From Clostridia bacterium (GTDB lineage Bacteria; Bacillota; Peptococcia; DRI-13; UBA5745), in NCBI GenBank assembly GCA_018434325.1, contig JAHDPO010000035.1, forward strand, positions 1-64,000: a stretch of DNA of 64,000 bases, in the 5' to 3' direction. Positions 1-64,000 of the stretch are shown one piece after another. Positions within the stretch are counted from its first letter, which is position 1; the number at the start of each line of letters is the position of its first letter. Position numbers and translations under genes: made by a program. The notes under the pieces were generated by a model, which saw only the letters and a program-made list of their open reading frames with translations, did no database searches and had not been told where the DNA came from.

Positions 1-35
1 AATTGCTCCATGATTTCCTGTACAATGGTTCTCAC
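1..35 (-). CDS. N-terminal fragment of a leftward gene
   Basis: On the minus strand a consensus AAAGGAGG (45-52) lies 9 bases before a GTG at 33-35, which opens a frame reading MRTIVQEIMEQ up to the window edge. The strong ribosome binding site with good spacing is the only support. Eleven residues are too few to assign a family. It would be divergent from the GGDEF-EAL gene. Confidence 0.45.
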   Translation of the reverse strand, partial: MRTIVQEIMEQ

Positions 36-231
36 AAGGGGCAGCCTCCTTTGGTGTTTTAATGGTTTTGGCGACTTTATTAAACCACATTTTGCTGCCT
101 CTTGTTTATTTTTTTTATCCTACATTTATTTTACACCGAGTCTGATTTCAGGATTTTATATCGATAAGAATAAAATAAGCTATTGATTATTGTTATGAAT
201 AAGCGACAATAGTATATGGGAGGGTAGGCCA

Positions 232-3200
232 ATGAATCGCTTAATGGTATTTTCTGTTATCTATTTAACCCTGGCTTCGCTGAGTCCGGTTTTAGGATAT
301 TACGTTCTGCGTTTAAATGTTAAAGGGACGATCAACAGACTTTTTTTTATCATTAGCCTCTGTTTAACCTTTTGGGCCTTGGGCTTTTCCGTTGTTATCG
401 TCGCTCCCGGCGAAGGGGCGGGGGTATTTTGGACCAGGGTGGCGGCCGTTGGCTACGAGATTATTTATAGCGTTTTATTGCATTTCACGCTTTTGCTGAC
501 TTATCATCACCAGATATTGCGCAAAAAATGGCTTTATCCGCTGCTTTATTTACCGGCGGCCCTTTGCCTCTATGTTTTCGTTCTTTCGCCCGGCTTCGCT
601 CAGGAAATCTATCAGCTTGAGTATTCGGCAAGAGGGTGGGTCAGGACGACAGACCCCAACGCCTTTGATTATTTGTTCAATATTTACTATATAAGCGCTG
701 TCCTGGGCAGCCTGCTGCTCCTTCGTCTCTGGAAGCGTAAAGATACCAGGCCGGAAGCCGCAAAGCAGGCCAACATTCTCACTGTTTCTTTTGTTCTGGC
801 CTTTGGCTTGGGTACGCTTACGGATGTTCTCAATGGCCAATATTTTCAATTGCCGATCCCGCAAATGGCTCCCGCCCTTTTCTTGATACCGCTTTCCGCT
901 ATATTTTATTGCATCGATAAATACCATTTTATGAAACCTCAGGACCTGCATAAGACAGAGTTGATTCTCAATGATGAACACCGGATCAGGGTTTTTAAAT
1001 TTGCTTCCTATGGGTTTATTCTGGGCGGGATCGCTCTTTATGCTATGGAGTGCTTTTGGTGGAAGACAAGCCATAATATTTTAACCATTATTTCCAGTGT
1101 TTTGCTGACAGCCTGCGGCGGCGTACTGCATTATGTACAACCCAATAAAAAGAGCACCGTCTATCTTGAAGGTTTTCTTATCTTCGCCAGCATAACGGTG
1201 ACGCCGATTCTGGCAATCAACATGCGGCATCTCACCGATGTATCCCTATGGGGCTTTCCCATAATATTAATTATCTGCGCCCTGGTTTTTAATTCCGACA
1301 AGGTGCTGCTGGCGGCGGCTATTCCTATGTTTATCAGCCAGATTTATTTATGGGGCACTTTGCCGCAGCAAAGCCTTTCGCAGGATTGCCTGACTTATGT
1401 CGGCAGAATGGGTATTCTGCTTTTTATTGTGGTTACGGCCTATTTTGTCCATTATATTTACGTTGGCCGACTTAAGGAAAATGCGGCCCAGGCCAGAACC
1501 CAAAAGCTGATCAGCGATATTATAACAGGCTTCTCCTTGATTAAGGAGGAGAACACAGCGGAGAATATCAGCGGGCTGCTGATGAAATTGCTTAATTATT
1601 TTGGGGCAGAAAAAGCTTTGCTTTATGCAATAGACGATAAATTCAGTAATTTGCTGGGAACCCAGTATTACGCTTCAGAGGGAAAAGAATTGCTGCCAGA
1701 GCAAAGAAAGCTCTATCAGGAGCGCTGGGCAGCTTACTACTCCGAAAATCCCGACAGCCCGGCGGCCTCTCCCCATAAGTATAAATATACTGCGGAGCAG
1801 ACTGCCACCATGCAATTGGAGCCTTGGTTTTTTATTCCTGTTTATGAAGAAGAAAAGCCCATTGCTTTTTTCTATATAGAAAGCAGTCGTGAGGGGAAAA
1901 TATGGACCCGGGATCAGCTGATAGTGCTGCCGATCATTTCCCGGATTGTCTCCGACGCCTTGGCTAAATTAAATTCCGAGCTGCGCATCAGATTTATGGC
2001 TTATTATGACGGCTTGACGAAATTACCGAACCGCCAGCTATTTCAGGACAGGGCGGAACAGGCCATTTATTTGGCCCGCCGCAACAATAAGATTTTAGGT
2101 ATTATTTTTTTGGATCTGGACTTTTTTAAATCGATTAACGATACGATAGGCCACTATGGCGGCGATCAGGTTATTCAGGAAATTGGCCAGAAACTGGCGG
2201 CCAGCCTTAGAAAAACCGATACGGTGGCTCGGTTTGGCGGCGATGAATTCCTTATCCTTCTCAATAATGTTGCCGATGTGGAGGATATTGCCAAGATTAC
2301 CGACAAAATACTGGATATTTTCCAGGAGCCTATTCTTTTAAAAAATCAGGAAATTTTCATTACGGCCAGCGCCGGGATAGCCGTTTTTCCCGGGGACGGC
2401 GAGGAGCCGGAAACACTGATCAAGCACGCGGATATCGCTATGTATATAGCTAAGGAAAAAGGCAAGAATCAATATGCTTTTTGTTCTGCCAACCTTAAGG
2501 AAACCGTAGAGTATCAGGGCAATCTTTCCAATAATTTGTATAAAGCTTTGGCCCGCCGGGAGTTCCAGGTATATTATCAGCCGCAGGTGGATTTGCGGAC
2601 AAAGAAAATCACGGGCCTGGAGGCGCTGCTGCGCTGGTTCCATCCGACTTACGGCATGATTTTGCCATCGGAGTTCATTGCTTTGACGGAACAAATAGGC
2701 CTGATCAATTCCATCGGCAATTGGGTGTTGGAGACAGTCTGCCGGCAGGCTGTAGAGTGGAAGAGGCAGGGACTGGGCGATTTTCGTATGGCTGTTAATC
2801 TCTCTGTTGTTCAGCTGCGCAACCCGGCCCTGGTCAGCCAGATTGAGGATATTTTGGTGAAAACAGAGATAGATCCTGCCCAGGTGGAGCTGGAAATCAC
2901 GGAAAGCGCCATGACCAAAGAGCCGGATTATATTATAAGGGTTCTTAACGATCTGAAAAGTCTGGGGATCAGTATTTCTATTGACGATTTTGGCACGGAG
3001 TATTCTTCTCTCAGCCGCCTTAAGCTTCTGCCGATAGACCGCCTCAAGATGGACATGCAGTTTGTCCACGGCATTGAAAAGAGCGAGAAGGATAAGGCGA
3101 TTTCCAAGGGCATCATCAATCTGGCCAAAAGCCTTCGGCTGAAGGTCATTGCGGAAGGTGTGGAAACGGGAGGACAATTAGATTTTCTCAGTCAGCGCAT

Positions 3201-3282
3201 GTGTGATGAGGTTCAGGGCTATTATTACTACAAGCCCATGGCCGTTCCGGAAATCGAGGCAGTTTTACGATCAAGGCTGTGA
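232..3282 (+). CDS. Membrane GGDEF-EAL cyclic-di-GMP protein
   Basis: A 1016-residue bifunctional c-di-GMP protein. Residues 1-230 hold about seven hydrophobic segments like a 7TM sensor region, and a second hydrophobic block follows at about 255-420. A GAF-like region spans about 430-590. The GGDEF domain (about 590-750) has an intact GGDEF motif preceded by an RKTD inhibitory I-site. The EAL domain (about 765-1010) keeps EAL, the Asn of NLSVVQ, ELEITES, DDFGTEYSS, the Lys of RLKMD and IAEGVE, so both cyclase and phosphodiesterase residues are present. GGGAGGG before the ATG supports the start. Which activity dominates, and the N-terminal ligand, cannot be read from sequence. It appears to be a single-gene unit. 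Confidence 0.93.
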   Translation: MNRLMVFSVIYLTLASLSPVLGYYVLRLNVKGTINRLFFIISLCLTFWALGFSVVIVAPGEGAGVFWTRVAAVGYEIIYSVLLHFTLLLTYHHQILRKKWLYPLLYLPAALCLYVFVLSPGFAQEIYQLEYSARGWVRTTDPNAFDYLFNIYYISAVLGSLLLLRLWKRKDTRPEAAKQANILTVSFVLAFGLGTLTDVLNGQYFQLPIPQMAPALFLIPLSAIFYCIDKYHFMKPQDLHKTELILNDEHRIRVFKFASYGFILGGIALYAMECFWWKTSHNILTIISSVLLTACGGVLHYVQPNKKSTVYLEGFLIFASITVTPILAINMRHLTDVSLWGFPIILIICALVFNSDKVLLAAAIPMFISQIYLWGTLPQQSLSQDCLTYVGRMGILLFIVVTAYFVHYIYVGRLKENAAQARTQKLISDIITGFSLIKEENTAENISGLLMKLLNYFGAEKALLYAIDDKFSNLLGTQYYASEGKELLPEQRKLYQERWAAYYSENPDSPAASPHKYKYTAEQTATMQLEPWFFIPVYEEEKPIAFFYIESSREGKIWTRDQLIVLPIISRIVSDALAKLNSELRIRFMAYYDGLTKLPNRQLFQDRAEQAIYLARRNNKILGIIFLDLDFFKSINDTIGHYGGDQVIQEIGQKLAASLRKTDTVARFGGDEFLILLNNVADVEDIAKITDKILDIFQEPILLKNQEIFITASAGIAVFPGDGEEPETLIKHADIAMYIAKEKGKNQYAFCSANLKETVEYQGNLSNNLYKALARREFQVYYQPQVDLRTKKITGLEALLRWFHPTYGMILPSEFIALTEQIGLINSIGNWVLETVCRQAVEWKRQGLGDFRMAVNLSVVQLRNPALVSQIEDILVKTEIDPAQVELEITESAMTKEPDYIIRVLNDLKSLGISISIDDFGTEYSSLSRLKLLPIDRLKMDMQFVHGIEKSEKDKAISKGIINLAKSLRLKVIAEGVETGGQLDFLSQRMCDEVQGYYYYKPMAVPEIEAVLRSRL

Positions 3283-3400
3283 CCCGGCGGTAAAGGCTGC
3301 GAAGGCAGTAAAGCAAAAAACATAAAATAAAAAAAGCAGCTGTTCCTTAGCCACACTCCCATAGGGAAACATTTGAAATGTGGCTGATGGCTGGGCATGC

Positions 3401-3434
3401 ATCGGCAGACAGTGATTCACCACTGTCTGCCGAT
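3401..3434 (-). terminator. Perfect 14-bp stem-loop after the recombinase remnant
   Basis: ATCGGCAGACAGTG (3401-3414) and its exact reverse complement (3421-3434) flank a 6-base loop. It begins seven bases past the stop of the leftward recombinase remnant. No T-run follows, so it may be a terminator relic or part of the mobile element's end. Confidence 0.5.
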
Positions 3435-3440
3435 TGCCTT

Positions 3441-4158
3441 TTATGCGACTTCCTGTGGCGTAGGCGCTTGCTCTGTGGTAGCGTCTGTCTCCGCAAAGTT
3501 ATCCAGCAGACCGATGTCACGGTAGTAAATATCGATGGCCTGCGGTGCTGCACGGGAGTACCTCTCTTCACGCTCGCCCACTTCCACACGCGCAATAAAT
3601 AAGTTTAGAATCTCAGCAGTCAGGGTATCGAGCTTGGTGTATTGCTTCGCCTTCTCTAAAAACGCACTCACATTTGCAACCGAATCCTTGAGCTTCTCCA
3701 GTCGTTCTTCCTTTTTCGGGATGGAGGACTGGATTTCTTTTTGCTCTAACAGATAGTCATCGCTGAGCTTTCGGAACACCTCGTTGGGGATTTTACCAAG
3801 GACGTTATCTTCATAGAGCCGCTTGAATAAAGCGGTCAGTTCGGTATCCCTGCGCTTTAGCCCCTCCAGCTCTCGCTCTGTCTGAGTGATCTCCCTGCGG
3901 ATTTCCGCACCGTTCTTTTGGGTAATGTGCTTTGCGAATGCGACTTCATTTTGCCGTGCAAAGTGGGTAACCCTGCGTAAATCATCCAGCAGGATTTCAG
4001 CGAGTGGCTTTCCCGAATGTAATGGGCGGTGCAGTGTTCCTTACCCTTTTTTCTTGTAAGTAGAGCACATAAAGTTGTTTTTTACGGCATCCATGGTATG
4101 GGCTCGGTGCAGCACCATGGTGCCGCCGCAGTCCTTGTAGTAGATAAGCCCGCCGAGG
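3441..4158 (-). pseudogene. C-terminal remnant of a TnpX-like large serine recombinase
   Basis: The minus strand encodes the zinc-ribbon and C-terminal DUF4368-type part of a large serine recombinase, ending ...TEQAPTPQEVA. The region reads KDCGGTMVLHRAHTMDAV, then NNFMCSTYKKKG, and downstream LFKRLYEDNVLGKIPNEVF. Two frame changes break it: an extra base near 4041 creating a TAA, and a compensating loss near 4008. The catalytic N-terminus is absent; homology stops near 4158, where a rightward DUF6076 remnant begins. TnpX-type recombinases move Tn4451-like and other conjugative elements. Not functional as it stands. Confidence 0.85.
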
Positions 4159-4702
4159 AGATGCAAAAGCGGATACAGACCCAAATTGATTCAAACAGCA
4201 AAGAGTATCAGGCATTCCGAAAGCAGTTTTCAGCGCAGCCTGCACAGGTGGAAATGGCGGTTCGCTTTCCCAGCCTTTTAAATATCAGCTATCTTTGTTC
4301 CACTCTTTATGAAATGCTTATGCTGGAGTTTACCAAAATGCTGGAGCATGGCATACGCTTTAAGAAATGCAAAAACTGCGGCAGGTACTTTATTCTAAAG
4401 GGCAACTACAAAACTGACTATTGTGACAGGATTCCCGAAGGAGAAACGAAAGACTGCCAGACCATAGCTTCTCTCAAAAATTACCGTAAAAAGGCGGCCA
4501 CAAACACCGCCTGGCTGCTTTATAACAAGTTTTACAAGCGTTACCACGCACGCATGAAGGCCGGCAATATTGATGCGGTGTTTTTAAGAAATGGCAGTAC
4601 AACGCAACGTCCATGCGTGATGATTGCGCCGAGGGCAAAGTCTCCGAACAGGATTTTCAAAATTGGCTGCACGGCAGCTTTCCCAATAAAAAACATCTTT
4701 GA
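4159..4702 (+). pseudogene. DUF6076-like gene remnant, frameshifted
   Basis: From about 4159 the plus strand reads a helical protein with a CKNCGRYF...CDR zinc-finger-like motif typical of DUF6076 proteins of mobile elements. Near 4575-4590 the frame breaks: two extra T residues before AAGAAATGGCAG shift it, and the true C-terminus (WQYNATSMRDDCAEGK, then VSEQDFQNWLHGSFPNKKHL) continues in another frame to TGA at 4700-4702. The 5' end is lost at the junction with the recombinase remnant. The family name is my recognition and was not searched. Confidence 0.6.
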
Positions 4703-4968
4703 ATAAAATTGCGGAATCAAAAGCAACGGCTGATTCCCCCGCGGTTCGAAAGGGACATTTTCTAAACTGTGGGAAGCTGGGCAGTATGTAAATTAGCGGT
4801 GAGGAACTCGTACAGAGAATCTCAAAAACACACTCGTATGACACCCTATGGCTATTATCAGGAGATTGAGGTAGCCCGGCTCAAGGAAGCACTTCGGGAT
4901 AAGAAGCAGCGGTAATCACGACCTTGGCGAAATAATTGTGAAATTTTGTCGCTTCCTCTTAGATTTTC
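4703..4968. other. No recognisable gene; element debris
   Basis: Only short open frames occur, such as a 25-codon frame at 4838-4915 beginning MTPYGYYQEIEVARLKE, which has no clear ribosome binding site. I see no RNA gene. It is probably the eroded end of the mobile element whose remnants lie to the left. Confidence 0.4.
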
Positions 4969-5010
4969 TTGCCAGACACCGATATGTATAATATAATATA
5001 AGTATTATAT
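4969..5010 (+). promoter_or_regulatory. Promoter with palindromic operator before padR
   Basis: TTGCCA (4969-4974), a 17-base spacer and TATAAT (4992-4997) form a good sigma-A-type promoter. The -10 lies inside a perfect inverted repeat, ATATAATA-TAAG-TATTATAT (4991-5010). A dyad over the -10 box, 15 bases before the PadR start, is where an autorepressor would bind. Binding by PadR is inference. Confidence 0.6.
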
Positions 5011-5025
5011 GCGGAGGTGCTGCCT

Positions 5026-5589
5026 GTGTCTTTAGAATATGGAATCCTCGGCTTTTTATGGGATCAGGAATTGACAGGCTATGAACTTAAAAAGGTGTTT
5101 GATATCACCTGCACCTTTATATGGGCTGCTGATCAGGGGCAAATCTACCGCACGTTGGAAGGCTTGCGAAAAAAAGACTGGGTAACCATCGCCGAAACCT
5201 CACCCGCGCTCCGCCATGAAAAGAAAGTTTACCGCATTACGGATGATGGAAAAATTGCCTTGAAAGCGTGGCTGGCAGACAGGCTGACCGAAAGCCCCAC
5301 GCGCAACGAGGCGCTGCTTAAGCTGTTCCATATGGCGAAGGCCGACCCGGAAGCAGCGATACGCAGCGTCGATAAGCTGATTGCCGAAAAGAAACAGATC
5401 ACGGCGATATTCGATCAAATGGTCATCTCGCGGTCAGGAGAATATCGGGAGATATTGGGGCTATCCGAGGAATCGCAAGATTACAAAATTAATCGGTTCA
5501 TGTCCAAATGGGGCTATATGCGTGAGCAGGCATTTTTAACTTTCTTGGAGCAATATCGGGAAGAACTGCTTCAGATAACAAAGAGGTGA
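5026..5589 (+). CDS. PadR-family transcriptional regulator
   Basis: About 187 residues. The N-terminal winged helix (LEYGILGFLWDQELTGYELKK ... QIYRTLEGLRKKDWV) and the C-terminal helical dimerisation half match the PadR/Vir_act_alpha_C layout. I start at GTG 5026, because GGAGG (5013-5017) sits 8 bases before it; the earlier in-frame GTG at 5017 overlaps that site. Five bases separate it from the membrane protein gene, so it likely regulates the downstream operon and itself through the palindrome at 4991-5010. PadR regulators commonly control envelope or efflux genes; the inducer is unknown. Confidence 0.9.
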   Translation: MSLEYGILGFLWDQELTGYELKKVFDITCTFIWAADQGQIYRTLEGLRKKDWVTIAETSPALRHEKKVYRITDDGKIALKAWLADRLTESPTRNEALLKLFHMAKADPEAAIRSVDKLIAEKKQITAIFDQMVISRSGEYREILGLSEESQDYKINRFMSKWGYMREQAFLTFLEQYREELLQITKR

Positions 5590-5593
5590 GTAT

Positions 5594-6292
5594 ATGCGGA
5601 TTGAAAAACAACGGCTTAAAAAATGGACTTTTCCCGCTGCCGGGCTGCTGTATGCGATTGGCATGACCACTGCCGTGCTTTCAGCCGGAAGCGATCCGCT
5701 TGTGCGGGTACATACCATTCTGACCGGGCTGCTGTCGCTTATAGCGGCTGTTATTCTCATGCGCTCCGCAATTAAAAATCAGAACCTTGCCAGAGGGTTT
5801 TACACCTCGCTTGGCATGTGCTGCCTTGCGATGGGGAATTTGTATTTCCTGCTGCTGGCGGTTGTTTCTTTTGCGCCGGATGGAATATCGGTGGGGCTTT
5901 TTGCGAAAAGCTGCTGCTACCTGTTTTTCATCGCCGAATTGGCCGGGCTGAATACGGATGTGAAAAGGCACGGCTTTGCCGTGCTGGCCATAGCCCTGAC
6001 TTCCACAGCGGCGACGGCCGCCTGCGCGGTCGCCGTTATCATGAACAATGCTGTCTTGATTAGCTTCGCGTCGATTTTATTGAATGTCCTTTGCCTTGTT
6101 CTCGCCGTAAACCTGCTTGTCAAAAAGCGGCACCGCCTATATGCCCTCACAATCACTATGATGACTGTAAAAAGCTTGCTGTCCGTATTTACTGTGTTGT
6201 CCTTTGCGGCGGATTCGCTCTCGCCGCTTCTGTATGCCCTGATGATACAGTCGGTATCCTCCCTGAGAGAAGGTGGCCAAAATGCTGCTTGA
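5594..6292 (+). CDS. Multi-pass membrane protein in PadR operon
   Basis: A 232-residue, very hydrophobic protein with about seven predicted membrane segments and a basic N-terminus (MRIEKQRLKKW). Its ribosome binding site AAGAGG overlaps the end of padR, and its 3' end overlaps the next gene by 11 bases, so it is translationally coupled on both sides. I recognise no family. The fixed position between PadR and the PrsW-like protease suggests a sensor or substrate partner of that protease, which is inference. Confidence 0.75.
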   Translation: MRIEKQRLKKWTFPAAGLLYAIGMTTAVLSAGSDPLVRVHTILTGLLSLIAAVILMRSAIKNQNLARGFYTSLGMCCLAMGNLYFLLLAVVSFAPDGISVGLFAKSCCYLFFIAELAGLNTDVKRHGFAVLAIALTSTAATAACAVAVIMNNAVLISFASILLNVLCLVLAVNLLVKKRHRLYALTITMMTVKSLLSVFTVLSFAADSLSPLLYALMIQSVSSLREGGQNAA

Positions 6293-6965
6293 AATTATCA
6301 GAGAGCTTATTGCCACCGATATCCCGGGCTTTGTGTTTTCAATGCTTATACCGCTGCTTTTTCTGATTGTTATGATTAAGGATAAGGGGTCAAAGCATGT
6401 TCTGCTGTATTTCGCCTGGGGCGTAGGCTCGGTTATATTGGCTTTTATTTTTAACGAGTGGTTCTCGCGGCTTTCGGGCGATGCAGGCAATGCATCGGCG
6501 GACATCGCACCCATCGTGGAGGAAACGCTGAAAGCCTTACCCTTGCTGCTGTTTTTCCGGCGCAAAAATTTCAGCCCGATGATGATCATCTATTGCGCGA
6601 TGGCAAGCGGAATCGGGTTTTCAGTGCAGGAAATGCTGTATTACTTCACCCAGTTCACAATGGATTCCGGTCTGCACGCGCTGCTTCCCCTGCTGGTACG
6701 GACGGCGACCACCTGCCTGCTGCACGGGATGACGACGGCTATCGTCGGGTTTGGCCTCACCATCACAGCGAATTTTCGGGAGATTCGTATTCCGATGGTT
6801 CTGGGGCTGCTCGCGCTGGCTTCGGTGATTCACTCGCTGTACAACATTTTGATCGATACGCGCCTTGCCGTTCTCGCATTGATTATGCCCGCCGTGCTGT
6901 ACTTCGCAGGGCTTGCGCTGTTATCCGGCGAGGGCGAGGAGGAGGACACGGACGACGGCGCTTAA
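6282..6965 (+). CDS. PrsW-like intramembrane metalloprotease
   Basis: About 227 residues with roughly eight membrane segments. PrsW-family motifs are visible: APIVEETLK (EExxK), GIGFSVQEMLYY (paired Glu), LLHGMTTAIVGFG (His) and VIHSLYN (HxxxN). These form the presumed metal site of the PrsW/CPBP superfamily, which cleaves membrane-anchored anti-sigma factors or acts in bacteriocin-type immunity. Start at ATG 6282, with AGAAGG about nine bases upstream; an in-frame GTG at 6273 lies too close to it. The acidic tail (GEGEEEDTDDGA) is unusual. No anti-sigma factor or sigma factor gene lies nearby, so the substrate is unknown. Confidence 0.85.
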   Translation: MLLEIIRELIATDIPGFVFSMLIPLLFLIVMIKDKGSKHVLLYFAWGVGSVILAFIFNEWFSRLSGDAGNASADIAPIVEETLKALPLLLFFRRKNFSPMMIIYCAMASGIGFSVQEMLYYFTQFTMDSGLHALLPLLVRTATTCLLHGMTTAIVGFGLTITANFREIRIPMVLGLLALASVIHSLYNILIDTRLAVLALIMPAVLYFAGLALLSGEGEEEDTDDGA

Positions 6966-7079
6966 CGCAAACGACAAAGTCTGGCTGGAAGGGCAAGGTA
7001 TATGCCTTTCTGTATGTGCGTTACAGCAACAAATCGAAGTCAAGAATGGTTAAAACACATAATATGCGGAGGTAAAACC

Positions 7080-7610
7080 ATGTCAACAGAAGAAAAAATT
7101 ACAGGAAATCCGGACACAGTCGCACCGGCCAAGCCCAAGCGCCGCTTTAAGCTCGACAAAAAGCACATCCAAGGCTTTATCGCGGGAATTTTAATCGCGG
7201 CCATCGCGTTCACCGGACTGTATTACGGTACGGACGGGCAGTTTTTCAAAGGCACGGTGCGTCAGGGTCTCATTCGCAGCGCTGCGGATTTTGAGAGTGC
7301 AGTGACAAAATCAAACATACCTGTGCACGTGACATTCTTTGTAGAACCTGATAGCAGGGAATTATCAAGCATGCGATTCGCTGAAATGGTCATAGAAAAT
7401 GAATTACCGCACAATATGATGAGGTTTGTTTACGTGAATTTAGCTAACTTACCGGAGGTGGGGCGTCGATACTCTATCAAAGGAACTCCGACCTGCGTTA
7501 TCTTTAATCGCGGTGAAATTGTTGCCAAAAAAGAAGGCTATATGACCAAAAGGGATGTGCAGTTATGGTTGTTGAGCAGCTCTCAAAGCATCATCTCTGC
7601 CAAGCAATGA
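7080..7610 (+). CDS. Membrane-anchored thioredoxin-fold protein lacking CXXC
   Basis: About 176 residues: a charged cytoplasmic tail (1-38), one membrane anchor (GFIAGILIAAIAFTGLYYG) and an outside domain with a thioredoxin pattern: VTFFVEPDS in place of the WCxxC strand, VNLANLPEVGRRYSIKGTPT with the cis-Pro loop, then VIFNRGEIVAKKEG and a final helix. The active-site cysteines are missing, so redox catalysis is unlikely and a binding or chaperone role is more plausible. Start at ATG 7080 behind GCGGAGG. The second half looks more AT-rich than the first, which could mark a fusion. Shares direction with PrsW and the S41 protease. Confidence 0.75.
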   Translation: MSTEEKITGNPDTVAPAKPKRRFKLDKKHIQGFIAGILIAAIAFTGLYYGTDGQFFKGTVRQGLIRSAADFESAVTKSNIPVHVTFFVEPDSRELSSMRFAEMVIENELPHNMMRFVYVNLANLPEVGRRYSIKGTPTCVIFNRGEIVAKKEGYMTKRDVQLWLLSSSQSIISAKQ

Positions 7611-7741
7611 TTTTCAGAAAAGCAAGCTTTATATCCGCAAGAGAGCTTGCAGTTGCGGTCGATGAGCCACATTTGGATGAACGACTTCCGGGTAGATTTC
7701 AAGCCACTGTTCGCCGGTAAATAAACGCGGGAGGTATCAAT

Positions 7742-9184
7742 ATGGTGCTAAGAAAGAAAAGACTTATCATTTTCATCGGTGCCGCTATTATAGTTGCCGC
7801 GCTTGCGGCGGTGCTGTTCGCGATGTATCAAAATGATAAAATACCCGAAGAGGACTTCAGTGAGCTGATCTGGTCAGAGGCTTTTGTGAAGCTCAATGAG
7901 ACTATGAGCCATCAATATGCCTTTACAGAATGGAAGGACATTCACTGGCAGGCTCTTTACAACAAGTATCTTCCCCAAATAGAAGCAGCGCAGTCCCAGG
8001 ATTCATTTGAGGACTATTACCTTGCCCTGTGCGCTTATATCAATGAAATTCCCGACGGGCATGTCCAGGTGAGCCGCGTCGCCGAGCTTGACGACAAATA
8101 CATAGGCGGCGGTTTTGGCTTTGCGGTCACACAATTAGATGATGGAAAAGTCATCGTGACCTGGCTTGACGCATCCGGGCCGGCTCAAACCGCAGGCTTG
8201 AGGCTGGGGGACGAGATTACCGAATGGAATGACCGTCCTATCACCAGTACACTGGAGGCGGTTCCCACCCTCTTTGCCAAAAACTCCGCCACCGGCGAAG
8301 TCCTAAAACAGAAGCAGCTCGCCTATCTTGTGCGCGCCCCCATCGGTACGGAGGTAAAGCTTACGCTCTCCGATTCGCGTTCGATCGTGTTGACCCCTTA
8401 CGATGACCAGAAGTTGTCCCTCAAAAAGATTTACCCCTATACGGTCGTGTCGGTGGACAAGCTCGTGGCTCTCCAGGATATGTTTCTTGGGAAGGAAAAT
8501 CCCGACCCGGACCTTGAGGGTGTAGTCGAAATGGAGATGATGGACGGAAACATCCTCTACGTCAAACTTTGGGGGTTGATTGACCTCGACCCCAAGCAGA
8601 CGGGAAAGCCCGTATCGACGCTGGGGCTGATGCGTAAAGCGGTTGCCTATGCCAATGAAAATCAGTGTACCGGGATGATTCTTGATATCCGCAACAATGT
8701 GGGCGGACTGGATGAGATGGTGGCTGAAATACTGGGCTTGTTCTATGGGGAGAAAACATTTTATGAGTATCAAAAATATAGTGGCTCCGATGATTTGACA
8801 GCGCTTTATATTGAGCCGGAGACGCAGCGTTTTAGCGGAAAAATCATCGCGCTCATCAACTCCCAATGTATCAGCAGCGGAGAGGGTGTCGCGATGGGGA
8901 TTAAGAACCTTCCTAATGGCGAAACGCTGGGCTTTTATGGGACAAACGGCTCCTTCGGTATGGCCGGCGCCCAAGTGAAAATGCCGGGCGGGATCACGGT
9001 AAATTATCCCTTCGGACAATCCCTTGATAAAGATAAAAATATCCAGCTTGACAGCCGAAACGGGATCGGCGGCGTCAGCCCGTCCATATGCATCCCCATG
9101 ACCGAGGAAAACACCTTGCGTATGGCAAACGGCGAGGATGTGGAGCTAGATGAGGCGCTGAGAATCCTTATGAAGGATGAATAG
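7742..9184 (+). CDS. Membrane-anchored PDZ-S41 peptidase
   Basis: A 480-residue protein with an N-terminal anchor (residues 8-30), a helical segment, a PDZ-like domain (about 115-215; GGGFGFAVTQ ... GPAQTAGLRLGDEITEWN) and a tail-specific protease S41 domain (about 255-430; MILDIRNNVGGLDEMVAEIL, then INSQCISSGEGVAMGIK). The likely nucleophile is a Ser in ISSGEG near residue 378. It would act outside the membrane. RBS GGGAGG fits the ATG. With PrsW it supplies site-1 and intramembrane-type proteolysis in one operon, which resembles a proteolytic signalling cascade by inference. The 131 bases before it hold no gene. Confidence 0.87.
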   Translation: MVLRKKRLIIFIGAAIIVAALAAVLFAMYQNDKIPEEDFSELIWSEAFVKLNETMSHQYAFTEWKDIHWQALYNKYLPQIEAAQSQDSFEDYYLALCAYINEIPDGHVQVSRVAELDDKYIGGGFGFAVTQLDDGKVIVTWLDASGPAQTAGLRLGDEITEWNDRPITSTLEAVPTLFAKNSATGEVLKQKQLAYLVRAPIGTEVKLTLSDSRSIVLTPYDDQKLSLKKIYPYTVVSVDKLVALQDMFLGKENPDPDLEGVVEMEMMDGNILYVKLWGLIDLDPKQTGKPVSTLGLMRKAVAYANENQCTGMILDIRNNVGGLDEMVAEILGLFYGEKTFYEYQKYSGSDDLTALYIEPETQRFSGKIIALINSQCISSGEGVAMGIKNLPNGETLGFYGTNGSFGMAGAQVKMPGGITVNYPFGQSLDKDKNIQLDSRNGIGGVSPSICIPMTEENTLRMANGEDVELDEALRILMKDE

Positions 9185-9270
9185 CTAAACCCCCTTTCAA
9201 AGCTGAAAACTATAGCCGTACCTTTACCGCATCCCGGCAAAGTGCATGCGCTTTTGACGATACGGGAATT

Positions 9271-9295
9271 CCCGACCCTTTGATGAAAGGTCGGG
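9271..9295 (+). promoter_or_regulatory. Hairpin over the ribosome binding site of the next gene
   Basis: CCCGACC (9271-9277) pairs with GGTCGGG (9289-9295); the flanking CTTT and AAAGG extend the stem. The AAAGG it contains is the best ribosome binding site for the ATG at 9301. An overlapping palindrome GGGAATTCCC lies at 9264-9273. It could be the end of the S41 operon or a translation control element. No T-run follows. Confidence 0.4.
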
Positions 9296-9300
9296 ATGAC

Positions 9301-9912
9301 ATGAACATTTTCAAACACAGAGACAGCTTTTTCGGCTGTCTGGACAGCGGAGCCGCCGAGGACTCCCTGCTGTCGCTTTTCAAGCTGGCAAAGCAGATAC
9401 GGCTCCGTCTTGGCAGGCAGGGCTATCTGCTGGACTGCTATCTTTCCTCATTTTTTGAGGCTCTGAGCACCGAGCTTGCCTATGACGCCGCTGACGAGGG
9501 ATTCCATAGGGGCGGTGAACTCCAAGGCTTGCTATTTCATGTGCTGGACAAAACGGAGCCGGAAAAGCCGCACCCTCTTTATCAGCGAGTGCGGGAGGTC
9601 TGCGAACAGCACGCCGACAAGCTGGTTTTCCAAGAACGCTACACCAATCTCTCCATGCTGCTCTTTCTTGTGGAGGACGAGGCAATGAAACACCTTGCCG
9701 CCGAGTTTCTGGAGGAACAGGTGGACAGCCTGAACGGCGTTGTGGATGAGATTCGCCTGCAGCATCTCTATGGCCAGATATCCCATCTGGCTGGTGAGGC
9801 AATGATGGAGGAACTGAACCAGCAGCTAAAGCAGCGATTTATCATCGCACCTGTTGTGGTGCTGTTCGCACAAGGGTTTACTGATGAACTTCTGCCAGAT
9901 GTAGACCGATAG
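9301..9912 (+). CDS. Hypothetical helical cytoplasmic protein
   Basis: About 203 residues, acidic and almost entirely helical, with no signal peptide or membrane segment. I do not recognise the family. Visible traits are an Arg-rich start (KQIRLRLGRQG), a LSMLLFLVEDEAMKHLAAEFLEEQ helix and clusters of Glu and Gln. Start at ATG 9301; an upstream in-frame ATG at 9283 is possible but sits inside the hairpin. GC and codon use resemble the S41 operon upstream, so it may be the last gene of that unit. Confidence 0.6.
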   Translation: MNIFKHRDSFFGCLDSGAAEDSLLSLFKLAKQIRLRLGRQGYLLDCYLSSFFEALSTELAYDAADEGFHRGGELQGLLFHVLDKTEPEKPHPLYQRVREVCEQHADKLVFQERYTNLSMLLFLVEDEAMKHLAAEFLEEQVDSLNGVVDEIRLQHLYGQISHLAGEAMMEELNQQLKQRFIIAPVVVLFAQGFTDELLPDVDR

Positions 9913-9999
9913 GGTAATTTCCGTATTCAGTTTGCGTTTACCAAATTGTCTTTATTGGACTTCTTCTTTGCGAACACTGCTTTTTTATTTTAGGCTTAT

Positions 10000-11253
10000 C
10001 TATTCAGAGCCGGGCTTATGGAAAAAATTATAGGCGCCGCCGCCATTATGTTTGGCCTGATACATGGCTTTATCGGCACATTGCAGGAGACCGTCTTCCT
10101 CCGCAGCGTCTTTGGGGAATAAACTGATTCCTATGCTGATTTTTATGGAGAGCTCTATATCATTATAGGTAATAGGTTTGCTTACCGCTTCCTGGAGCCT
10201 TTCGGCCAAAGCAATGATATCGTCCTTTGTCTTGATGTTTGTCTGCAGTACTACAAATTCGTCGCCGCCAAAACGGCCGATCTGATCTTCGGCTCTCAGC
10301 ACCTTCTGTGCCGCCGTCGCCGTATGGCGCAAAACCATATCGCCGGCTTCATGGCCATATTGATCATTGATGTATTTGAACTTATCGATATCAAAGAGCA
10401 TCACGGCCAGGACAGCCTCACTGCGCAGGGAGCGCCGGATTTCTTCTTCCAACTGGGCGATAAAACTTCTGCGATTAGGGATGCCCGTTAAAGCATCGTA
10501 ATTAGCCAGCCAGGTTATTTGTTTTTCATTTTCTTTGCGTTTTGTTATATTGCGAATAATATGCAGACGCAGGGGGCCTTGGGCCGTAAAGGTCCTTTTG
10601 GCGCTTACTTCTACGGGGAAGCTGGAACCATCTTTGCGGACATGGATAGACTCAAAAACGATGCCTTCCTGAGCGGCCTGCAGCATTTGCTGATCAAATT
10701 CATGAATTGTGGAAGGATGGCGGATATCCTGTATGGTCATGGTTAAAAGCTGCTGCTTGGTATAGCCGTATTCATCACAGGCCCGTTTGTTGGCGTTGAG
10801 GATTTGGCCCTCCGGTTTAATATACAGCATAATATCCTGAGCATTTTCAAAGAGGATTTCGTGGATGCGCAGGGCATCCCTGGCCTTTTTCTGAAGGGTA
10901 ATGTCCATAAAGAAGAATAGCAGCTTATCACGGTCATATTTGAGCGTGCTGATCGAAAAGTATTTATTGATATGTTTAGCATAAAATTCAAACTGGACGG
11001 CTTCTTCCGTCAGCGATATCATACCGGAGAGCTTAACCCAATGCTCATTAAGAGCGGGCAAAACCCGACTCAGTGCTTTGCCGGCGGCTTCGCCGCGGGG
11101 TAATTCGAGGATGGCCTCGGCTTGCTTATTGATGTCAATAATCCGGCAATCAAGGACTTCCCCTTGGCTGTCCCGTTCTAGCTCCAATTGGGCACAGCCC
11201 TCAAGCATAGCGTCAAATATTTTTTTGTAGCGGCTTTCTTTGGCGTCCCCCAT
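10000..11253 (-). CDS. PAS-PAS-GGDEF diguanylate cyclase
   Basis: 417 residues, soluble. Two PAS domains (about 1-120 and 125-245; the second has ILFENAQDIMLYI and HVRKDGSSFPVEVSAKRT) precede a GGDEF domain (about 250-412). The RFGGDEF signature near residue 325 is intact and preceded by RAED, the RxxD product-inhibition site, so an active, feedback-inhibited cyclase is expected. No EAL or HD-GYP domain is attached. It is transcribed alone; the next leftward gene upstream starts at 11997. The PAS ligand is unknown. Confidence 0.92.
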   Translation of the reverse strand: MGDAKESRYKKIFDAMLEGCAQLELERDSQGEVLDCRIIDINKQAEAILELPRGEAAGKALSRVLPALNEHWVKLSGMISLTEEAVQFEFYAKHINKYFSISTLKYDRDKLLFFFMDITLQKKARDALRIHEILFENAQDIMLYIKPEGQILNANKRACDEYGYTKQQLLTMTIQDIRHPSTIHEFDQQMLQAAQEGIVFESIHVRKDGSSFPVEVSAKRTFTAQGPLRLHIIRNITKRKENEKQITWLANYDALTGIPNRRSFIAQLEEEIRRSLRSEAVLAVMLFDIDKFKYINDQYGHEAGDMVLRHTATAAQKVLRAEDQIGRFGGDEFVVLQTNIKTKDDIIALAERLQEAVSKPITYNDIELSIKISIGISLFPKDAAEEDGLLQCADKAMYQAKHNGGGAYNFFHKPGSE

Positions 11254-11382
11254 TTATATCACCTTTCTACCTGATAACCTATGTGGACAATAAAAACTTT
11301 CGGATCTCCGGCCAGTTTTTTATTCCCTTATCATAACATTTTACTGATAAGGTTAAAAGAGCGCTTTTAAATTCTTAAGCGT

Positions 11383-11997
11383 TTATATGTCTAATATTTT
11401 ATGCACCTCGTTTTGGATGTGGGGAATCCTTGCTTGCTCAAATTGCGGATAGTCTTTGAACCATTTCACATTTAAAGGAGAAGGGTGGGGGAGGATGTAA
11501 GCGGGCTTGCCGTTGATCCGCCTGTCTGCAAAGGCTAAGGCCGTAATCTTCTCGCCGGGAAAGAGCGCTTCTGCCGCATAGCTGCCGATGACGATGTAGA
11601 TTTCATTTTGCACCAGGGCCATTTCTTGAAACAGCCACTGCTGGGCGCAGATTTTAGGGGGCCGGCGGTCTCCCTGTCCGGGGGCTTTGCCGGGGTAGCA
11701 GTGAGCCATTGAAGCAATGTAGAAATGAGCGGGGTTATAGAAGTCCTCATCCGCGATATTGTACCATTCCCGGCGCAGCTTACGGCCGCTGGCGTCATTA
11801 AAGGGCTTGCCCGTTTCATGAACGGTTTTGGAGGGGGCTTGGCTGATCTGCATGATCTTAGCATTGTAATTGCCGAATATAATAGGCCGGGGTTCAAAAC
11901 CAAAGGTATCCCGGCATAAGAGGCATTGGGTAATTTGCTTTTGCAGGTGGATGAGTTGATGGCTGTTGCTGTCTTGTTTTTTGTCGTCTGTATTCAT
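11383..11997 (-). CDS. Uracil-DNA glycosylase superfamily protein (Fe-S type)
   Basis: 204 residues. Features of family 4/5-type uracil-DNA glycosylases: an N-terminal CLLC pair, QAPSKTVHETGKPF (the GxAPxxxE-like motif with A in place of G), a second Cys pair (HCYPGK ... ICAQQW) completing a 4Fe-4S site, and HPSPLN as the C-terminal motif. It would excise uracil from DNA in base excision repair. The start has no strong ribosome binding site. An imperfect AT-rich dyad lies downstream near 11355-11372. Confidence 0.82.
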   Translation of the reverse strand: MNTDDKKQDSNSHQLIHLQKQITQCLLCRDTFGFEPRPIIFGNYNAKIMQISQAPSKTVHETGKPFNDASGRKLRREWYNIADEDFYNPAHFYIASMAHCYPGKAPGQGDRRPPKICAQQWLFQEMALVQNEIYIVIGSYAAEALFPGEKITALAFADRRINGKPAYILPHPSPLNVKWFKDYPQFEQARIPHIQNEVHKILDI

Positions 11998-12075
11998 TTG
12001 CTAACCGCCTTATTGCAGAAGTGTGCTTGCTAAATGATTATAATATGTTTCGTTGATCTGTGGCGTTGGCAAATT

Positions 12076-12105
12076 TTGTTGTGCTTCCGCTGTATTTAAT
12101 ATAAT
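12076..12105 (+). promoter_or_regulatory. Promoter before the DUF4846 lipoprotein
   Basis: TTGTTG (12076-12081), an 18-base spacer and TATAAT (12100-12105) precede the lipoprotein ATG by about 100 bases. The rest of 11998-12208 shows no gene. Confidence 0.4.
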
Positions 12106-12208
12106 ATAGATTCTGTATTGAGATAACGCAGAGAGCGAAGCGGGAGAGGGCAGAAAAAGAAAAAAGCCTGCTGTCTTATCAGGCGGAATTAACGTATAAG
12201 AAGGTTCT

Positions 12209-13099
12209 ATGAAAAAATTACTTTTCATGATCGTGCTTTGCGGCTGGATCTGCTGTATGCTGTCCGGCTGTAAAGACAATAACGGGCAGGTCCCTTCGGA
12301 AAAGCCTGAAAAGCTTGAAATCACTATGACGGAAAGCCCTGCTCCACCATCCCTCATCGATGGGGAGGGCAGATCAGTTGCGGAAAGATTTGGCGTTCCT
12401 CAAGGATTTGTGAGGCAGGAATCAGAGGCAAAGTCGTTTGCATTCTACCTCCAGAATCTGCCCTTAAAACCGGCGGGGTCAAGGGTAAAATATTACGACG
12501 GCAGAGAAAAGCCGGAAACGGCTTATTTGGCAGTTGTTGATTTCACCTTGGGTACAAAGGATTTGCAGCAATGCGCTGATGCTGTCATCCGCTTAAGAGC
12601 AGAATATTTATATGAGGAAGAACGATTCAACGAAATACATTTTAATTTTGTGAGCGGCTTCAATGCAGAGTTTGCGAAATGGGCTGACGGCAACGGAATA
12701 TCTGTCAAAGGCAATCAAGTGTCATGGCTTCGCAACAATAAGAACAACAGCTCGTATGAAAGTTTTCAAAGGTATCTTGATGTCGTTTATGCCTATGCTT
12801 CTACGTTATCTCTCGAAAAGGAATTGCGTGCAAAGCCCTTATCCGATCTGGCAATAGGCGATGTGTTTATCCGAGGCGGTTCTCCGGGGCATTGCGTGAT
12901 TGTTGTAGACATGGCGGTAAACAATCACACCGGTGAAAAAATATTTATGCTGGCGCAAAGCTATATGCCGGCGCAGGACATTCAGATTTTAAGGGGGGAC
13001 AATGAGGATTCCCCATGGTTTTCTGCAAACATAGAGGATAGTCTGAATACGCCTGAATGGACATTCAAGGTTTCTGAGTTGAAATCATGGGCGTTTTGA
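12209..13099 (+). CDS. DUF4846 lipoprotein
   Basis: 296 residues. A type II signal peptide ends in LSGC, so it is a membrane-anchored lipoprotein. The mature part matches DUF4846: a linker, then PAGSRVKYYDGREKP, DLQQCADAVIRLRAEYLY and a C-terminal NlpC-like SPGHCVIVVDMA stretch with Cys-His. The superfamily suggests a hydrolase fold, but no substrate is established. The leftward DMT gene ends 12 bases past its stop. Confidence 0.8.
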   Translation: MKKLLFMIVLCGWICCMLSGCKDNNGQVPSEKPEKLEITMTESPAPPSLIDGEGRSVAERFGVPQGFVRQESEAKSFAFYLQNLPLKPAGSRVKYYDGREKPETAYLAVVDFTLGTKDLQQCADAVIRLRAEYLYEEERFNEIHFNFVSGFNAEFAKWADGNGISVKGNQVSWLRNNKNNSSYESFQRYLDVVYAYASTLSLEKELRAKPLSDLAIGDVFIRGGSPGHCVIVVDMAVNNHTGEKIFMLAQSYMPAQDIQILRGDNEDSPWFSANIEDSLNTPEWTFKVSELKSWAF

Positions 13100-13111
13100 G
13101 AATTTATCACT

Positions 13112-14038
13112 TTAAGCCTCTTTTACTTTCAAGATACGCTGTATTAAACTATCGCCGAAATTGGCTATCATTAAACCCACAAATATAATTAAGCAGCCTA
13201 ACCATTGCATTGGCGAAAGCTGCTCTCCCAGAACCAGCCGGGCTGTAAGCAGTCCGGCTATGGGCACAAGCATAGAAAGAGGAGCCACTTTTCCTGTCGG
13301 ATACTTAGCCAGCAAGGTGCTCCAGGTATAGTAGCAGAATAAGGTTGAGCCAAAAGCCAGATAAAGTACGGCAAATACAGAGGTCATGTTTAGGTTTGTT
13401 ATAGCATGCAATAAGGTAGCCGGCTTGTCCAGCAGCAAAGCAAGGCCCAGCAGCGGCAGAGGCGGCACCAGGCTTGACCAGACAACCAGGCTCAGCATGT
13501 CCAGTTTATTGCCCTGGTTGCTGCTTGCTTTGTCGGCGTATCGCACTGCGATATTGGAGAGACCCCAAAAGGCGGCGGCCAAAAGCGTCAGTAGAAAAGG
13601 AAATAGGGGAATGGAAGCGGTGCCGGCGGCGCTGCCGAAATTGCCGCCGATGAAGAAAAGGCCGCAGCCGGCCACCGCCAAACCTGCTATTTGAACGGGC
13701 TTGATGGATTCTTTTAATAAGAAACCGGATAATAAAAGAGTGAAAAAGGCCTGGGACTGCAACAGAACGGAAGCCACGCTGGCCGGCATACCGATGCTCA
13801 TGGCATAAAATAAGCAGGCAAATTGGCCGACGCCGACGGCTATTCCGTAGAGTACGACGTAGCGCCAGCCTACGGTAGGCGGTTTTACAAAGAAAATAGC
13901 GGGTACAGTAGCCAAAAGATAACGGAGAGTAATCAGCAGCATGGGAGGAACGCCGCCCAGGCCTAATTTGATTACGGTAAAATTGGCTCCCCATATAATG
14001 ACGACTAACAAAGCAAGGGTCAGGTCGCGTTTGCTCAT
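13112..14038 (-). CDS. EamA/DMT-family transporter
   Basis: 308 residues with ten hydrophobic segments in two homologous EamA halves: AlLVVIIWGANFTVIKLG at the start of the first, and LFPFLLTLLAAAFWGLSNIAVRYADKA at the start of the second. Such inner-membrane exporters move amino acids, nucleotides or other metabolites. No neighbour indicates the substrate. Converges with the DUF4846 lipoprotein and diverges from the next methyltransferase-like gene. Confidence 0.9.
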   Translation of the reverse strand: MSKRDLTLALLVVIIWGANFTVIKLGLGGVPPMLLITLRYLLATVPAIFFVKPPTVGWRYVVLYGIAVGVGQFACLFYAMSIGMPASVASVLLQSQAFFTLLLSGFLLKESIKPVQIAGLAVAGCGLFFIGGNFGSAAGTASIPLFPFLLTLLAAAFWGLSNIAVRYADKASSNQGNKLDMLSLVVWSSLVPPLPLLGLALLLDKPATLLHAITNLNMTSVFAVLYLAFGSTLFCYYTWSTLLAKYPTGKVAPLSMLVPIAGLLTARLVLGEQLSPMQWLGCLIIFVGLMIANFGDSLIQRILKVKEA

Positions 14039-14184
14039 TTGTGTTGGTGCTCCTTGAAAATGTTTTTCGTTGTTGCTGCGGCTAATTGACGGGAAAGAAA
14101 AGCTTTATTATGATAGAAGAAGCCGATAACGCAGATTTTAAGTTTACCAGCTTTGGCAGGGTCTGGCAACTGAAGGAGAAAAGA

Positions 14185-14748
14185 ATGACGAAATATATCG
14201 CAGCGGCAACTTTGGCTTTACTTGTAATACTCGTTTTGGTGCGGGCCCGTCAATTAAAGAAAATGGGGGTAAAGGCCATTCAATTTGGAGAAAGAGACAA
14301 AAAGGATTTTCTTATCCCGCCATTTGCATTGCTGTTATTCTACATTGTATTGGCAAGTGCGTTTGAGCTGCCGAAAATCGGAGCAGAATTGTTTGCGGAT
14401 GGATTTATTGCCTGGATAGGCGTGGCTGTATGCGTAATAGGCATTTTATTGTTTACATACGCTCTGGTTTCTTTCGGAAAAAGCTTCCGTGTCGGCTTGG
14501 ATGAGGAGCATCCGGGAGAGCTGGTGACCACGGGCGCTTTTGCGATCAGCCGCAATCCGATATATACGGCATTTGGATTGGTTCTGATAGGAGTATTTTT
14601 GATCATTCCCAATTGGATAATATTGATTTATGTTTTTATCGGAACATGGCTGTTCAACCGGCAAATCCGGCTGGAGGAGCAATCGCTGAAGAAGATATAC
14701 GGCAAAAAATACGCGGAATACTGTAAGCGAGTCAGACGGTTTTTATAA
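14185..14748 (+). CDS. Isoprenylcysteine carboxyl methyltransferase-like membrane protein
   Basis: 187 residues with about five membrane segments. The C-terminal half carries the ICMT/PEMT pattern: GAFAISRNPIYTAFGL (SRNPxY binding motif), a hydrophobic helix pair and RLEEQSLKKIYGKKYAEYCKRVRRFL (the E-E-x(n)-Y-x2-Y cofactor region). It probably uses S-adenosylmethionine to methylate a lipid or small molecule. Start at ATG 14185, behind AAGGAG; an upstream in-frame extension to 14086 lacks a ribosome binding site. The stop lies 19 bases before the GGDEF/HD-GYP gene. Confidence 0.82.
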   Translation: MTKYIAAATLALLVILVLVRARQLKKMGVKAIQFGERDKKDFLIPPFALLLFYIVLASAFELPKIGAELFADGFIAWIGVAVCVIGILLFTYALVSFGKSFRVGLDEEHPGELVTTGAFAISRNPIYTAFGLVLIGVFLIIPNWIILIYVFIGTWLFNRQIRLEEQSLKKIYGKKYAEYCKRVRRFL

Positions 14749-14767
14749 CGAGGCGTTAGGAGCAAAT

Positions 14768-16453
14768 ATGGGTATTTCTTCCTTATTATTGATTGCTTCG
14801 ATTGGGGCCATTTTTGTGCTGTTGATGCTGTATGTCTATATCTTTATGTTTGAACGCAGACTTTTTCTTGGTTTGTGGTTTATCGGCTGGGCTATCATAG
14901 CGATTAATTATAGCATGGATGCATTTTTCCCTGACTTACTGAGGCAAAACCGCTTAATTTTAACCCTTAGTCTTGTTTCCTATTTCTATGCAAATCTTTT
15001 GATTGTTTGGGGAAGCTTTTTATTCTTAAAGCTTAAAGCCGGAAAAACTCTCGCCTTAGCAGGAGCGATCTGGCTGTTATGTTTTTTATTTTTCTTAAGC
15101 CAGAGTTGGCCGGATATCCAGATGATCAAATTTACCACTTTGACCGTATTTGCCTTGACCACTGTAATAGGCTTGGCTATGGTAAGGGCAGTTAAAAGAT
15201 ATGGAAAGCTTGCTCTTTTTTTAGGCCTGTTGAATATTGCCTGGGTCGGAAATACGCTTATCTTTTCTTATGTTCTAAAAATTCCTCAGATGGCCCCCTA
15301 TATTGTTTCCCAAATAATCTTACTATTCAATGCAATTGGGCTTATTCAGCTTTTTTTCAAAGAGCAAAACGATACGATGAGGCGGGGAATGGTCCACATA
15401 TCCTACCTCACTTACCACGATGAATTAACCGGATTGTATAACAAAGCTTATTTTGACCAAAAGATGAAAGAGTTAGCAATGAACAGCGCTTATCTGCCCA
15501 TTTCACTTCTCATCGGTGATATGAACGGATTGAAATTTGTTAATGATGCTTTTGGCCACCAGGAAGGAGATAATTGGCTCAAAAAGATGGCTCATCTTAT
15601 CCGGCAATCTTGCCGTCAAGATGATATTATAGCCAGATGGGGCGGCGATGAATTTGCCATTATATTTTTGAACACGAATAAAGGAACAGCCCTTGATATA
15701 ATGAGAAAGATTAGCGAAGCCTGCAAAAGTGCTCAGGAAACGGATATTCTTTTGAGCATATCCTTGGGCGTGGCTACGAAAAAAGATAATAACACAGATT
15801 TATATAAAGTTCTGAAAGAAGCGGAAGAGGCAATGTACAAAATCAAGCTTGTCGAAGGGAAAAAAACAAGATGGGCTATAATTGAAAACCTGGGCAAGCT
15901 GTTGATGGAGAAGGGTTATGAGACGAAAGAGCATATTGAGAGGTTGGAAGCGCTTGCCGGTGATTTTGCGCAGGTTCTTAACTTCTCCAAAGAAAAGCAG
16001 AATGATCTCCTGCAGGCTATAAACTTACATGATATTGGAAAAAACGGTATCCCTGCGGATATCGTTTTGAAGGAGCCCCGGCTTAATGAAGCGGAATGGG
16101 CTATCATGAAAAAACATGTTGAAATTGGCTATAGAATTGCTCACGCATCCGGAGAATTTGCCCATCTGGCTGATGTTATTTTATATCACCATGAATGGTG
16201 GAATGGTCAAGGCTATCCCCAGGGACTTAAAGAAGAAGAGATACCTCTTTTGGCGCGTATCATATCCATTTTGGACGCCTTTGATTTTATAACTCACCAG
16301 CAGCCCGACCAAACGGCAAAGACTACGGATAAAGCCCTGGATGAGCTTTCCCTTAAAGCAGGAATCCAGTTTGATCCTGCTTTAGTTCCTGTTTTTATTA
16401 AGATGGTGCGCAGCAGACCCCAGGCGCAGCCTGCCGACATGCTGCTTTTCTAA
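14768..16453 (+). CDS. Membrane GGDEF/HD-GYP protein
   Basis: 561 residues. About seven N-terminal membrane segments (1-200), a GGDEF domain (about 210-370) with RWGGDEF and a preceding RQDD I-site, then an HD-GYP phosphodiesterase domain (about 375-555): LHDIGKNGIP, KKHVEIGYRI, YHHEWWNGQGYP and RIISILDAFD. Metal-binding His/Asp residues are all present; the GYP signature reads GQGYP. It can in principle make and hydrolyse c-di-GMP. RBS TTAGGAG before the ATG. It follows the methyltransferase-like gene closely and may be cotranscribed. Confidence 0.92.
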   Translation: MGISSLLLIASIGAIFVLLMLYVYIFMFERRLFLGLWFIGWAIIAINYSMDAFFPDLLRQNRLILTLSLVSYFYANLLIVWGSFLFLKLKAGKTLALAGAIWLLCFLFFLSQSWPDIQMIKFTTLTVFALTTVIGLAMVRAVKRYGKLALFLGLLNIAWVGNTLIFSYVLKIPQMAPYIVSQIILLFNAIGLIQLFFKEQNDTMRRGMVHISYLTYHDELTGLYNKAYFDQKMKELAMNSAYLPISLLIGDMNGLKFVNDAFGHQEGDNWLKKMAHLIRQSCRQDDIIARWGGDEFAIIFLNTNKGTALDIMRKISEACKSAQETDILLSISLGVATKKDNNTDLYKVLKEAEEAMYKIKLVEGKKTRWAIIENLGKLLMEKGYETKEHIERLEALAGDFAQVLNFSKEKQNDLLQAINLHDIGKNGIPADIVLKEPRLNEAEWAIMKKHVEIGYRIAHASGEFAHLADVILYHHEWWNGQGYPQGLKEEEIPLLARIISILDAFDFITHQQPDQTAKTTDKALDELSLKAGIQFDPALVPVFIKMVRSRPQAQPADMLLF

Positions 16454-16456
16454 AGG

Positions 16457-17449
16457 CTATTTCAAGAAATCATAGTAGACGCCCAGGCCCTTTGCCAAGG
16501 CGGCTTTATATAAAAAGGCAGCTGTGACATTATCTTGTATTGCCATACCGACGGTATCAAATACAGTAATTTCTTCGTCATTTTCTCTGCCCGGCTTCAT
16601 GCCTAAAATGATTTCGCCGATTTCGGCATAAATAGCGTCTACACTGATAATGTTTTCCTCAACTGCATGATGGGTCTCGCCGTTTTTCATACATAATCTG
16701 ATGGAATCATTGACTATTTTGGCGTCTCTAAATATATCGGTATGCAGTTCCTGTTTATCCGGCAGATCAGCCCCGATTGCCGCAATATGAGTTCCCGGCT
16801 TCAACCACTCTCTTTTTACAATGGGGCCTCTACGGCCAACGGTGGTTGTTACGACGATATCGGCAATTCTCACAGCATCTTCGGCAGTCGCATAGCCCTT
16901 TATATTTAACCCGGTTTCTTGTGACATTTCGTCAACAAATTTGCGGACTTCTTCTTCTCTATAGCTCCAAAGGGCAACTTCCGATAAATCTCTAATCCGC
17001 ATAATGGCCCGAAGCTGCTGACGGGCTTGCTTGCCTGCGCCAATAATACAGAGCTTATCCGCATCTTTTCTTGCCAAATACTTGACGGAAATAGCGCCGG
17101 CGGCGGCAGTTCTGGACCCTGTTATCCAGGAACCATCCATTATGCATTTTAAAGCGCTGGTATCAGCGTCAAAGAGAAGCACCGTATTCATGCCCGGCGG
17201 CAAACCGATTTTGAGATTGTCACGATAACGGCCGGAGGAGCATTTAATGGACATATATCCGCCTGCCGTATCCAAGCCGCATTTAAAATCCATCTCTGCA
17301 TCGGTTCCCGGCTGGGCAATATGCATGTAATCCGGCTGGACCACATGGCCTCTGTTAAATGAACGATAGCCTTCTTCCACTACGTTGAGCACCACATCTA
17401 AGTCAATTAAGCTGCCGACTTCACTTTTATTTAAAAGCAATGTATCCAT
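16457..17449 (-). CDS. Ornithine cyclodeaminase / mu-crystallin family dehydrogenase
   Basis: About 330 residues, NAD(P)-dependent. The Rossmann region reads KLCIIGAGKQARQQLRAI, and the substrate Lys/Arg region lies in YMSIKCSSGRYRDNLKIGLPPG. Family members reduce imines or deaminate amino acids (ornithine, alanine, iminosuccinate). Start at ATG 17449, with AAAGGAAG upstream; a 19-codon extension lacks support. It follows the threonine-dehydratase-like gene by 28 bases on the same strand. The pairing recalls EutB/EutC of ectoine use and BhcB/BhcD of the beta-hydroxyaspartate cycle, so an imine made by the dehydratase could be its substrate (inference). Confidence 0.87.
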   Translation of the reverse strand: MDTLLLNKSEVGSLIDLDVVLNVVEEGYRSFNRGHVVQPDYMHIAQPGTDAEMDFKCGLDTAGGYMSIKCSSGRYRDNLKIGLPPGMNTVLLFDADTSALKCIMDGSWITGSRTAAAGAISVKYLARKDADKLCIIGAGKQARQQLRAIMRIRDLSEVALWSYREEEVRKFVDEMSQETGLNIKGYATAEDAVRIADIVVTTTVGRRGPIVKREWLKPGTHIAAIGADLPDKQELHTDIFRDAKIVNDSIRLCMKNGETHHAVEENIISVDAIYAEIGEIILGMKPGRENDEEITVFDTVGMAIQDNVTAAFLYKAALAKGLGVYYDFLK

Positions 17450-17477
17450 ATCCCATTTCTTCCTTTCGCAAGCTGTT

Positions 17478-18452
17478 TTATAATGCTTCGTTAAATATTT
17501 TGCCAATCAGATCGATATCCCAGTTGCCCGACGTCAATACGAAACAAACCTTTTCATCAGAGCGAAGCTTTATTCGTTTGCCCAATAAAGCGGCAATACC
17601 GACAGAAGAGGAGGGCTCGGCAATCAATTTTGCATGATTGGCGATCAGCCTCATGCTTGCTTTAATATCCTCTTCATTGGCAGCAACAATATCATCCACA
17701 TATTTTTCAATAATCGGGTAAGGATTCTCTCCCGGTTCCCGGCAAGCCAAGCCGTCGGCAATGGTAGGAAGATACTCAACCTCAACTTTATGTCCCGCTT
17801 TTCTGCTTTCCGCATAAGGGGCGCAATTTTCCGATTCAACACCAATCACTCTGATTTTGGGATTAATCTCTTTGATGGCTGTGGCGATACCTGAAATCAG
17901 GCCGCCGCCGCCAATCGGCACCAGCAGGGTTTCGATGCCGGGACAATCTCTCAATATTTCCAACGCAATGGTTCCCTGACCGGCCATCACAGCGTAATCC
18001 TCATAAGCATGGACCAGCGTATATCCATGCTCTCCTTGTTCTTCTTTAACGATTTTCATTCGTTCCTTATAATTTCTTGGGCCCAAAAGAACCCTGGCGC
18101 CGAATGCCTTAACTTTACTAATTTTAATTTGGGGCGCATCTTCAGGCAAAACAACCGTTGCTTCGGTTTTAAATGTTTTTCCTGCTAAGGCGCAGGCTTG
18201 TCCGTGGTTGCCGGAAGAGCTGCAAATAATGCCTTTACTTCTTTCCGTTTCTGAAAGAGAGAGGATTTTATTGGTGGCGCCTCGCATTTTAAATGCACCC
18301 GTAATTTGCAGCATTTCAGGTTTTAAATAAACCTCGCATCCAAGTATTTCGTCCAGTGTCCCGCAGCGCAGCAGGGGGGTATGGATGGTATAGGGCCGTA
18401 TGCGTTTTTCTGCTTCATAGATGTCTCTTAATATCAGACCGGTTTTCTCCAA
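17478..18452 (-). CDS. Threonine-dehydratase-family PLP enzyme
   Basis: 324 residues, fold type II PLP enzyme. The PLP lysine lies in TGAFKMRGA, with SSSGNHGQ for substrate and phosphate contacts and GGGGLISG as the phosphate loop. There is no ACT regulatory domain, so it resembles catabolic threonine/serine dehydratases, EutB or beta-hydroxyaspartate dehydratase rather than biosynthetic IlvA. Upstream of it lies a LysR gene in the same direction with a terminator between. RBS AGGAGG precedes the ATG. Substrate is not decided by sequence alone. Confidence 0.88.
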   Translation of the reverse strand: MEKTGLILRDIYEAEKRIRPYTIHTPLLRCGTLDEILGCEVYLKPEMLQITGAFKMRGATNKILSLSETERSKGIICSSSGNHGQACALAGKTFKTEATVVLPEDAPQIKISKVKAFGARVLLGPRNYKERMKIVKEEQGEHGYTLVHAYEDYAVMAGQGTIALEILRDCPGIETLLVPIGGGGLISGIATAIKEINPKIRVIGVESENCAPYAESRKAGHKVEVEYLPTIADGLACREPGENPYPIIEKYVDDIVAANEEDIKASMRLIANHAKLIAEPSSSVGIAALLGKRIKLRSDEKVCFVLTSGNWDIDLIGKIFNEAL

Positions 18453-18535
18453 GCTGCATTCCTCCTAATCAAATTCTAAAGGCCTATCCTCATTATATTG
18501 GGAATAAGCGCAGCTCACTATTACCGTTATCTATA

Positions 18536-18561
18536 CAAAAAACCATAACGATTTGTTATGG
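18536..18561 (-). terminator. Rho-independent terminator of the LysR gene
   Basis: On the minus strand CCATAAC-AAATC-GTTATGG is followed by six T. The left arm contains the LysR stop codon TAA (18556-18558). It separates LysR from the dehydratase gene. Confidence 0.75.
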
Positions 18562-19461
18562 CTCTAGGATTTCTTGAATATGGGCGATCAGTTCATTGGC
18601 ATATGGAGAAGGTATATGGTCTTTGGCAATGACATAGCCTAGAGTAAGCGCTAAGCCGTCGCCTTCAATCGACAAGCTTTTTAAATTGTACTGCTGCAAT
18701 TTAGGATAGGTTAAATCGATGCTGATATCGACTAAATCCGTTTGGACCAAAAGGTTTATTGATAAATACTCGCTGTTTGTGCATACGATGGGCTGGAACG
18801 CTGCCGCATTAATCAGCCCTAAACTGTTTTGGGCCAGCTCATCTTCCAAAGAAAAGAAGTCATTGAGCCCCCTGATGTACCTTAAATTTTTCAATTCATT
18901 GACGGTAACAGAATCTTTTTTATATAAAAAACTATTTGGGCCGGCATAAATACAAGTTCTTAGCTTTCCCAGAATTATAAAATCAAGTTTCTTTGCTGCC
19001 GTTACATTAAGAAAAGCATTGATCTGCTTTTGCGGCACATATAAAATGCCAATTTCTGAAATTCCATGCTCAACCTGGGTCAAAATCTCTTCTACGGTTC
19101 CCTGCCGGTGTTCTATGCGGATATCGTTATGGTTTTTATATAGCTCCACCAAAAGCTGAGCAATAATGTTGCTTTGATAGGTGGATAAATAAAAGGTGCT
19201 TTTGCTTTTATTGCGCTCTGTATTGGCAATTAAATTGGCGTTCTTAACGATATTGGAGGCATACTCGTATATGGATTTGCCATAGGGCGTCAGTTTAAGG
19301 CCCCGGCTGGTTCGTTCAAATAGAATATCGCCTAATTCATTTTCAAGGGTACGTATCACTTTGCTTACATTGGGCTGTGAGGTATAGAGCTTAGCAGCCG
19401 CTTTGCCAAGGCTGCCGCATTCACAGGCTACCAGAAAAAATTCTAATTGCTTTAGTTCCAT
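18556..19461 (-). CDS. LysR-family transcriptional regulator
   Basis: 301 residues. The N-terminal winged helix is typical (LEFFLVACECGSLGKAAAKL ... SQPNVSKVIRTLENELGDILFER), followed by a periplasmic-binding-protein-like effector domain. It lies between the Fe-S protein gene (9 bases upstream) and the dehydratase/cyclodeaminase pair, all leftward. A terminator overlaps its stop, so the downstream pair has its own promoter in 18453-18535, which this LysR may control. The inducer is unknown. Confidence 0.9.
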   Translation of the reverse strand: MELKQLEFFLVACECGSLGKAAAKLYTSQPNVSKVIRTLENELGDILFERTSRGLKLTPYGKSIYEYASNIVKNANLIANTERNKSKSTFYLSTYQSNIIAQLLVELYKNHNDIRIEHRQGTVEEILTQVEHGISEIGILYVPQKQINAFLNVTAAKKLDFIILGKLRTCIYAGPNSFLYKKDSVTVNELKNLRYIRGLNDFFSLEDELAQNSLGLINAAAFQPIVCTNSEYLSINLLVQTDLVDISIDLTYPKLQQYNLKSLSIEGDGLALTLGYVIAKDHIPSPYANELIAHIQEILEP

Positions 19462-19469
19462 GTCAGCCT

Positions 19470-20750
19470 CTATTCTTCATGGGCCTGGTTGTTCGACAAC
19501 AATTTATCCAGATATATGGATTTAAACTGCTTGCTGGCCAGCAGCTGCTTCAGCAGCGGTAATTTAAGAATCACCCCGAGCACTGCCGCCATGGCCCGAT
19601 GATTGGCAAAGGCCTGGTTATCAAAGATGAGGTTTTGCAGGGTGCCTTTTTCAATAGCTTGTAAGACAAAACGGTGAGTACTGTTCACCGGCGTGATGAC
19701 TTGGACCTCTCGCCGCACTAATTCAATGGCGTTTACCGGGCAGTTCCGCACACAGACGCCACAGCCAAGGCATACTTCATTATCTACTTGAGCTGCCTTA
19801 TCGTTTTGGCTGTTTGTCATGGAAATGGCCAAGACAGGACATACCTTTGCGCATTTGCCGCAGCCTATGCATTCTTGAGAGATTTTGGGGATATAGTTGG
19901 TCGTAGCCACCGGCTGCATGGGGCTGAATTTCCTTGCCGCCTGCAAGGCTTCACAACAGCAGCCGCAGCAATTGCAGATAAACGCCGGGTCCTGGCGGAC
20001 ATTTTCGCCCATTTGCACCAGATTAGCTGCATAAGAACGCTCCAGCACGTCCATTGCTTCTTTCTTGTCGATCAGTCTGGCATGCCGGCCGTTTTCCGCA
20101 AGAGAGCGGGCCACATTGCCTAAGGTGAGGCAAACATCCAACGGAGCATTTATTTCGCATGGCTGGTTTGCATGGAACATTTTATGTCTGCAATAGCAGG
20201 TGCCGACGCCTATATGAGTCGCTTCCTCAATAATATGGCTGGCTCGCTCATAATCCAAAATATGAATGGTATTTTCATTGGTCAGAACCGGCTCCTGCAC
20301 ATAAACCCGGCTCAGGCGGGTCTCGGTTGCGAAGAATAGGTCCTTAACAAAATCTTCTTCCACATTCATGTATTGATAATACAATTCACTTAGATATTTC
20401 TGATCGATGTCGCCCCTTGTGCGCATCAATGCAAATTCAATAAACCCCGCCATGGGCGGCGGCATGACAAACTGGCGCATCCCGTTATAAAAGGAATCCA
20501 CAAGAAGGGCCTTTTCGCAAAGGCGCTCTAAAAAAGCCTCGGCCTCTCTTTCGGTGGTATTCCAGATTTTTGCCGCTTTTTTTGCGGTAAACGGCCGGAC
20601 CGGCAGCAGGGCTACCTGTCTGGCTTCCGGCTCTGTATAAAGTATTTGCAAGATTTTATACAGGCTTTCCGACGGCGGAGCCCCCTGGGTAAACCAATTG
20701 ATGCGTTCTTCTAGATTCTTATAGGCATCTTTGCTTGTGATATGTCCCAT
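19470..20750 (-). CDS. Multi-cluster Fe-S protein with two 4Fe-4S ferredoxin motifs
   Basis: 426 residues. The N-terminal 120 residues look like a winged-helix region. A CYCR-x8-C-x8-C motif (about 183-205) and a Cys-rich CNCCGCCC segment follow, then two classical 4Fe-4S motifs, CIGCGKCAKVCP and CLGCGVCVRNCP (about 292-350). Such proteins occur in anaerobes as putative electron-transfer or redox-sensing factors; the exact role is not known to me. It lies 18 bases after the YgbA-like gene and 8 bases before LysR, so the three are likely cotranscribed. Confidence 0.78.
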   Translation of the reverse strand: MGHITSKDAYKNLEERINWFTQGAPPSESLYKILQILYTEPEARQVALLPVRPFTAKKAAKIWNTTEREAEAFLERLCEKALLVDSFYNGMRQFVMPPPMAGFIEFALMRTRGDIDQKYLSELYYQYMNVEEDFVKDLFFATETRLSRVYVQEPVLTNENTIHILDYERASHIIEEATHIGVGTCYCRHKMFHANQPCEINAPLDVCLTLGNVARSLAENGRHARLIDKKEAMDVLERSYAANLVQMGENVRQDPAFICNCCGCCCEALQAARKFSPMQPVATTNYIPKISQECIGCGKCAKVCPVLAISMTNSQNDKAAQVDNEVCLGCGVCVRNCPVNAIELVRREVQVITPVNSTHRFVLQAIEKGTLQNLIFDNQAFANHRAMAAVLGVILKLPLLKQLLASKQFKSIYLDKLLSNNQAHEE

Positions 20751-20768
20751 GAACTTACCTCCAAACGC

Positions 20769-21068
20769 TTATTTATTAAGGATATGCCGCAAAGCAGCCA
20801 GGGGATCGCAGTACAGCAGTCTTGGCCCGGAATAGCGCATGATTTTCCTGATGCTTTCGCGCATTGCCGGCTTATAGCAGTGAACTGTACATTTTGAGCA
20901 AAACTTTTTATTTTCACCGAATTGACAGTCGTCCAGCCTTTGCAAAGCATAATCCAATATAAGCCGGCAATCGGGGCACAGCGGGTCACTGTGCTTTTGC
21001 CCTTTGCAGTACATGGCGACCATTTTTCGAAGCAAATCCTTTTCAAAATTAATCCGGGTTTTTCGCAC
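20769..21068 (-). CDS. YgbA-like (nitrous oxide-stimulated promoter family) protein
   Basis: 99 residues. Matches the YgbA_NO family by pattern: KMVAMYCKGQKHS, LCPDCRLILDYALQRL, CQFGENKKFCSKCTVHCYKP and MRESIRKIMRYSGPRLLY. Six conserved cysteines suggest metal or Fe-S binding. Its E. coli relative belongs to the NO-responsive NsrR regulon. Pairing with a multi-cluster Fe-S protein points to nitrosative or redox stress (inference). Its start lies 21 bases from the stop of the nuclease-helicase gene, so it may share that transcript. Confidence 0.82.
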   Translation of the reverse strand: MRKTRINFEKDLLRKMVAMYCKGQKHSDPLCPDCRLILDYALQRLDDCQFGENKKFCSKCTVHCYKPAMRESIRKIMRYSGPRLLYCDPLAALRHILNK

Positions 21069-21088
21069 GGTTGGCTGTTCCTCCTTGG

Positions 21089-23044
21089 CTAATTCTCTTC
21101 GCCATAGCCCTTTTCAGGGTGTTCCGCTACCATAAAATGCTCCGTACTTTCATTACAGTAATAATAAGTATGGCGCATTTTTCTTTTCAGATATTCGGCC
21201 AATTCCCTGTCGCAGCAATAAACGTAACATCCTTTTTTGCCTCGTGTCATCAATACCCGATAAGTATTGCGGATGACTTCATCGGCCAGGAGCTTAACTT
21301 TTTTTACAACAGACGGATCCTTGTCCTTTATCTTTGTCTTATAGCCTCGCAAGGTTTTATTTGCGTCCACGTAGTGGCGTTTTTCGGGCTGCGTTACAAT
21401 CGCCTCATTCTTAACGATCATATCTTCACCAATAATTACCCCGACATAATCAAATTCAAGCCCTTGGCAAGTATGAATGCATCCTATCTCGTCAATGGAA
21501 TCTTCCATAATCGCCCATAATGATCCATCATTGTTTTTGTTCCATCTTGCCTGGTAATCTCCTATGCTGATATCGATTGCTTCGGGATTTTTCTTGCTTG
21601 CCCAGGGCCAGCAATACCCTGCAACTACTCTTGATCCGCTCTGGGAGTCCTCGGACCTATTTTTTTCGCGAATGAGGCGGTGTAATTCGGCAGGAGAATC
21701 GACTATCTGAAAATCGTAATCAATCCCTTCAAGGGTGGCATTGGCTGTTTCACGAATACCAAGGGTATTGTCGATCCATGCAAGATAGCCGTCGGAACCA
21801 TTGCAGCGGAACTGAGACGGCAAATCCACCACCGTTACTTTTGCTTTGAAAGCCTCTGCTTGTTTTATAATTTCTTCTTCGCTGCCAATATCCTCGATCA
21901 GCACCTTTTGTGATTCATCAAGGAAGAAGATGGTCAGTTTGGCGGCATTGATCAAGTCCTTAACCTGATTGCCTTTATATGTATTGAGCAAATTGCGGGA
22001 GCTTAACCGGTGAGCTTCGTCTACAATCAATACATCCATAAGATTCTTGGTTAAATTCTGATATACGGTTGCACTCTTGAACAAATTGGAGATGCGGGTT
22101 TTATGCATCGAGCCGGATAGCTTGGCTTCATAAATTGCCCGGGGCGCCGCATTGCTTGTCACGTAATGAGCCAGTTTCTCCCGCCTTGCCAATTCAACAA
22201 TTAAATTGATGGCAACGACGGTTTTTCCTGTACCCGGTCCTCCTCTTACAATAAGCACATGCTTCTTCCGGCCGGTTACCGTATCAGCCAGATCTAATGC
22301 TGTTTCATAAATGATTTTTTGGTCGTCGATAAGAATGAATTCTTGCTTACCTGTCATCATAGACCCAAGGCAGTTGGCCAGATCTTTTGAGGGGCGAATC
22401 TTGCCGGCGTCTATTTTATAGAGCACGTCTTTTTTATCGCCGTATTTGATGAAACGCCTGATGAACATACGCAGTTTTTCATTGTCGCTCATGAGAAAAA
22501 CGGGTGCTTTACGTAAATGTTCCTCATAGAAGGGATTCACAATAACCGGTGTATGTTCATTTTCTATATAGTTGTGGAGATAAGCGCAAGGATACAATCC
22601 AATCTGTTCCTGCCGGATAGTTGTATTATAATCCTCCATAAGCTCTTTATAAGACCAGGCCTGATAGGATGGATGCAGAACATTACCGAATCGTGCAACA
22701 CGAACAATGGCATCCATTTCAGTCAATTTTACTTCGTCCCATTGCTTTAGCTCAACAATGATGACATTTCCGGTTTGATTCTCGTCATAGCCTGAGATAA
22801 GGAAGTCGATCCTTCGTCCCGTTTGAGGAATATTGTATTCGATGGCAATCCCTGAATTATCCGGAATAGTCGGGTCATCAAGAATGTTCCGCATATATTG
22901 CAGCGATACCTGCCAGGAACGCTGCTCCGATCTTCCGACACCACGGCCCAGCTTTCGTTTCATACAATCGGCGATCATTCCAGAAATCTGATTATCCCGA
23001 ACATGCAGCATAAAATTTTTTTTGTCTTCAGCATAAACAAGCAT
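21089..23044 (-). CDS. PD-(D/E)XK nuclease / DUF2075 superfamily 1 helicase-like protein
   Basis: 651 residues. The N-terminal 210 residues hold a nuclease-like core (GRRIDFLISG ... NVIIVELKQW: D then ExK). A DUF2075-type ATPase follows, with Walker A GGPGTGKT near residue 265, Walker B VLIVDEAHR, a sensor segment FFLDESQKV and late motifs IHTCQGLEFDYVGVIIG and YRVLMTRGKKG. The layout suggests a DNA or RNA helicase with nuclease, either repair or phage defence. It reads as a single gene with no obvious methyltransferase or toxin partner. It is followed downstream by YgbA and the Fe-S protein genes. Confidence 0.83.
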   Translation of the reverse strand: MLVYAEDKKNFMLHVRDNQISGMIADCMKRKLGRGVGRSEQRSWQVSLQYMRNILDDPTIPDNSGIAIEYNIPQTGRRIDFLISGYDENQTGNVIIVELKQWDEVKLTEMDAIVRVARFGNVLHPSYQAWSYKELMEDYNTTIRQEQIGLYPCAYLHNYIENEHTPVIVNPFYEEHLRKAPVFLMSDNEKLRMFIRRFIKYGDKKDVLYKIDAGKIRPSKDLANCLGSMMTGKQEFILIDDQKIIYETALDLADTVTGRKKHVLIVRGGPGTGKTVVAINLIVELARREKLAHYVTSNAAPRAIYEAKLSGSMHKTRISNLFKSATVYQNLTKNLMDVLIVDEAHRLSSRNLLNTYKGNQVKDLINAAKLTIFFLDESQKVLIEDIGSEEEIIKQAEAFKAKVTVVDLPSQFRCNGSDGYLAWIDNTLGIRETANATLEGIDYDFQIVDSPAELHRLIREKNRSEDSQSGSRVVAGYCWPWASKKNPEAIDISIGDYQARWNKNNDGSLWAIMEDSIDEIGCIHTCQGLEFDYVGVIIGEDMIVKNEAIVTQPEKRHYVDANKTLRGYKTKIKDKDPSVVKKVKLLADEVIRNTYRVLMTRGKKGCYVYCCDRELAEYLKRKMRHTYYYCNESTEHFMVAEHPEKGYGEEN

Positions 23045-23079
23045 AGGATAACTCCGTATATTCTTATTTAATTCTTAGT

Positions 23080-23421
23080 TTATTCCCAAGTTTTCCATAC
23101 ATCCGCTTGATAACCGACGGTCGCTTTATTGCCGTTGCGGACAACCGGCGTTTTGATTAGTATGGGATTTTCGAGAATTTTTTCTTCTTTATCTTCTTCT
23201 CTAAGGTATTTAAACAATGCCAATAATTGCTTATCCTTGCAGCCCGGATCAACTAGATTTTCATACCCGCCTACAGCTTTCTTGACACTGTTTAATTCAC
23301 CTTTGCTCATCCCTTTCTGAAGAAGGTCAATGAGCTGATATTTTATGCCCCGCTCTTTGAAGTATCTTTCCGCTTTTTTTGTATCAAAGCATTTGGATTT
23401 TCCAAATATTTGTATGTTCAA
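23080..23421 (-). CDS. ArsC/Spx-family thioredoxin-fold protein
   Basis: About 113 residues. NIQIFGKSKCFDTKKAERYFKERGIKYQLIDL carries the single active-site Cys of the arsenate reductase/Spx family, and TPVVRNGNKATVGYQ is the conserved C-terminal loop. Start at TTG 23421, because GGAGG lies seven bases upstream; a longer frame would overlap the DsbA gene. Most close relatives of this short type are of unknown function rather than true arsenate reductases. It lies 17 bases after the interrupted DsbA gene. Confidence 0.78.
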   Translation of the reverse strand: MNIQIFGKSKCFDTKKAERYFKERGIKYQLIDLLQKGMSKGELNSVKKAVGGYENLVDPGCKDKQLLALFKYLREEDKEEKILENPILIKTPVVRNGNKATVGYQADVWKTWE

Positions 23422-23438
23422 AGGAACGCCTCCAAATC

Positions 23439-24062
23439 TTAATCGCAACGGATAGCCTTGATAATTTGTGCAAGGGGCTGCGCGCCGCTGATTCCATATT
23501 TTCCATCGATAATGAGGTAGGGAACCGCGTTGACGCCATATTGCTCTGCAAGAAGCAGATCTTGCTCCACCGCGTCTTTAGTGCCGGCGCTGTTGTAGTG
23601 CTGCTCTCATTGCGCAAAGTCTATGCCGCTTTGCCGGATGCACTCGTTTATAACATCCGGATCTTCGACGTTGCGGTTTAGTACGAACAGCGCGTTTTGC
23701 AGAGCGTCAAAAACGTCCCAATAACCGGCGTCTCCCGCAGTGAGGTATGCCGCTTTGCAAGCGATAAGCGCCTTCATAGAGGTCGGAAAGGGAAATTCCG
23801 CCTGATGCATTCCGGCGATGTTAAACCGGTGCAGATCATCATTTTGATTTGCCGCTTGCCAATGGCTTAGAATTTCAACCTTAGCCGCTGCTCTTGAACC
23901 AAACATCTTGTCAAAATCGCCTGCCGATTTGACCAATGCATAAGATCGATGCACAATTTCGACTTCCGGCATTATTTTTTGGAGCTGACGCATCCGATAT
24001 GACATTGGAAAGCAGAAGCTGCATATGACGTCATGGAAAAATTCAACGGTCACTTTGTTCAT
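23439..24062 (-). pseudogene. DsbA-family oxidoreductase with one in-frame stop
   Basis: The frame starts MNKVTVEFFHDVICSFCF, with a CSFC active site typical of FrnE/DsbA-like cytoplasmic oxidoreductases. A TGA at 23607-23609 stops it after IDFAQ, but the same frame continues with EQHYNSAGTKDAVEQDLL, then AEQYGVNAVPYLIIDGKYGI and ends at TAA 23439-23441. The cis-Pro loop (VNAVPYLII) needed for activity lies beyond the stop. A single TGG-to-TGA change (Trp) explains it. A sequencing error or recent inactivation are both possible. Confidence 0.82.
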
Positions 24063-24210
24063 AATAAAACTTCTCCTTTTAATTTGCTCCGGTCAAATTC
24101 ACATTTGCATTAGTATGATTATAGCATGAGAACTCTTATTTTTGATGTCAAATTTAGTAAAGATAAAAGTGAGGGTGGAGGGGCGCTAAGGTGTGGTATA
24201 GAACGCAATC

Positions 24211-24267
24211 TAAAGGAGCTGCCTCAACAATCAGTTTTTGCAAAACCAATTTGAGACAGCCCCCTTA
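24211..24267. repeat. Long imperfect stem-loop
   Basis: TAAAGGAGCTGCCTCAA (24211-24227) pairs with TTGAGACAGCCCCCTTA (24251-24267); the three mismatches allow G-U pairing in one transcript orientation. An inner GTTTTTGCAAAAC extends it. It stands alone between two degraded genes and may be a terminator or the end of a small mobile element. The rest of 24063-24278 shows no gene. Confidence 0.45.
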
Positions 24268-24278
24268 GGAATTTTTGA

Positions 24279-24488
24279 TTATGAATAACGGATTAGACCG
24301 CCATTTACGTGAAGTACCTGCCCGGTAACATATTCTGAATCATTTGAGGCTAAATAAACATATGCCGTGAAATTTCAAATGGTTGAGCAGCATGCCCCAT
24401 GGGGATATCTGTCCCAAGGATCGCCACATCGTCCGGAGGATAAGTACTGACACTCAATGGCGTCCAAGCTGGTCCCGGCGCTACAGCC
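24279..24488 (-). pseudogene. C-terminal remnant of a short-chain dehydrogenase
   Basis: The minus strand gives APGPAWTPLSVSTYPPDDVA, then GTDIPMGHAAQPFE, a small deletion with frame change near 24365, and AYVYLASNDSEYVTGQVLHV with NGGLIRYS to the TAA at 24279-24281. This is the end of a classical SDR of the glucose-dehydrogenase or general-stress type. The nucleotide-binding half is gone; it abuts the stop of the XRE regulator gene. Confidence 0.8.
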
Positions 24489-25076
24489 TTACTTTATTGA
24501 ATATATCGATAAACCATGCTTGATACAATAAGCATATAGTTTACCGCCGGCAGTAATAGGAAATCTGCAGCTTGGGCTTTGTTCCGGGTACAACCGGTTC
24601 AGAAATACCCTGTCACTTTTAACATAGGCCACAAAAGAAAGATAATGGTCTTTAGCCATTGGATGGTCAAAGGTGACAAAGTAATCCGTATCCATTTCCT
24701 CTATGGTGATGTTGAGTTCAATAGTTGCATCCAGGGGCAATATACGTTCCAGTTTTCTTCCACAGCAGAATATGGAGGCACTTCCTGTGCTAACCAAAAT
24801 ATTGCCGCATGAAGGGCATACATAAAAACGAACCTTGTCAATATTTCCGCTGTCCGGCTTATTTGATGTAATTTCCCCTTCCATCATCTGTTTCATATCA
24901 ACATCCAAAATAACAGATAGTTCTGGCCACAGTGATAAATCAGGGCATCCTAACCCACATTCCCATTTTGAAACCGTTTTATTTTGAATGCCTAGCGCAT
25001 CTGCAATATTTCTCTGTGTAAGATTTTTTTCTTTGCGCAGCTTGGCTATTAATTTACCTATTTTTACACAATCCAT
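24489..25076 (-). CDS. XRE regulator fused to a desulfoferrodoxin-like domain
   Basis: 195 residues. Residues 1-65 are an XRE helix-turn-helix (LRKEKNLTQRNIADALGIQNKTVSKWE). The C-terminal part reads FYVCPSCGNILVSTG ... FCCGRKLE, a four-Cys pattern as in desulfoferrodoxin centre I, then FDHPMAKDHYLSFVAYV, close to the HPMxxxHY iron-ligand stretch of superoxide reductase. It may sense iron, oxygen or superoxide, or the domain may be structural. RBS GGAGG precedes the ATG. It lies 37 bases after the MoxR-vWA gene and may be the last gene of that unit. Confidence 0.75.
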   Translation of the reverse strand: MDCVKIGKLIAKLRKEKNLTQRNIADALGIQNKTVSKWECGLGCPDLSLWPELSVILDVDMKQMMEGEITSNKPDSGNIDKVRFYVCPSCGNILVSTGSASIFCCGRKLERILPLDATIELNITIEEMDTDYFVTFDHPMAKDHYLSFVAYVKSDRVFLNRLYPEQSPSCRFPITAGGKLYAYCIKHGLSIYSIK

Positions 25077-25112
25077 GCCTCCACCTCCATTTCTTCTTTT
25101 AGTATAACAAAC

Positions 25113-27149
25113 TTATAGAAACCTTGTAATTATTTGAACCAGCCTTGATGGCAGCTGCTTCAAATCGGTTATATCCAATGTGTTTTCGGCTCCGTAAAGC
25201 TCACGGATAGCATCTTTATCCTGGCCAATAGCTGCAGCAAGGAACCGGATGCCTTTACGCCTGAATTCCTGTAAAGTAGCCTTCATATCATAAGCTGCTT
25301 TTTCACCTGTGTAGTCAGGCATTGCCTTAGGCTGTCCATCACTGATGCTGATTATTAATTTGGTCTTTTGCGGTGCACTAAGCAATCTATCGGAAATAAT
25401 ACGCAACGCCATACCATCCCGGTTATTGCTGCGCGCCTGAATGTTCATAAGCGCATATTTTTCATCCGCATCTTTGCTTTCAAAGTCTACATATGCATAA
25501 ATAGACATTTGTTCCCGTTTGGAGCGATCTGCCGTATCCCCGTAAACCATTATCGGAATGCCACACCCGGTGCAGAATTCATATAAAGCAAAGGCTGCCT
25601 CTTTGGCTGCAGTTAAGCGGCCGAAGGCTGACATAGACGCTGATTCGTCAATCCTGAGAGCAACTGCAAGAGAGGGTTCTTCCCCAGGTGGGCGTTTACG
25701 GGCAAATACGCGGAAATCCAAAGAGGCGGCCTGATCCGCACAAAATTTTGAGCCGTAAAGCTGAGATTTAGCAAATTCAGTGGAAACTTCATGCTCTAAA
25801 AGCGGGTTTGTTTTGCGGATCAATTCTCGAATGACCGGCAGCAAGGCTGAGGCCATGCTGTTGTATTCTTCCCGGTTTTGCCCGGTAGCTTCCGGCCGGT
25901 GGACAATAAGCTTGATTGCCTCATGGAAGCTGCCTTGAACACTTTGCCGTGCTTCCATATTCAATTGATTACGAAACTCTTTTTTTTGTAATTTATTTGT
26001 ATCGGACTTATCAAGTTCATGGTAAAAGGGAGCACCGTTTTCTCCATTATCCTTGCTTGAAACATCAGTGCTTTTATCACTGCCCGTATCCGAATGCCCT
26101 TCACTTTCTGCTGATTTCCTCAGACGGATTGCATTTTTATCAGCTTTATCTGACCCCGCAGAATAGTCCCCGTTTTCGGAGATATGAATTTCCATCACTT
26201 CCGGATTCTCTCCATCGGAATGAGCATGACCAGCCATATCTAATTCCGCAAGCTTATCTGTCAAGCCATGGCTTACTAATGCCTGTTCTAAAATAGCCAG
26301 CTCCTGTGGGTCGGTGGTAATTTTGTAGAGCACCTTAAAATATAGAGTATTTTGTATTGACGCGCCGCTTGCAACGGCGTCAACCCAAAAAAAATAGGAA
26401 CGCATCCCGGCCACACCTTTAATGGCATTAGCCCGAGCCGTTTCATCCAACAAAATAATCGTTTCGGCTAAAAGAGAAAGCACATTTTCAGAATGATAGC
26501 CTGTTTTAGCTTTGGCCCGTTCCAGCATAACTGCTTTGGAGGGTAAGTCTAGTTTTTCAGCATGCTGTACCCGATCTCTCAAAGCTTCATTTAAAGGCCG
26601 GTAGCCATTATAACCGCGGTTTGTTGTAATAACAGCAATAAAATCCGGATGTCGATGCACGATACGATTAGGTAAATTTAGACTTCCATCCGGTTCTAGT
26701 GCGGAATTTAAAGCCATTAAAACAGCGGCATCCCTAATCACTGTGGGCTCCTGAATTTCCAAAAGCCAGCCATTTTCATAAGCGCGGACAATTTCTGACG
26801 GATAATAGCAATATTCAACCGTGTCTGATTCATCTTTTCCCGACAATACCGGGAGAATAGAGCCAAGCACATCGGATTTATCCATATCAGCAAAGCAAGT
26901 TACTTTCGTATAAGGCAGGTTGAAAGCAGCAGAGAGGGCTTTGGCAAGCTGGGTTTTCCCCGAACCTGCATCGCCCTCCAGTAAAATTGTGCTGATTTTC
27001 ATTTCACCGTGATTCCAATTTCTTACTACTTCTTGATATATACGTTTTTCTGCTTCGCTTTCAATATGCGAAGCCGGTTTTTGCCAGACAAGGGATTGCT
27101 CTTCTTCTGTCAGCAGTCTGGCAGGTGACAAAACACAAATTTGTTGCAT
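25113..27149 (-). CDS. MoxR-type AAA+ ATPase fused to a von Willebrand factor A domain
   Basis: 678 residues. An AAA+ domain (about 40-270) with Walker A EGDAGSGKT; the Walker B region reads GWLLEIQEP rather than a plain DE box, followed by sensor VITTNRGYNG. A low-complexity acidic linker (about 320-385) leads to a C-terminal vWA domain (about 480-678) with a DESASM MIDAS motif. Separate MoxR and vWA (CoxE/NorD-like) proteins usually act as a metal-insertion or remodelling chaperone pair; here they are one chain. The ATG lies one base past the stop of the DUF6530 gene, so translation is coupled. Substrate unknown. Confidence 0.85.
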   Translation of the reverse strand: MQQICVLSPARLLTEEEQSLVWQKPASHIESEAEKRIYQEVVRNWNHGEMKISTILLEGDAGSGKTQLAKALSAAFNLPYTKVTCFADMDKSDVLGSILPVLSGKDESDTVEYCYYPSEIVRAYENGWLLEIQEPTVIRDAAVLMALNSALEPDGSLNLPNRIVHRHPDFIAVITTNRGYNGYRPLNEALRDRVQHAEKLDLPSKAVMLERAKAKTGYHSENVLSLLAETIILLDETARANAIKGVAGMRSYFFWVDAVASGASIQNTLYFKVLYKITTDPQELAILEQALVSHGLTDKLAELDMAGHAHSDGENPEVMEIHISENGDYSAGSDKADKNAIRLRKSAESEGHSDTGSDKSTDVSSKDNGENGAPFYHELDKSDTNKLQKKEFRNQLNMEARQSVQGSFHEAIKLIVHRPEATGQNREEYNSMASALLPVIRELIRKTNPLLEHEVSTEFAKSQLYGSKFCADQAASLDFRVFARKRPPGEEPSLAVALRIDESASMSAFGRLTAAKEAAFALYEFCTGCGIPIMVYGDTADRSKREQMSIYAYVDFESKDADEKYALMNIQARSNNRDGMALRIISDRLLSAPQKTKLIISISDGQPKAMPDYTGEKAAYDMKATLQEFRRKGIRFLAAAIGQDKDAIRELYGAENTLDITDLKQLPSRLVQIITRFL

Positions 27150-27150
27150 A

Positions 27151-27615
27151 TTAATATAACTCCAATTCCTCTAAAATGCGCCTGAGTACTCGCTGGCGTT
27201 CTCCAATTAATTCCCCTAAATCACTTAGGCTTTGGGCAAATGCTTTAATGTCCTCATTGATATTTTTATTGTCAGTACAAACCTCTACGGGCAATACGCC
27301 ACCCTGTACCCCAACCCGTTCCACTGTGGGCTTTTCCGGGTCATATAAGAGTGGAAGACGGTAAGCCTCTTTGAAGTGAAGTAATGTTCTGGATAAAAAG
27401 ATGATCAAGTCAAATACTTGATGAATAGGCAGCTCCTGTGCTAAAAACAATTCGTCATCTTTATCAGTTTTCCAAATCTGTGCGGCAATCTGCATTTTTT
27501 TATTTTCTTCCAGCATAGCCGCCCCTAATGTTAAGCGTTTAATATCAGATTGATAAGCATTTCTGCCGTCTATTCGATCATAATCATTTGACATTATAAC
27601 AATCTTTTCATTCAT
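27151..27615 (-). CDS. DUF6530-like protein
   Basis: About 154 residues, no membrane segment. Features include MSNDYDRIDGRNAYQSDIKRL near the start and a helical C-terminus. I associate it with DUF6530, an uncharacterised family, from recall rather than a search. Start at ATG 27615: it overlaps the TGA of the GIY-YIG gene as ATGA, and AAGGAGG lies 8 bases upstream. Sandwiched between GIY-YIG and MoxR-vWA genes with overlap on one side and a one-base gap on the other. Confidence 0.7.
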   Translation of the reverse strand: MNEKIVIMSNDYDRIDGRNAYQSDIKRLTLGAAMLEENKKMQIAAQIWKTDKDDELFLAQELPIHQVFDLIIFLSRTLLHFKEAYRLPLLYDPEKPTVERVGVQGGVLPVEVCTDNKNINEDIKAFAQSLSDLGELIGERQRVLRRILEELELY

Positions 27616-27956
27616 CGCCATATCCTCCTTGCATTTGGATTAGAAGCAATACACTGTTCTCTTAAGCTTTCTAATTTCGCCGTATGATCTTCGTTTGGGT
27701 CATCATATTTCAACATTTCGATAACTGATAGTTCGAATCCTGACAGACCATATTTATTCCAAAGTTCCTGTAACTGTTTATTGGGGTGCCAGTCGGCTGA
27801 CAATTTTATATTGGTACTGTTAAAGTCCGCTTTTGTATCTTTAGAAATGCCTAAGAATACTTCGCCGGTTTCTCTACAGCAGTATGAAATTACACCCATT
27901 TCCGGGCGTCTGTTTTTATAGGCTTCTAAGAGTTCTTTTTTTCTTTTTATATCCAT
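27612..27956 (-). CDS. GIY-YIG-like small protein
   Basis: About 114 residues. PEMGVISYCCRETGEVFLGISKDTKADFNSTNIKLSADWHP fits a diverged GIY-YIG fold: GVISY in place of GIY, GI-S in place of YIG, with an Asn and a conserved HPNKQLQELWNKYG segment and ELSVIEML strand. The catalytic Arg of true nucleases is not evident, so nuclease activity is uncertain. First gene of the leftward operon. Start at ATG 27956 with GAGGTG upstream; an in-frame GTG at 27965 falls inside that site. Confidence 0.7.
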   Translation of the reverse strand: MDIKRKKELLEAYKNRRPEMGVISYCCRETGEVFLGISKDTKADFNSTNIKLSADWHPNKQLQELWNKYGLSGFELSVIEMLKYDDPNEDHTAKLESLREQCIASNPNARRIWR

Positions 27957-27998
27957 CGTTTTCACCTCGACTCAAGTATAAACCCAATATACTTAAAA

Positions 27999-28040
27999 AA
28001 TAATCCACGCTCCGTAGACCAAACGGAAGCGTGGATTATT
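27999..28040. promoter_or_regulatory. Strong hairpin in divergent intergenic region
   Basis: AATAATCCACGCTCCGT (27999-28015) pairs with ACGGAAGCGTGGATTATT (28023-28040) with one bulged A. T-runs flank both sides, so it would act as a terminator in either direction. Since genes diverge here, it does not follow any gene; it may block read-through between the two units or act as a leader element of the leftward operon. Confidence 0.6.
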
Positions 28041-28179
28041 TTTTTATTGTTATTTTATAATTTCCCTTACCAAAAGCGATTTCTATGTAGTACTTTATTT
28101 CATGCGAACAGGCTTGTCATTATTCGCTATTCCGTATATAATTGCTGTATTGTGATTTGGTGAAAGGATGATGAGTGAT

Positions 28180-28380
28180 ATGGATTATATTTCAGTGAAA
28201 GATGCCTCTGAAAAATGGGGAATATCCGAACGGCGTATTCAAAAACTGTGTGAAGAAAACCGACTTAAAGGCACTTTGAAATTTGGTCGGGCATGGATGA
28301 TACCCAATGATGCTGAAAAACCCATCGACAAACGCCGAAAAGCAAATAGTCAACAGGATGCTATCCACTGCCTTATCTAA
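28180..28380 (+). CDS. Excisionase-like helix-turn-helix protein
   Basis: 66 residues: MDYISVKDASEKWGISERRIQKLCEENRLKG with GRAWMIPNDAEKP, the winged-helix/MerR-like fold of excisionase-type DNA-binding proteins common in conjugative elements. Start chosen at ATG 28180; ATGs at 28168 and 28171 are nearer the AAAGG than is usual. First gene of the AT-rich island. Confidence 0.75.
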   Translation: MDYISVKDASEKWGISERRIQKLCEENRLKGTLKFGRAWMIPNDAEKPIDKRRKANSQQDAIHCLI

Positions 28381-28451
28381 ATCTAAAAGTGATAATAGCT
28401 ATCTAAACCTTGAATGTAAAACAAAATAAAACATCGTGACGAATAAGTATT

Positions 28452-28950
28452 ATGGAATACCTAATCGTTTATAAATCTCAAACAGGCTTTACAAAGAACT
28501 ATGCAGAGATAATGGCAACGGAAATCGGCTGCAAAGTAATACCCTTTTGTGAAATGACAGACGCTATACTTTCCGGCTGTAATGCGGTTATCTTCGGCAG
28601 TAGAATTCATGCGGGAAAAGTAGATGGACTAAAAAAAGCAATGGGGACTTTTCCAAAAAAACACAGTGAAAAGTATTACAGTATTCGCAACGGGCGGAAC
28701 TCCAAACGCTGCTGAAAAAGAGATTGATGCGGTGTGGAAAAACAGCTTATCTGAAGATGAGCTTAAGACAATCCCCCACTTTTATATGCAAGCCGGTATC
28801 TGTTATGAGAAAATGTCAGTACCTGACTGTTTGATTATGAAAGCGGCAGCTTCATTTTTAAGTAAAAAGGATAATAAGAGCGCATATGATACGGGTTTTG
28901 AGCAGGCAATCAAAAATTCCGCGGAATACAATATGCCTGTAAAGGAATGA
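28452..28950 (+). pseudogene. Flavodoxin-domain gene with a frameshift
   Basis: The N-terminal part (MEYLIVYKSQTGFTKNYAEI, the FMN phosphate loop, with GSRIHAGKVDGLKK) and the C-terminal part (VTVFATGG-like stretch TVFATGGTPNAAEKEIDAVW to NMPVKE) lie in different frames. The switch falls near 28670-28685, in a run of A residues and a repeated TA, and needs one extra base. Both halves are otherwise intact, so it is either a recent mutation or a sequence error. It is followed 4 bases later by the AraC gene. Confidence 0.8.
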
Positions 28951-28954
28951 ATAT

Positions 28955-29788
28955 ATGGAAAAAAAAGAGCTTGTTAATCAAATCATCGACTATATCATGC
29001 AGCATTTAGACGAGGACTTATCGCTTGATACGGTAGCTGCAAAGTTTTATATATCAAAATATCACTTTAGCCGAATCTTCAAAGAAGAAACAGGCAAAAG
29101 CCTTTATGCGTTTGTGAAACGCTGTAAGGTTGACCAAAGTGCCATTGATATGAAGCTAAAGCCAACGAAAGCAATTACAGACATTGGCTTAGATTATGGG
29201 TACAGCTCTTCCAACTATAGCTCCGTATTCAGAAAGCACCACGACACTTCCCCTACGATGTTTCGGCAATCCATACCGACACAAAGTATGGCTGTTCCTT
29301 TTACCCCGGAGCGAGTCGTTCATTTCAAAACCGCAGAGGAATATGGTGCTAAAATTGAAATTAAAGAGCTTGATGGCTTTTTTGTGCTGTATGAACGGTT
29401 TATTGGAAACTATGTAGATATTGAAAAAAACTGGTATCTGTTTTTGGATAAATACGAAGCGTTTTTACATGAGAAAACGCTTCTGATAGAACGCTTTTTT
29501 AACGACCCGGCAATCACAAGCTCGTCACAGTGTATTTGTGATATTTGCATGACAGTACCACAAGATTGCGGCTTGGAGAATGTAATGTGGCTGAAAGGCG
29601 GCAAATGGATTGTGTATCAGTTTGACGGAGAAATTAAGGACATTTTTGAAACGCTGCAAGGGATTTTCAGCGTTTGGCTGCCAAAGAGCGGTTACAGCAT
29701 GGCACAGCGGCATGGATTAAATATCTATCACAGCATTGACCGTGACAATCATCGTGTTGTGATGGATTTGTGTATTCCGATTGAATAA
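28955..29788 (+). CDS. AraC regulator with GyrI-like effector domain
   Basis: 277 residues. Residues 1-105 hold the two AraC helix-turn-helices (LSLDTVAAKFYISKYHFSRIFKEETG ... ITDIGLDYGYSSSNYSSVFRKH). Residues about 120-277 are a GyrI/Rob-like small-molecule-binding domain. AAAGGA before the ATG. Located directly after the flavodoxin gene, which it may regulate together with the following DUF1062 and DUF6144 genes. Confidence 0.88.
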   Translation: MEKKELVNQIIDYIMQHLDEDLSLDTVAAKFYISKYHFSRIFKEETGKSLYAFVKRCKVDQSAIDMKLKPTKAITDIGLDYGYSSSNYSSVFRKHHDTSPTMFRQSIPTQSMAVPFTPERVVHFKTAEEYGAKIEIKELDGFFVLYERFIGNYVDIEKNWYLFLDKYEAFLHEKTLLIERFFNDPAITSSSQCICDICMTVPQDCGLENVMWLKGGKWIVYQFDGEIKDIFETLQGIFSVWLPKSGYSMAQRHGLNIYHSIDRDNHRVVMDLCIPIE

Positions 29789-29878
29789 GAGCAAGAATTC
29801 AGAAGTCAGCAAGATGACTTTCTTTCTATAATCAGAAGTGTATAAAAACACTTTGATGTAGAAGGGAGGTCATTTTTT

Positions 29879-30451
29879 ATGCCGTTAAACGAAGGATCAG
29901 AGCCTGTTATTTGGGATATACAATATGGCTCGCCGCCGACTGTATTGCGGCATTGTAAAAAATGCGGAAGAAAAAGTGAGTATGTTAGCTCTGGGGAATT
30001 CCGTGTCAATGCACAACAAAAAAACCTTGACATTTGGCTCATTTACAAATGCTCACACTGCAATACAACATGGAACAGCACAATTTATTCTCGTGTTCCT
30101 CCGCAACGACTTGGGGTAGCCTTGCTTGAGAGGTTTCACCGAAACGATGAGGATTTAGCCATGCAATATGCGATGTATATTCCCCTTTTACAGAGAAATG
30201 GTGCAGAAACTATCCTGCCGGACTATCAGATTATTGGGGAAGATGTTTCCTTAGAAAAGGCAGTCACCATAAAAATTCAAAGTAAATATCTTTTGCCGCT
30301 GAAAATATCGTCTGTTTTACGCAGGAAACTTGGCGTTTCACAGCGTGAATTTGACGAACTTCTTTCAAACAGCAGAATTAAAAGCAATACAGAACAAGAT
30401 TTGAGAAAATGCAAGTTGTCAGCAGACACGCTCATTGCTATTTCTCAGTAA
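29879..30451 (+). CDS. DUF1062 protein
   Basis: 190 residues. An N-terminal zinc-ribbon-like pair (RHCKKCGRK ... YKCSHCNTTW) and a C-terminal DUF1062-type region (LLPLKISSVLRRKLGVSQREFDELLSN), which resembles an S4-like RNA-binding helix pair. GGGAGG before the ATG. The function is unknown in the family. Lies in the same rightward set as AraC and DUF6144. Confidence 0.75.
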   Translation: MPLNEGSEPVIWDIQYGSPPTVLRHCKKCGRKSEYVSSGEFRVNAQQKNLDIWLIYKCSHCNTTWNSTIYSRVPPQRLGVALLERFHRNDEDLAMQYAMYIPLLQRNGAETILPDYQIIGEDVSLEKAVTIKIQSKYLLPLKISSVLRRKLGVSQREFDELLSNSRIKSNTEQDLRKCKLSADTLIAISQ

Positions 30452-30480
30452 CTAGATAAGTTGAACGTAAGGAGAAAACA

Positions 30481-31014
30481 ATGTTTGATATTAGAAAAAT
30501 TCAAGAGAATGTGATTTACGAAGCTGTCAAAGCGGAAAGCAATGCAGATACAGCCAAGGAAGTGGTATACGGTGGAGAACTCTCGGAAAACACCGAAAGC
30601 AATCCGAATTGGGTAAAATCTGCCATGCACCGATTAGAAAGCAAATTTGAAACCGAAACCGTCAAAAAAATTCGGATGGGCTGCCAATGTGGTTATGGAA
30701 TGGATGAAAAACTTGCACTGGTAAAGGAGCTGATGTCAGCCGCTACAAATATCGAAGAATTTACAAGTTCGGAGAAAGCAAGGGCGGCGGGGCTTTTCTG
30801 TAAAGACGGTGAGCTTTTTTTGCAATTTAACTTTTGCCCCTGTCCCATGCTTGCCGAAGTAGACAGATTAGAAACAAACACATGGTGCCAGTGTACGACC
30901 GGTTATAGCAAAGTTCTTTTTGAAAAGGCGTTTGCTTGTACTGTGGATGTGGAGCTGCTAAAAAGCATCAAGATGGGCAATGATGTATGTCTGATGAAAA
31001 TTATGCTTCCATAA
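30481..31014 (+). CDS. DUF6144-like cysteine-rich protein
   Basis: 177 residues with three Cys pairs: MGCQCGYGMD, NFCPCPMLAE and NTWCQCTTGYS, suggesting metal binding. The family name is from recall; function is not known. AAGGAG before the ATG, 30 bases after the DUF1062 gene. Confidence 0.65.
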   Translation: MFDIRKIQENVIYEAVKAESNADTAKEVVYGGELSENTESNPNWVKSAMHRLESKFETETVKKIRMGCQCGYGMDEKLALVKELMSAATNIEEFTSSEKARAAGLFCKDGELFLQFNFCPCPMLAEVDRLETNTWCQCTTGYSKVLFEKAFACTVDVELLKSIKMGNDVCLMKIMLP

Positions 31015-31056
31015 CCCTGTCTGGCAATAAAGCGGGAGGGAAAGGTAATCTCTGAC

Positions 31057-32418
31057 GTGAAAACTAAAATCGGTACTTATGCAGAACTCGGTGGTGCAGC
31101 AGACAAACTCCGCCGCAAGGGTTTTATGAAAAATTGGGATTCAATCAATGCGGCAAAAATGAGATTTTTTGAGCAGACAATGAACGGACGAAAGGAAAAG
31201 GCTCGTCAAGGTGGTTGGAATGGTGGATTTGCTCCCTATGGATATTATCTAAAAGATAAACAGCTTTACATTCAAGAGGAAGAAGCTGATGCGATACGCA
31301 TTATTTTCGATAAATTTGTGAATGGCAATATGGGGTTTAATAAAATCGCCAACTATCTCAACTTGCAGGGCATCAAAAAGATAAAACGTGATAACGGAAC
31401 ACTAACACAATGGAGTGCCCATTTTATACGATTGATAATCGACAATCCTGTGTACATGGGAAAAATTGCTTTTGGCAGACGCACAAAAGAAAACATCAAA
31501 GGCACTAAAAACGAATATCACCAAGTACACCAAGATGATTACATTCTCGCTGACGGTCAGCACGAAGCAATTATAAGCGAGGAATTGTGGAATAAAGCTC
31601 ACGAAAAGCGAGAAATAACAGGTGTAAAATCCCCATCGAAAATAGGTCGGGATAGAGCACATCTGTTAAGCGGCATTTTGAAATGCCCTAAATGCGGCGG
31701 ACCGATGTATACCAATAAACACGCATGGACGAACAAGGACGGTACCTATAAAGAGATTTACTATTATGTGTGCAGTAAGGCTCGAACAGCAAGAGGAAAA
31801 AGCTGTGACTATAAAGCGATGCTCAAGAAAACAGATATAGAGCCGCTTGTCATTGAAGCTATTAGGGAGCTTATTCAGAATGAAGATTTTGCAGCCGAAA
31901 TAAAATCAAAGATAGGCAAGCAAATTGACACTTCTACCCTCGACAGAGAGCTTAAAAACTATGAAGTCAAAGAAGTCAAACTTCGGGAAGTAGACTTAAA
32001 TAAAACTCGCCTTGAAAATGAAATTGACAGCTTGCCGGAGGATACCCGTTTTAGAGAACGCAAGCTCCATGATATGACCCTCCGCCTTGATGGACTGTAC
32101 GACGTTATTGTTGAGCTTGAAGAAAAAATTGAAGATGTAAAGCTCCGCCGCAAGGCAGTCGAGCAGGATGCCATTACCTTAGAGAACATCTACACTCTAC
32201 TGGCAAACTTTGAAAAGGTGTATGACAAAATCAGCGATGAAGAAAGAGAATCCCTAATTTCTTCGTTAATCAAAGAAATAGAGATTTTCCCATGTGATGA
32301 CTCAGAGCTGCCCCTAAAGTCTATTTTATTCAATTTTCCGGTTTATAAGGACGGTGGAGATGTTTACGAATTTTTGTGGGACAATAGCACCACACACTCA
32401 ACATGGCTTGTTTCTTGA
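31057..32418 (+). pseudogene. Large serine recombinase lacking the catalytic domain
   Basis: 453 residues that match only the recombinase and zinc-ribbon parts of a large serine recombinase: KARQGGWNGGFAPYGYYL, the linker YMGKIAFGRRTKE, LLSGILKCPKCGGPMYTNKH and a coiled coil (about 295-400). The N-terminal resolvase domain with the nucleophilic Ser (about 140 residues) is replaced by an unrelated stretch, VKTKIGTYAELGGAADKLRR. It has a GTG start behind GGGAGGG, so a truncated DNA-binding product may still be made. Probably a deletion remnant. It stops 34 bases before the proposed attachment site of the next element. Confidence 0.78.
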
Positions 32419-32451
32419 ACTAAACTCATTTCCTGTCATCTACTATCATTT

Positions 32452-32473
32452 TAAAATCCTTGAAACCATTGAT
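32452..32473. other. Candidate attL core
   Basis: TAAAATCCTT-N6-ATTGAT here matches TAAAATCCTT-N6-ATTGAT at 46102-46123, beside the rlmD stop codon. The N6 differs. Similarity over 22 bases at both ends, with repeats for integrase binding just inside, fits attachment sites, but the identity is short. Confidence 0.45.
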
Positions 32474-32550
32474 AATTCAACATTGAAATGATATGAATTT
32501 CCTAATTATCATTTTATATCATTTACCATGACAAGGTTTTTCTTGATCAG

Positions 32551-32585
32551 TGGTGGCAGCAGGGTGGCATTGCCACCTTATGTTA
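32551..32585. repeat. Left-end integrase arm-type repeats
   Basis: TGGTGGCA-gca-GGGTGGCA (32551-32569) followed by TTGCCACC, which forms a GGTGGCA-T-TGCCACC dyad. The same pair with the same 3-base gap occurs at 46063-46081. Repeated short motifs placed just inside both ends are typical of tyrosine-integrase arm sites. Confidence 0.55.
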
Positions 32586-32621
32586 TAACTTCAGCAATTT
32601 ATATACTTAAGATATATTACT

Positions 32622-33557
32622 TTATAACTCTATTAGTTCAAACGCGTAATTATCTTTTCTCATTACATGTTTGAAGCAAGGGACATTATTTATATTTGCA
32701 ATTTGAATAATTTTATTTTTATCTTCATCACTTACATCTTTTCCAAGAATAATTTTCTTTGGGATTGGTAAGTTTACCGCTTGGCTCGTTTTTTGAGATT
32801 CAGCAAGCAGCAGAAGTCTCCATTCATGTTCATATGACCATTGAGTTGATTTTCTTGTTAATGAATCAATGTAGAAAGAATTGTTTAGTTTTCCCCCATT
32901 AAAGAAAGAGTCATCCACTTCTAGGATTTCATCCGTATACCTAACTGGTAACAATAAATCCGTCAAATCATTTTTTAATTCTTTGATATTATAACCTATG
33001 CAGAACCCTGTATAATCTGCGGAATAATGAGACCACATCGGTGGTGAATCATTAACATCAGAAAAGCTACATATCCTATGTAATTTATCATTCTCAATCT
33101 TTAAATCCTCTTGAAATTTCTGTAACTCAACTTGAACCTTTTCATCTGCAATACTCCATATGTCTTTATACGATTCCATTTCATGCTCGTATACACCTAT
33201 GCATTTCGCAAATTCAATTTTAAAGCTATCCTGGTCAGTGAAGTCATCAACGCTTATTGCTAACCTTAAACCAGTTCGCTTGTAAAAGAGATTAATAAAA
33301 GTTTGATATAACACTTTCCATCTTTTTTTAAAGTCTACATAAAGCGAACCTTCATAAGGATCATTCAGACATGATGGTGCGGAAGCATATAGAATGTTAT
33401 TCTTTAATGCGTCCAAATGAGCATCTGAAGCTGTTCTGTACTTATACACTATGTCAGGCATGTTTACAAACTTTAATTTAGTAGCTTTGATGGTAGCTTC
33501 ATCACTATTTATTGTTTTAAACAGTAGATCATTAAATTCTTCTATCCATTCATCCAT
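32622..33557 (-). CDS. DUF2971 protein
   Basis: 311 residues, soluble. The DUF2971 signature is visible: VYKYRTASDAHLDALKNNILYASAP, LNDPYEG, ICSFSDVNDSPPMWSHYSADYTGFCIGY and QWSYEHEWRLL. Family members recur in prophages and defence islands, but no activity is established. It is the last leftward gene of the element, next to the proposed left end. Its product contains no obvious catalytic motif that I can name. Confidence 0.85.
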   Translation of the reverse strand: MDEWIEEFNDLLFKTINSDEATIKATKLKFVNMPDIVYKYRTASDAHLDALKNNILYASAPSCLNDPYEGSLYVDFKKRWKVLYQTFINLFYKRTGLRLAISVDDFTDQDSFKIEFAKCIGVYEHEMESYKDIWSIADEKVQVELQKFQEDLKIENDKLHRICSFSDVNDSPPMWSHYSADYTGFCIGYNIKELKNDLTDLLLPVRYTDEILEVDDSFFNGGKLNNSFYIDSLTRKSTQWSYEHEWRLLLLAESQKTSQAVNLPIPKKIILGKDVSDEDKNKIIQIANINNVPCFKHVMRKDNYAFELIEL

Positions 33558-33587
33558 ACGCTTTTATTAAGACAATCCTTTCTGAAA

Positions 33588-34559
33588 TTACAACATGTCA
33601 TAGAATGTTTTTTCGCTAATTACAATCAGATCATGACCTTTTAAAATAAGTTCTTCAGCTTTCTTCTGTTTATTTGACTTACCATCCTTTATTGAAGAGC
33701 AATAATCATTATTTCCAAGAACCAGGATGTTTGTGTTTTTAGTTACTGAATCAGAAGGGATCCCCCCAAGGTTTGTCACAATCTGCAATGCTTCTTTTCT
33801 TTGGAATTTTTCCAGAGTACCAGTGAAGCAAACCGCCATTCCATAAATCGGATGACTACTATCAAATTCTTCAGTTTCAGGCTTGAAGTCAGCTAGGTCA
33901 AAACTTTTTCCATGTGAAGATTTTAGAAGTGCAGTGAGGTCAATGCAGTTTTCATTGCAATGATTTCTCATATACTCATAGACCTTTTGTGTAATTTCAC
34001 AATCTGCTGTTGCTCTATGCTGCACATCTACTGATATTTCAAACTCATTTGCCAGGTCAATTAATCTATGCCTTATATCCTTGAACAATCTTCTACTGAT
34101 CCGCATAGTGTCAATGAAGTCATTAGAAAATGGCTTATTCAGGCAGGATGCACAGTTGTCATATATGAAGTTAACATCAAAGTTAGCATTGTGAGCAATG
34201 ATGACCGAATCACCCAAGAAATTTATCAATTCAGGTAGCACCTTTTCAATTTTCGGTGCATCCTTTACCATTTCATTTGTGATTCCAGTCAATTCTGTTA
34301 TGTATTCATCTATTATGTTTTCGGGTTTCACCAATGTTGTAAACTCTGAAATCTTTTCACCATTGGAATATTTTATTGCTGCAATTTCAATTATTTCATC
34401 AAAAGCTGGATCAAGTCCTGTTGTTTCCAAGTCAAGAACAACATATTCATCAACGAATGCAAGTTGGCTTTTCCCTTTGCTTTCCCTTATTGTCTTCGGT
34501 ATTCCACCGATAGACACCCCATTTTCTAAATCAAAGGATATTGTGATTCCTAATGACAT
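33588..34559 (-). CDS. DEDD 3'-5' exonuclease with C-terminal BRCT domain
   Basis: 323 residues. Exonuclease motifs: Exo I VVLDLETTGLD, Exo II AHNANFDVNF and Exo III HRATADCE with the catalytic His and Asp. The C-terminal 90 residues form a BRCT domain (GMAVCFTGTLEKFQRKEALQ ... SKNTN-like VTKNTNILVLG). This resembles DnaQ-like epsilon/PolC-type exonucleases fused to BRCT in phages. It could edit DNA ends during element or host DNA processing. A repeat motif (34592-34611) stands 33 bases before the start. Confidence 0.87.
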   Translation of the reverse strand: MSLGITISFDLENGVSIGGIPKTIRESKGKSQLAFVDEYVVLDLETTGLDPAFDEIIEIAAIKYSNGEKISEFTTLVKPENIIDEYITELTGITNEMVKDAPKIEKVLPELINFLGDSVIIAHNANFDVNFIYDNCASCLNKPFSNDFIDTMRISRRLFKDIRHRLIDLANEFEISVDVQHRATADCEITQKVYEYMRNHCNENCIDLTALLKSSHGKSFDLADFKPETEEFDSSHPIYGMAVCFTGTLEKFQRKEALQIVTNLGGIPSDSVTKNTNILVLGNNDYCSSIKDGKSNKQKKAEELILKGHDLIVISEKTFYDML

Positions 34560-34591
34560 TTGAATTCAACCCCTTTCTTGGTCTTCAGAAG

Positions 34592-34611
34592 TCATATAAT
34601 CGCCACATACA
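34592..34611 (-). promoter_or_regulatory. TCATATAA direct-repeat motif, copy 1 (degenerate)
   Basis: TCATATAA (34592-34599) with a weaker second half (CCACATAC) 11 bases later. It lies 33 bases upstream of the exonuclease-BRCT start on the minus strand, where it reads as TTATATGA. Confidence 0.5.
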
Positions 34612-34663
34612 AGATTTTTATTGGGTGGCAATACCAAAACTAATCATTATCCTATGTAAATCA

Positions 34664-35206
34664 TCACTGCAATTTGTATTCAAACGAATCTCCTCTAATT
34701 GTGATATTTCCGTTTCTTAAATTCTTATTTAAGAATTCCCTTGCATATGGTTGCAGATTATATGAAAATTCTGTGCCAAATGTACTTAAGCTTGATGACC
34801 TATAAATTATATGTTTTGCTTCTAATCCTGCCTTAAGACCATCATTATATTCTATTAAACCGCTTGTCCTAAATGATTTATTAATTGAATCATAAAAAAC
34901 ACTTATAAGTAGACCCATTTCTTCAGGACTCATATATGTTTTCATGTAATTCTTACCGATCTTATCAAAACCAAAGAATTTATTTCGGAAAAATTTAATA
35001 ATCTTGAAAATAACTATCATCATAAAATATGATGAAGTGATTATTAAGCATAGACTGATATACATTTGATATTGTAAAATCCCAGTCAATCCCAGCCTTT
35101 CAATTTGCTTTTCCGAAAGTAATGTTAGTATCAAAGATGCAATTAGTGCTATGACAGCCAATTCATTTAATTTTATCTTTTCTATAATTGATTTTAGAAT
35201 TCCCAT
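34664..35206 (-). CDS. SieB-like superinfection exclusion membrane protein
   Basis: About 180 residues. Two close hydrophobic segments (LAVIALIASLILTLL and MYISLCLIITSSYFMMIVIF) and a cytoplasmic C-terminus fit the SieB superinfection exclusion family, as does the LSEKQIERLGLTG stretch. SieB proteins block infection by related phages. Start at ATG 35206; a TTG 12 bases upstream lies too close to AAAGG. Assigned from layout and partial motif, not by a search. Confidence 0.55.
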   Translation of the reverse strand: MGILKSIIEKIKLNELAVIALIASLILTLLSEKQIERLGLTGILQYQMYISLCLIITSSYFMMIVIFKIIKFFRNKFFGFDKIGKNYMKTYMSPEEMGLLISVFYDSINKSFRTSGLIEYNDGLKAGLEAKHIIYRSSSLSTFGTEFSYNLQPYAREFLNKNLRNGNITIRGDSFEYKLQ

Positions 35207-35236
35207 TTGCACACCCAACCTTTACTGGATTTTTCA

Positions 35237-35638
35237 TCAAAATTCAAATTGATCAATTGTCATAGTTGGTTCTATGATCTTCACTGCCCCCTGGTCATCA
35301 ATTACCAGGATATGAAGCTGCACCAATTCACGAAAATATGAAGACAACATGGAACATTGCCGTTTGTACTTAACATGCTTTGGTATTGCAATTGCATATT
35401 TGTCTTCCCTTGATGTCATGCATTTTACTAATTGCCCCAGACATGTATTAAAATCAGTTCCAATGGCTTCTGTAATTCCTTTAGCTTCCACAACCCATCT
35501 ATCTGACCCCTTAACTGCAATTAGGTCAACCTGACCATCCTTTTCAACTTCATATCCTTGTTGTTCAAAGTATTCTTCAATGGATGCCTGGACAAATGCT
35601 TCATAAGGAAAGACCTTTTCTTTTTTGAAATACTTCAC
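35237..35638 (-). CDS. PD-(D/E)XK-like nuclease protein
   Basis: About 133 residues. GQVDLIAVKGSDRWVVEAKG gives the D-x(n)-ExK core of the restriction-endonuclease fold, and DFNTCLGQLVKCM follows as the supporting helix with a Gln. Upstream is FVQASIEEYFEQQGYEVEKD, an N-terminal helix usual in Mrr/NERD-like proteins. Start at GTG 35638, with GGGGTGG five bases before; an in-frame GTG at 35647 is too close. Whether it cuts DNA or binds it is unknown. A motif (35683-35701) stands 45 bases before the start. Confidence 0.7.
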   Translation of the reverse strand: MKYFKKEKVFPYEAFVQASIEEYFEQQGYEVEKDGQVDLIAVKGSDRWVVEAKGITEAIGTDFNTCLGQLVKCMTSREDKYAIAIPKHVKYKRQCSMLSSYFRELVQLHILVIDDQGAVKIIEPTMTIDQFEF

Positions 35639-35682
35639 GTTCACCACCCCAATATTGACCCTTTTATTTTAGGCTTCAGACC

Positions 35683-35701
35683 TCATATAAACGTCATATA
35701 A
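35683..35701 (-). promoter_or_regulatory. TCATATAA direct-repeat motif, copy 2
   Basis: Two perfect TCATATAA (35683-35690, 35694-35701), 11 bases apart. A TAAAAT box follows about 11 bases downstream on the minus strand. It sits between the membrane coiled-coil gene and the nuclease gene. Confidence 0.6.
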
Positions 35702-35726
35702 CTTATTTCATTGGTTATTCCATAAA

Positions 35727-36410
35727 CTATTCGACCAATCTTAAACTAAGCAGATAGTTCCTGATGTCTTCTCGCAATTTGGCACTAAGTTCTTCGATTT
35801 CAGTATGAAATGTACCATATACCTTCTCATTGGTCTTTGTATCCATCTTTGTATCTCTTGCCATGGCAAATGACATGCTGTATTTAACATCAATTTCATA
35901 CATTTTAAATATATTTCCAATCTCGTTACACTTTTGTCTAGCACATATAAACACATCATAAAATTCTTTTTTGTAGAATGGTGCGTTTCTCTCTGCTGCC
36001 AATGAAAACTGATTAAAGGCTTCAGTGTACCTTTTGTATATATCCATATTATATTTTTCAAGGCCTTCTCCATCAACTGGTCGATCGGTAAGACCACTTG
36101 GGTATAAATGTCTTGTATGTATAACACAATCAAACATCTTTTCCCAAATTTCTTGATAGATTCCATATTCATTGTCATATTGTGCTTTGGATATATACAG
36201 TGCTTTATCTTGAATAGCATTAATTCTTTGAAGTTCCTTCTTCAATTCCGACTTATAATGTTCGATCTCTTTGGCATGTTCGGACTTCTCTTTTTCTAAT
36301 ATTCTGTTTGCCCAAACCTTTCCCAGCCAGCTTGACAGTGCGAATACTATTGCACCACCACCGCCAAGTCCAGTAATAATAGCAAATGCGAGTTCAAATG
36401 CATTAGTCAT
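35727..36410 (-). CDS. Membrane-anchored coiled-coil protein
   Basis: 227 residues. An N-terminal membrane segment (FELAFAIITGLGGGGAIVFALSSWLG) is followed by a Lys/Glu-rich coiled coil (about 37-70) and a globular helical domain. I do not recognise the family; similar anchored coiled-coil proteins occur among prophage accessory genes. GGGGGG before the ATG. Leftward, between the HEPN-like/zinc protein and the nuclease. Confidence 0.65.
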   Translation of the reverse strand: MTNAFELAFAIITGLGGGGAIVFALSSWLGKVWANRILEKEKSEHAKEIEHYKSELKKELQRINAIQDKALYISKAQYDNEYGIYQEIWEKMFDCVIHTRHLYPSGLTDRPVDGEGLEKYNMDIYKRYTEAFNQFSLAAERNAPFYKKEFYDVFICARQKCNEIGNIFKMYEIDVKYSMSFAMARDTKMDTKTNEKVYGTFHTEIEELSAKLREDIRNYLLSLRLVE

Positions 36411-36439
36411 AATACGTGACCCCCCTTCAAAACAACAAT

Positions 36440-37303
36440 CTATTTTATTTCAGAAATAATACCACCTAAAGACTTTTTGTAGGCGGTTTCTGCCTTTTCA
36501 GTTTCATTCCTTGCAACAATGCCATCCAGGATCATAACAATCCCATCTTTCAACACAGGGAAGTATTTAAGGCATTCTTCTTCAGATAGTTCATGAATCC
36601 CTGTACTCACTACACCGTAAATCTGTGGTTGATCTGTCATCATATCAGGAAGGAATCCCTTCAGCAGCTTGATTTTTTCTTCTATCCCATTTCTAATTTG
36701 ATTTTCATCCTTGGTCTTCCTATATTCAAATTCCTGTTCAGTCAGTTTACCAGCACTTTCAGCTTCTTTGAAGGCATCATAGACCAGCTTTTCAATGATC
36801 CTTCTTAGATAAACAAATGATCCAATTCCAACGTTTACTGAAAAAAGTCTGATCGCAGTGCTTAATTCAGGATAATAATCGCCAAGCAACTTTCTAAATT
36901 TCTTTATTTGTGGATTTTCAATATCCCTATAAGATGGATATTGACCAACTTTGATTATCTTACTGCCCCTTTTAGTAAAGAAGTATTCCATCTTATGAGA
37001 TTCATTCAAACTGCATTTAAAACAAAAATACCAGTGATCAAAGATTTCAATTGGATCATGCTTTAAATAGTTTGAACCGTTCAAACTACCTGTACTACTC
37101 AGGGCATTTATAATATTTTTAACTTCTATATCACTGAAACCACTATCATAGATGAAAACCTTTTTATCACCACATTCAGGGCAGAACATTTCAAACCGAT
37201 CTTTTCTATTGCATATATTTACGAGTTGTTGAGAACTGTTTTCAACATTAAATTCGTCAAATAAATTTGATGAAGTTATAAAATCTAGCAATTTGTTATC
37301 CAT
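36440..37303 (-). CDS. Zinc-finger protein of unknown function
   Basis: About 287 residues. Two Cys pairs (FCPECGDK and YFCFKCSLN) form a likely zinc ribbon, with a helical C-terminal half (VGIGSFVYLRRIIEKLVYDAF ... STGIHELSEEECLKYFPVL). The helical part faintly recalls HEPN/DUF4145-like regions, which I cannot confirm. Start at ATG 37303 after GGGGGTG. First gene after the tape-measure operon's terminator. Confidence 0.6.
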   Translation of the reverse strand: MDNKLLDFITSSNLFDEFNVENSSQQLVNICNRKDRFEMFCPECGDKKVFIYDSGFSDIEVKNIINALSSTGSLNGSNYLKHDPIEIFDHWYFCFKCSLNESHKMEYFFTKRGSKIIKVGQYPSYRDIENPQIKKFRKLLGDYYPELSTAIRLFSVNVGIGSFVYLRRIIEKLVYDAFKEAESAGKLTEQEFEYRKTKDENQIRNGIEEKIKLLKGFLPDMMTDQPQIYGVVSTGIHELSEEECLKYFPVLKDGIVMILDGIVARNETEKAETAYKKSLGGIISEIK

Positions 37304-37408
37304 TGGAACACCCCCTTGTTTTTCATCCATTGAAATTACCTTTTCAATTCACTATACCATATTTTACAAATTTCTTCCAATATTACATGAATCATTAAAA
37401 AATCGACT

Positions 37409-37427
37409 TCATATAAATGCCATATAA
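37409..37427 (-). promoter_or_regulatory. TCATATAA direct-repeat motif, copy 3
   Basis: TCATATAA (37409-37416) and CCATATAA (37420-37427), 11 bases apart, in the gap between the tape-measure terminator and the zinc-finger gene, which starts 106 bases away. Confidence 0.55.
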
Positions 37428-37432
37428 CCAAT

Positions 37433-37464
37433 AAAAAAAGACCTTGGACTTATGATCCAAGGTC
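37433..37464 (-). terminator. Terminator of the tape-measure operon
   Basis: On the minus strand GACCTTGGA-TCATAAG-TCCAAGGTC is followed by seven T (37433-37439). It lies 18 bases after the tape-measure stop. A convincing rho-independent terminator. Confidence 0.85.
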
Positions 37465-37481
37465 AAAACATCCTTATTCTG

Positions 37482-39197
37482 TTAGTGAATACCTTCCGCA
37501 GCAGTTTCCAATGCTTCAGTTGTCTTCACTGCAATGTAGTCAACTATTCCATCCAGGTCAAGTTCACTGTTCACATGATTTGTGATTCCACCAAAATCAA
37601 CTTTGACTTCAGCAGTTGTGAATTTGTTGACCGCTTCTTTTTCAGCAACATCACGCATGTATGCAAGAATTTCATTGGACATGTCCATTTTGTTTGCCAT
37701 CTTTGAAGTGTTCGCAGCAGTATTGTCAACCCCTGCTTTCAAACTATCCCAATCCATTCCACTGTTCTGTTGTTTTGCTTTCGCTGCTGCATCATTCTGT
37801 GCAGCAATGATTGCAGCCTGTCTTGACTGTTTCGCAGCTTCATTTTCCGCTGCTGCTTTCGCTGCAAAGCTGACCTGACCAATCAACCCAATGTTCACAC
37901 CTGGGATTTTGTTCAGCAAATTGATGAAATCATTAATCAATCCAATTGCACCATTTATCATGCTTTCCAGTGCAGTCAACACTGCAACTTTCACATTTCC
38001 TGTGACTGTTTGAATGGCATCCATTGCAATCAACCATGCAACCCTGATTCCACCGACTGACTGCACCCATTTATAAATGAATCCAATCAGAATTCCAATT
38101 GCCATTGCAATCCACATAATTGGATTTTGAAGCATAGCAATTGCCAATGCTCTGTTTGCTTCTTCTCCAAGCCAGGTCACCGCAGTGGAAATTCCCATTG
38201 CAACTGCAAATATTCCAACCGCTGACGCAAGTCCAACAAATATTGGTGCAAGTGTTGACCAATTATCATAAATCCACTGGGCACCATGACCGATCCCTTG
38301 AATCACAGGATCAAAAGCCTGAAGTAACATGTTTCCAACCACTGTTCCAACCTGTTCAAAGGTCATTGGCATTTTTGCAAACCTTGCATTGACTTCATCA
38401 GCAGCAGTAAACATTGCCCCCTTGATGACTGCAGCAGTGATTTCACCATTCTTTGATAGTTCCTTCATTGCACCCATTGGTTTTCCCATATAGTCTGCAA
38501 TTGCCTGTGCAAGAAGTGGTGCATTCTCCATGATTGACCTGAATTCATCCCCTTGCAGTTTTCCTGCTGCCATTGCTTGTGTCAACTGATACATTGCAGC
38601 AGTCTGTTCCTGGACAGAAGCACCACCAATGACAAAGTTCTTGTTCATCAATTCAGTGAAACCAACCATTTCTTCATTGCTTTTGAAAGCCTTACCAGTC
38701 AAGATTCCAAGTTTTCCAACCACTTCAGCAGTTGACTGATAGGATGACCTTGACCTGTTTGCGGATGCCATAATCATGTTTTGAAGATCATCAGTTGACT
38801 GAAGACCATCATTGATTAAATCCAATCTTGCTTTAGCGGAAGTCATTGAATCGGAAAGCTGGATGATTTTATCAATACCGAATGCAACACCCATTGTGGT
38901 TGCAATCATTTTGATTTTCCCAAGTAGAATATCAGCACCATTGTTCTTCATGCTGTTATTCAACTTGTTCTGTGCTTCATTTGCCTGTTTAATCGATTGT
39001 TCTATTTGATCAAAGGCTATGTCTGCCTTGTTCAATTCCGTCCTTGCAGCTTGAATTGATGCTGTGTCCACTGCATGACTGGAAGCAGTCTGTAGTGATT
39101 CAAAGCTACTGATGACCATGTTCATTGCATTGTTTATTGATTTCAATGGTGATGTCATTCCATCATAGATTTGAATTGCTGATCTTATTGTTGCCAT
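37482..39197 (-). CDS. Phage tail tape-measure protein
   Basis: 571 residues. The N-terminal tape-measure domain is clear: IMASANRSRSSYQSTAEVVG, LMNKNFVIGGASVQEQTAAM and QLTQAMAAGKLQGDEFRSIM with the NAPLLAQAIADYMG segment. Hydrophobic segments follow (WSTLAPIFVGLASAVGIF and IMWIAMAIGILIGFIY), then an Ala/Lys-rich coiled coil. In phages it sets tail length and inserts into the host membrane. Here no tail tube, baseplate, head or terminase gene accompanies it. AAAGGATG precedes the ATG. It is the last gene before a strong terminator. Confidence 0.88.
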   Translation of the reverse strand: MATIRSAIQIYDGMTSPLKSINNAMNMVISSFESLQTASSHAVDTASIQAARTELNKADIAFDQIEQSIKQANEAQNKLNNSMKNNGADILLGKIKMIATTMGVAFGIDKIIQLSDSMTSAKARLDLINDGLQSTDDLQNMIMASANRSRSSYQSTAEVVGKLGILTGKAFKSNEEMVGFTELMNKNFVIGGASVQEQTAAMYQLTQAMAAGKLQGDEFRSIMENAPLLAQAIADYMGKPMGAMKELSKNGEITAAVIKGAMFTAADEVNARFAKMPMTFEQVGTVVGNMLLQAFDPVIQGIGHGAQWIYDNWSTLAPIFVGLASAVGIFAVAMGISTAVTWLGEEANRALAIAMLQNPIMWIAMAIGILIGFIYKWVQSVGGIRVAWLIAMDAIQTVTGNVKVAVLTALESMINGAIGLINDFINLLNKIPGVNIGLIGQVSFAAKAAAENEAAKQSRQAAIIAAQNDAAAKAKQQNSGMDWDSLKAGVDNTAANTSKMANKMDMSNEILAYMRDVAEKEAVNKFTTAEVKVDFGGITNHVNSELDLDGIVDYIAVKTTEALETAAEGIH

Positions 39198-39204
39198 ATT
39201 TTTT

Positions 39205-39543
39205 TCACATCCTTTCTTTTATCCTTCTTTCTTTTTCAACCCGAAGCATTGAATAATAAAGGGCTTCATAATCTGTTTTGGTCTTAAACAACAGACTATT
39301 CATCAGTTCCTTATCCAGTTGCTTCTGATTCTTCTTCATCAGCTTTGGAAACATTCCTTTGAGGATCTCAAATCCAGGGTGATCCTTGTTAAGAATCATT
39401 AAACCGCCTGGTGCTATTCGCCCAAGTTCTTCATGAAGTGGGATGCTTGGATCAGGTTTGATGCTGATTTCTTGAATATAGTCTAGATAGCTGAACCTGA
39501 CCGCCCATAATTTTTCGTTTATGACTTCAATGTTCTTGTTCAC
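39205..39543 (-). CDS. Hypothetical protein before tape measure
   Basis: 112 residues with a charged, Lys-rich C-terminus. GTG start behind GGCGGTG. It ends 7 bases before the tape-measure ATG, the position of tail-assembly chaperones in phages, but no motif confirms this. No slippery frameshift sequence was evident. Confidence 0.5.
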   Translation of the reverse strand: MNKNIEVINEKLWAVRFSYLDYIQEISIKPDPSIPLHEELGRIAPGGLMILNKDHPGFEILKGMFPKLMKKNQKQLDKELMNSLLFKTKTDYEALYYSMLRVEKERRIKERM

Positions 39544-39568
39544 TCATTTCACCGCCCTTTCCTTCACT

Positions 39569-39901
39569 TTACATCAGGGAATTCAATCCGCTTGCATGAA
39601 GCTGATATACCTTTCTCTGCTTATATCCAATAAAGTCTGATATTTCATTGAAGGTTTTCCCGTTGATATATCGTTCAAAGAGAACCATCCGTTCCCTCTG
39701 ATCTTCCAATCCATCAATTTTGGTGACTGAATCCTTTACACAATCAACATACATGAAAACCTTATCAACAGTATCATCTATCAACTTCTTTGTTTCATCA
39801 ATGCTTGCTTCCTTCATGGACTTTTCTAATTCAAGCAATTGAATGTCAATGTACTCTTTCAGGTGCTTAACCTTTGATAGTTTTCGTTTTATTTCTTCCA
39901 T
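39569..39901 (-). CDS. DUF1492-like phage transcriptional regulator
   Basis: 110 residues. The C-terminal 50 residues (DQRERMVLFERYINGKTFNEISDFIGYKQRKVYQLH) match a sigma-70 region-4-like helix-turn-helix of DUF1492/ArpU-type phage proteins, which commonly control late genes. The N-terminal half is a charged helix pair. GGGGGA before the ATG. Lies 13 bases after the sigma-like gene. Confidence 0.75.
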   Translation of the reverse strand: MEEIKRKLSKVKHLKEYIDIQLLELEKSMKEASIDETKKLIDDTVDKVFMYVDCVKDSVTKIDGLEDQRERMVLFERYINGKTFNEISDFIGYKQRKVYQLHASGLNSLM

Positions 39902-39914
39902 GTTGGTTCCCCCT

Positions 39915-40700
39915 TTACACGATTAGCTGAAGCAACTTTTGTTTCTTTGATCGAATATCTGCCTGACTGTAACGTTTATACCTTTCCTCAATGCCAATCT
40001 TTTTCATGACAGTCCTTTCAACACTACTTTCGAAACCATTTTTGAAGGACGTTAAACCTGTATTTCTCAAACCTTCAGAACAATAGTCAAAATCCTTTAA
40101 AAGTTCATAGGCTTGTCCTTTTCTTAGCTTTCTTAACGCATCACGTTCTAGGTTTCCAATGTATGATGCTGAACAACCAAATCCAATTGCAATCTCATTG
40201 AATGTCTTTTCTTGATAATAATGTGATTCCAGGACTTCCTTCTGTTTTGGTGATACAAATGTCATTGCCCTATCTAAAACTTCATGAAGTGAATCATTAT
40301 AGATAGAATGTTCAGCTTCCAAAAACTCATGTTCAGCAGTATCATCAGAAATGCTGTCTTGTATCATGACATCTTCTATCCCATTAATGGTGTCATTCAA
40401 GGAAACCATTTTCTGACCGCTTGCCCTGTTGATTCCCATTGTTTTGTAAAACTCATTTCTGCAAGAGTTGAAAAGATATGTAGTAAAATTGAATTCACAA
40501 TCTTCAGGGTACGCTTTAACCGCCTTTAAAAGTGCAAAGTATGCTGATTGAATAAGGTCATCTTCATCATAATGATTGCTTTGCCCTATCTTGCAATACT
40601 TCATTGCCCATAGTTTTATAAGACCGTATACCGATAGCCATAGATTTTCAATTAATGATCCATTAGTTTTACAAGCAATTGCCAATTCATTTGCCGTCAC
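39915..40700 (-). CDS. Sigma-70-family RNA polymerase sigma factor
   Basis: About 261 residues. Region 2-like (KYCKIGQSNHYDEDDLIQSAYFALLKAVKAY ... NFTTYLFNSCRNEF) and region 4-like (MTFVSPKQKEVLESHYYQEKTFNEIAIGFGCSASYIGNLERDALRKL) domains identify an ECF-like sigma factor, with a 60-residue C-terminal extension. A sigma factor inside a phage-like element suggests it directs transcription of the element's own promoters, perhaps the TCATATAA motif. Start at GTG 40700, since GGGGGG lies seven bases before; longer frames lack a site. Confidence 0.8.
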   Translation of the reverse strand: MTANELAIACKTNGSLIENLWLSVYGLIKLWAMKYCKIGQSNHYDEDDLIQSAYFALLKAVKAYPEDCEFNFTTYLFNSCRNEFYKTMGINRASGQKMVSLNDTINGIEDVMIQDSISDDTAEHEFLEAEHSIYNDSLHEVLDRAMTFVSPKQKEVLESHYYQEKTFNEIAIGFGCSASYIGNLERDALRKLRKGQAYELLKDFDYCSEGLRNTGLTSFKNGFESSVERTVMKKIGIEERYKRYSQADIRSKKQKLLQLIV

Positions 40701-40782
40701 CTGAATTCCCCCCATATTGAAAATTAGAGGGAACACAGTCTTCTATGTTCCCTCTTAATGATTGCATTTATGAACCTTCTTA

Positions 40783-41091
40783 CTATTTTCTAAACTGAAG
40801 AAGGTTTCCATTAAACCCAAGTTCAAAAGCTCTATTCATCATTGCAATCCGATCAACCGTTGACAAAGATGTTCCCAAAGTGAGAGCCTTTTCTTTTAAC
40901 TTGTAAATTTCATACTTGTCCGAATCCTGCTTCACAAGATCAATGGCTTCCTGCTTGTCGGCAAGCTGTGGATTCATCTTCAGAAAATATTCTTCATTCT
41001 TTGGATCATCAGGGAACAGTTCTTTGAATGCAAGCACATATGACATTGCTTTCACTGTTTCATTTTCCATGTGGAAGTTCAGATCATTCAT
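40783..41091 (-). CDS. Small hypothetical protein
   Basis: 102 residues, acidic N-terminus and a helical C-terminus (LSTVDRIAMMNRAFELGFNGN). No family recognised. Nine bases after the stop of the upstream coiled-coil gene; its own ribosome binding site is poor. Confidence 0.45.
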   Translation of the reverse strand: MNDLNFHMENETVKAMSYVLAFKELFPDDPKNEEYFLKMNPQLADKQEAIDLVKQDSDKYEIYKLKEKALTLGTSLSTVDRIAMMNRAFELGFNGNLLQFRK

Positions 41092-41099
41092 GAACTGTG

Positions 41100-41447
41100 T
41101 CAGTTTGTCCCCTGGCAGACCATTTTAAGTTTGAATTCACTAACAAGTTGCTGTGATTCTCTGACCTGTTCATCAGTTGGCTTTGTTTCAGCAGCATAGT
41201 ATTCCTGATAAGCCTTTTTTTCATTTTCCTTGATATTTTCAATGATCTGCTTTTCGATTGTTTCAGCCATCAGATCATATTTTTCTTTTACAACTTCCGC
41301 TTCTGCCTGGATTTCCTGATCAGATTTTAATATCTGAATCCTGCCGATTGTCTTGTAAACCTGTTTTTTCACCTTTTGGATTTGTGTCTGTTTTTCATCA
41401 TTAAGCACCACCAATTTTTCAAGCTGGGTTTCCACAAATGTTTTCAT
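41100..41447 (-). CDS. Coiled-coil protein
   Basis: 115 residues, Lys/Glu/Gln-rich and helical throughout, suggesting an extended coiled coil. GAAAGGATG precedes the ATG. No family recognised; part of the leftward regulatory operon. Confidence 0.5.
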   Translation of the reverse strand: MKTFVETQLEKLVVLNDEKQTQIQKVKKQVYKTIGRIQILKSDQEIQAEAEVVKEKYDLMAETIEKQIIENIKENEKKAYQEYYAAETKPTDEQVRESQQLVSEFKLKMVCQGTN

Positions 41448-41562
41448 AATTTCTACATCCTTTCATCTTCCAAAATATTGTTTAATTGCTTTACCAGGTC
41501 TTTTATGCTTATTACAGTTTTTCAACTGTACAAGGTCAAACTTAAAGGTTGTTTTATTGCAT

Positions 41563-42105
41563 TCACCAGGGATATAAATATTTCTTTAAATCCATTAATG
41601 TGTGCAGCAGCATTGTTGGATGCTCACCTTTTAGCACCTTCTTAATGGTCTTTGTCGAATACGCTTTTTCATAAAGTATTGCTTGAAACCTCATGTTTTC
41701 AAGTGCTTGCAAGACCTTCAGCAACTTTTGATGCTTGCCTATCCTCAAATTTTGCTCTGTAGCAACCTGCATATAATCAAATGGATAGTTGAAGTTGATA
41801 TTGTGCTTTTTAGCCAGGTTTTCCATCCTATACTGAAGGTCAATATATCCACCCTTTGTGCTGTTCTGAATCGCCCTATATGCCTTTACCTTCCCACACT
41901 TCCGACACTTCAATTTTCCATCAACTATATAAAGCTTGGTGAATCTCTCACCACATGTTGGACACATCATAAAGCACTTTTCACCAAAGCCAGTCTTCTG
42001 TCTTGATATGAAAATTTCATGATCATGTCCTTCCAAGGTGAACTTCAATTTTTTTGTCTTTGGTTTTAGAATTTCCTTCAGTTGCTTTATATCTATTTCA
42101 TACAT
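41563..42105 (-). CDS. Zinc-ribbon protein of the element
   Basis: 180 residues. CPTCGERFTKLYIVDGKLKCRKCG is a zinc ribbon (CxxC-x(n)-CxxC), preceded by a beta-rich stretch and followed by a basic helical tail. Possibly DNA- or RNA-binding. First gene of the operon that ends with tape measure, so it may be an early regulator. The motif copy at 42343-42361 lies 238 bases upstream. Confidence 0.6.
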   Translation of the reverse strand: MYEIDIKQLKEILKPKTKKLKFTLEGHDHEIFISRQKTGFGEKCFMMCPTCGERFTKLYIVDGKLKCRKCGKVKAYRAIQNSTKGGYIDLQYRMENLAKKHNINFNYPFDYMQVATEQNLRIGKHQKLLKVLQALENMRFQAILYEKAYSTKTIKKVLKGEHPTMLLHTLMDLKKYLYPW

Positions 42106-42163
42106 GACTTGTCCCTTTCAAAACCCTAAATACTAAGCATTTTCAACTGTATTATCAATAACA

Positions 42164-42204
42164 CCTTGTCCTTACCTTGTCCTTACCTTGGTAAAACCTT
42201 GGTA
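42164..42204. repeat. Tandem 11-bp repeats CCTTGTCCTTA
   Basis: CCTTGTCCTTA occurs twice in tandem (42164-42185), followed by CCTTGGTAAAA and CCTTGGTA (42186-42204). AAGCATTTTCAAC also repeats near 42136 and 42216. Together they form a repeat-rich leader before the zinc-ribbon gene. The noncoding stretch 42106-42881 holds only this, the motif copy 4 and the iteron region. Confidence 0.55.
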
Positions 42205-42342
42205 TTTTTTCAACAAAGCATTTTCAACCTGAATATCAACGACTTCTTTTCCTCTTTTTAGGGCATGTAAAATCGGCAAATGATCATTCTTCCAGTCAAT
42301 CAAAGATCATGTTTTCATTGGTGTTTATTCGGCTTTTATAGG

Positions 42343-42361
42343 TCATATAACGGTCATATAA
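42343..42361 (-). promoter_or_regulatory. TCATATAA direct-repeat motif, copy 4
   Basis: Two perfect TCATATAA (42343-42350, 42354-42361), 11 bases apart, identical in spacing to copy 2. It is upstream of the zinc-ribbon/sigma/tape-measure operon. Confidence 0.6.
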
Positions 42362-42614
42362 TCATTCAACTTCATTGTTTGAGTATTTGTTACTGTGCAA
42401 TAGAAAAACACCAGGATCAAAGCAGTCTGAAAGGCGGAACAGACCGAATATCTTTGACCTGGTGTCTTTAACGTATTTTTTCATCTTAAGCTTAACATGA
42501 GATAAACATGAATTACAATGAAGTAAAATTTTTTAAACTACTAAGGAACTGAAAAATTCAAGACTAGTATTCCATGACCCCCTTAACCGTTGCAATTCCT
42601 ATGTATTCAAGTTC

Positions 42615-42910
42615 TGTACAAGATGTGATCAAGATGTGATCAAGATGATTTTGTCATCTTGATCACCCCTAAACCATTGATTTTACTAGGTTTCATGGTT
42701 CTCTGATCAAGATTGATCAAGATGACCCTCTATTATTCTATATAATTTATTTTTATAGTATATTTTTTGTAAGTTATAACATTAGTATATTTTTATCTTA
42801 ACTATAAAGAAGTTCAAACTAACTTGATCAACCCGATCATCTATGACAAATGATGATAAATGACATTAAATGAAAATATTTTTACATGTCATCTTGATCA
42901 CCATCTTGAA
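42615..42910. other. Iteron-like cluster, candidate replication origin
   Basis: TGATCAAGATG recurs: TGTACAAGATG (42615-42625, 9/11), then perfect copies at 42626-42636 and 42637-42647 (11-bp period), the inverted CATCTTGATCA at 42655-42665, TGATCAAGAT at 42704-42713, a perfect copy at 42714-42724 and an inverted copy at 42890-42900. Copy 42637 and its inverted mate form a 13-bp stem. An AT-rich stretch (about 42730-42830) follows. Iterons beside an AT-rich block are the usual layout of a Rep-dependent origin. Confidence 0.6.
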
Positions 42911-43439
42911 CAATTCCAAGCAGAAATTGAAGCATCAATCTATAATCGTCTGATGTTAAGAGGTTAGCTTCCCACGCAGCACACATTTTGCAAAATTTAA
43001 TCTTCTTTTCCACTGAACTGTGTTCCCATTTATCAAAATCAATGTAATGATACTCCTTTAGATCTTTTTGCTCAGGTTCTTTCTTGTATACTCTTAACAT
43101 CTTTTCTCCATCCCGTTTTGATGCAATACTAAATCCAAAGTATTTGCATAGGTATTTTGCAAGGTTCTCTTTTTTTATATGTTGTTCGATCCCGAAGTCT
43201 ATACAACCAGTTAGATAGAAATTGTATACTTCGGTATTGGTTCTACCATTAATCATGTCATTTTTCTGAAGGAAATCTATTATTGGAAGATTATCAAAAA
43301 TCTCTTTTCTATCCATGATAATTCTTGATTGCTTACTATCTGAATAATCTTTTAAGTCATCCAGCATTTTCATAATCAGTTCCTTCGTCATTTCTTGTTT
43401 TCTTGCAATTACTTCTGATATTTGGGTGTCTTTCAGCAT
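42882..43439 (-). CDS. Candidate replication-associated protein of the element
   Basis: 185 residues, helical and charged, with no family I recognise. It is the gene nearest the iteron cluster and its last codons overlap the final iteron (GGT-GAT-CAA-GAT encodes GDQD). By position it could be an initiator or iteron-binding regulator, which is inference. GGGGGG precedes its ATG, which lies 3 bases past the stop of the upstream gene. Confidence 0.5.
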   Translation of the reverse strand: MLKDTQISEVIARKQEMTKELIMKMLDDLKDYSDSKQSRIIMDRKEIFDNLPIIDFLQKNDMINGRTNTEVYNFYLTGCIDFGIEQHIKKENLAKYLCKYFGFSIASKRDGEKMLRVYKKEPEQKDLKEYHYIDFDKWEHSSVEKKIKFCKMCAAWEANLLTSDDYRLMLQFLLGIVQDGDQDDM

Positions 43440-43441
43440 AT

Positions 43442-43678
43442 TTACTTCCCCCCATCAATCTTTTTCAGTAAGCCATTGAGTTGATCCCTGACAGCAGATG
43501 TCTGTTTTTGAATTGATCCCAGGAGCATCCACAGTTCTTCTTTCTTCTTTTCTTCCATTTCTTCTGAATTTTCTTCTTGCCAAATGTCTAATGCTATCCT
43601 TTCAGCCAGCCTCTGCAAAATATTGATTGAACATAACTCTGAATCTTGTTTGTCAATGATCTCATATAAATTTTCCAT
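43442..43678 (-). CDS. Small acidic coiled-coil protein
   Basis: About 78 residues, Glu/Lys-rich and helical. Start at ATG 43678, nine bases after AAAGG; the earlier ATG directly abuts it. No family recognised. Leftward, between the Cro-like gene and the replication-associated gene. Confidence 0.5.
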   Translation of the reverse strand: MENLYEIIDKQDSELCSINILQRLAERIALDIWQEENSEEMEEKKKEELWMLLGSIQKQTSAVRDQLNGLLKKIDGGK

Positions 43679-43753
43679 TTCCGTCATCCTTTCATTCCTT
43701 TAGTTTTCATTTTGATTTCGTTGCTTTCTCATTTTTCAAAGATGTTGCAGCAT

Positions 43754-43948
43754 CTATGAAACAAGGTCTTCAACCTTAACCCCTAATGCTTTGGCTATTC
43801 GCCCAACAGTCACAGGTCTTGGTTCTTGACTCCCCCTTTTGATCCTTGCAATTGTTGCCTGAGCAATTCCAGTGTTTTCTGCTAGTTCTTCAGAAGAAAG
43901 ACAGGAGTTTGCCATTGCCAATTCAAGCTTCTTAGAATCAATTTTCAT
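43754..43948 (-). CDS. Cro-like XRE helix-turn-helix protein
   Basis: 64 residues: a single XRE helix-turn-helix (LSSEELAENTGIAQATIARIKRGSQEP ... VTVGRIAKALGVKVEDLV). GGGGG precedes the ATG. Divergent from the XRE repressor at 44157 across an operator-rich gap, the arrangement of a phage cI/cro switch. Confidence 0.8.
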   Translation of the reverse strand: MKIDSKKLELAMANSCLSSEELAENTGIAQATIARIKRGSQEPRPVTVGRIAKALGVKVEDLVS

Positions 43949-43974
43949 AAATTTTTACCCCCTTTCTTGAAATC

Positions 43975-44018
43975 ATCAATTTAATTGATTGTTTAAATTT
44001 TAATCAATTAAATTGATT
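43975..44018. promoter_or_regulatory. Palindromic operators of the divergent switch
   Basis: ATCAATT-T-AATTGAT (43975-43989) and AATCAATT-A-AATTGATT (44002-44018) are two near-identical palindromes about 28 bases apart centre to centre, and a partial third lies near 44054-44069. They sit between the Cro-like and repressor genes. Likely repressor binding sites. Confidence 0.6.
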
Positions 44019-44082
44019 TTGTCAACGCATTAAATGACTTTTTTTAGTTATATATTGATTTTAATTGATGTTTATGATAAAG

Positions 44083-44140
44083 TATCTAAAAAAGATACTG
44101 AATTGATGATTATGCTTTAATATCTAAAAAAGGTACTGAA
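44083..44140. repeat. Two 20-bp direct repeats before the repressor
   Basis: TATCTAAAAAA-GATACTGAA (44083-44102) recurs at 44121-44140 with one change (GGTACTGAA). The first copy also forms a GTATC-N7-GATAC dyad. Spacing of 38 bases. Probably regulatory sites for the repressor promoter. Confidence 0.5.
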
Positions 44141-44156
44141 AGGATGTGATTTATCC

Positions 44157-44567
44157 TTGAATTTGAAAGTTGTTGGAAACAACATCAAACAAGCAAGAAA
44201 GAAAAAAGGGTTGAAGCAAAAGGAACTTGCCGAAAAGATAGGGAAAACAATTAGTTCTATTGGTAAATATGAACTGGGTCTGACCCAAATTCCAAATGAT
44301 GTTATTGAACAGATTGCTAAAGTATTAGATGTTTCACCTTTGGAATTACTTGATGCTGAAGAATGGGAAATGTCTTTCAACCCAAATGGAAAATTAGCAA
44401 AAGAAGTTAAGTTAATTGAGCAAATCCAGGAAGTTTTTGGGTCAGAAAGTGTTCAGCTTCTTCAATGGTTCAGTGAACTTAATGATCAGGGAAAGATGAA
44501 AGCAATTGATGACATATGTGATTTGACTGAAATTCCAAAGTACACAAAAGGAAAGGATGATATATAG
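44157..44567 (+). CDS. XRE-family repressor of the element
   Basis: About 136 residues. N-terminal XRE helix-turn-helix (KQARKKKGLKQKELAEKIGKTISSIGKYELG) and a C-terminal helical domain (about 75-136) without a LexA-type Ser-Lys autoprotease. So derepression may be by an antirepressor rather than RecA-driven cleavage. TTG start 44157, as AAAGGATG lies upstream at the right distance. Divergent from the Cro-like gene. Confidence 0.75.
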   Translation: MNLKVVGNNIKQARKKKGLKQKELAEKIGKTISSIGKYELGLTQIPNDVIEQIAKVLDVSPLELLDAEEWEMSFNPNGKLAKEVKLIEQIQEVFGSESVQLLQWFSELNDQGKMKAIDDICDLTEIPKYTKGKDDI

Positions 44568-44575
44568 AGAATGAA

Positions 44576-44607
44576 AAATCCCCAGTTGCTGCAACAACCA
44601 GGGATTT
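44576..44607 (+). terminator. Hairpin after the repressor gene
   Basis: AAATCCC (44576-44582) pairs with GGGATTT (44601-44607), with an inner GTTG/CAAC stem. No T-run follows, so its strength as a terminator is uncertain. Confidence 0.4.
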
Positions 44608-44647
44608 CGAAAGCAACCAAATCAAAATGAAAACCGCTAAGTGATCA

Positions 44648-44681
44648 GATGAAATGGTTCATTAGATTATACCATTTCATC
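44648..44681 (+). promoter_or_regulatory. Hairpin upstream of integrase
   Basis: GATGAAATGG (44648-44657) pairs with CCATTTCATC (44672-44681), a perfect 10-bp stem with a 14-base loop, 30 bases before the integrase ATG. It could be an operator or an integrase leader element. Confidence 0.4.
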
Positions 44682-44711
44682 ATAATAAAAACAATGAAAG
44701 GAATGGTGTAA

Positions 44712-45989
44712 ATGACTGGTGGAGTAAGAAAAAGAGGAAGTTCCTGGTCTTATTATTTTGACCTTGGAAAAGTTGATGGAAAAAGAAGAAAAAAGGAAAA
44801 GGGTGGATTCAAGACAAAGAAGGAAGCTGAAATTGCTTTGACAAAGGCAATGAATGAATTCAATAATTCAGGACTTGTTTTTGAACCAACTGAAATCAGT
44901 GTATCTGACTATCTTGATTTTTGGTTTGATAATTACTGCAAGATGAATCTGAAGTACAACACACAGCTTGGATATATTCAGATCATAGAAAATCATTTGA
45001 AACCTAATTTTGGCTCATATAAGCTAAAAGCACTTAACAGTGCCAGCATTCAGGAATACACAAATAAATTGAAACTGAATGGACTTTCCAAAAGTTCTGT
45101 TGTGGGAATAATCTCCACGCTTTCAGGTGCTTTAAATTATGCAATTGAACCACTGCACTACATTCAAACAAATCCTTGTGACAGGATAAAATATCCAAAG
45201 TATTCTTCAGACAAACAAAAGGAAACCAGGGTGATTATATCTTCTGATGACTTCAAAAAGATACTAGAAAGGTTTCCTGAATCCTCAATATATTATGTTC
45301 CATTGCTCATAGGCTATTATACTGGTTTGAGAATATCAGAAGCATTTGCATTGACCTGGGATGACATTGACTTTGAGGAAAGAACAATATCAGTCAACAA
45401 GATCACTGTCAAAAGAAACTATGGTGTGGATGTCAGAAAAGTATTGGAGCAGAAAGGAAAGAAAGAAGAAAAATCCGCTTGGTATTTTGGCAGTACCAAA
45501 ACATATTCATCAAATAGAATAATAAAATTCGGTGATACTCTGCTTGCTGCATTAAAGAATGCCAAAACCCAACAAATGAAAAACAAAGTCCTATATGGTG
45601 AATACTATACAAACATCTATTTGAAAAAAGAAAAAGATGAAAAGGGTGAAGACATCTTCAGGTTGATTGAAATTGAAAGAAGTATTCCTTGTTCATTGCC
45701 AAAGGTTCAGATGGTCTGTGTACATGAAAATGGGCAATTTGTTTCAACCGATACATTCAAATATGCTTCCAGGGTGATCCACAATGAACTGAAATTGGCT
45801 TTCAATTATCATTCACTAAGGCACACACATGCAACCATCCTGATTGAAAATGGTGCTAATGTGAAGGATGTCCAGGAAAGACTTGGTCATAATAATATCG
45901 AAACCACATTGCAGACTTATGTTCACAGTACGGATACTTTGAGAAATAAAACCGTCAGTATATTTGAAAATGCAACAAAGATCATGTAA
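44712..45989 (+). CDS. Tyrosine site-specific integrase
   Basis: 425 residues. The N-terminal arm-binding domain (RKRGSSWSYYFDLGKVDGK) and core-binding domain (about 60-165) precede the catalytic domain with Arg in GLRISEAF, His-x-x-Arg in YHSLRHTHAT, His in RLGHNN and the Tyr nucleophile in LQTYVHST. All catalytic residues are present. AAAGGA before the ATG. Rightward, next to the repeats that resemble its arm sites. It probably inserted the element at rlmD. Confidence 0.92.
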   Translation: MTGGVRKRGSSWSYYFDLGKVDGKRRKKEKGGFKTKKEAEIALTKAMNEFNNSGLVFEPTEISVSDYLDFWFDNYCKMNLKYNTQLGYIQIIENHLKPNFGSYKLKALNSASIQEYTNKLKLNGLSKSSVVGIISTLSGALNYAIEPLHYIQTNPCDRIKYPKYSSDKQKETRVIISSDDFKKILERFPESSIYYVPLLIGYYTGLRISEAFALTWDDIDFEERTISVNKITVKRNYGVDVRKVLEQKGKKEEKSAWYFGSTKTYSSNRIIKFGDTLLAALKNAKTQQMKNKVLYGEYYTNIYLKKEKDEKGEDIFRLIEIERSIPCSLPKVQMVCVHENGQFVSTDTFKYASRVIHNELKLAFNYHSLRHTHATILIENGANVKDVQERLGHNNIETTLQTYVHSTDTLRNKTVSIFENATKIM

Positions 45990-45995
45990 ACATGA

Positions 45996-46030
45996 AAAAT
46001 GCTTCCTGAATACAGGAAGCATTTTCTTAT
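45996..46030 (+). terminator. Terminator after integrase
   Basis: AAAATGCTTCCTG (45996-46008) pairs with CAGGAAGCATTTT (46013-46025), a perfect 13-bp stem with a 4-base loop. It is 7 bases past the integrase stop and a short T-containing tail follows. Confidence 0.75.
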
Positions 46031-46040
46031 CTGTTTTATA

Positions 46041-46081
46041 GTTGCCACCCACATTGAAATTGTGGTGGCAAATGGGTGGCA
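46041..46081. repeat. Right-end integrase arm-type repeats
   Basis: GTTGCCACCCAC (46041-46052), TGGTGGCA (46063-46070) and GGGTGGCA (46074-46081). The last two match the left-end pair (32551-32569) in order and 3-base spacing. Confidence 0.55.
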
Positions 46082-46101
46082 AATTGATATTTCCCACCTT
46101 A

Positions 46102-46123
46102 TAAAATCCTTATACCTATTGAT
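46102..46123. other. Candidate attR core at the rlmD 3' end
   Basis: TAAAATCCTT-N6-ATTGAT, sharing the outer parts with 32452-32473. It overlaps the last codons of rlmD (stop at 46116-46118), so insertion leaves the gene intact. Short identity limits confidence. Confidence 0.45.
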
Positions 46124-47900
46124 TTTCCTTGATTAGTAAGCAGACCGTTTCCACATGGCTTGTCTGGGGGAACATGTCCACCGGCTGAATCATCGCAACC
46201 TCATATTTTCCCGAGCCGGTTAAAATCTTCACATCCCGGACAAGGGTGGCGGGATCGCAAGATACATAGACGATCTTTTGGGGTCCGGCAGCTAATATGG
46301 TTTCCAATACGCCGGCTTCTGCTCCTTTGGTGGGTGGGTCCAATAAAACCACATCAGGGGTTTTGCCAGCCAAAAGCTCCACCAATTCTTTGGAAGGAGG
46401 GAAGGCTTCACCCTGTGGAGAAGTATAGAGAGCAGCCTGCCGTTCCAGTTTGGCAGCCAGGAAACCGGATTCATTGAGCAGCTGAGGAATCAGTTCCTCG
46501 GCAGCTCCCGACAAAAAGCAAAGGCGTTCTGCCAAACTGCTGCCACTGGCTTCGGTTCCATCATCATTGCCCCTGCCGGCGCCATCACCGATGGCGCTGT
46601 TTATTCTGGCGTTGATCCAGGCGTCCTTAATAGAAGCCGCATTGATTTCTATACCAAGAACGGCTTTGGCGTGCCTGGCCACATATAGGCTAATGGTGCC
46701 GGAGCCGCAGTACAGATCCCAGAGAATCTCTTTGCCGGTAAGACCGCAAGCGGCGGCAGCCACATCATATAAGACATTGGCTTGGGCAGTATTTGTCTGA
46801 AAGAAAACCTCCGGGCTGATGGCAAAACGCAGGGGGGCCGCCGAAATCGCCCCGCCGGTGGCAGTCGGCGACTCAAGGATATCCTTTTGCGACTGCTCTA
46901 ATTGTTCAATGGTGATTAAAGAACCCCATAATGTCTTCGGCTTGCTGCTGACGACGGGACCTTGCTTGTCCGGGGTGCTAAGCCAGCCGATACCGGCCAG
47001 CAGGTGATCCGGTTTCTCGGCAAAGGGCGGCAGGTTTTCCGGGTCTTTCGGCACAAAAGCAGCTAAAAAGTCTGGCAGCCAATCCGGTTCTTTTTCACCG
47101 ATCAGCACCAGAATGATTTTGCCTGTGGTTTGGCTTTGGCGGATCATCACATGATGGAGGCCGCGATTTTCCTGATCAGAAATCCCTTTAGCGGTTTCCT
47201 GTCCTACCGGTATTTTGTTTTGCTCCAGCCAGAAGGCCAAAGCATGAAGCAGGCCGTTTACTTGCCGGGTAAAAAGCACAGGGCAGCCCTGGCCGGCGAT
47301 TTCCCAGCTTTGTCTGCCATAAAAACCGATTTGAACAGAGGCGAGGGCAGCATTGGCCAGCTCTGCTTGTGTCGGCAGCTTCACCTTTGCCAAGTGCCTT
47401 GACTGCGTATGCGGCTCTGATGATATCTGCCGCTCTGGCAGTTTCGTCTGCACCGGCTGCTCTGATTGCGTCGATGACCCCGTCATTCTTCCTACGGCGA
47501 AGATGCCTTTATTGCGGTATTCCGCCGGCTGGGCGGCGGGCAGAATTTGCCGCAGCTTTGCCATGATATTTTCATCCTGGCGCCGCAGGGGGGCTAAAGC
47601 CCTTTCCACAATGCTTTGTTTAATCTCCAGTTGATGGGAATAAACGGCATGCTGCAATTGACAGCCGCCGCAGCGCAGATAATGGGGGCAGGGAGGAAGC
47701 TGCCGCTGCAAGGAAGGCTTACCTATTTCCAGAGCCTCTCCCCAGACCACCTTGCCTTTTTTCTTGCCGGTCAATTTAACGCGGACTTCTTCGCCCGCCA
47801 AAACGCCGGGTACGAAACAAATTTGATCCTTCAGGGCAATAACGCCCATACCCTCATGGTTATAGCCTTTTACGGTTCCGACAATCGTTTCCAATTTCAA
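46116..47900 (-). CDS. rlmD: 23S rRNA (uracil-C5)-methyltransferase RlmD
   Basis: 594 residues, longer than the usual 430-460. N-terminal TRAM domain (about 1-65), a 4Fe-4S site (CPHYLRCGGCQLQH), then the SAM-dependent methyltransferase: LYCGSGTISLYVA, VVLLDPPTKGAE and YVSCDPATLVRDVK with the catalytic Cys. It methylates U1939 of 23S rRNA by family. Two low-complexity insertions (about 135-190 and 430-500) account for the extra length. Highly similar RumA/TrmA paralogs cannot be excluded. The element's right end lies at its 3' end. Confidence 0.85.
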   Translation of the reverse strand: MKLETIVGTVKGYNHEGMGVIALKDQICFVPGVLAGEEVRVKLTGKKKGKVVWGEALEIGKPSLQRQLPPCPHYLRCGGCQLQHAVYSHQLEIKQSIVERALAPLRRQDENIMAKLRQILPAAQPAEYRNKGIFAVGRMTGSSTQSEQPVQTKLPERQISSEPHTQSRHLAKVKLPTQAELANAALASVQIGFYGRQSWEIAGQGCPVLFTRQVNGLLHALAFWLEQNKIPVGQETAKGISDQENRGLHHVMIRQSQTTGKIILVLIGEKEPDWLPDFLAAFVPKDPENLPPFAEKPDHLLAGIGWLSTPDKQGPVVSSKPKTLWGSLITIEQLEQSQKDILESPTATGGAISAAPLRFAISPEVFFQTNTAQANVLYDVAAAACGLTGKEILWDLYCGSGTISLYVARHAKAVLGIEINAASIKDAWINARINSAIGDGAGRGNDDGTEASGSSLAERLCFLSGAAEELIPQLLNESGFLAAKLERQAALYTSPQGEAFPPSKELVELLAGKTPDVVLLDPPTKGAEAGVLETILAAGPQKIVYVSCDPATLVRDVKILTGSGKYEVAMIQPVDMFPQTSHVETVCLLIKENQ

Positions 47901-48071
47901 AATCTCCTTTACCGGGAAAGCAGTCCGGCTGCTTTTCTCCCACTATTATCTAAGGCAAATTGTAACATATGTATTTATTTATTGTTAGCGAAAGACTATA
48001 ATTAAAGTATATTTAGCCCATCTCAGCAAAAAGTAAACAGTACAGAACAAACATTAACCAAGGAGGCAGCA

Positions 48072-48725
48072 ATGTTTAAAAAGACGAAAGGCAAAGAAAA
48101 GCCGAAATATATATTAACGGTTTTATTTATTTTGATGTTTACGATGATGGCCATGGCCGGCTGCGGTTTGGTCAAAGAGTCCGTCCCGCCCCAAAACCAG
48201 GAATCCACAGGACAGGAGGGAGCTACGGAAGCAACAGGCACAGAGAGCGGCGAGACCGGCGGTGATCAGGCTGCCGGCCAGGAAGAAAGCGATGCCGGCA
48301 AATTCCCGGCCTATACCTTCGCTTCCGATACCTTGCATTACAAAGGTTACAATGTAGTCAAGGATGTGCTGGAGGACCATCAATACGTCATACCGGCAGG
48401 GACGAAAACCACATTGAAGACGGTATTGGACGGCTATAACGCCGTTTATATGCTGCCGGTGCTCTCCGGCCAGCAGATTGAGGTCAACAGCATTTCTCTG
48501 GAGGGGTCTTTATTGAAGATCGATTTTACCCGGAGCATTTATGGCAATTACGGCAGCGGCACGGAGCTTTACCTGCTGGAAAACCTTTTTCGGGGTTACT
48601 TTGAAAATGTGCCGGAGATAGAGGAGATCAGCATTGCCGTGGAGGGGAAGGCCTACGAAACCGGCCATATTGTCTATGAACCGGATCAGGTGATTACCCG
48701 GGATGAGGTTATGTCCGAGGGATGA
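48072..48725 (+). CDS. GerMN-domain lipoprotein
   Basis: 217 residues. A lipobox (MAMAGCG) follows the signal peptide, then a Thr/Glu/Gly-rich linker (about 40-80) and a GerMN domain (about 105-205; VNSISLEGSLLKIDFTRSIYGNYGSGTEL). GerM proteins act in spore formation and germination in Bacilli, but the domain also occurs in non-sporulating Firmicutes. Good RBS AAGGAGG. Followed by the macro-domain gene. Confidence 0.8.
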   Translation: MFKKTKGKEKPKYILTVLFILMFTMMAMAGCGLVKESVPPQNQESTGQEGATEATGTESGETGGDQAAGQEESDAGKFPAYTFASDTLHYKGYNVVKDVLEDHQYVIPAGTKTTLKTVLDGYNAVYMLPVLSGQQIEVNSISLEGSLLKIDFTRSIYGNYGSGTELYLLENLFRGYFENVPEIEEISIAVEGKAYETGHIVYEPDQVITRDEVMSEG

Positions 48726-48761
48726 TTTTCAGCACAGCACAAAACAAAAGGAGCAAACGGG

Positions 48762-49307
48762 ATGAGTCTGCAAATTATTTTAGGCGATATCACCGAGCAA
48801 GAAGCAGACGCCATTGTCAATGCTGCCAATACCACCCTCTTGGGCGGCGGCGGTGTCGACGGCGCCATTCACCGGGCGGCGGGCCCTGCTTTATTGGCAG
48901 AGTGCCGCAGCCTGGGCGGCTGCGAAACGGGCCAAGCCAAGATCACCAAGGGCTACCGCTTGCCGGCCGCCTATGTAATCCACACACCGGGTCCCGTCTG
49001 GCGGGGAGGCGGACAGAGAGAGGGCGAGCTGCTTGCCAGCTGCTACAAGAGCTGTCTGGACTTGGCGGCGGCTCATCAATGCAAGACCGTAGCTTTCCCC
49101 TCCATCAGCACAGGCGTCTATCGTTTTCCTCTGGAGCAGGGAGCGGCCATAGCCGTAGATACTATATTGGCCTGGCTGGCTCCGCAGGACGATGTGCATC
49201 AGGTAACCATGGTTTGCTTTGATGAGAAAACAAAAAAAGCTTATGACGAGGCTTTGGCTAATAGCTTTGCAGCAAATAAATCAAAACCGGAATCGTCAGC
49301 ATGCTGA
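48762..49307 (+). CDS. Macro-domain ADP-ribose hydrolase
   Basis: 181 residues. Macro fold: IVNAANTTLLGGGGVDGAIH (adenine and ribose loop), CETGQAKITKGYRLP, VIHTPGPVW and FPSISTGVYRFP. These are the YmdB-type O-acetyl-ADP-ribose or mono-ADP-ribosyl hydrolase motifs. AAAGGAG before the ATG. Its 3' end overlaps the end of the leftward AEC gene by 50 bases. Confidence 0.9.
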   Translation: MSLQIILGDITEQEADAIVNAANTTLLGGGGVDGAIHRAAGPALLAECRSLGGCETGQAKITKGYRLPAAYVIHTPGPVWRGGGQREGELLASCYKSCLDLAAAHQCKTVAFPSISTGVYRFPLEQGAAIAVDTILAWLAPQDDVHQVTMVCFDEKTKKAYDEALANSFAANKSKPESSAC

Positions 49308-50178
49308 CGACGGTGCTGTGAAAGACCAGCTGACTGGCCAGCACTGTATCGGCGCCGTATTTTTCGGCAAAGATGGAAGTTACGGCCGCTACGGGCAAGC
49401 CCAGCAACAAGGCGGTTACGGTGGCCAGCTCATGGTTGCGGGTAATGAAATGCACCAGGAAGAAGAAGACGAGGGGCAAAAGAACCAGCCGCATAAAAGT
49501 GGTAAGCCAGATGTAGCGGTTGCTGAAGACAGAACGCAAATCTACTTTAGCTAAGGTCAGGCCGATAAAAATCATCGATAAAGGCGTGGTCATAGCGGCC
49601 ATCATATTTAAGCTGTCACTGATGACTGCCGGCAGGGTTATAGAAAAGACCAGCCCGCAAAGGCCGGCCAGGGAAGCGGCCATAGGCGGGTTTTTGATCA
49701 TATCGGAGAAACGAAAAGCCTGGCCGGGGTTAAAAAGCGCCGGAGCAATGACGAGATAAGTCACAAGAAAAGCAATATTCCAAATGGAAACCAGGAAGAG
49801 TACTCTGCTGCCGAAAAAAGCGGCGGCTATCGGAAAGCCCATAAAGGCCACATTCGAATAGATAAATGAAGAGCGGTGCAGCGGCCTTTCTTCGTTCTTG
49901 ACGCCGGCCAGCCGGCAATATAAGGCGGAAAGCGGCATGCCGGCAGCATAATAGAGCAGGGCAATCAGGCTAATGGCCGCTGCCGCCGGCAAAAGCTCTT
50001 TATCCAGAGGCTGCATCATAATAAGAAACACAGTACAGGGCAATGATATATTCATGATCAGCGAAGAAATGGCCGCCGCGGCACTATCTTTGAGGACGCC
50101 GGTCTTGCTGCAGATGAAGCCGGTCAGCATCATGGCTGTCAGCATCATCACCCGTATAAAAATCAAAGAAAAGCTCAA
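49258..50178 (-). CDS. AEC-family transporter
   Basis: About 306 residues with about ten membrane segments, matching the auxin efflux carrier family: N-terminal MMLTAMMLTGFICSKTGVL, and a C-terminal half starting NMMAAMTTPLSMIFIGLTLA. Probably exports or imports malate or other organic anions; the substrate is unknown. Start at TTG 50178, nine bases after AAAGG. Overlaps the macro-domain gene tail to tail. A GCTATAA-N6-TTATAGC dyad lies upstream (50256-50275). Confidence 0.85.
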   Translation of the reverse strand: MSFSLIFIRVMMLTAMMLTGFICSKTGVLKDSAAAAISSLIMNISLPCTVFLIMMQPLDKELLPAAAAISLIALLYYAAGMPLSALYCRLAGVKNEERPLHRSSFIYSNVAFMGFPIAAAFFGSRVLFLVSIWNIAFLVTYLVIAPALFNPGQAFRFSDMIKNPPMAASLAGLCGLVFSITLPAVISDSLNMMAAMTTPLSMIFIGLTLAKVDLRSVFSNRYIWLTTFMRLVLLPLVFFFLVHFITRNHELATVTALLLGLPVAAVTSIFAEKYGADTVLASQLVFHSTVVSMLTIPVLIYLLQSY

Positions 50179-50373
50179 GGTACTCAACCTTTCTGGTATC
50201 TATATTTATTGATGCAAAATAAAGGCCGTAAACAGACGCCTGTTGCAGTGGAAAAGCTATAAAAACAATTATAGCACAATGAACTTTAGTTGAACAATGG
50301 TTCTTGCCATTGCTTTCCGATGGCAAAACAGGTAAAATTATATTATTAAGTAAGAAAGAATGGGGAGATTCAA

Positions 50374-50853
50374 TTGGCAGTATACCAGATTATCAAAGAC
50401 GGCGACCCCGTTTTGCGGGAAAAAGCAAAGCCTATTACGGCGGTAAATGATGCTGCCATCAGGCTGTTAAATAATTTACGGGATACCTTGCGGGAGACCG
50501 CCAGAGGCGTGGGCCTGGCGGCTCCTCAGATCGGTATATCCAAGAGGGCCTTTGTCATCGAGATTGCGGATGAGGAACTTTACTATGAAATGATCAACCC
50601 TCAAATCATCAGGATGGATGGCCGGGAAGAAGGCTGGGAAGGCTGTCTCAGCGTGCCGGGAGTAGAGGGCTTGGTGCCTCGGGCCGAGAAATTGAAGGTC
50701 AAATATCTCAATCGGGAAGGACAGGAGTGCGAGCTGGTGGCCGAGGGTTACTTAGCTCGGGTGGTGCAGCATGAAAACGACCATCTGGACGGTATATTAT
50801 TTACGGATAAAACCATAGCTTTAAATAGTGACTTCGAGGAAGAGGGAGAATAG
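50374..50853 (+). CDS. def: Peptide deformylase
   Basis: 159 residues. Three motifs are intact: GVGLAAPQIG (motif 1), EGCLSVPG (motif 2, Cys metal ligand) and QHENDHLDG (motif 3, two His). Removes the formyl group from nascent proteins. TTG start after GGGGAGA. First gene of a run with fmt, so formylation and deformylation are coupled. The upstream gap has a TTGCCAT/ATGGCAA dyad near 50307. Confidence 0.95.
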   Translation: MAVYQIIKDGDPVLREKAKPITAVNDAAIRLLNNLRDTLRETARGVGLAAPQIGISKRAFVIEIADEELYYEMINPQIIRMDGREEGWEGCLSVPGVEGLVPRAEKLKVKYLNREGQECELVAEGYLARVVQHENDHLDGILFTDKTIALNSDFEEEGE

Positions 50854-50855
50854 AT

Positions 50856-51833
50856 TTGCGGGTTGTATTTATGGGGACGCCGGAGCTGGCGGCAGAGGCT
50901 CTGGCCGGACTTTATGAAGCCGGCTATGAGTTGCCTTTGGTCGTAACTCAGCCGGACCGGCCAAAGGGCCGGGGGCAGAAGCTGGCTTATTCGCCGGTAA
51001 AAGAACTGGCTTTATCAAAAGGCCTGGAGGTCTTTCAGCCGGATAGTTTAAAGACGCCCGAGGCTCTGGAGCGGATTCAGGCGGCCCGGCCCGATGTGAT
51101 GGTAGTGGCGGCTTACGGCCGTATATTGCCGCCGGCTTTCCTGGCGGCAGCGCCCTTAGGCTGTATCAATATTCATGCCTCCCTTTTGCCGGCTTACCGG
51201 GGAGCGGCTCCTATCCAGTGGGCTTTGCTCAATGGAGAGAAGGAGACAGGTATAACGATTATGCAAATGGATCAGGGGTTGGATACCGGCCCTATTTTGC
51301 TGCAGCGTAAGCTCTCCATCCCCGAAGATATGGATTGCGGTCAGCTTTATCATGGGCTGGCCCAATTAGGCAGCCGGCTTTTACTGGAAGCATTGCCCCT
51401 TTGGGCTGATGGCAGGCTGCAGGCTCAGGCTCAGTCGGCAGAGGGAGCGACCTATGCCGGCCGTCTGGAGCGGGTGCACGAGGCTATCGACTGGCGCAAA
51501 ACCAGTGCGGAAATTCACAGCCAGATCCGGGCCTTCAGCCCTTTGCCTGGAGCTTCCGCCGTTTTGGGCGATAAAGAAATCAAGATATTGGCGGCCCGGG
51601 TGCTGACGGCAGAAGAGCTGGCAGAGATAGCGCCGGCGGCAGCCAAGGAATATGAGGCGGGCCTGATTTTGGGCGCTGCCCGCCGCCGGGGACCGGTAGT
51701 AGCTACCGGCGACGGAGGGTTGCTTTTGACTTCTGTGCAGCCCGTAGGCAAAAAACCGATGGACGGCTGGTCCTGGCTTAACGGCAGCCGTTTGGAGGCC
51801 GGTCAGCGGTTTCGCACAGAGCCGGTCAGCTGA
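50856..51833 (+). CDS. fmt: Methionyl-tRNA formyltransferase
   Basis: 325 residues. VFMGTPELAAEALAGL start, catalytic INIHASLLPAYRGAAPIQWA (Asn, His) and GITIMQMDQGLDTGPIL (Asp). C-terminal OB-like domain. TTG start 2 bases after def. Formylates initiator methionyl-tRNA. Confidence 0.95.
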   Translation: MRVVFMGTPELAAEALAGLYEAGYELPLVVTQPDRPKGRGQKLAYSPVKELALSKGLEVFQPDSLKTPEALERIQAARPDVMVVAAYGRILPPAFLAAAPLGCINIHASLLPAYRGAAPIQWALLNGEKETGITIMQMDQGLDTGPILLQRKLSIPEDMDCGQLYHGLAQLGSRLLLEALPLWADGRLQAQAQSAEGATYAGRLERVHEAIDWRKTSAEIHSQIRAFSPLPGASAVLGDKEIKILAARVLTAEELAEIAPAAAKEYEAGLILGAARRRGPVVATGDGGLLLTSVQPVGKKPMDGWSWLNGSRLEAGQRFRTEPVS

Positions 51834-51892
51834 CCGGCAGGATAATCGGTTTAATAGTTGATATAGTTGACATAAAAGGAGGCTGATTTTTC

Positions 51893-52585
51893 ATGTTCTT
51901 CCCTTACTGGTGGGATCCGACTTACTTTTTATTGATTCCTGGACTGATTTTGGCGATGTATGCCCAGATGAAAGTGCAGAATGCATATGCACGGTACTCC
52001 CGTGAAGAATCCATGGGCGGCTATGCCGGCGTCCAGGTGGCCGAAAGGCTGCTGCAGGCCAACGGCATCAGTGACGTTGAGGTGGTTATGGGCCAGGGCC
52101 AGCTGACGGATCATTATGATCCCAGGCACAAGAAGCTGGTGCTGTCCCCGGGGGTTTACCGCAGTTCTTCCGTAGCGGCTTTGGCTATTGCTGCTCACGA
52201 AACGGGTCATGCCATCCAGCATAACGAAAGCTATCTGCCCTTATCTTTGCGGAGCTTTTTGGCCCCCGGCGTCCAGTTTGCCTCTACGGCTGCTTTGCCT
52301 TTGTTTTTTATCGGCCTGATCATGGGCTCTTATTCGCTGACGGAAATCGGCATCTACTTATTTACTGCCGTCGTGATTTTTCAGCTGGTCACCCTGCCGG
52401 TAGAGTTTAACGCTTCTCGCCGGGCTTTGGCTGCCTTGGACGGCCAGGGCTTAGTGACGGCGGAAGAGTATCCCATGGCCAAAAAAGTGCTGTCGGCGGC
52501 GGCCATGACTTACGTAGCCTCCGTGGCGGTCAGTTTGCTGCAGCTGCTGCGGCTTTTGGCCCTTTCCGGCAGGAGAAGGAGATAA
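51893..52585 (+). CDS. Zinc-dependent membrane metallopeptidase (YugP-like)
   Basis: 230 residues, PF04298-type (Zn_peptidase_2). N-terminal membrane segment, then AAHETGHAIQH (HExxH) and about three C-terminal membrane segments with EFNASRRAL. Conserved position between fmt and rsmB in Firmicutes. AAGGAGG before the ATG. Substrate not known. Its TAA overlaps the rsmB ATG (TAATG). Confidence 0.9.
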   Translation: MFFPYWWDPTYFLLIPGLILAMYAQMKVQNAYARYSREESMGGYAGVQVAERLLQANGISDVEVVMGQGQLTDHYDPRHKKLVLSPGVYRSSSVAALAIAAHETGHAIQHNESYLPLSLRSFLAPGVQFASTAALPLFFIGLIMGSYSLTEIGIYLFTAVVIFQLVTLPVEFNASRRALAALDGQGLVTAEEYPMAKKVLSAAAMTYVASVAVSLLQLLRLLALSGRRRR

Positions 52586-53979
52586 TGGGCACACAGACAA
52601 AAGTCAGCGCCAGGGCCGGGGCCTTGGCCGTGCTGCAGCGTATCGAAGAAGGCGGCTATGCCAATCTTGCTTTAGATGCTTATTTGGAAGGGCCGGGAGC
52701 CCAGCTTTCCCGTCAGGATAAAGGCTTGCTGACGGAATTAGTGCAGGGCGTCGTCAAGCACCGGCTCACCCTGGATTGGATCATTGATCAATTGGTACAA
52801 AAAAATCAAAAATTAAAACCCGGCCCCAGAATCCTTTTGCGTCTGGGGCTTTATCAGTTGTCCTATATGGGCGGCATCCCGGCCCGGGCGGCCACCTATG
52901 AGACGGTGCAGCTGGCTAAGATCAGCTATCACAGCGGTGTGGCTTCCCTGGTCAACGGCGTATTGCGCAGCTGGCTGCGTCAGAAGGAGCAGCTCAAATG
53001 GCCTGATGAAGCGAAGGACCCTGCCGGCTACCTTTCCGTATATTATTCTCACCCCCGCTGGCTGACAGAGCGCTGGTTGGAACGCTACGGCCTGGAAAAC
53101 ACCCGGTCCTTTTGCCTCTACAACAACAGCTCACCCCGGCTGTGGCTGCGAACAAATACTCTTCGGCAGACGGCGGCGGAATTGAAGGAAACCCTAATTG
53201 CGGAAGGCTGCCAAGTGGAAGAAGGCGGCTTTGCGCCGGAGGCCTTGGCTTTGCTGGAAGGGCCGGGCTTGAGGAATTTGGCCTCTTTTCAAAAAGGCTG
53301 GTTTACGGTACAGGATGAAAGCTCCATGCTGGCAGCCCACGGCCTCAACCCCCAACCCGGTCAAAGGGTACTGGATGTCTGTGCAGCTCCCGGCGGCAAG
53401 ACCACCCATCTTGCCCAATTGATGGAGGATCGGGGCAGTATTATGGCTTGGGATATCCACCCTCACCGGGTGGAATTGATCCGCGAAAACCAGCGGCGGC
53501 TGGGGATTACCTGCATCGAGCCTGCCGTTTTTGACGCTTCGGCAGATCTGGCCGGGCATAGACAGAGTCTGGGGCTTTTTGACCGGATTCTGGTGGACGC
53601 TCCCTGTTCCGGCCTGGGGGTTTTGCGGCGCCGGGCCGATGCCCGCTGGAATAAAAGTCCCGAAGATATCGCCCAGTTAACGATTCTCCAAAAAAAGATT
53701 TTGACCAATGCCTTGTCCTTGCTGGCCCCCGGCGGCCGGCTGCTTTACAGCACCTGCACCGTGGAGCCTGAGGAAAACCGGTTGCTGGTGGAAGAGGTTT
53801 TGGCAGCCCATCCCCAATACAAAAAAGGCAGCTTAGCTCTGCCTGTCGTCAAAGAAGAAAACCGGCAGCTCTTGCCTTCACCGGCTGAGGATTGGGACAT
53901 GCAGTTTCTGCCTTTTGTTCATGGTCTGGAAGGTTTTTATATGGCGGTAATCGAAAGGGAGGCGGTGGCCGGTGAGTAG
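52585..53979 (+). CDS. rsmB: 16S rRNA m5C967 methyltransferase
   Basis: 464 residues. NusB-like N-terminal domain (AGALAVLQRIEEGGYANLAL), then the Rossmann methyltransferase: DVCAAPGGKTTHLAQLM, DAPCSGLGVLRRRAD (catalytic loop Cys) and YSTCTVEPEEN (nucleophile Cys). Methylates C967 of 16S rRNA. Overlaps rlmN by 8 bases. Confidence 0.94.
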   Translation: MGTQTKVSARAGALAVLQRIEEGGYANLALDAYLEGPGAQLSRQDKGLLTELVQGVVKHRLTLDWIIDQLVQKNQKLKPGPRILLRLGLYQLSYMGGIPARAATYETVQLAKISYHSGVASLVNGVLRSWLRQKEQLKWPDEAKDPAGYLSVYYSHPRWLTERWLERYGLENTRSFCLYNNSSPRLWLRTNTLRQTAAELKETLIAEGCQVEEGGFAPEALALLEGPGLRNLASFQKGWFTVQDESSMLAAHGLNPQPGQRVLDVCAAPGGKTTHLAQLMEDRGSIMAWDIHPHRVELIRENQRRLGITCIEPAVFDASADLAGHRQSLGLFDRILVDAPCSGLGVLRRRADARWNKSPEDIAQLTILQKKILTNALSLLAPGGRLLYSTCTVEPEENRLLVEEVLAAHPQYKKGSLALPVVKEENRQLLPSPAEDWDMQFLPFVHGLEGFYMAVIEREAVAGE

Positions 53980-55054
53980 AGATTTGCGGGAATTAATGCC
54001 GGAAGAAATCGCCGCTTTAATGAAAGAAATGGGGGAACCGGCTTTTCGGGCCGGCCAGATTTTTGGCTGGCTCCAAAAAGAAGGGATTACTTCTTATCAG
54101 GAGATGTCCAATGTTCCGGCAGCTCTCAGACAAAAGCTGGAGCAGGAATACCCGCTGATTCGGCCGCAGCTTTTGCGGCGGCAGGAAAGCAGTGACGGTA
54201 CAAAGAAGTATCTTTTTTCTTTGGCCGACGGTCAGGCCATCGAAGCGGTGCTGATGAGCCACCTGGAAGAAACGGGCCACATCCGCCGTACGCTTTGCCT
54301 GTCCAGTCAGGCCGGCTGTCCTATGGGCTGCGTCTTTTGCGCTACAGGCAGTCTGGGGCTGCAGCGCAACCTGAGCACAGGTGAGATGGTCAGCCAGGTG
54401 CTGGAAGTAGCGGCCATAGAAAAGCGAAATATCCACAACCTGGTTTATATGGGTATGGGGGAGCCCCTGCTTAATATGGAAGCGGTGCTGAAAAGTATCA
54501 GGCTGCTGAATCATGCCCAGGGCCAAAAAATCGGTATCCGCCGCGTTACCTTATCTACCTGCGGCTTGCCGGAGCAGATCCGCCGCCTGGCTGATGAGGG
54601 CCTGGATCTGGTGCTGGCTGTGTCTTTGCACGGTCCCGATGATGAGACCAGGAGCCGGCTGATGCCGGTAAATAACCGCTATCCCTTGAAGGAGCTGATG
54701 GCAGCCTGCCGCTATTATGCGGAAGCCAGCCGTCGCCGTATAACCTTCGAATACATTATGATCAAGGATTTAAATATAGGAGAGCAGGCTGCCGCTAAAT
54801 TGGGCAAACTGCTCTCGGGTATTCCCTGCAATATCAATTTGATTCCGGTAAATCCCGGCCCCCACGGTTTCGTCCGGCCCGGCCGGCAGGAGCAGCTCCG
54901 GTTTCGGCAAGCCTTGGAGGAGGCGGGGATTGCGGCTGTAATCCGCGAGGAGCGGGGCGCCGATATCGACGGCGCTTGCGGCCAGCTGGCCGGCAAAGCC
55001 GCGGCAGAACCGGAAAATGAGCAAAATCTCAAGTTTAAAGTGTCGGGCCATTGA
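53972..55054 (+). CDS. rlmN: Dual-specificity RNA methyltransferase RlmN
   Basis: 360 residues. Radical SAM motif CPMGCVFCATG (CxxxCxxC), N-terminal HhH-like domain, FEYIMIKDLNIGEQAA and a C-terminal VNPGPHGFVRPG. Methylates A2503 of 23S rRNA and A37 of some tRNAs. GTG start after GGGAGG. In many Firmicutes a prpC-prkC pair follows; here the run ends. Confidence 0.94.
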   Translation: MSRDLRELMPEEIAALMKEMGEPAFRAGQIFGWLQKEGITSYQEMSNVPAALRQKLEQEYPLIRPQLLRRQESSDGTKKYLFSLADGQAIEAVLMSHLEETGHIRRTLCLSSQAGCPMGCVFCATGSLGLQRNLSTGEMVSQVLEVAAIEKRNIHNLVYMGMGEPLLNMEAVLKSIRLLNHAQGQKIGIRRVTLSTCGLPEQIRRLADEGLDLVLAVSLHGPDDETRSRLMPVNNRYPLKELMAACRYYAEASRRRITFEYIMIKDLNIGEQAAAKLGKLLSGIPCNINLIPVNPGPHGFVRPGRQEQLRFRQALEEAGIAAVIREERGADIDGACGQLAGKAAAEPENEQNLKFKVSGH

Positions 55055-55195
55055 ATTCTGACCGATTTTGGCTTGAAAATGGGCTGAAATGCAGTGAAAA
55101 CCTAATTTTTGGCCCTCAATGTACCGCTAAACTTGAAATTTTGCGCAAACTGCCGTCATAACCGGGGTTGGAGGGTCAATTACCCAGGAAAATCT

Positions 55196-55621
55196 TTAAT
55201 GCCGGGGATTGGCCCGCACCTTCAGGCAAGCTTTGATCAAGGCGTCCAGCACCGGCTTCCGGGTATATTCCTCTTCTGCTTTTTCTACGGATTGCAGATC
55301 GGCTACGATATATTTGGCTGGCAAAAGGTTGAGGGCATAAGCCACGATATCCCGGCGGCAGCGGTCACAGCGGCAGCAATTAAACCGGCTGATCACCTCA
55401 TCTACATTCTTGAGCACCAGGCGCTCGGTGATATTATAAGCCATGATGGCGCCTTGATCCGATGCGGAACTGCTCTGGGCAAAAAGAGCGCTTCTGTCAT
55501 TATTTAAACTGGATTCCCGATAGGAAGCAGACGCATCCTGGGATACTAAATGTTCGGCAAAGGAGGGCATGATCTTATTGAACATGGTCTCCTTGTCCAT
55601 TTCTTTCCGGGTTCTGGCCAT
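55196..55621 (-). CDS. ComFB-family protein
   Basis: 141 residues. YNITERLVLKNVDEVISRFNCC is followed by RCDRCRRDIVAYALNLLPAKYI, the ComFB pattern with a Cys cluster (CCRCDRC). ComFB-family proteins have been described as cyclic-dinucleotide receptors. A 60-residue variable N-terminus precedes it. It ends the ParA-ComFB leftward pair, and three c-di-GMP enzymes lie in the same window. Good confidence in family, lower in function. Confidence 0.82.
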   Translation of the reverse strand: MARTRKEMDKETMFNKIMPSFAEHLVSQDASASYRESSLNNDRSALFAQSSSASDQGAIMAYNITERLVLKNVDEVISRFNCCRCDRCRRDIVAYALNLLPAKYIVADLQSVEKAEEEYTRKPVLDALIKACLKVRANPRH

Positions 55622-55625
55622 AAGA

Positions 55626-56390
55626 TCACATTCCCCCTTTCAGCAGCTCGTCCACCAGAGCAATATAGTCTTTGACCACAATATTGCCGGGGGCATAGGC
55701 AATCATGTCTTTTTGGAGGTTGTGGGCTTTGGCGATCACATTGCTGTGGCGAATAGCAGAATTCAATAAAGGAACCCGCAGATGCTGGGCAATCATGGCG
55801 GCTGTGCCCCGGGCTGTGCGGGACAGCTCTTCCCGGGGATAATAGCGCACCAAAAAAATACCGCCGATTTGGAGGCCGGGATTGAGATAGGCCTTGACCC
55901 GGCAGATGGTTTCATGGAGGCGCAGCACGCCCTGAAGGCTGTAGCCGTCAGCCAGGCAGGGGATCAAGATCATATCGGCGGCCGTAAAAGCATTGATGGT
56001 CAAAACACCCAGCTCCGGCGGCGTATCGATTAAAATATAATCATAAGCGCTGGCCACGGATTGCAGGCAATCCCTAAGGATAAACTCCCGGCCCCGGGTG
56101 GTAAATTCCAGTTCCAGGCCGGTGAGCAGCAGATCCGTAGGGATGATGTCCACAATAGGGGTGCGCTGAATAGCATGGCGGCATTTGACCGCATGCTTGA
56201 GCACATCGTAAATCTTGGGGGATTTATCCGATAAATCGGCGTCCATACTAAAGCTCAGATTGCTTTGAGGGTCAAAGTCAACGCAGAGCACGCGAAAACC
56301 TCTATGCTTCAAACAAACGGCGATGGCGTTGGTGGAAGTGGTCTTACCTACGCCCCCCTTTTGATTAGCCAGAGAGATGATCTTTGCCAT
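55626..56390 (-). CDS. ParA-family ATPase
   Basis: 254 residues. Deviant Walker A KGGVGKTTSTNA, Walker A' FDPQSNLSFS, and ILIDTPPELGVL. Soj/ParA type. Start at ATG 56390, nine bases after AAGGAG; a 3-codon extension is not supported. No parB or parS nearby. It lies divergent from flgM and 5 bases before comFB, so it may position a structure such as the flagellum or regulate motility (inference). Confidence 0.88.
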   Translation of the reverse strand: MAKIISLANQKGGVGKTTSTNAIAVCLKHRGFRVLCVDFDPQSNLSFSMDADLSDKSPKIYDVLKHAVKCRHAIQRTPIVDIIPTDLLLTGLELEFTTRGREFILRDCLQSVASAYDYILIDTPPELGVLTINAFTAADMILIPCLADGYSLQGVLRLHETICRVKAYLNPGLQIGGIFLVRYYPREELSRTARGTAAMIAQHLRVPLLNSAIRHSNVIAKAHNLQKDMIAYAPGNIVVKDYIALVDELLKGGM

Positions 56391-56531
56391 GAAATACACT
56401 CCTTCTTCTTCCTATAAAAGTATCGCAGAACAGGAAAAAAAGCAAGAAGAATTACGGAATTGCAGGATTTCTGGATTATATTGCCGCCGACGGCAGCCGC
56501 TAAAATAAATAGAAAAAAATTGAGAACGGCC

Positions 56532-56560
56532 GTTTACCTTTTTAAATTAGCTGCGATAAT
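56532..56560 (+). promoter_or_regulatory. Candidate sigma-D-type promoter before flgM
   Basis: GTTTA (56532-56536), 16 bases, GCGATAAT (56553-56560). The GCGATAAT box resembles the sigma-D/FliA -10 GCCGATAT, and the same element with identical spacing occurs before fliD (61979-62007). The -35 does not match TAAA exactly. Confidence 0.55.
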
Positions 56561-56600
56561 CCAGTTAAGACGAGTAACAATAGGGATGAGGTGTGCCCAA

Positions 56601-56936
56601 ATGATCGACTTTAAAAATTTGCAAAATACTTCTTATCCTGTTAACCGGGTAGCCGACCGCCGTCAATATCCGGTGGCCAAGCGGGAGACAGGTTATTCCA
56701 TTAATTCCAATTCCCCAAGCAAAACCGACGTGGTGGAAATCAGCGCCGACGCTGCGCTAAAGGGTAAGCTCGGCACCTTTTCTGCCGCACTGGCCAAAGA
56801 GATGAAGGAGCTTTCCCCCGAGAGGCTGGCTTTGCTGAAGGAGAAATATGCCGGCGACGCCTGCCCGGTCAGCGGCCATGCCGTAGCAGAGACCATAATT
56901 AACCGGTCTGCCGCAGAAGGAGCCTGCTATGAATGA
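56601..56936 (+). CDS. flgM: Anti-sigma-28 factor FlgM
   Basis: 111 residues. N-terminal disordered region (YPVAKRETGYSINSNSPSKTDVVEIS) and the C-terminal FlgM helix (LAKEMKELSPERLALLKEKYA ... AETIINRSAA). Binds and inhibits sigma-28. Start at ATG 56601 after GATGAGG. Its 3' end overlaps flgN by 8 bases. Confidence 0.85.
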   Translation: MIDFKNLQNTSYPVNRVADRRQYPVAKRETGYSINSNSPSKTDVVEISADAALKGKLGTFSAALAKEMKELSPERLALLKEKYAGDACPVSGHAVAETIINRSAAEGACYE

Positions 56937-57411
56937 GCTGGCGACTTTTCTGACGGCTACCCAGCGCTGTGTGTCCCAATGCCATGCTATGCTGGAATTT
57001 GAGCAGGAAAAGCGGCAGGCTCTATTAGCCGATGATATGGAGCGCCTGGAGGCTATGATTCAAAATCAGCAGGCTGCCATCATGAAGCTGGAAAGCTTGG
57101 AGAAGCAGCGTCTGGAGGCCCAGGAAAAAGCCGGCTATGACCGGATGAGCGCCGACGAGATTCTCAAGGTGATGCCCGAGGGGCCGGAGAAAGAAGAGAT
57201 GGCCCAGCAGGTGGGCGAATTGCGAAAAACCCTGGAGGAGATTCGCTACCATAACGACAAATCTATGGAAATCACCAGAGCCAATCTCCAGATCATGAAT
57301 ACGCTGGCCGGCGCTCAGGAGCAGAAAAAGCCGCAGCAGGGCGTATACCGGCCGGGGCAAAACAGCGGCAGCCGCTGGCAAGGCAGTTCTTCTTTTGAAA
57401 AGAAGATTTAA
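56929..57411 (+). CDS. flgN: Flagellar chaperone FlgN-like
   Basis: 160 residues, helical coiled coil with Leu/Glu heptads (ECHAMLEFEQEKRQALL-like CHAMLEFEQEKRQALLADD). FlgN binds the hook-associated proteins FlgK and FlgL before export; its place directly before flgK supports this. The C-terminus is Gln/Ser-rich. Confidence 0.8.
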   Translation: MNELATFLTATQRCVSQCHAMLEFEQEKRQALLADDMERLEAMIQNQQAAIMKLESLEKQRLEAQEKAGYDRMSADEILKVMPEGPEKEEMAQQVGELRKTLEEIRYHNDKSMEITRANLQIMNTLAGAQEQKKPQQGVYRPGQNSGSRWQGSSSFEKKI

Positions 57412-57430
57412 CGGATAGGAGGAATATAAA

Positions 57431-59011
57431 TTGAGTATGATACGTCCCACTTTTATGGGATTTGAAACCGCCAAGCGGGGTATTGAAATTAACCAAAAAG
57501 CCATCGATATTGTAGGCAACAATTTAGCCAATACGGAAACCATCGGCTACACCAGGCAGCGGGTAGATACGGCGTCGGTATCGCCTTCTTCCTATGCCAC
57601 CAAAATAGTCAGCAGCCGGGTCGGCCTGGCGGGACAAGGTGTGGAAGCTTTAGGGGTGAGCCAGATCAGGGATTCTTTTTTGGACAAACGCTTCCGGGAT
57701 GAATACGGCAAAGCCAGCTACCACGGTCAGGCTGCCGACATATTAACGGATGTACAAAGCGCCCTGGGCGACGGCAGCGATCTGGCCAGCGAATCCGGCC
57801 TTTTTGGCGCCATGCAGCAAATATTCAAAAGCATTAACGACTACGCCTATGAGCCGACCATGGATTCTCAGGCTAACTTGGTGTTGTCGGCGTTTAAAAA
57901 CATGACTCAAGTGCTGCAGCAGCTGGACGCCAAGTTAAACGGCGTGGCCAGCAATAAAATCTATGACGTCAGCGTCGATGTAGATCGGGTCAATGAGATT
58001 TTTAATGAAATCGCTCATTACAATGAATTGATCAGCCAGGATGCCACGGTGATGGCGAATCCCGGCAATGAATATTTTCGTCCCAATGAGCTCTTGGACA
58101 AGAGAAACGTCCTTTTGGATGAATTGGCCGGCTATGGTGATATCAATGTAGTCAGCCTGGCTAACGGCATGGTCAATGTGGATTTTGGCGGCAAACGGGC
58201 GGTAACGGAAAGAGATTACGAGACGATCCGTCTGGAAACCAATCCCGATCTGACCATCGATATCAAGTGGGTAGGCTCCGGTGACGGCGTGAGCTTTACC
58301 CAGGGCAGCCTCTTGGCTTCCCGGGATTACCTCAACGGCCGGGGCAATAATCTGCGCAACGAATACGAGACGACTAAGCAAGGGATTCCTTATTACCGGG
58401 ATCGTTTAAATACCTTTGCTACGGCCCTGGCCAATGTGGTCAACAACACTATTCCGGAGCGGGCTAATCCCGATGTGGCCGGCGATAATACGCCTTTATT
58501 GGATGCCGGCGGCAATATCGTTTATAAGACGCTGATCAGCGGCCGGGAAAGCGACGGCACAGTGGCGCCCCAGGGCCAGACGCTGATTACGGCGGCCAAT
58601 ATCTCCATCAGCAAAGAATGGAGCGAAGGGGGCCCCTCCTACTTTATTTTCAGCAAGCAGGAGAATATCGCCAGCTATGCCCAGCAGATTTCCATCAGCC
58701 TTACCGGCAGCGACCATAAATTTGTTTCTTATGGCGAGTCCTTCAACGGTACCTTTGAAGAATATATTTCCGACTATGTGACCCAGCTGGGCTCCGAAAT
58801 CAAGTTTCAGGAAGGCCGCTTTGAGGCTACCTCTATGGTGGCCGACGATTTCCTGGATCGCCGCGATGAGGTTTCCGGCGTTAACCGGGATGAAGAAACC
58901 GCCAATATGTTGGTTTTCCAGAAATCCTATAACGCCGCCGCCCGCATGATGACGACTTTGGACGATATGCTGGAAGTCATCATCAATCGCATGGGACGTG
59001 TAGGATTGTAG
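57431..59011 (+). CDS. flgK: Flagellar hook-associated protein 1 (FlgK)
   Basis: 526 residues. N-terminal rod-type motif (FMGFETAKRGIEINQKAIDI, then GNNLANTETIGYTRQRV) and C-terminal Asn/Ala-rich domain (NRDEETANMLVFQKSYNAAA then ARMMTTLDDMLEVIINRMG). Links hook and filament. TTG start 57431 after GGAGG. Confidence 0.93.
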   Translation: MSMIRPTFMGFETAKRGIEINQKAIDIVGNNLANTETIGYTRQRVDTASVSPSSYATKIVSSRVGLAGQGVEALGVSQIRDSFLDKRFRDEYGKASYHGQAADILTDVQSALGDGSDLASESGLFGAMQQIFKSINDYAYEPTMDSQANLVLSAFKNMTQVLQQLDAKLNGVASNKIYDVSVDVDRVNEIFNEIAHYNELISQDATVMANPGNEYFRPNELLDKRNVLLDELAGYGDINVVSLANGMVNVDFGGKRAVTERDYETIRLETNPDLTIDIKWVGSGDGVSFTQGSLLASRDYLNGRGNNLRNEYETTKQGIPYYRDRLNTFATALANVVNNTIPERANPDVAGDNTPLLDAGGNIVYKTLISGRESDGTVAPQGQTLITAANISISKEWSEGGPSYFIFSKQENIASYAQQISISLTGSDHKFVSYGESFNGTFEEYISDYVTQLGSEIKFQEGRFEATSMVADDFLDRRDEVSGVNRDEETANMLVFQKSYNAAARMMTTLDDMLEVIINRMGRVGL

Positions 59012-59056
59012 AATAAGCCTTAGCAATCAGGCCTTACAGACTAAGGAGGAATAAAA

Positions 59057-60067
59057 ATGAGAGTTGCCGACCGCACCAGCGTCAGAAATTATTTAAAGTA
59101 TTTCAACAAAGCTCAATACAATTATGCGGAAACGAATAAGAGAGTAGCTTCCGGCAAGCGCTTTGAAAAGGTTTCCGAGGATATTTCCGCCGGCTCCCGG
59201 GTCTTGCGCACCAGAATGGCTAAATACAAGACGGAAAAACAGCGGGAAAACGCTAAAGAAGCAGGCGACGAGCTAAAGGTGGCGGAAAACGCCATGACGG
59301 CCATCAACGATATTATGACCAATATTCATGAATATAAGGTGATGAAAGCCAAGAACGAACCGACGAATAATGAAGGCCGGCAGGCCTTGGCGGGCGAGAT
59401 CAAAGCCATGATGGATGAGGTGCTGAAGGCAGCCAACAGCCAGTATGGCAAAAAATACTCCTTCGGCGGTACCAACGCCATCAACCCGCCTTTTACGGTA
59501 GATAAAACCACCGGCAAGCTGCTGTATAATGGCGTCGATATGGATACTATTTATCAAGATATAGACGGTAAATTTTATTCCGGCAGTGTAGAAGTGCCGA
59601 TGAATGAAGATATTTATTACGACCTTGGCCAAGGCATGAAAATGTCCGGGCCCGAGGTCAATCCCGATACGGCTTTTAAGATTTCTTATTCCGGCCTGGA
59701 TATTATGGGCTGGGGCGTGGACGGCGGGGTCAGCAACAACATTTATAATGTGCTGTCTGAAATCGAAAAAAGCATCCGCGTCTATGACGAAGCGAATCTG
59801 GCAAAGTATGACGAGAAACTATCCAATATCATGGACAGTTTCCGGTCTAACTTAACGGATATTGGCGCTAAAACAAATTATTTGGAAAATACCATTGAAA
59901 GATTCGACCTTGAAATCGATGGCTATACGGAGAGAATCCATGACTTGATGGCAACGAATGACGCGGAGGAAGCTACCAACCAGATGATGAACGATTATAT
60001 ATTGAAAGCCGTTCTTCAGATGGGCAGCCGGGTATTGCCTCTTTCTTTAATGGATTTCCTCAGGTAA
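59057..60067 (+). CDS. flgL: Flagellar hook-associated protein 3 (FlgL)
   Basis: 336 residues. Flagellin-type ends: VADRTSVRNYLKYFNKAQ near the N-terminus with VASGKRFEKVSEDISAGSRV, and MNDYILKAVLQMGSRVLPLS at the C-terminus. AAGGAGG before the ATG, 45 bases after flgK. Confidence 0.9.
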   Translation: MRVADRTSVRNYLKYFNKAQYNYAETNKRVASGKRFEKVSEDISAGSRVLRTRMAKYKTEKQRENAKEAGDELKVAENAMTAINDIMTNIHEYKVMKAKNEPTNNEGRQALAGEIKAMMDEVLKAANSQYGKKYSFGGTNAINPPFTVDKTTGKLLYNGVDMDTIYQDIDGKFYSGSVEVPMNEDIYYDLGQGMKMSGPEVNPDTAFKISYSGLDIMGWGVDGGVSNNIYNVLSEIEKSIRVYDEANLAKYDEKLSNIMDSFRSNLTDIGAKTNYLENTIERFDLEIDGYTERIHDLMATNDAEEATNQMMNDYILKAVLQMGSRVLPLSLMDFLR

Positions 60068-60073
60068 TATCCA

Positions 60074-60100
60074 AAGCTATTTATCTTTGATAAATAGCTT
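60074..60100 (+). terminator. 12-bp stem-loop after flgL
   Basis: AAGCTATTTATC (60074-60085) and GATAAATAGCTT (60089-60100) with a 3-base loop. No T-run follows, so partial termination or mRNA processing is as likely. Confidence 0.5.
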
Positions 60101-60160
60101 AATCAGCCGTCATTGCCTCTGGCAGACTTCTTATTATTTTTCTGAGGGGGAGAGAGCGAC

Positions 60161-60763
60161 ATGATTACGCAGGTATTGCAAATCTCAGTTACACCGGCCA
60201 AATATGAAATGGAAATCGAAAGAGCCAGGTTGGAAGTGCAGCAGAATTTTATTCCTAAGGCTAATGTAGCTGCCACGCCTGCCCGGCTGGATACGAAAAC
60301 AGAAAATGCCAAAGTCCAGATGAACGGCTATCAGATGCGCCGGTCATTAGGCTTCAACAATACGGCGGATTGGGCCAAAATGTCTGCCGAAAGAGGCAAA
60401 AAGTCGATACGTCAGACCACCCGGGAATATGTGGAGATGGGCAATGAAATGTCCAAAATCCACGAAGGCGTTACCATCGGCCAGATCATCGAACAAAAGA
60501 TGCTGGAGCAGCCCTCTCTTTACACGGCCTTTTTGCCCAGCACCGGTACGGAGATTTCCTGGCTGCCCCATAAGATTAAGACCGATTATAAGGAGGGCAG
60601 CCTCGATTATAATTGGCAGGATGCGAAAAACGTGATGAACTACGTGCCTGGCAGCGTACGGATGAACATGATCCAGTATCCCAGCGTCGAGATAAAGTAT
60701 ACCGGCAGGCCTATGTATATCCCGCCCAGCGCCGATCCCGAATACGTGGCTCCGGAAGAATAA
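60161..60763 (+). CDS. DUF6470 flagellar-locus protein
   Basis: 200 residues, no membrane segment. Matches the YviE/DUF6470 type: ISVTPAKYEMEIERARLEVQ and a C-terminal IQYPSVEIKYTGRPMYIPPSAD. Conserved between flgL and fliW in Bacilli and Clostridia; no activity is established. RBS GGGGGAGAG upstream. Confidence 0.75.
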   Translation: MITQVLQISVTPAKYEMEIERARLEVQQNFIPKANVAATPARLDTKTENAKVQMNGYQMRRSLGFNNTADWAKMSAERGKKSIRQTTREYVEMGNEMSKIHEGVTIGQIIEQKMLEQPSLYTAFLPSTGTEISWLPHKIKTDYKEGSLDYNWQDAKNVMNYVPGSVRMNMIQYPSVEIKYTGRPMYIPPSADPEYVAPEE

Positions 60764-60773
60764 AGGAGATAAA

Positions 60774-61205
60774 ATGAATTATCAGACAAGGGATTTCGGT
60801 GAAATAGAAATCGACATCAAACAGGTATTGATCTTCAATCAGCCTGTCTATGGCTTTGAGGATAGCAAGAAGTACGCTCTTTTGCAGGATGACGAGGCAG
60901 GCAGGGAAATTGCCTGGCTGCAATCTCTGGACGAGCCGTCCCTTTGTTTTATTTTGGTGGATATCCGTTCAGTTGCGGCGGCTTACCGGCCGGAATTGCC
61001 AAAGGATGCGGAGAAGCTGCTGGGTAAAGGAGAGTACGAATATTGGGCGATTGCCGTCATTAAAGATGATCTGGCCAAATCTACGGTCAATCTGAAAAGC
61101 CCGGTTGTCATCAACTGGCAAACCGGCTTTGGGGCCCAGATCATTTTAGAAGGCGATTACCCTGTGCGGCATCCTCTGGTGGAGGAGGCGAAGGGAACAT
61201 GCTGA
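60774..61205 (+). CDS. fliW: Flagellar assembly factor FliW
   Basis: 143 residues. DFGEIEIDIKQVLIFNQPVYGFED, then FILVDIRSV, KDDLAKSTVNLKSPVVINWQ. FliW binds CsrA and relieves repression of flagellin translation when flagellin is low. Overlaps csrA by 7 bases. Confidence 0.92.
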   Translation: MNYQTRDFGEIEIDIKQVLIFNQPVYGFEDSKKYALLQDDEAGREIAWLQSLDEPSLCFILVDIRSVAAAYRPELPKDAEKLLGKGEYEYWAIAVIKDDLAKSTVNLKSPVVINWQTGFGAQIILEGDYPVRHPLVEEAKGTC

Positions 61206-61492
61206 TTTTGTCAAGAAAAGTCAATGAATCACTGATTATTTCTGTTCCGGGCCAGGATGAGCCTATCGAAATTGTGGTGACGGAGCTGACTGCCGGTCAG
61301 GTTAGAATCGGTATTCAGGCTTCCCAGGGCTGCAAGATCTGGCGGAAGGAATTATTTTTAACCGAAGAGTACAATAAGCAGGCAGCGGCCGCAGCCTCTG
61401 CCGCCGGCATACGTAATATAGCCTCCAAGCTGACCGGCGCCGCCGGGGTTTTTGCCGGCTCCCCTCCGGAAATAGCTTCGGAGGAGGAATAG
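61199..61492 (+). CDS. csrA: Carbon storage regulator CsrA
   Basis: 97 residues, longer than the usual 60-75. The CsrA fold is clear: MLILSRKVNESLII, RIGIQASQGCKIWRKELFLTEE, with the RNA-contacting Arg. An Ala/Gly-rich C-terminal extension (about 61-97) is unusual and may be where FliW or other partners act. No clear GGA motif is visible in the nearest flagellar leaders. Confidence 0.9.
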   Translation: MLILSRKVNESLIISVPGQDEPIEIVVTELTAGQVRIGIQASQGCKIWRKELFLTEEYNKQAAAAASAAGIRNIASKLTGAAGVFAGSPPEIASEEE

Positions 61493-61496
61493 CAGC

Positions 61497-61973
61497 ATGA
61501 AAGATTTGGAGCTGATGCTGGAATTATTGGAGCAAAAGAAGACATATTTTCTTCATTATGAAAAAGAAATGGAAGCTTTGCCCCTTTTGGCTACAGAGGA
61601 ATTAGAACCCTGTCTGGAGCGAGGGGCAAAAATAATAAAAAGGCTGGAAGAGCTGGAGCTCAGATTAAGCCAATTGATCCAGCAAAACGGCCCCTTGGTT
61701 CGCTCAGCCCTCAACCATCAATGTGACCGCTATCAGCTGAGCCCTGAGCTGGGCAAGCTTTATGACGCTTCCTTAAGCGTCAAGGCCGTAGCCTCCCGGA
61801 TCCTGCAAAATGATGAAATGATCCGGCAGCGGATTGCGGCGGAAAGAGAAAAGGCCCTGGAAAATATTAAGGAAATCAACAGCCGTTCTCATGTGGTGGC
61901 CGGAAAATACCACCGCTCCATGCAAACCGGGGTAACGAATTTTTTCCCGGAAACCCAGGGGAAAGAGATTTAA
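61497..61973 (+). CDS. Helical flagellar-locus protein, FlgN/FliT-like
   Basis: 158 residues, helical and charged (LEQKKTYFLHYEKEMEAL ... LKLEELELRLSQLIQQNG-like stretch KRLEELELRLSQLIQQNG). Its place before fliD, and its size, suggest a FliT-type export chaperone for FliD, but sequence identity to FliT is not obvious. AGGAGG-like site before the ATG. Confidence 0.6.
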   Translation: MKDLELMLELLEQKKTYFLHYEKEMEALPLLATEELEPCLERGAKIIKRLEELELRLSQLIQQNGPLVRSALNHQCDRYQLSPELGKLYDASLSVKAVASRILQNDEMIRQRIAAEREKALENIKEINSRSHVVAGKYHRSMQTGVTNFFPETQGKEI

Positions 61974-61978
61974 GAGCT

Positions 61979-62007
61979 GTTTAATAAATAAGCAAACCTG
62001 CGATAAT
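61979..62007 (+). promoter_or_regulatory. Candidate sigma-D-type promoter before fliD
   Basis: GTTTA (61979-61983), 16 bases, GCGATAAT (62000-62007), then a leader similar to that before flgM (CAGGTTAGAAG against CAGTTAAGA). The start of fliD lies 33 bases away. Confidence 0.55.
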
Positions 62008-62039
62008 CAGGTTAGAAGTCAAGAAATGAGGGAAGTCGT

Positions 62040-64000
62040 ATGGCTAACAATATCGGAAGTTCCAATTATTACAGCGTGTCCTCCTATACCAATAAAGGCA
62101 TATCCGGCCTGGTTTCCGGCATGGACACCGAAAATATGGTTAAGCAGATGCTTTCCGGTACCCAGAAAAAAATCGATAAACAAAATACCTTACAGCAGCA
62201 AACTCTGTGGAGGCAGGAATTTTATAGGGAGATTATCACTTCGATCAATAGCGTGCGCAATAAATATTTCAACAGCGCTTTTGACGCCTCTCCTATCAAC
62301 AATTTGGCCAGCAGCAAATTCTTTAATTCTATGGTTTCTTCTGTAACTTCCGGCAGTGCCGTTAAGGTAATCAGTTCTGCCGCCGGCGCCACCGCAGGAG
62401 ATATGCGGATATCGGTGGAGCAGCTGGCGGAAGCCGCTTCCTTAAGCTCGGCCAAAGCCATAGGCGCAAGCAACAGCATTACAGCGACTACGGCTCTCAG
62501 CGAGAGCATGCTGGCCGGCTTTGAGAAAAATCTGGTGCTGAATGTGGGAGGCACCGCCGTAAACATCGATTTGAACGGCGCCGCTGATCAGGCGGCAATG
62601 CTCAACCGCATTAATGATGCTCTGCAAAACGCCGGTACCGGCGCCACTGCCAAAATCTTTGACAACAAGCTGCGGATCATCGGCGACCAAGCGAATAATA
62701 CCATTTCCGTTCATGAGACCAGTACGGCGTTGGCTTTAAAAATGACCGGCCTTATAGCCGGCAGCTCCTCCTCCAAGCTGGAAACCGACGGCAGCCAAAT
62801 GCTGCAGTCCGGCAGCAATATCAGCCCTGACGCCGGTGTTTCCATTACCGTAAATCTTGACGGAGTGGAAAAGCAAATCACCTTAAACCCCCTGGCGGAT
62901 GAGGATGGCAAAATTACCAAGGAGGCTCTGCGAGATAGTTTGCAGGCAGAATTAAACCGCACCTTCGGCAATTATGTGACAGCCTCTCTGGTAGGTGATG
63001 ATAACGACAAAATTGAGCTGAAGCTTAATTTTGACAATGAAGCAGGCCATTCACTCAGCATTTACGGCATGGAAAGCAGCAGGCTGGGCATCGCTGCCGG
63101 CTCCTCCAGCCGCCTGACCTCCTCTTCTAAACTCAGTGAATTGGGCGTAAGCGGTGAACGCTTTGCCTTCACCATCAACGGCAAGGAATTTACGTTTTCC
63201 AAGGACGATACCATCGGCTCCATGATCAATAAGATTAACAGCGGCAATGCGGGAGTTCAGATGAGCTTCTCCTCCGTAAGCAATATGTTTAAGCTTGCCG
63301 CCACTTCTACCGGCAGCCAGTTCGGAATAGATATCCGCCAGACGGAAGGCAATCTTTTGGGTGAGCTTTTTCAGTCTGCCGACGGCGTTTCTATGTTTAA
63401 TTCCGGCAACTCCGTAGCCAGCGGCCAATTGACGGTAGGCTCTATTCAGGGCAAGGCCCTGGACTCTTCCTATGGCGCCGCCGGCGGAGCTTCCTTCAAG
63501 ATCAATGTTAATGGCATTGATCACTCCTTTACCCTGGCTGAGCGAAATAAGGAATACAGCGCTGACGAAGTCATGGACTTAATGAACAACTGGCTGAAGG
63601 ACAAATTTGGCAGAAGCGGCGGTAAACAAAATATTGAATTTAAAGACGGCAAGCTGGAGATCCGGGATGGCTCCGTCGTCAAATTTGCTCAATCCTCTGT
63701 GGATACGGAAAATGCCAATATCCTGAAACAAGAGGAAAAAAACGATATCGCTCTGGCTTTAGGCCTTACCACTACCGCCAAATCCAATGTGGCTTCCGCA
63801 AACACAAAAGTCTCGGAGATTTATCAGTTAAAGGATATTTACAGCCAGTTCAACGGCGGTGCGATCAATCCCAATACCACTTTGGCCCAATTGACCAGCT
63901 ACGAAGGCGGTAAAGTCAGCTTTGCCGACGGACGCCTTTCTTTGACGGCAGAAAATCCTGGCGACACCGTCACTCTTATTTCTCAGGGCATGAAAGATTT
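62040..64000 (+). CDS. fliD: Flagellar hook-associated protein 2 (FliD), partial
   Basis: At least 653 residues, cut by the window edge. N-terminal motif ISGLVSGMDTENMVKQML, then KKIDKQNTLQQQTLWRQEFY and repeated beta-rich FliD segments. Caps the filament. ATG 62040 follows GAGGG. Ala/Ser/Gly-rich throughout. The end is not visible. Confidence 0.93.
   Translation, partial: MANNIGSSNYYSVSSYTNKGISGLVSGMDTENMVKQMLSGTQKKIDKQNTLQQQTLWRQEFYREIITSINSVRNKYFNSAFDASPINNLASSKFFNSMVSSVTSGSAVKVISSAAGATAGDMRISVEQLAEAASLSSAKAIGASNSITATTALSESMLAGFEKNLVLNVGGTAVNIDLNGAADQAAMLNRINDALQNAGTGATAKIFDNKLRIIGDQANNTISVHETSTALALKMTGLIAGSSSSKLETDGSQMLQSGSNISPDAGVSITVNLDGVEKQITLNPLADEDGKITKEALRDSLQAELNRTFGNYVTASLVGDDNDKIELKLNFDNEAGHSLSIYGMESSRLGIAAGSSSRLTSSSKLSELGVSGERFAFTINGKEFTFSKDDTIGSMINKINSGNAGVQMSFSSVSNMFKLAATSTGSQFGIDIRQTEGNLLGELFQSADGVSMFNSGNSVASGQLTVGSIQGKALDSSYGAAGGASFKINVNGIDHSFTLAERNKEYSADEVMDLMNNWLKDKFGRSGGKQNIEFKDGKLEIRDGSVVKFAQSSVDTENANILKQEEKNDIALALGLTTTAKSNVASANTKVSEIYQLKDIYSQFNGGAINPNTTLAQLTSYEGGKVSFADGRLSLTAENPGDTVTLISQGMKD

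Follow-up and report, generated by a model that had tools for sequence, protein, structure and literature searches.

The window, the whole stretch of 64,000 nucleotides analysed here from a contig of a Clostridia bacterium, includes an element of about 32.45-46.1 kb that looks, by its anatomy, like a phage satellite. Its ends are weakly defined, being set by a 19/24 repeat of a kind that may arise by chance. The element is small and carries an integrase and a repressor-like HTH gene, its integration locus (rlmD) is the same as in the related element L184, and the search for capsid, portal and large terminase genes in it gave none. A seven-gene unit that includes the sigma-like, DUF1492-like, chaperone-like and tape measure proteins is located behind site S4, and three cargo pairs are located one each behind sites S3, S2 and S1. 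Among named phages there was no DNA match to the element. Only one tape measure gene turned up in this genome, in which neither a motif-bearing phage nor a prophage of helper type encoding a related tape measure protein was identified. The features of the element are listed below.

44712..45989, + strand: tyrosine integrase (PF00589), adjoining rlmD; close relatives in the motif-bearing satellites L184, L229 and L241 (phmmer 1e-180 to 1e-191)
43754-43948: Cro/C1-like HTH protein, repressor-like
42404..42466, - strand: intrinsic-terminator-like hairpin, ACACCAGG..CCTGGTGTTTTT, ending the unit upstream of S4
42378..42389, - strand: S4 upstream box, CAAATACTCAAA, 28 bp before S4; best match of the leave-cluster-out matrix within +-70 bp
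42343..42361, - strand: site S4, TTATATGA-CCG-TTATATGA, exact; before the long unit from g42105 through the sigma-like, DUF1492-like and tail-assembly-chaperone-like genes to the tape measure gene
41563..42105, - strand: g42105, CxxC-containing protein; homologues behind the equivalent site in L183, L184 and L231 (phmmer 8e-45), the site there being 230 bp before the start
39915..40736, - strand: sigma-70-like factor, regions 2 and 4 (PF04542/PF04545, phrog_351)
39569..39901, - strand: DUF1492-like small regulator, sigma region-4-like (phrog_36/phrog_248), grouping in the tree with phage DUF1492 proteins
39205..39543, - strand: putative tail-assembly-chaperone-like protein, assigned from its position before the tape measure gene, conserved in about 40 elements; no family match
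37482..39197, - strand: tape measure protein of 571 aa (762 aa in phiC2) (PF20155 1.9e-47, phrog_1068 3.5e-157)
37433..37464, - strand: intrinsic terminator, GACCTTGGATCATAAGTCCAAGGTC-TTTTTTT, between the tape measure gene and S3
37409..37427, - strand: site S3, TTATATGG-CAT-TTATATGA, one mismatch; directly behind the terminator of the tape measure unit
36440..37330 and 35727-36410, - strand: S3 cargo pair (phrog_25239 and phrog_26391, no assigned function)
35683..35701, - strand: site S2, TTATATGA-CGT-TTATATGA, exact; 36 bp before the Mrr-like/SieB-like pair
35237..35647 and 34664-35218, - strand: S2 cargo pair, Mrr_cat-like and SieB-like (PF04471, PF14163)
34592..34610, - strand: site S1, GTATGTGG-CGA-TTATATGA, weak; 33 bp before the exonuclease/BRCT gene
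33588..34559 and 32622-33557, - strand: S1 cargo pair, RNase_T exonuclease with BRCT, then DUF2971 (PF00929, PF00533, PF11185)

Tandem sites in the window

The exact tandem TCATATAA-N3-TCATATAA was identified in the window at 35683-35701 and 42343-42361, with one mismatch at 37409-37427, and in a weak form with three mismatches at 34592-34610. A position matrix spanning the tandem and 9 bp downstream was constructed with the window left out, from 36 sites (effective number, about 17) of phages and satellites elsewhere, and was scored over both strands of the window. Among the total of 127,946 positions, the four sites of the original prediction occupied ranks 1 to 4, in the order S2, S4, S1 and S3, and S4 became the first when the upstream box (see below) was also scored. 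When the matrix was cut down to the 19-bp tandem, the site at 34592 fell to rank 5, below the reverse reading of 42343; this weak site, S1, is probably real too. On the minus strand the signal reads 5'-YYATATGR-CSG-TTATATGA-G-3', and all four sites point into the leftward unit behind them, the start codon of which follows at 33, 36, 79 (106 for a better-spaced start) and 238 bp. The claim that each site precedes a separate leftward unit at 33-238 bp was thus borne out, with all sites oriented alike.

In the window, a total of 11 tandems with up to three mismatches were counted against 0.82 expected from shuffled sequences, and 13 octamers against 3.2. The genome search proposed with the original prediction placed the sites above background, with the exact form confined to the element: three exact copies of TTATATG-N4-TTATATG are present in the 3.83-Mb genome, every one within this element. 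At up to two mismatches the count over the whole genome (37 versus 41 for the reversed control) is at background, and therefore only the near-exact form is informative. Screening of 398 Bacillota genomes with the strict motif gave two matches, one of which lies in the window, the other being a chance match at chromosomal pilus genes, and a loose pattern applied to viral contigs gave mostly chance matches and two useful loci. Judging from sequence, the paired TTATATGA is a genuine and conserved signal in the DNA, marking where gene units of the satellite start.

Distribution and context of the signal

About 40 relatives were retrieved with the chaperone-like protein as query, mostly elements of 10-15 kb with a usual gene set of integrase, HTH, primase, sigma-like and/or DUF1492-like, chaperone-like and tape measure proteins. 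The site was present in satellites L177, L180, L182-L185, L212, L218, L229, L241 and L255 and in phage contigs, and control matches were zero in 15 records. Some of these motif-bearing satellites (L184, L229, L241) are near-identical in architecture to the window element, and the arrangement of S4 with g42105 is seen again in L183 and L184. The viral contigs fetched include many fragments and several near-duplicates; those bearing the motif encode portal, major capsid, sheath, tube, XkdN-type chaperone and holin, and in phiC2-like myophages a sense-oriented site is located before the scaffold/capsid, tail-chaperone and holin genes. When 32 phage records were picked by tail sheath, the motif being ignored, nine matches were obtained in nine records, representing about six independent cases because of near-identical records. 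Every one of the nine reads in the sense direction and precedes either scaffold-side genes or the gene of the XkdN-type chaperone. Reversing the matrix left a single match. The original prediction asked whether the sites are restricted to such elements and precede their operons: they do recur before the operons of related elements, and they are also present at late genes of complete phages. By the standard of the P2/P4 pair, phage late genes and satellite operons carry one promoter-like signal, and this common signal, from which cross-regulation would be predicted, suggests that phage and satellite obey one late-gene switch.

The motif was absent from phiC2 and from two faecal phages whose tape measure genes are related. 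Among motif-less relatives, other 11-bp tandems included no recurrent equivalent, and CAAGGT iteron-like arrays were found instead. The 238-bp leader of S4 itself carries a fragment of terminase small subunit and four CAAGGT repeats at 11-bp spacing.

Alignment of 40 sites gave the consensus YYATATGR-CSG-TTATATGA-G, of which the two halves, with C-S-G between them, are about equally conserved. The same alignment includes a second box, with the consensus GAAATATTCAAG, at -28 to -17, and with similar sites left out this box was best-scoring at exactly -28 in 20 of the 40 sites (more than 100 offsets each). In the window the box is found at S4, weakly at S2, and at neither S1 nor S3. A total of 25 of the 40 sites are linked to terminators, 11 within the hairpin loop and 14 within 75 bp behind; for gene starts at these loci the figure is 64 of 495. 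This terminator test was used in place of an earlier stem test at a low threshold (12/40 versus 7.2 for shuffled sequences), which was uninformative because many arms are alike. In L177, L118, L212 and L180, the tandem is followed at 4-8 bp by the start of the ribosome-binding site. Hexamers of the main sigma factor (TTGACA and TATAAT-like at 16-18 bp) scored 9.5 or higher at none of the 40 sites, the mean being below that of shuffles. The box and the tandem are the sole conserved sequence in the stretch from the terminator to the ribosome-binding site, and thus they would be the promoter, provided that expression of the genes starts there. The notion of a regulon-wide promoter or activator site is in agreement with a conserved, oriented signal located before the units, but has to be modified in that the signal, where complete, is bipartite and often lies inside a terminator.

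Interpretation of the sites

With moderate confidence, the four sites are proposed to represent an atypical late promoter, common to a group of phiC2-like Bacillota myophages and their satellites. From the observed sequence, conservation, orientation, position and sharing with phages, we infer its promoter function, its start point and its dependence on a late factor. In its full form the predicted promoter would consist, from 5' to 3', of the box GAAATATTCAAG, 16 bp, YYATATGR-CSG-TTATATGA, often GGTCAG, and the ribosome-binding site or a leader. Since a terminator is located before or around many of the sites and the ribosome-binding site follows 4-8 bp behind, transcription should start within or just behind the tandem, which would then hold the -10 region. 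RNA from the upstream unit would be stopped at the terminator, and a new transcript would start inside or behind it. A trans-acting late factor, either of the satellite or of the helper, would turn on the tail-module unit and the cargo units of the satellite and act at the same time on the head, tail and lysis units of the phage. A classical pho-box-type activator was ruled out, as several transcripts would then start downstream of the start codon.

A broader proposal is put forward tentatively: the sites might belong to a bipartite, terminator-embedded class of late promoters of Bacillota phages, devoid of sigma-70 hexamers and served by a non-catalogued factor, which satellites copied before the tail module and every cargo pair, so that the late programme of the helper would release defence-like cargo and chimeric-tail genes.

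Other explanations were weighed against the late promoter. The main rival is that the tandem acts at the RNA level: at terminators between genes of the late operon, an antiterminator, a processing enzyme or a translation regulator would recognize it in the transcript and thereby tune head, tail and lysis expression. The sites within hairpin loops (11/40), the arms of which vary in sequence yet pair, are consistent with such a role, as are the internal pairing at some sites (UGACC/GGUCA), the repeats within a long hairpin stem in L249, L283 and L284, the plain terminator hairpin at the tube-chaperone boundary of phiC2, and the sites just 4-8 bp before the ribosome-binding site. This explanation is nevertheless considered unlikely: a signal for antitermination would serve no purpose at the 14 sites behind a terminator, where transcription needs a promoter, the box, located outside the hairpin, keeps its fixed distance whether or not a hairpin is present, and several strong sites are free of inner pairing. 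The sites could also be operators, at which a repressor of the element, for instance the Cro/C1-like HTH protein (43754-43948), silences all units in the integrated state. Each half, TYATATRA, comes close to a palindrome, the tandem together with CSG approaches a dyad, which is a form that dimeric repressors could bind, and HTH_3 proteins are encoded by nearly all the elements, but the asymmetric G positions are held in one orientation, the blind matches were all (9/9) in sense, and the sites precede late structural and lysis genes instead of the repressor-integrase switch, the window having no site at its repressor gene. A role as operator is thus quite improbable.

As to the reader of the late promoter, the original prediction named the sigma-like factor and the DUF1492-like protein of the element. 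That the sigma-like factor uses the sites as its own -35/-10 promoter is highly improbable. Its gene is included in the unit behind S4, and the distance from the box to the first TATATG (17-19 bp) is that of a -35/-10 pair; however, the gene is missing from most motif-bearing elements, the only three that have it do not constitute a clade, and relatives in which no motif was found contain about 19 sigma genes. The query of genome contigs and viral contigs with this protein gave no relatives, its nearest proteins in the class being distant sigma factors only. The DUF1492-type family is the sole regulator family in most of the motif-bearing phages and satellites, mainly within one part of the tree (with the exceptions L218 and L185), and its gene is located directly upstream of a motif-bearing promoter in L118, L229 and L241, but not in the window. 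Against this candidate, the terS promoters beside the DUF1492 gene in three phages (G458, G451, G452) carry other repeats instead of the motif. From these sequence comparisons the DUF1492-like protein is a possible reader and a better candidate than the sigma-like factor. Mor-like genes (PF08765 just under the cut-off, phrog_532) are located 27-340 bp upstream of the site in five satellites (sat184, 241, 255, 428 and 450), and a search of the window and of motif-bearing phages yielded no activator of the Mor/C family. No regulator gene tracks the motif cleanly across the tree, the labels of which were set by hand (L252, for instance, is tagged "minus" though part of the motif-bearing record G461), and the reader may be a host factor.

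If true, the proposed late promoter would provide a sequence handle on how little-known Gram-positive phage satellites time their genes to the helper, and the cargo (SieB-like, Mrr-like, exonuclease) would be under the tail genes' control. The signal predicts the starts of transcription units from sequence, and ties satellites to candidate helper phages.

Comparison with known systems

In the P2/P4 system, one late-promoter signal, the Ogr site TGT-N12-ACA, is present in both helper phage and satellite, so that one activator (Ogr or delta) can serve both. The present case is similar in that the same predicted late signal is found in phage and satellite, but no Ogr/delta protein was found here, and the signal sequence is unrelated.

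The late promoters Plys, PI, PP and Pmom of phage Mu are activated by C, and Pm by Mor (PMC4287176, PMC4461284). As in Mu, several predicted late promoters of one phage have a common signal and no normal -35, the present signal also precedes lysis, head and tail genes, and Mor-like genes lie directly upstream of a site in several satellites. In contrast, the sites of Mor and C are dyads (Pm centred at -43.5), whereas the tandem here would have to overlap the start region, and neither the window nor the motif-bearing phages yielded a Mor-like gene.

The Ltr/Alt/ArpU/RinA/DUF1492 late activators of Gram-positive phages recognize direct repeats that precede a single promoter, lying between -76 and -32 or between -107 and -42 (PMC13123087). 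Direct repeats that may be taken as late-transcription signals are common to both cases, and DUF1492 genes are present in most of the motif-bearing elements. The tandem described here, however, abuts the ribosome-binding site, occurs at several places and lies outside the far-upstream range of such repeats (about -110 to -32), and the terS promoters beside the DUF1492 gene are without it.

PLE satellites encode their own tail-assembly chaperone (TAC) and tape measure protein, with which chimeric tails are built (PMC12987554). PLE are Vibrio elements of the lytic phage ICP1, whereas the elements described here are integrated in Bacillota and related to phiC2-type tails. Like PLE, the window satellite has a chaperone-like gene and a tape measure protein shorter than those of related phages. 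By analogy, the window element might make chimeric tails as PLE do, and the formation of such tails from an own chaperone and tape measure protein outside Vibrio becomes a testable question.

Repeat arrays around site S4

Three features lie near S4, the motif site at 42343 of the element.
42163-42202 (-), four copies of [AC]CAAGGT spaced 11 bp
42175-42306 (-), a 44-residue terminase small subunit fragment in the leader behind S4
42626-42723 and 42891, copies of TGATCAAGAT, both direct and inverted, between S4 and the gene g43439

Arrays resembling the CAAGGT repeats were identified behind a primase gene in two related elements (L166, 4673-4937; L208, 5532-5796), and the CAAGGT arrays of the window element, L166, and L208 are likely the replication iterons of these satellites. 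The terminase fragment, which matches phrog_309 at 7e-12, overlaps the putative iterons and would represent either a remnant or a minimal gene. The TGATCAAGAT copies, a second repeat set besides the CAAGGT array, might be a second origin or a regulatory array.

Presumed element ends and cargo genes

32450-32473 and 46100-46123, an imperfect repeat (19/24 identical) around AAAATCCTT at the presumed element ends
33588-36410, two-gene cargo units behind the motif sites S1-S3, including SieB-like, Mrr-like, exonuclease-BRCT, and DUF2971 genes

The repeat pair is a candidate for att sites, the 19/24 match being not significant by itself. The cargo genes possibly serve as anti-phage cargo.

A related satellite and the tape measure protein

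The satellite IMGVR_UViG_2861627031_000001 (L053/L180) carries four motif sites, a terminase small subunit, an 890-aa tape measure gene, and an inserted transposase; neither a sigma-like nor a DUF1492-like gene was found in this satellite.

37482-39197, the tape measure gene of the window element

Its product is 571 aa in length versus 762 aa in the myophage phiC2, with conservation at both ends; a shorter tail would be predicted.
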